Origin: Oscillospiraceae bacterium
GTDB taxonomy: Bacteria; Bacillota; Clostridia; Saccharofermentanales; Saccharofermentanaceae
DNA length: 13,047 nucleotides
NCBI GenBank assembly: GCA_902767145.1
Contig: CACXGG010000001.1
Coordinates: forward strand, 1-13,047
Direction of reading: 5' to 3'
The position numbers and the translations under genes were made by a program. The notes beneath the pieces were generated by a model. It did not search any database and was not told where the DNA came from. It was given only the letters and a program-made list of their open reading frames with translations. Shown here in pieces: positions 1-13,047 of the stretch (its first letter is position 1; every line of letters starts with the position of its first letter).

Positions 1-288
1 AAGGGGGTTGTTGCATGTATCTCCGCCGAAGACCACCATATCCAGGCCCTTCTGCTCGTATTCACGTCTTATGAGTGCGGTGAGGTCGGCGGGATGGATA
101 AAGCAGAATTCAGCATGAAGGTCACTGAAATAGAAGATCCTCAGATCGGGATCACCCTCCCTGTCTGTCCTTGAGATGGTGTCTCTGGTTATCTTAAGTG
201 ACCTGGCTTCCAGCATTCCCCGTATGAGGAGATATATACCTATGGCCAGGATGATCCCGATAATAAAGGCTATTACAGGCTTGTCCAA
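1..288 (-). CDS. Membrane-anchored metallophosphoesterase, 3' part outside window
   Basis: Reverse-complement reading gives an open frame of 96 codons that runs off the left edge. The start is a TTG at 288-286, eight bases after AAAGGG; a stop codon lies upstream in frame and no ATG is available. The protein opens with one hydrophobic helix (about residues 4-22, AFIIGIILAIGIYLLI), then a linker, then FYFSDLHAEF and VVFGGDTCNN. SDLH and GGDTCNN match the first two metal-binding motifs (D-x-H and GDxxxN/D) of calcineurin-like phosphoesterases. Family knowledge: these membrane-tethered enzymes bind two metal ions and hydrolyse phosphoesters or phospholipid headgroups. The remaining motifs (GNH, GHxH) lie beyond the window, so the substrate cannot be inferred. 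It is divergent from the 421-4423 operon. Confidence 0.85.
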   Translation of the reverse strand, partial: MDKPVIAFIIGIILAIGIYLLIRGMLEARSLKITRDTISRTDREGDPDLRIFYFSDLHAEFCFIHPADLTALIRREYEQKGLDMVVFGGDTCNNPL

Positions 289-328
289 TATATGTGTACC
301 CTTTCTGCTCTTACAATAAAAGAATTTT

Positions 329-343
329 ATTATAAGTATTATA
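329..343 (-). promoter_or_regulatory. Candidate -10 elements for the phosphoesterase gene
   Basis: The 132-bp divergent gap is extremely AT-rich. Read on the minus strand it holds two TATAAT hexamers (338-343 and 329-334) upstream of the TTG start at 288. No convincing -35 is visible at 16-18 bp from either, so the promoter call is tentative. Confidence 0.35.
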
Positions 344-368
344 ATATATTTTATTTTTTAAATTGTGA

Positions 369-377
369 TGATATAAT
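369..377 (+). promoter_or_regulatory. Extended -10 promoter for the ligA operon
   Basis: TGATATAAT is a TGn-extended -10 with a perfect TATAAT hexamer, about 44 bases before the first ATG. The -35 position (near 349-355) is only T-rich, as is common for extended -10 promoters. The ribosome site GGGAGGA follows at 407-413, seven bases before the start at 421. Confidence 0.65.
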
Positions 378-420
378 CAACGCATGAATTCTAACATAAG
401 AACTATGGGAGGAACAGAAC

Positions 421-663
421 ATGCCTAAGACAGACATTAAGTATGAGATCGTAAAGCCCCTCGGGATCCTTGCCACAAACAAGTCCGGATGGAACAGAGA
501 GATCAATATCGTAAAGTGGAACGAGGGTAAGGCTAAGGTCGATATCCGTGATTGGGGCCCTGATCATGAGAAGGTCGGTAAGGGCATTTCCCTTAGCGCT
601 GAAGAGATCGCTATCCTTAAGGAGCTTCTTGCTGACTACGATCCTTACGAGATAGAGGAATAA
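421..663 (+). CDS. YdbC-like PC4-domain ssDNA-binding protein
   Basis: An 80-residue protein made almost entirely of one PC4-type domain. The recognisable core is FEIV/YEIV-LGIL near the N-terminus, SGWNREINIVKWN (22-34), KVDIRDWGPDHEKVGKGISLS (39-59) and a C-terminal helix EEIAILKELL. This is the pattern of the Firmicutes YdbC family, bacterial relatives of the eukaryotic coactivator PC4, which bind single-stranded DNA as dimers. The start is set by GGGAGGA seven bases upstream. It is the first gene of a five-gene operon that includes DNA ligase, which fits a role in replication, recombination or repair. That role is inferred from context; the ssDNA-binding fold is established for the family. 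The PC4 assignment is firm. Confidence 0.88.
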   Translation: MPKTDIKYEIVKPLGILATNKSGWNREINIVKWNEGKAKVDIRDWGPDHEKVGKGISLSAEEIAILKELLADYDPYEIEE

Positions 664-668
664 TCGAT

Positions 669-1316
669 TTGAATCTTAGAAGTGAAGAGCGCGCCGGTAT
701 AGTCGCGCTTATACTTCTGTTTTTGTGGGGGACTCTGATTACAGAGCCCTTGCATGTTTGTATGGAGTTTTTTTGGAGCTGTGCATATAAGCTCATGACA
801 CTTCTGGGGATAGGCGCACATATCAAGACCGCGAATACATTATCGGTACTTCTTTTCGCCCTTGTCTTCGTGGGGTTTATGATCCTTTCCAAGACCGGTT
901 TTTACAGATTTATCCCCGTTACGATCCTCGGGATCACTGCTCTCAGTGTGGCCATATCCTTTTTCATGAGCTACACATACAGCCCGGGAAATATCGTTGC
1001 CCTGGCCATCGCGCTGGCGGTGACGGCTTTTTTCCACCTTATCAGGAACGATGTCCTGCTCAAGTGGGAGGCTGACGTATGTATCCTTTCCGCTTCCGCC
1101 TTTCTTATCACGGGACTTTTCTTTGAGCCCCTTGCCCGCAAGGGGGAGATCATCTCAAATGTCCTCTACATTACAAGGCATCAGCAGACTGACATAGGTT
1201 CCGTATTCGGATCATTCCTTCACATCCCTTCATTTGTATGGGGAGCATTCATCTTTGTCCTTGTGACGCTGCCGACCATCTATTACTCTGCTTCAAGAGA
1301 TAAGGAGCTCATATGA
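669..1316 (+). CDS. Unrecognised multi-pass membrane protein
   Basis: A 215-residue hydrophobic protein that I cannot assign to a family. The start is TTG at 669, chosen because AGAGGAA overlaps the end of the preceding gene nine bases upstream and the next in-frame ATG would remove the first membrane helix. Likely transmembrane segments lie near 10-29, 57-75, 79-100, 107-124, 137-153 and 186-206, with short charged loops (for example RNDVLLKWE at 126-134). No catalytic or transport signature is visible. It begins five bases after the YdbC-like gene and its TGA overlaps the ligA ATG by four bases (ATGA), so translation is probably coupled to ligA. A housekeeping role tied to ligA is not implied by the sequence itself. 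Confidence 0.8.
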   Translation: MNLRSEERAGIVALILLFLWGTLITEPLHVCMEFFWSCAYKLMTLLGIGAHIKTANTLSVLLFALVFVGFMILSKTGFYRFIPVTILGITALSVAISFFMSYTYSPGNIVALAIALAVTAFFHLIRNDVLLKWEADVCILSASAFLITGLFFEPLARKGEIISNVLYITRHQQTDIGSVFGSFLHIPSFVWGAFIFVLVTLPTIYYSASRDKELI

Positions 1317-3379
1317 AGAATAATGAGAACCAGCTGGATCTTTTCTCCGGCGATCTGTTCGGGGAAAACGATATAAAGAAGGAATACGAAGAGCTCGTTA
1401 AGACGCTCAATTATCACTGTGACCGCTATTATAACGACGATGAGCCGGAGATATCGGACTTTGAGTACGATATGATGAACCAGCGCCTCAAGAAGATAGA
1501 GGCCGACCACCCTGAGCTCATATCAGATGATTCCCCCTCCAGAAGAGCAGGCTGGAAGGCTGAGAAGGGTATCCTCGTTAAGCATAACGTGCCCATGCTG
1601 AGCCTTCAGGATGTCTTTTCCAAAGAGGAGGTGGACGACTTCGTAAACAGTCTCCGGGAGACACTGGGAGAAGGTACGGAGTTCCTCGTAGAGACAAAGA
1701 TCGACGGTCTTTCCATGGCCCTGAGGTACGAAAACGGAGATCTGGTGATGGCAGTTACCAGAGGCGACGGTATAACTGAAGGCGAAGACGTCACCATGAA
1801 CGCCAGGGTCATAAAGGACGTGGTAAAGAAGATGCCCCATCCCGTGGAGTACATAGAGATCAGGGGCGAGGTCTATATGACCAGGGCGGCATTTGAAAAG
1901 GTAAATGCAGAAGCTGAGGAGCAGGGGACAAAGCTCTTTGCAAATCCCAGGAACTGCGCTGCAGGAACTCTCCGCCAGCTGGATACCAGGATCACCAAGA
2001 AGAGGGATCTGTCCCTTTTCATATTCAATGTCCAGGAAGTCAGGGGAACCACCTTCAAGACCCACGACGAGGGCTATGAATTCCTCAGGAAGAACGGCGT
2101 TAAGGTCATTGACCATTATTATAAGTGCAGGACCTCTGAGGAGGTCTGGGAGGCCATTCAGAAGATAGGACAGGCCAGGGGAGAGCTCAGCTACGATATA
2201 GACGGAGCTGTGGTCAAGCTGAACAACATAGAGGACAGGGCGCGTCTGGGAGCCACCATCAAGTTCCCCAGAGGGGCCATCGCATATAAATATCCCCCGG
2301 AGGAGAAGGAGACAAAGCTGCTTTCAGTCGAGGTGGGAACGGGAAGGACCGGCAGGGTCACCCCGGTGGCAGTCTTTGAGCCCATAAGCCTTTGCGGCAC
2401 CATGGTCTCCAGGGCTACCCTTCATAACCAGAACTTCATAGATGAGATGGATATCGGTATCGGCGATACCCTGGTGGTATTTAAGTCCGGTGAGATCATC
2501 CCCAAGATCAAGTGCGTCAATAAGGATAAGAGGCCTTCTGACTGGCAGCGCTACAAGCTCCCGGAGGAGTGCCCTGTATGCGGCCATAAGCTTGTAAGGG
2601 AAAAGGATGCCGCCGACCTTAAGTGCGTCAACCTGAACTGCCCCGGCACCATCATAAACAGGATCGTAAACTTCGTATCCAGGGATGCCATGAATATCAA
2701 GGGCTTCGGATATGAATATATAAAGGCTCTGGTGGATGAGGGATATATCAGGGATATATCCGACATCTTCGTCCTGGGAAGATACAGGGATGAACTTGTG
2801 GAAAAGGGCATCCTGGGAAAAGACAAGAATACGGATAAGCTCCTGGCAGCCATAGATGCCGCTAAAACGGAGACTCCCGCCGATAAGGTGTTATCCGGTC
2901 TCGGTATCCCCAACGTTGGTAAAGCCACCGCTAAGGAGCTTATAAGGTACTTCGGATCCATCGACAGGATAGAGGATGCATCTGTGGAGGAACTGGTGAA
3001 GGTGGGAGATATCGGAGAGATATCCGCAGCAGGCATCAGGAACTTCTTCGAAGATGAGGAGATGAGATCGCTTATGGCAAGGCTTCGTGAGTCCGGTGTA
3101 AGATTTGAGGCGGAGGATACAGTGACAGGTTCCGCTCTGGAAGGTCTCACCATCTGCATAACGGGAACCCTTCCCACCCTGTCCAGGAACGAGGCCGCCG
3201 ACCTCATCGAAAAGAACGGGGGAAAGACAGTATCCTCAGTATCAGGCAAGACATCATATCTCCTGGAGGGAGAAGCCGCCGGCAGCAAGGCTGTGAAGGC
3301 AAGGTCCCTGGGAGTTCCGGTAATAACAGAAGAAGATCTATTAAGGATGATAGGAGAAGGAGGAAAAGACGATGAATGA
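1313..3379 (+). CDS. ligA: NAD-dependent DNA ligase
   Basis: Complete 688-residue LigA, which seals 3'-OH/5'-phosphate nicks using NAD+ in replication and repair. Domains in order: Ia NAD-binding helices (about 22-80, with YYNDDEPEISDFEYD and DSPSRRAG); adenylation domain with the nucleotidyl lysine K129 in KIDG and later IRGE (183-186), DGAVVK (297-302) and YKYPPEE (325-331); OB fold (about 335-405); four-cysteine zinc finger C420, C423, C438, C443; helix-hairpin-helix region (about 455-595, including SGLGIPNVGKATAKEL); and a C-terminal BRCT domain (about 606-680, GLTICITGTL). All catalytic motifs look intact and the length is normal. AAGGAG lies five bases before the ATG. The odd part is an N-terminal extension carrying QLDLF at residues 7-11, a sliding-clamp-binding consensus. 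It overlaps the genes on both sides. Confidence 0.98.
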   Translation: MKNNENQLDLFSGDLFGENDIKKEYEELVKTLNYHCDRYYNDDEPEISDFEYDMMNQRLKKIEADHPELISDDSPSRRAGWKAEKGILVKHNVPMLSLQDVFSKEEVDDFVNSLRETLGEGTEFLVETKIDGLSMALRYENGDLVMAVTRGDGITEGEDVTMNARVIKDVVKKMPHPVEYIEIRGEVYMTRAAFEKVNAEAEEQGTKLFANPRNCAAGTLRQLDTRITKKRDLSLFIFNVQEVRGTTFKTHDEGYEFLRKNGVKVIDHYYKCRTSEEVWEAIQKIGQARGELSYDIDGAVVKLNNIEDRARLGATIKFPRGAIAYKYPPEEKETKLLSVEVGTGRTGRVTPVAVFEPISLCGTMVSRATLHNQNFIDEMDIGIGDTLVVFKSGEIIPKIKCVNKDKRPSDWQRYKLPEECPVCGHKLVREKDAADLKCVNLNCPGTIINRIVNFVSRDAMNIKGFGYEYIKALVDEGYIRDISDIFVLGRYRDELVEKGILGKDKNTDKLLAAIDAAKTETPADKVLSGLGIPNVGKATAKELIRYFGSIDRIEDASVEELVKVGDIGEISAAGIRNFFEDEEMRSLMARLRESGVRFEAEDTVTGSALEGLTICITGTLPTLSRNEAADLIEKNGGKTVSSVSGKTSYLLEGEAAGSKAVKARSLGVPVITEEDLLRMIGEGGKDDE

Positions 3380-3971
3380 ATCCATCAGAAAGACACAGAT
3401 AAGGGCATCCATCCGCGAGCAGAGGCAGCTCCTTTCCCCTGAGCAGATAGAAGAGGCCGACAAGACACTGGCAGAGCAGTTTATCACTGTAGGAGATAAG
3501 GATCTTAAGAAGATCGTTTCCTCCGCTTCCTGCATCGCCCTCTATAAGGCCGTAAACGGTGAACTCCCCTGTGACCGTATAGCAGAGTTCTTCCTGGAGA
3601 ACAACAGGACCATATGCTATCCCAGGGTCAAGGGTGACACCATGGATTTCTATGAGATAACAGATCCCGCCACCCAGTTTACTAAGGGTGCCTATAATAT
3701 CCCTGAGCCCAAGTCGGACTGCAGGAAGATCTATCCCGGCGATATCGATCTTATGATCGTTCCCGCGGTGGCATTTAATGACGAAGGACTGAGGCTCGGT
3801 CAGGGCGGAGGCTATTACGACAGATGGTTTGCCGCTGCCGAGAAGGAAGGGAAGATGCCCTATACCATCGGGGTGTGCTATGATTTCCAGATCTATTCCG
3901 CCCTTCCGGTGGAGCCCCACGACCACGCTGTGGACTGCGTGATGTGTGTTTTCACGGGAGATGAAAGATGA
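3372..3971 (+). CDS. 5-formyltetrahydrofolate cyclo-ligase (MTHFS)
   Basis: A 199-residue cytosolic enzyme that converts 5-formyl-THF plus ATP to 5,10-methenyl-THF, returning the storage form of folate to one-carbon metabolism. The N-terminal helix IRKTQIRASIREQRQLLS matches the family's K/R-rich opening. Further signatures are CIALYKAVNGE (54-64), YPRV (83-86), GAYNIPEP (106-113), DLMIVPAVAFNDEGLRLG (126-143) and the hallmark GQGGGYYDRW (143-152). The C-terminal PHDHAVD (182-188) is also typical. The start overlaps the ligA stop by eight bases and has GGAGG at 3359-3363. The overlap indicates co-transcription and coupling; the pairing with ligA looks like ordinary operon packing, not shared function. 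Confidence 0.95.
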   Translation: MNESIRKTQIRASIREQRQLLSPEQIEEADKTLAEQFITVGDKDLKKIVSSASCIALYKAVNGELPCDRIAEFFLENNRTICYPRVKGDTMDFYEITDPATQFTKGAYNIPEPKSDCRKIYPGDIDLMIVPAVAFNDEGLRLGQGGGYYDRWFAAAEKEGKMPYTIGVCYDFQIYSALPVEPHDHAVDCVMCVFTGDER

Positions 3972-4423
3972 AGTATTATTTAGCAAATCTCGGGGTGCAT
4001 ATCGCCATAAACCTGATCCTTACCCTGATAGTCATCAGGTCCTCTGACAGGAACAGAAAGGGTCAGACAAAGCACACACTCACATATTTCCTGCCCTTTA
4101 TCATGAGCATCGTCACTGTGCTCTATATGATCAATTTCACGGCGCCCAGGCTCCTGGACCTGACTGATGTTACGGGACAGAATTATTATTCCTATACGGG
4201 TACACTGGAGGAGATATCCTCCATGAACAACTACTTCATCATCGACGGACAGAAGTACTATATAAACCCCCTTAGGGATATTCCTGAAGTGGGCTCCCTG
4301 GTTAAGATCAGATATACGAGATACGGCAAGTATGTTATCGAGGTGACCCAGAGCGAAGAGGTCAATATAAGTGACTCCATCAACGAGGAGATACAGACTG
4401 CCATATCCCCCGAAAACGGCTAG
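3968..4423 (+). CDS. Small two-helix membrane protein with exposed C-terminal domain
   Basis: A 151-residue protein of unknown function. Two membrane helices (about 8-24 and 39-56) are separated by a positively charged loop (RSSDRNRKGQTKH), which the positive-inside rule places in the cytoplasm. The tail of about 95 residues (57-151) would then be outside. The part from YSYTGTLEEI to YGKYVIEV looks like a small beta-barrel-type fold: alternating hydrophobics, PEVGSLVKIRYTRYGKYV, and no cysteines. The ATG overlaps the preceding stop (ATGA), so it is the last gene of the ligA operon. A terminator starts 36 bases after its TAG. I do not recognise a named family. Confidence 0.82.
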   Translation: MKYYLANLGVHIAINLILTLIVIRSSDRNRKGQTKHTLTYFLPFIMSIVTVLYMINFTAPRLLDLTDVTGQNYYSYTGTLEEISSMNNYFIIDGQKYYINPLRDIPEVGSLVKIRYTRYGKYVIEVTQSEEVNISDSINEEIQTAISPENG

Positions 4424-4458
4424 TTTTCCGTAAAAAAGTCCCAAAAGGCCCGAAAAGT

Positions 4459-4489
4459 CCCATTATTTTTCGATAATGGGGCGTTTTTA
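4459..4489 (+). terminator. Rho-independent terminator of the ligA operon
   Basis: Perfect 8-bp stem CCCATTAT/ATAATGGG (4459-4466 and 4473-4480) with a TTTTCG loop, followed by GCGTTTTT and a second T-run at 4493-4498. It sits just after the last gene of the operon. Confidence 0.88.
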
Positions 4490-4518
4490 TTGTTTTTTGA
4501 AAAAAAGGGTGCCACAAT
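4490..4518 (+). promoter_or_regulatory. Weak candidate promoter for the Spo0A-domain gene
   Basis: TTGTTT (4490-4495) and CACAAT (4513-4518) are 17 bp apart and lie in the tail of the preceding terminator, about 32 bases before the ATG at 4550. Both hexamers deviate from consensus. Read-through from the ligA operon is an alternative source of transcript. Confidence 0.3.
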
Positions 4519-4549
4519 CGAACCATCACATAAAAAGGCGGGATCTTTT

Positions 4550-5125
4550 ATGGCACAGAAGTATATAAATATAGAGGAGATGACGGGGATATATATCGTC
4601 TGCAGTGATAAGAACCTTCTTGATAACGTCAACAGGATGTTTAAGAGAAGGGGAATGATAGGAGTGACTGATACTGCCGGAAGGGTCCGCTATATCGTGG
4701 ACGGCAGGCAGAGCAAATGGACCGCCATGAAATCCATCAGCAACTTCCTGAACCTTGCGGGATTTAAGGAGATAAACATGATCGACGGCAAGGCCAACGA
4801 TGCCATCTATAACGAGGTCATAGGAAGGGTCCTGAACAAATACGGGTTCGAGCCTGCCCATATAGGCACAAAGGCCGTATTCATCCTTATAAAGCAGATG
4901 ATCATCAATAATATCGACACCAGGAATATCACCGTCAAGGAGTTCTACAGTATAGTGTGTGACAGGCTCCAGCTCACATACGGCCAGACGGAAAGGGATG
5001 TCAGATATGCCATAAAGAACTCATGTGCCTACGAGAGGGGAGTCAAGAGCATAACCCTGGTCAAGAGGCTGGCTGATGAGGTCAGGCTCATACTTGATCA
5101 GATGGTGGATGCAGGGGAGTTATGA
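4550..5125 (+). CDS. Receiver-less protein with a Spo0A-type DNA-binding domain
   Basis: 191 residues. The start is ATG 4550, with AAGGCGGG seven bases upstream; an upstream TTG in the same frame lies inside the terminator and is not credible. Residues about 86-165 match the Spo0A C-terminal effector domain: PAHIGTKAVFILIKQMIINN followed by KEFYSIVCDRLQLTYGQTERDVRYAIKNS, where QTERDVRYAI corresponds to the Spo0A recognition helix SRVERAIRHAI. The first ~80 residues (GIYIVCSDKNLLDNVNRMFKRRG, then GRVRYIVDGRQ) are too short for a receiver and lack the acidic pocket and phospho-acceptor Asp. A C-terminal helical tail (about 166-191) follows. It is probably a sequence-specific regulator not directly controlled by aspartyl phosphorylation. 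The targets (0A-box-like sites) are not identifiable here. Confidence 0.85.
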   Translation: MAQKYINIEEMTGIYIVCSDKNLLDNVNRMFKRRGMIGVTDTAGRVRYIVDGRQSKWTAMKSISNFLNLAGFKEINMIDGKANDAIYNEVIGRVLNKYGFEPAHIGTKAVFILIKQMIINNIDTRNITVKEFYSIVCDRLQLTYGQTERDVRYAIKNSCAYERGVKSITLVKRLADEVRLILDQMVDAGEL

Positions 5126-5135
5126 GCAAAACAAA

Positions 5136-5166
5136 AGAGGCTGTCATAAGACAGCCTCTCGTTTTT
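5136..5166. terminator. Bidirectional terminator between Spo0A-domain gene and hup
   Basis: A 10-bp stem AGAGGCTGTC/GACAGCCTCT (5136-5145 and 5150-5159) with ATAA loop. On the plus strand CGTTTTT follows. On the minus strand the stem is followed by TTTGTTTTG. It therefore serves both convergent genes. Confidence 0.9.
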
Positions 5167-5187
5167 CAAAACAGTTTACAGGTTAGA

Positions 5188-5460
5188 TCAGTTAACCTTG
5201 TCCTTGAGCTCCTTACCAGCCTTGAAAGCGGGAGCCTTAGAAGCAGCGATCTTGATTGTCTTGCCTGTAGCGGGGTTTCTTCCCTGACGAGCAGCGCGCT
5301 CCTTAACAGAGAATGTACCGAAGCCAACGAGAACAACCTTCTCGCCGTTTGCAAGAGCATCAGAGATAGATCCGAGTGTAGCCTTAAGAGCAGCCTCAGC
5401 GTCCTTCTTTGTAAGTCCAGCGTCCTGTGCGATTGCATCAATAAGTTCTGTTTTATTCAT
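5188..5460 (-). CDS. hup: HU-family nucleoid DNA-binding protein
   Basis: A 90-residue HU protein, full normal length. The N-terminal helices [25 protein letters not shown] and the signature [18 protein letters not shown] (46-63) with the DNA-intercalating Arg-Asn-Pro (61-63) are textbook, followed by the basic beta-arm and C-terminal helix. HU dimers bend and compact DNA. The start is ATG 5460 with AGGAGG seven bases upstream; a further in-frame ATG 30 bases earlier has no ribosome site and would add non-HU residues. Codon choice is biased to frequent codons (GCT, AAG, GTT), as expected for a highly expressed gene. It is monocistronic, with a strong promoter and a terminator shared with the convergent neighbour. 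Confidence 0.97.
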
Positions 5461-5501
5461 TGTATAGCCTCCTATTAGCCGTATTGGCAATTTGCAAGTA
5501 A

Positions 5502-5530
5502 ATTATGTACTGAAACGGCTATTGTGTCAA
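5502..5530 (-). promoter_or_regulatory. Strong sigma-A promoter of hup, inside an inverted repeat
   Basis: Minus strand: TTGACA (5530-5525), 17-bp spacer, CATAAT (5507-5502), about 42 bases before the hup ATG. A second TTGACA-like hexamer lies a turn upstream. Arms TAGCCGT (5476-5482) and ACGGCTA (5515-5521) flank the -10 and start region, a possible operator or leader stem. Confidence 0.82.
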
Positions 5531-5590
5531 GTCTTTTTGTCAAATAAAACGCTTATTTTAGGCACTTTTCAAGATATCAATGACAAATCT

Positions 5591-5627
5591 TTGAGATTAG
5601 TGTATCCTTGAAATATTAATTTATAAT
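5591..5627 (+). promoter_or_regulatory. Candidate promoter of the DUF1858 gene
   Basis: TTGAGA (5591-5596) is 17 bp from TATTAA (5614-5619). A consensus TATAAT also occurs at 5622-5627 but has no -35 at proper spacing. Either could be used; the ATG is at 5652 with GGAGG at 5639-5643. Confidence 0.5.
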
Positions 5628-5651
5628 CAATACAAATTGGAGGATAAAAAT

Positions 5652-5855
5652 ATGGTAGTTTCCAAGGATACTATTATCGGTGATGTAGTTAAGGAAGATC
5701 AGAATGTGGCACCTATTCTCATGAATGCCGGACTTCACTGTCTGGGTTGTGCCCTCGCTACCGGTGAGACCATCGAAGAGGCCTGCATGGTCCATGGTCT
5801 TGACTGTGACGAGCTTATCACAGCACTTAACGATTATTTCTCCTCCAAGTCCTGA
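5652..5855 (+). CDS. DUF1858-domain protein with CxxC redox pair
   Basis: A 67-residue protein that is a single DUF1858 domain, the small alpha-helical domain often found beside hybrid-cluster or redox proteins. Core features are DTIIGDVVKEDQNVAPILMNAGLHCLGC, with a cysteine pair C30-x-x-C33, and a C-terminal helix. The ATG at 5652 is chosen because GGAGG lies eight bases upstream; an in-frame TTG at 5637 overlaps that ribosome site. The cysteine pair suggests a redox or metal function, but none is established. It stands alone with its own promoter region. Its stop is only two bases from the stop of the convergent kinase gene, and no terminator separates them. Confidence 0.9.
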   Translation: MVVSKDTIIGDVVKEDQNVAPILMNAGLHCLGCALATGETIEEACMVHGLDCDELITALNDYFSSKS

Positions 5856-5857
5856 TC

Positions 5858-8038
5858 TCAGGGCTTGAGGATTATATGGAAGGTGGTTCCCGATCCCAGG
5901 GAACTCTCCGCTTCTATCTCGGCACCGTGGTGGTCTATGATCGTCTTTACGATGGAAAGACCCAGACCGGTGCCTTTTATATTCTTACCTGAATTCTTAG
6001 CCCTGTAGAACCTGTCGAAGATCTTGTTGATCTCCTCCTTGGGGATACCGATACCGTTGTCAGAGATGACCACATGTACACGCTGGGATGAAGGATCGTC
6101 CTTCTCTCCCGTCCTGTAGGCGGAGATCTTGATCATGGCCTGGTCATATGTATAGTTGATGGAGTTGGAGATAAGGTTCTCGAACACCCTGCTTAGCTTC
6201 TTGGGATCGGCGTTGACGATGAGAAGGTCGTCGTCCGGGATATCCAGGGAGATATGCTTGTCCGTACCCTTGAGGTCGGTGGAGTACATCATGCACAGCT
6301 CGTCCAGGAGTTCCGCCACGGACATCTCGCAGAACTGGAATTCGGAGCTGGCATTGGATTCCATCCTGGTAAGCTCCACGATGTCGGATACGATCCTCTC
6401 CATCTGTTCTGAACGCTTGATGATATTGGTGAGATATGTAATTACCTGCTCGTCAGACATGTTCTTTCCGGCAGTCCTCAGAAGCTCTGCATAACCCCTG
6501 ATGGCAGTGATGGGAGTTCTCAGGTCATGGGATACGTTGGAGAGGACGTTCTTTCTTGCCTCTTCGTTTTCCAGGAGCTTGCTGTTTGTCTCTGTAAGGT
6601 ATTTATTTGTATCGGAGAGCTGCTTTGTCTTCTCGTCTACCAGGACCTGAAGATGTGTGGTGGTGGCATTGAGCTGCCTGTACTGGTAGACGTACTTAAA
6701 GAAGAAGAGGATCTCCACTGCTATAAGGGATATAACGAAGAATGTACTGTAAAGGGGCACTGTAAATATACCTGAAGCATCATTCATCATATTGATCATA
6801 CAGAAAGCATAGGTGATCACAGTAATGAGAGCTATGGAGGCGTTATTATCCTCCATATAGAAGAACAGGATCTTTATCAGGCATGCCACCGAAACGATGA
6901 CCGCCAGGAGTATCGAAGCTCCGATCTGATATGAGGTGCTGATCAGATCCCTGTTTACCCATTCGATGATTATGAGTATCCATCCCAGGACCATGACGAT
7001 GATATAGTCGAAGTGGAAAAGGGAGGGGGTCTTTTCTGTATCTGAATTCTGGAAAAGAGATGATATGAATCCAAAGATTATTATGCTCAGGAAGATCTGG
7101 AATACGAACTTACAGACGACTCGCTCAAGGCTCTCGAAACATATGACACGCTCATCAATGACGTTATAGAGAATGTAGGAAGTAAGTCCCATGAGCACCA
7201 CATAGAATTTGGACTTGTTCTCCAGGGTGCTGGCGATAACAAAACCTCCGATGAGAAGGATGACTACCAGGGTGCCCTGGAAGGTATACCAGATAGCCGA
7301 AAGGGCATTGAGAGTGGCGTCCTTCCTGGCGGATGCCAGGGAAGGAATGGAGGTGATGCCGGGCTTGGCGGTATCCGTCCTGCTGGAAACGGCGATCATT
7401 ATCTCAGCCTGGCCGTTGTCGTTTATGGGGACGGGAAGGCTGTCGTAACCGTCGGTAAGGCTCACGGATCCGGGGAACATGGAGTCGCCGAAAGATCCGA
7501 CATAGGCGCCGTTACAGTAAAGGTCGGCATGACCTACGATATCCGGGACATTTATGGATACATTGGGAGCGCCCTTGGCGAAAATGATCTTCATAATGTA
7601 AACGCCGCAGTTATATGTCCTTCCGTCGATATCATAATCGATAAAAGCAGGGGCGCTGTCGGTATTGTTCCAGATACAGCTGTTCCCCAGGTCGTTCCAT
7701 CCGTCCGGGCTTCCGAGGGTCACGTCGGAGGCATAGGGAATGTTAAAATGGTCATTATATCTAAAGCTGCCGCTCTTAATGTCTTCAGATGTTATGTTGG
7801 GAACGAAGCACCAGTTCTCTCCTGCATAGAGGATCACGGAACTCTCATCCATCTCGTGGGTGATAAAAAGACTTTCTGATCCGTCATCATAGGTGAGGGG
7901 GGTATTCTCCCTGGTATTCCATGTTAGATATATCTGGCTTACGAGAAGATAGATGGCAATAAAAAGAAGGGCATAGAGAAGTTTCTTGAATGCCGTGGAT
8001 TCCACATTCTGTATAGGTATCCTGTGTTTCTTTTTCAT
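5858..8038 (-). CDS. 7TM-type sensor histidine kinase
   Basis: A 726-residue membrane kinase. One N-terminal helix (about 18-38) is followed by an extracytoplasmic domain of about 205 residues (40-245) rich in beta structure, aromatics and glycine (for example NVPDIVGHADLYCNGAYVGSF), resembling a galactose-binding-like sandwich. Seven further helices (about 248-268, 277-293, 309-329, 342-360, 370-393, 400-417, 425-447) resemble a 7TMR-DISM sensor. A coiled coil (about 455-495) leads to the dimerisation helix with phospho-acceptor H504 in SHDLRTP, the N box NLISNSINY (621-629), G1 DNGIGIP (660-666), F box IFDRFYRA and G2 GTGLGL (689-694). All catalytic elements are intact. The partner is the regulator just upstream. 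The ribosome site is poor (AAGG three bases from the ATG), so synthesis may be low. The ligand is unknown. Confidence 0.95.
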   Translation of the reverse strand: MKKKHRIPIQNVESTAFKKLLYALLFIAIYLLVSQIYLTWNTRENTPLTYDDGSESLFITHEMDESSVILYAGENWCFVPNITSEDIKSGSFRYNDHFNIPYASDVTLGSPDGWNDLGNSCIWNNTDSAPAFIDYDIDGRTYNCGVYIMKIIFAKGAPNVSINVPDIVGHADLYCNGAYVGSFGDSMFPGSVSLTDGYDSLPVPINDNGQAEIMIAVSSRTDTAKPGITSIPSLASARKDATLNALSAIWYTFQGTLVVILLIGGFVIASTLENKSKFYVVLMGLTSYILYNVIDERVICFESLERVVCKFVFQIFLSIIIFGFISSLFQNSDTEKTPSLFHFDYIIVMVLGWILIIIEWVNRDLISTSYQIGASILLAVIVSVACLIKILFFYMEDNNASIALITVITYAFCMINMMNDASGIFTVPLYSTFFVISLIAVEILFFFKYVYQYRQLNATTTHLQVLVDEKTKQLSDTNKYLTETNSKLLENEEARKNVLSNVSHDLRTPITAIRGYAELLRTAGKNMSDEQVITYLTNIIKRSEQMERIVSDIVELTRMESNASSEFQFCEMSVAELLDELCMMYSTDLKGTDKHISLDIPDDDLLIVNADPKKLSRVFENLISNSINYTYDQAMIKISAYRTGEKDDPSSQRVHVVISDNGIGIPKEEINKIFDRFYRAKNSGKNIKGTGLGLSIVKTIIDHHGAEIEAESSLGSGTTFHIILKP

Positions 8039-8063
8039 AGCCTTATTCTACAATATGTATCTT

Positions 8064-8093
8064 ATAAAAGACAGCCGCCCGGAGGACGGCTGT
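8064..8093 (-). terminator. Intercistronic hairpin between regulator and kinase genes
   Basis: Stem ACAGCCG/CGGCTGT (8071-8077 and 8087-8093), loop of nine bases in which two more pairs can form. Minus-strand tail is CTTTTAT. It sits in the 85-base gap between the regulator stop and the kinase start. It may attenuate kinase expression relative to the regulator, or act as an RNA-stability element. The plus-strand tail TTTTGTTTT is also T-rich. Confidence 0.6.
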
Positions 8094-8123
8094 TTTGTTT
8101 TCCGGTTACGGATCTGTGACTTA

Positions 8124-8834
8124 TCAGAACTCACCGTGCATGCTGTTCTTAACAGGGGGATAAGCGAAGGAATATCCGATGCCCCACTCTGTCTTAACGA
8201 AGGTGATCTCGGGTGCGATCTTCTCCATCTTCTTACGCAGATAGGAGATGTTTACCATTACGAGATGGTTGTCGCATGCTGTATCGTCGCCCCATACGTG
8301 GGAATAGATCCTGGAGAAGGGAACGATAACGTTGGGTGTCTCTGCGAGAAGTCTGAGGATATCGAACTCCCTGTTGGTAAGATGTACAGGCTGGTCCTTG
8401 ATGGAGACTTCTCTTGTCTTGATATTGATCTTGAGAGGGGGGAACTCCATAAGGAATCCTTCGCTCTTAAGATTACGTCTGATGTGGGCATTTATACGAA
8501 GGCTCAACTCGGGAAGGGAATAGGGCTTTGTGATATAGTCATCGGCGCCTACCTGGAATCCCTGGATCTTATCCTCTACCTGATCTCTTGCAGTAAGGAA
8601 GATGATGGGTGCTGAAGAATATACCTGGATCCTCTGGGGAAGCTCATAAGCACTTCCGTCAGGGAGCATGACATCGAGAACGATACAGTCGAAATTATGA
8701 AGCTGGACCTTCTCCATAGTAGTAGCTACTGAAGTTGCAGTAACCACCTCATATCCTTCACTCTCGAGAAAAGCCTTGTTGATCTCGAGGATATCGGTAT
8801 CATCATCAACGAGTAAGATCTTATGCTGTGCCAC
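8124..8834 (-). CDS. OmpR/PhoB-family response regulator
   Basis: A 236-residue two-domain regulator. The receiver (about 4-118) has the acidic pocket D10-D12, phospho-acceptor D54 in FDCIVLDVMLPDG, T81 in FLTARD, Y100, and K103 in ITKPY. The winged-helix domain (about 130-228) has LTNREFDILRLLAE, RIYSHVWG, the recognition helix VMVNISYLRKKME and the hairpin WGIGYSF. The start is GTG 8834, with a strong AAAGGAGGGG ribosome site eight bases upstream. It is first in a two-gene operon with the sensor kinase, which presumably phosphorylates D54. The promoter upstream contains a dyad that could be its own operator (see the minus-strand promoter at 8878-8906). Confidence 0.96.
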   Translation of the reverse strand: MAQHKILLVDDDTDILEINKAFLESEGYEVVTATSVATTMEKVQLHNFDCIVLDVMLPDGSAYELPQRIQVYSSAPIIFLTARDQVEDKIQGFQVGADDYITKPYSLPELSLRINAHIRRNLKSEGFLMEFPPLKINIKTREVSIKDQPVHLTNREFDILRLLAETPNVIVPFSRIYSHVWGDDTACDNHLVMVNISYLRKKMEKIAPEITFVKTEWGIGYSFAYPPVKNSMHGEF

Positions 8835-8877
8835 GTCTTGCCCCTCCTTTTAGCTTGTTTCAAAATTTTGATAATTC

Positions 8878-8906
8878 ATGATACCATACGATTGAGGATT
8901 TCTCAA
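8878..8906 (-). promoter_or_regulatory. Promoter of the two-component operon with overlapping dyad
   Basis: Minus strand: TTGAGA (8906-8901), 17-bp spacer, TATCAT (8883-8878) preceded by TGG, giving both a -35 and an extended -10. The inverted repeat ATTGAG-N5-CTCAAT (8891-8907) overlaps the -35 and is a candidate operator. Confidence 0.75.
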
Positions 8907-8920
8907 TAATCCTATATGTA
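8892..8920 (+). promoter_or_regulatory. Candidate promoter of the radical SAM operon
   Basis: TTGAGG (8892-8897), 17-bp spacer, TATGTA (8915-8920) on the plus strand. Its -35 is one arm of the same dyad that overlaps the divergent regulator promoter, so one bound protein could affect both directions. Confidence 0.5.
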
Positions 8921-8949
8921 AAAAGAATATTAACAAATGGAGGAAAAGG

Positions 8950-9825
8950 TTGAGATTTTACAGTGCCAACAGCTATTTCCGGGACCGTTTCGGATGCCGG
9001 ATGTACAAGGCTTCCGTAAGCCTGGACGTGACCTGCCCCAACAGGGACGGAAAGGTTGGCACCGGTGGTTGTATCTTCTGCTCACAGGGAGGCTCCGGAG
9101 AGTTCTCGGAAGGGGCAGGAGCAACTATAGCTGAGCGCATCGATGAGGCCATCCAAAAGGTATCCTCCAAGATCGATGATGACACCGGGATCATAGCCTA
9201 CTTCCAGAGCTTCACCAATACATACTGCAAGGCCTCATATCTTGACGATGTGCTGGAGCAGGCCTTTTCCCATCCCAGAGTGAAGGCGGTGTCCCTGGGT
9301 ACCAGGCCCGACTGCCTGCCGGAGGACATAATGAAGGTCCTGGAAAAGTACAGCAGCAGATACCCGGTATTTGTGGAGCTGGGACTTCAGACCTCAAATG
9401 ATGAAACGGCCCTCTGGTTCAACAGATGCTACAGGACAGAGATCTATGATGCTGCGGTAAAGCGCCTCAAGGCCATAGGAGTGAACGTCATAACACATAT
9501 CATCTTCGGACTTAAAGGTGAGAGCGTTGAGGATATGATGGAGAGCGTCAGGCACGCTGTAAGAGCAGGAACTGACGGGGTGAAGTTCACATGCCTTTAT
9601 GTCCTTGAGGGGACGGGGCTGTATGAAGAGTATAAAGAGGGCAGGATTGATTTGCTCTCCCGCGAAGAGTATTTTGATATTGTGGAAAAGGCCCTGGAGG
9701 AGCTGCCCCGGGAGATAGTGGTCCACAGGCTCACGGGAGACGGCCCCAAGAAGATCCTTGTGGGTCCTTCATGGACAAAGAATAAAAGAGACGTTATCAA
9801 TTACATAAACAGAAGGTTCGGGTGA
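8950..9825 (+). CDS. TIGR01212/YhcC-like radical SAM protein
   Basis: A 291-residue radical SAM enzyme. Near the N-terminus, cysteines C29, C41 and C44 (TCPNRDGKVGTGGCIFC) form the atypically spaced 4Fe-4S motif of the TIGR01212 family, whose E. coli member is YhcC. Other landmarks are FQSFTNTYC (88-96), the conserved GTRPDCLPE (117-125), VELGLQTSND (142-151), THIIFGLKGE and the C-terminal HRLTGDGP. These proteins are expected to cleave S-adenosylmethionine to a 5'-deoxyadenosyl radical; the physiological substrate is not known to me. The start is TTG 8950 with GGAGG six bases upstream; the ATG at 8937 is in another frame. A small membrane-protein gene follows after four bases, forming an operon. 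Confidence 0.93.
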   Translation: MRFYSANSYFRDRFGCRMYKASVSLDVTCPNRDGKVGTGGCIFCSQGGSGEFSEGAGATIAERIDEAIQKVSSKIDDDTGIIAYFQSFTNTYCKASYLDDVLEQAFSHPRVKAVSLGTRPDCLPEDIMKVLEKYSSRYPVFVELGLQTSNDETALWFNRCYRTEIYDAAVKRLKAIGVNVITHIIFGLKGESVEDMMESVRHAVRAGTDGVKFTCLYVLEGTGLYEEYKEGRIDLLSREEYFDIVEKALEELPREIVVHRLTGDGPKKILVGPSWTKNKRDVINYINRRFG

Positions 9826-9829
9826 TCTT

Positions 9830-10189
9830 ATGAAGAAGTATATTTCGGAATATATAAGAGAGATAGAACTTTATATGGCTCATGAGATGGAGAAGGATGA
9901 TCTTTCCGGGATGGATGAGAAGATCTCCGAGTTCGAGACTAAGATCTCCTACTTCCAGCATGAGAGGCTCATCCACCTGATCGTAACGGTCCTTTTCGCA
10001 ATACTTGAGATCATGGCCGTCTTTATGATCATGGTTGCCCCTTCCGCACCGGCTGTCCTTTTGTGCATTATGTTCCTCGTTTTGCTGGTTCCCTATGTAA
10101 TGCATTATTACTTTCTCGAGAACAGCGTCCAGAAGATGTATAAGATGAGGGATAAGATGAAGGAAATAAGACGCTCTTTTAATAAATAA
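9830..10189 (+). CDS. Small two-helix membrane protein, function unknown
   Basis: A 119-residue protein without a recognised family. A charged, helical N-terminus of about 45 residues (ISEYIREIELYMAHEMEKDDLSGMDEKISEFETKISYF) is followed by two membrane helices (about 45-66 and 70-93) joined by a very short turn. A basic C-terminal helix (MYKMRDKMKEIRRSFNK) ends it. Both tails would be on the same side, probably cytoplasmic given the basic C-terminus. The start is ATG 9830, four bases after the radical SAM stop; the ribosome site is weak (GGGTGA), which suggests translational coupling. Co-transcription is the only hint about its role. Confidence 0.8.
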   Translation: MKKYISEYIREIELYMAHEMEKDDLSGMDEKISEFETKISYFQHERLIHLIVTVLFAILEIMAVFMIMVAPSAPAVLLCIMFLVLLVPYVMHYYFLENSVQKMYKMRDKMKEIRRSFNK

Positions 10190-10190
10190 G

Positions 10191-10217
10191 AAAAAAGGGA
10201 TGACATATAGTCATCCC
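10191..10217 (-). terminator. Hairpin with T-tail facing the minus strand
   Basis: Perfect 8-bp stem GGGATGAC/GTCATCCC (10197-10204 and 10210-10217), five-base loop. The T6 tail exists only on the minus strand (A6 at 10191-10196 on plus). On plus it follows the radical SAM operon but lacks a U-run, so it is a weak plus terminator at best. CCGCACA (10216-10222) and TGTGCGG (10251-10257) form a further loose inverted repeat just downstream. Confidence 0.7.
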
Positions 10218-10308
10218 GCACAACATATTCATTATATCACGGCTGATTTTTGTGCGGTATTGATAAAATGCACAATTAGATGAATATCTATTTGTTCCTA
10301 AAGCGAGA

Positions 10309-10336
10309 TTGTAACTTGTTTGTCACATGATATTAT
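10309..10336 (+). promoter_or_regulatory. Promoter of the large non-coding RNA
   Basis: TTGTAA (10309-10314), 16-bp spacer, TATTAT (10331-10336) preceded by TGA, an extended -10. The predicted start (about 10342-10344) coincides with the first base of the RNA's closing helix, which supports both calls. The AT-rich 10218-10308 stretch before it holds only small inverted repeats. Confidence 0.78.
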
Positions 10337-10341
10337 AGAAG

Positions 10342-10971
10342 TAGCTCCAGGGAATGCTGAAAGCAAGAGCATTCAGACACGGAGGCCGCCTCGATCGGAC
10401 GAGCGGAGTGCAGGGTAGAACCAAAGGTGTTGAAAGGGTCTTAGGATCTGACAGTTGACCGGAGGCGAAGCCGAAGAAACGAACCGGAAGCTTGGTGCCT
10501 GGCACATGTAGTGAGGGGATACGGAACAGAAGCTTTGGGAAGATGGAGGAGATACGAGCACAGCGATTGACGGAGCGGTACCGCCGCTTACAAGTCGCAG
10601 TTGTAACAGATTAGTTGATTCGGATTATCGATCCGCGAGCGGATGAGATGTCATCGCCGACAGGTAGATTCCGAGGCGCGACGGATGTTACATCGGTTCG
10701 TGCAAACCGAGTAGCCGGTATTGCTTACGACAGCAGGTCTTGATATTTCGGAAGCCTGACGGTAAGCGGAGAAGCAGATTTGAATATGCGGTGAATGGGA
10801 GACATGAGTTGCACGGTGTGAGGTTTGAGTCGCAGCAGTCAAGTGGTCGTTGCGATCTCGGTAAGAGCTCGTGGAGTTGGCGAAAGGGTGCCGGTGGTTT
10901 GAGTGATCGTGGTGAGGTTCGCTGGAGCTATTTAATTAAAGGAGGTTGTCTCATTGGACAGCCTCCTTTTT
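10342..10971 (+). ncRNA. Large structured non-coding RNA, about 590 nt plus terminator
   Basis: No credible reading frame exists over about 630 bases, yet the region has its own promoter and terminator and is strongly structured. The ends pair perfectly: TAGCTCCAG (10342-10350) with CTGGAGCTA (10922-10930), closing one domain. Visible internal helices include GAATGCT/AGCATTC (10352-10374), CCG-CTCG/CGAG-CGG with one bulge (10386-10404), AGCGG/CCGCT (10574-10588), TTACAA/TTGTAA (10588-10606), CGGAT/ATCCG (10621-10635), CGGTT/AACCG (10694-10709), TGCT/AGCA (10722-10735) and an 8-pair helix GTCGCAGC/GTTGCGAT with two wobbles (10829-10856). It lacks the hallmarks I know for RNase P RNA, tmRNA, 6S, SRP RNA or group I/II introns. 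Length and closed architecture resemble ROOL, OLE or GOLLD-class ornate RNAs, with ROOL my first guess; the class is not assignable by eye. Confidence 0.8.
10938..10971. terminator. Strong terminator of the RNA, also usable by hpt
   Basis: Stem of 13 pairs: AAAGGAGGTTGTC (10938-10950) with GACAGCCTCCTTT (10957-10969), one wobble, loop TCATTG, T-run to 10971. On the minus strand the stem is followed by a T/A-rich tail, so it can also end the convergent hpt transcript, whose stop is at 10979. Confidence 0.9.
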
Positions 10972-10978
10972 GTATGTC

Positions 10979-11527
10979 TTATTCTTTCTTCTTGAGTTCA
11001 GCGATATAGGGGATATTCCTTCCTATCTCCTTGGCATCCAGCCCGTATCCTATGAGCCAGCTGTCATTGATCTCGAACCCGTAATACTTGACCGGGATGG
11101 TGGTCAGGAGCCTGTTGGGATTCAGCAGCATGGTGCAGAGGTTTATATCCTTCGGCTGCTTTGACTCAAGGTTTGATATGAGATAGGCAGTGGTAAGGCC
11201 TGTCCTTATGACATCCTCCACGATGAGCACATGCTTGTCCGTGATATCGATATCTATATCCTTGGTGATACGTACTACACCTGTCTTGGATGTGGTGTCG
11301 GGGATGTTTCCGAATCCGATCATATCGATCTTGATGGGAAGGTCTATGGCCCTGGTGAGATCTGAGAAGAAATAGAGGGAACCCTTGATGACTCCGATGA
11401 CGATGAGTTCCTCACCCTTATAATCCTCAGTGATCTGCTTTCCTAATTCCAATACCCTGTTCCTGATGACTGTCTCATCATAGACAGTCCTGTTAATATC
11501 GATCGAATCTCCAAGGATAAGTGACAT
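10979..11527 (-). CDS. hpt: Divergent hypoxanthine phosphoribosyltransferase-like protein
   Basis: 182 residues, type I PRTase of the HPRT family, which normally makes IMP/GMP from hypoxanthine/guanine and PRPP. Family features present: VIGVIKGSLYFFSDL (K49), GVVRITKDID after the flexible loop, the metal-binding E104-D105 in VLIVEDV, K147 in VKYYGFEI, and the purine/pyrophosphate end GYGLDAKEIGRNIPYI (D164, R170). Odd features: the catalytic-loop Asp normally in EDxxDTG is Arg108 (EDVIRTG, AGG codon), and the flexible-loop Ser-Tyr dipeptide aligns with Asn74-Ile75. Length is normal, so this is a divergent member and not a fragment. ATG 11527 has GGAGG six bases upstream; ATG 11530 is possible. 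It follows the kinase/nuclease gene by two bases. Confidence 0.85.
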   Translation of the reverse strand: MSLILGDSIDINRTVYDETVIRNRVLELGKQITEDYKGEELIVIGVIKGSLYFFSDLTRAIDLPIKIDMIGFGNIPDTTSKTGVVRITKDIDIDITDKHVLIVEDVIRTGLTTAYLISNLESKQPKDINLCTMLLNPNRLLTTIPVKYYGFEINDSWLIGYGLDAKEIGRNIPYIAELKKKE

Positions 11528-11529
11528 CA

Positions 11530-12468
11530 TCAACCTCCGAACTGCTTAAGCCTTTCCACCAGATCGTGGAAATCCTTCTTGTAGACTATCTTGACAGTGG
11601 TGCCCGGATAGAGTTCCATTACCATGCGGGCCTTCTTGTTCTTCTTGGTGACATATTTCTGGTCCATAGTGGTGAGCTCCAGATAGATATTGAACTTGGG
11701 GAGGTAGAAGTCGGGAGAAAAAGCCATCTTGATATTTCCCTCTGCATCCCACTCGATGGGGAAGGTCTTGGGCTCATACATCCATTCGATGCCGTACATA
11801 TCAAGTATCCTGGCAAACTCCTCCTCCGTGGGGTTCTTGAACACCGGAGTCTCTGACTGGTGGTCTATGGAATCGTTGCTGTCTGTTTCCTTTGTTATCA
11901 TTATGCGGCGGTCGTGCTTTTCGCACAGTGAGAGGATGGAAGACGCAGCCTCCTCCACGGAGATCCTGTCTGTATTTATGCTCAGGTCATAAAGCTCAGG
12001 GGAGTTCAGGTCCACTTCAAAGAGGTTGCTTACGAATCTCTTATGCTTCCTGTCTCCGATGGCGATGGTGGACAGGGCGTCCTCCATGCTTATATTGAAC
12101 TGTCTTGAGATACGTGCCGCCCTGGTGTCCTCGTCGGCATATACCCTTACGCTCACTGTATCTGGATCGTCCTTCAGGATAACGCAGCCCCCCAGGCCTT
12201 TTATGATGACATTATCGTTGTTCTCGGCGATCTCCTTTATCTTGGAGACAAGGATATCCTTATATGTGATCTTACTGCCGGGTACCGGTGTCAGGAAGAA
12301 CTTGGCACTCTCGTTCAGCTTCTCTATGGTCTCTTCAGGCTGGTCGTCAAAAAAATGCTCCAGGGCATGTTCTCTGGATATGATCTCACAGCCCAGTTTC
12401 TCGCTGAGATACGAAGCCAGTTCGTCGCCTAGACTGCCGCTCTGCCTGGATATAGTGATAACTGCCAT
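11530..12468 (-). CDS. Cytidylate-kinase-like domain fused to PD-(D/E)XK-like domain
   Basis: 312 residues in two parts. Residues 1-185 match the cytidylate-kinase-like family: VITISRQSGSLGDELASYLSEKLGCEIISRE in place of a classical P-loop, IIKGLGGCVIL (88-98), VRVYADEDTRAARI (107-120) and DLSINTDRISVEEA (161-174). A linker (186-212) leads to a domain of about 100 residues: EEEFARILDMYGIEWMYEP (216-233), FSPDFYLPKFNIYLELTT (250-267), VTKKNKKARMV and VKIVYKKDF. PD252-253, E264 and K275/K276 are placed as in PD-(D/E)XK nucleases, with Thr at the usual Lys position of ExK. The ribosome site is GGGGG six bases upstream. It is first in an operon with the HPRT-like gene. Substrate and nuclease activity are unproven. 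Confidence 0.85.
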   Translation of the reverse strand: MAVITISRQSGSLGDELASYLSEKLGCEIISREHALEHFFDDQPEETIEKLNESAKFFLTPVPGSKITYKDILVSKIKEIAENNDNVIIKGLGGCVILKDDPDTVSVRVYADEDTRAARISRQFNISMEDALSTIAIGDRKHKRFVSNLFEVDLNSPELYDLSINTDRISVEEAASSILSLCEKHDRRIMITKETDSNDSIDHQSETPVFKNPTEEEFARILDMYGIEWMYEPKTFPIEWDAEGNIKMAFSPDFYLPKFNIYLELTTMDQKYVTKKNKKARMVMELYPGTTVKIVYKKDFHDLVERLKQFGG

Positions 12469-12499
12469 TATTGCCCCCGAAGCTTCTTCTTATATACTG

Positions 12500-12512
12500 A
12501 TTATACTATAAT
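12500..12512. promoter_or_regulatory. Symmetric -10 shared by divergent genes
   Basis: ATTATACTATAAT is a perfect palindrome around C12506. It reads TATAAT on the plus strand (12507-12512) and TATAAT on the minus strand (12505-12500). -35 elements are poor on both sides. The predicted plus start is near 12519, the A of the flavodoxin ATG; the minus start is near 12493. Confidence 0.65.
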
Positions 12513-12518
12513 ATCCCC

Positions 12519-12929
12519 ATGAAAAGCCTAATTGTTTTCTTTTCCCTGACAGGCAATACAAGAAAGATCGCGGAGGGGATATCCCTGATAACGGGAAGCG
12601 AAAAAAGAGACATGAAGTGCGGGGAAGATGCGGGGGACATAAGAGGCTACCACATAATATTTCTCCTCTCTCCCGTGTGGAACGGAAAGGTCCCGGGCCC
12701 CGTAAGGGTATATATGGAAAAAAGAAGCTGGGACGGCAAAAAGATATATCCTGTTATCACCAACGGCGGCCTTGTGGGGAGGACCTACCAGGAGATCGTC
12801 GGTCTCTGTCCCGGGGCCAGGGTGGCTCCGCCCCTGAGCGTCAGGTTCGACTTCCGGAAACAGAGGACAAAAGACCGTGAGATAGAGTTCTGGGTGCGGG
12901 ACGTCATGAGGAGAAATCTCATGTCCTGA
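12519..12929 (+). CDS. Flavodoxin-like protein
   Basis: A 136-residue protein of ordinary flavodoxin length. SLIVFFSLTGNTRKIAEGI (3-21) matches the first beta strand and FMN-phosphate loop (T/S-x-T-G-N-T) of flavodoxins. FLLSPVWNGKVPGPVRVYM (48-66) fits the second loop (P-V-W-x-G-x-x-P), and IYPVITNGG is the following strand. It is presumably an FMN-binding electron carrier or small oxidoreductase; the redox partner is unknown. No Shine-Dalgarno sequence precedes the ATG (ATATCCCC), and a -10 hexamer ends only six bases before it, so the message is probably leaderless. No terminator is visible between its stop and the tRNA promoter nine bases later. Confidence 0.85.
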   Translation: MKSLIVFFSLTGNTRKIAEGISLITGSEKRDMKCGEDAGDIRGYHIIFLLSPVWNGKVPGPVRVYMEKRSWDGKKIYPVITNGGLVGRTYQEIVGLCPGARVAPPLSVRFDFRKQRTKDREIEFWVRDVMRRNLMS

Positions 12930-12937
12930 AAAACTTG

Positions 12938-12966
12938 TTGACAACAGGGGGGCGTCAAGATATAAT
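12938..12966 (+). promoter_or_regulatory. Consensus sigma-A promoter of tRNA-Thr
   Basis: TTGACA (12938-12943), exactly 17 bp, TATAAT (12961-12966): a perfect match to consensus, as expected for a stable RNA gene. The predicted start near 12973 gives a leader of about ten bases before the tRNA. Confidence 0.93.
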
Positions 12967-12982
12967 CATTTTCGCGTGAGAC

Positions 12983-13047
12983 GCCGACTTAGCTCAGTTG
13001 GTAGAGCAGCTGATTTGTAATCAGCAGGTCGCGAGTTCGAGTCTCGC
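12983..13047 (+). tRNA. tRNA-Thr (anticodon UGU), 3' end outside window
   Basis: Cloverleaf elements: acceptor 5' arm GCCGACT (12983-12989), D stem GCTC/GAGC, anticodon stem GCTGA/TCAGC with loop TTTGTAA giving anticodon TGT, variable AGGTC, T stem GCGAG/CTCGC with loop TTCGAGT. The window ends exactly after the T stem; the acceptor 3' arm is missing only because of the cut. It decodes ACA and possibly other ACN codons. Confidence 0.95.

Follow-up and report, generated by a model that had tools for sequence, protein, structure and literature searches.

ROOL and raiA, two classes of large noncoding RNA in bacteria, were reportedly named in a 2017 survey. ROOL has a closed consensus structure, assembles into an octameric RNA cage and often lies near tRNA islands; OLE works with the partner proteins OapA, OapB and OapC. 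ROOL and GOLLD are described as phage- and prophage-encoded (PMC12286853, in excerpt), and OLE, at about 600 nt, is presented as a large-RNA class of its own from Gram-positive anaerobes (PMC9723947, in excerpt). In C. difficile, raiA/ModT measures 215–260 nt and has a sigA promoter (excerpt of PMC11706538), while the smtA motif, or Soda Lake RNA, is a recently reported large orphan RNA of more than 350 nt that is restricted to one taxon (excerpt of PMC11109978).

The RNA that we analyze lies in what we call the window, the whole 13,047-nucleotide stretch of DNA under study, and it recalls each of these classes in some respects. Like ROOL as excerpted from PMC12286853, it is about 600 nt long, ornate and found in rumen bacteria, and it too has a closed structure; unlike ROOL, it has no Rfam match, sits on the chromosome beside hpt, and occurs across a taxonomic order but not in the viral contigs scanned. 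With OLE it shares a size of about 600 nt, a Gram-positive anaerobic host and the standing of a large class of its own, but again there is no Rfam match, and its neighbors according to Pfam are a radical SAM protein, a 119-aa protein and a phosphoribosyltransferase. The resemblance to raiA/ModT, as far as the excerpt of PMC11706538 describes it, extends to a clostridial host, a free-standing gene, a sigma-A promoter, a terminator of its own and, for the short members, a similar length, whereas the present RNAs do not match RF03072, reach 624 nt and occupy a different genomic place. The smtA motif is likewise large, orphan and taxon-restricted, but the excerpt of PMC11109978 places it in Thioalkalivibrio only and at an unrelated position, a distinction that is drawn by description and not by sequence. 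What is new about our RNA is its class; in broad type it is one of the orphan large RNAs. As judged from its sequence and that of its relatives, the locus is probably an independent gene whose product is a large, structured, trans-acting noncoding RNA of a class that is not in Rfam 15.

Architecture of the RNA gene

The gene and its immediate surroundings consist of the following elements.

10309..10336, + strand: sigma-70/A-like promoter, TTGTAA-16-TATTAT with extended −10 TG (promoter scan; position conserved among homologues)
10342..10971, + strand: structured RNA gene, predicted transcript of about 590 nt plus terminator (fold, BLAST, covariance models)
10342..10355, + strand: 5′ strand of the end helix P1 (9 pairs, a G.G mismatch, 4 pairs), partner 10917–10930
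10917..10930, + strand: 3′ strand of P1, partner 10342–10355
10938..10969, + strand: intrinsic terminator hairpin of 14 pairs, then a T run; stems of homologues differ in sequence
10979..11533, − strand: hpt, phosphoribosyltransferase, convergent neighbor (Pfam, neighborhood survey)

The extended −10 promoter that the original prediction had placed ahead of the RNA is present: its hexamers score 9 of 12, TG precedes the second of them, and the predicted transcription start of the window RNA is set from it. Six promoter-like sites this good were found in a scan of 1.9 kb, against 2.8 expected, so that a single promoter is weak evidence in itself. Across 74 copies from the genus, the mean upstream promoter score is 8.7 of 12, as compared with 6.5 for shuffled upstream stretches, and the means in groups outside the genus run from 9.3 to 11.7 of 12.

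As had been proposed, the first nine bases of the predicted transcript (10342–10350) pair perfectly with 10922–10930; past one G.G mismatch the helix extends through the pairing of 10352–10355 with 10917–10920, and the minimum-energy fold of the window RNA is closed by this helix. The fold has a z-score of −2.96, with none of 20 shuffles equally stable. The expected terminator also exists, with 14 pairs in its stem and not the 13 originally counted. The region had been said to contain no plausible gene, and this is upheld by the 71 full-length homologues, in which the longest stop-to-stop run has a median of 97 codons versus 95 after shuffling; we rejected a protein-coding reading, as no frame is conserved among them. 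Promoter, end helix and terminator, each taken singly, could be due to chance; comparison among homologues is the decisive test.

The surrounding genes show some features of their own. The 119-aa protein (9830–10189, + strand) has no Pfam match. In many members of the genus its gene is retained together with the radical SAM gene, upstream of the RNA as in the window. Beyond hpt, a cytidylate kinase-like protein (11530–12468, − strand) has no Pfam match over its last 145 residues, and further upstream a protein encoded at 4490–5125 on the + strand matches the C-terminal domain of Spo0A below threshold (23.1 bits, where 25 is required).

Distribution of the RNA

A BLAST search of 148 genomes at the DNA level gave matches in 75, 74 of them among the 85 that represent the window's genus, which we infer to be Saccharofermentans. 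The remaining match, in genome G120, covers the terminator part alone, the genuine copy of that genome (locus L195) lying elsewhere; the window's own genome has one copy. From 77 matched loci we excised 71 full RNAs of 398–624 nt with both ends; six loci broken by contig ends, two duplicates and L081 were left out of this full-length set. Homologues in the genus have a promoter-like stretch in front and commonly a terminator behind, with a stem of differing sequence. R1, a covariance model of the 154-nt RNA core built from the genus, detects the core in 78 of the 85 genus genomes, with two matches on separate contigs in G072. It finds none in the other seven (G006, G010, G022, G033, G052, G070 and G080); as the copies in G013 and G021 are strongly diverged (83 and 68 bits with R1), these seven genomes may carry diverged copies rather than lack the RNA.

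Outside the genus, weak R1 matches (26.7–30.6 bits) come from a sister genus, in ten genomes, and from another genus, in one, at loci that have the same 5′ end, core words and 3′ end, with hpt behind; class-wide, R1 matches eight of 391 genomes, all in the genus. Of 188 genomes of the order, 53, spread over 18 of 30 genera, contain a pattern consisting of the 3′ end followed by T, whereas two contain the reversed pattern. Among the 17 loci L186–L202, 15 have the 5′ partner 269–439 nt upstream; L190 lies inside a coding stretch, and L194 has no 5′ partner. In the rest of the order, at least 44 of 103 genomes carry homologues of 245–624 nt that share the end helix and have a sigma-A-like promoter, as do two further families of the class, although the presence of P1 outside the genus is partly by construction, because these homologues were mostly collected by their end motif. 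Ends, promoter and core words alike recur in sister genera, in other families of the order and in the two families beyond it. Altogether 52 RNA copies were read from other groups, three of which are of the genus and two of which repeat one genome.

The RNA also extends beyond the order, as genome G199, of another family in the class, carries a copy. R3, which models the 5′ part on the basis of 17 short members, none of them from the window's genus, matches the window RNA at 10343–10444 (31 bits, E 2e-5). It matched five of 291 genomes in a sample of the class, including two of a further family (f10) with matching ends; its sensitivity is low, as it missed at least six other listed genus genomes of that sample, four of which were found by R1. 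In a sample of the phylum it matched one of 289, namely the window's own genome. The exact 5′ word was found class-wide in 20 of 391 genomes, with the 3′ partner present in six. By sequence, then, the RNA class is known here from one order, which we take to be Saccharofermentanales, and two families beside it. Two neighboring copies, each with a promoter, occur in three genomes (L193 in G093, L242 in G127, L228 in G096); those in G093 and G127 are complete, and the second copy in G096 runs off the contig. Across the order the RNA is mostly single-copy and chromosomal, and its position and phylogeny point to vertical inheritance.

Conserved helices and covariation

Within the closing helix, the conserved elements of the window RNA are as follows.

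10387..10410, + strand: hairpin P3, after the invariant CCGCC; equivalent to order-wide helix 3, covarying
10464..10472, + strand: GGCGAAGCC hairpin, in an insertion domain common to most genus members
10555..10559, + strand: 5′ strand of P4, partner 10867–10871; genus and order-wide alignments
10867..10871, + strand: 3′ strand of P4, partner 10555–10559
10563..10598, + strand: hairpin P5/P5b, with the best covariation of the whole RNA
10600..10607, + strand: 5′ strand of a long-range helix, partner 10849–10856
10633..10664, + strand: hairpin around GAGATGTC, covarying
10688..10717, + strand: conserved segment with GTGCAAACCGAGTAGCCG at its end; supplies the 5′ strands of helices whose partners lie at 10789–10821

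Of the 52 copies read from other groups, only 19 short ones were aligned order-wide, 17 in alignment A3 and 18 in A4. In the structure derived from A4, P1 closes the RNA, P2 pairs nACC with GGGU, hairpin P3 follows CCGCC, P4 pairs GCGAA with UUCGC, and hairpin P5 carries P5b. The GGCGAAGCC hairpin receives no support from covariation because there is no variation at that place.

A search for homologues beside hpt followed by a test of covariation had been suggested along with the original prediction, and the outcome is positive. Across groups, 19 of 38 pairs covary and 72 cells change on both sides, as compared with 13.1 pairs and 25 cells in shuffled alignments; none of 500 shuffles is as high, the structure slid along the alignment gives 11–13 pairs, and standard pairs fill 88.4% of cells against 79.2% when shuffled and 27–44% when slid. 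Within the genus (alignment A2, 26 members), the figures are 33 of 94 pairs and 151 cells against 19.1 and 43, again with none of 500 shuffles as high, 9–14 pairs for the slid structure, and 96.2% standard-pair cells against 90.6% shuffled and 31–41% slid; these comparisons favor both counted structures, which come from the very alignments on which they are scored; the genus structure had, in addition, been filtered for well-paired positions. For the RNA core alone, RNAalifold gives 26 pairs, 16 of them with compensatory changes.

The 71 genus sequences were thinned to 63 for a test against a tree-based null and to 26 for A1 and A2. Only three pairs are significant in the tree-based test, all of them standard and all within these helices. 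When column pairs are ranked by covariation, 40% of the top 20 form a standard pair in 90% or more of the sequences, versus 10% in the background; this holds for just 7.5% of the top 400, and beyond roughly the top 20 there is no enrichment over background.

P1 itself is near-invariant, and its changes, where there are any, affect both strands. In its third pair U-A replaces C-G in 10 of 121 copies, and in its eighth A-U replaces G-C in 40 of 121; the outermost pair (A-U, G-C or C-G, 10343–10929) is standard in only 59 of 121 copies, the inner seven being kept. At locus L263, from family f10, U-A replaces C-G at a further P1 pair, which is a compensatory change. Fold, homologues and covariation together bear out the view that this region encodes a large structured RNA which closes on itself and comes with a promoter and a terminator of its own.

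Searches for known RNA classes

The Rfam library includes the ROOL, OLE and GOLLD families; the positive controls for the searches that follow come from other families. At gathering thresholds, Rfam 15 gave a single match in the window, a tRNA at 12983–13047, and nothing at the RNA. With E up to 10 no ROOL, OLE, GOLLD or other large-RNA model matched in the window, nor did any large-RNA model with E up to 1 or 2 at 50 homologue loci (among them L194, with its 3′ end only). Identity with ROOL, OLE, GOLLD or raiA is therefore not supported; ROOL, initially the first guess, gains nothing from these searches, and the alternative offered at the time, a new class, fares better. As a control, the same tool detected the class A RNase P RNA of the same genome (282 bits) and tRNAs. 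The tRNA gene in the window, on the + strand 2 kb from the RNA, is cut by the window end.

Some sub-threshold matches were set aside. STnc390, over the terminator (17.3 bits, gathering threshold 50), and SNORD67 (16.3 bits, threshold 35) are taken as chance matches at the RNA, and that of Phe_leader in L261 (29.7 bits, threshold 55, E 0.067), which spans the 3′ end and the terminator, is read as a resemblance between terminators; Clostridiales-1 (L028), Magnesium-II (L241), and SpF03 and mir-9256 (L243) matched off the RNA. The reported lack of RNase P RNA, tmRNA and intron hallmarks agrees with the Rfam results, as none of these matches at the RNA. The RNase P RNA of the genome sits elsewhere (G000:C77), and we rejected tmRNA, a class marked by tRNA-like ends and a tag frame, for want of any Rfam tmRNA match at this position. 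A search of the whole genome (G000, 78% complete) for its tmRNA gene did not find it: of three weak Rfam matches, two overlap or adjoin tRNA genes.

A search for raiA matched none of 25 genomes, the control genomes likewise giving no match. Viral contigs contained no copy of an exact pattern that fits 59 of the 71 genus members; a pattern of promoter plus 5′ end matched twice, both times without the 3′ partner, which leaves no real copy. With these two scans and the chromosomal neighbors in mind, we rejected a phage or prophage origin. We found no description of this RNA class in the openly licensed papers searched.

Possible functions and alternative explanations

The stand-alone gene that we regard as probable is suggested by an adjacent promoter, closure by P1, a nested P1-P2-(P3)-P4-(P5) arrangement with compensatory changes, and a terminator. 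The main sigma factor would transcribe the RNA constitutively, and the RNA would fold during transcription into one closed, multi-branched domain. It would then act in trans, probably with proteins, as the core of a ribonucleoprotein or as a regulator of the OLE or raiA/ModT type; this last step, made by analogy, is the weakest of the explanation. Action in trans is favored by the RNA having its own promoter and by its occurrence in 37 entries in which no convergent hpt was detected over at least 500 nt of downstream sequence.

The relation to hpt deserves particular attention. Among 123 entries, two of which repeat one genome, 78 have hpt in convergent orientation no more than 500 nt downstream; they come from families f1, f2, f3 and f4 as well as from G199 outside the order. 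This could mean a functional link and would count against the explanation that we favor. On this basis the RNA could be seen as tied to hpt, which it would control or insulate as an antisense element or as a 3′ region common to both; we consider this distinctly unlikely, because the RNA sits behind hpt and not ahead of it, and because the RNA persists without hpt. Convergent hpt goes undetected in 45 entries: the 37 already mentioned are well flanked, many retaining the same upstream genes, and the other eight have under 500 nt of downstream sequence. Furthermore, 245–624 nt, paired ends and a strong promoter would exceed the needs of such a role. In our reading, then, the RNA is not a control element of its neighbor hpt. 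Rather less improbable, though still unlikely, is a homo-oligomer made of RNA only, a cage or a dimer, that works as ROOL or OLE does without being related to them: a size in the ROOL/OLE range, an end helix that closes the molecule, numerous conserved words in its loops, several short members with GNRA-type loops and the lack of any partner protein gene linked by position would all suit it, but no intermolecular contact is visible in the sequence data, and the short members do without much of the size.

A strongly diverged member of ROOL, OLE, GOLLD or raiA/ModT, past recognition by the Rfam models, might account for the ROOL- or OLE-like size and closed form, and the short members, at 245–291 nt, are near the 215–260 nt given for raiA/ModT in the excerpt of PMC11706538. 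We regard this as very unlikely, given that neither the window nor the 50 homologue loci produced a match where the RNase P RNA and tRNA controls were detected; ROOL and GOLLD, moreover, are phage-encoded according to the excerpt of PMC12286853, while here the neighbors are chromosomal and the viral scans empty. To the idea of a ribozyme, or of some other RNA that is catalytic or mobile, we give the least weight of all: the complex nested core and its invariant unpaired words might fit such a function, but no ribozyme or intron in Rfam matches, and the usual single copy per genome at a fixed chromosomal place argues against mobility.

The closing helix as a possible terminator

For the self-closed RNA as we understand it, P1 might double as the transcription terminator, a suggestion that we make tentatively and think more doubtful than not. 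Release would take place only once the first bases find the last, 245–345 nt later, which would amount to a built-in folding checkpoint. In 15 of 15 testable copies of family f3 and in five of six of f2, P1 is immediately followed by a T run, and the next 90 nt contain no other hairpin terminator; the T run in these families is partly selected, as the search pattern required TTTT within 30 nt, but the absence of another hairpin is not. Among 74 3′ ends from the window's genus, 45 have a separate hairpin only, seven have both, four have the T run only, and 18 have neither. In this genus, a separate terminator hairpin has mostly taken the place of the T run after P1.

Significance

Few large structured bacterial RNAs without assigned function are on record, and OLE, ROOL, GOLLD and raiA/ModT, once studied, each opened a new question about the roles of RNA in cells. 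The RNA is present in the apparently cultured isolates YAD3003, YRB3002, AB4001 and KHP2 of the genus. Related bacteria carry compact (245–291 nt) and enlarged (up to 624 nt) forms of it, whose ends are defined and which have a promoter and covarying helices, so that the minimal core of the class can be derived by comparison and put to the test. If P1 does act as a terminator, it would offer a simple, testable case of transcript release that depends on folding.
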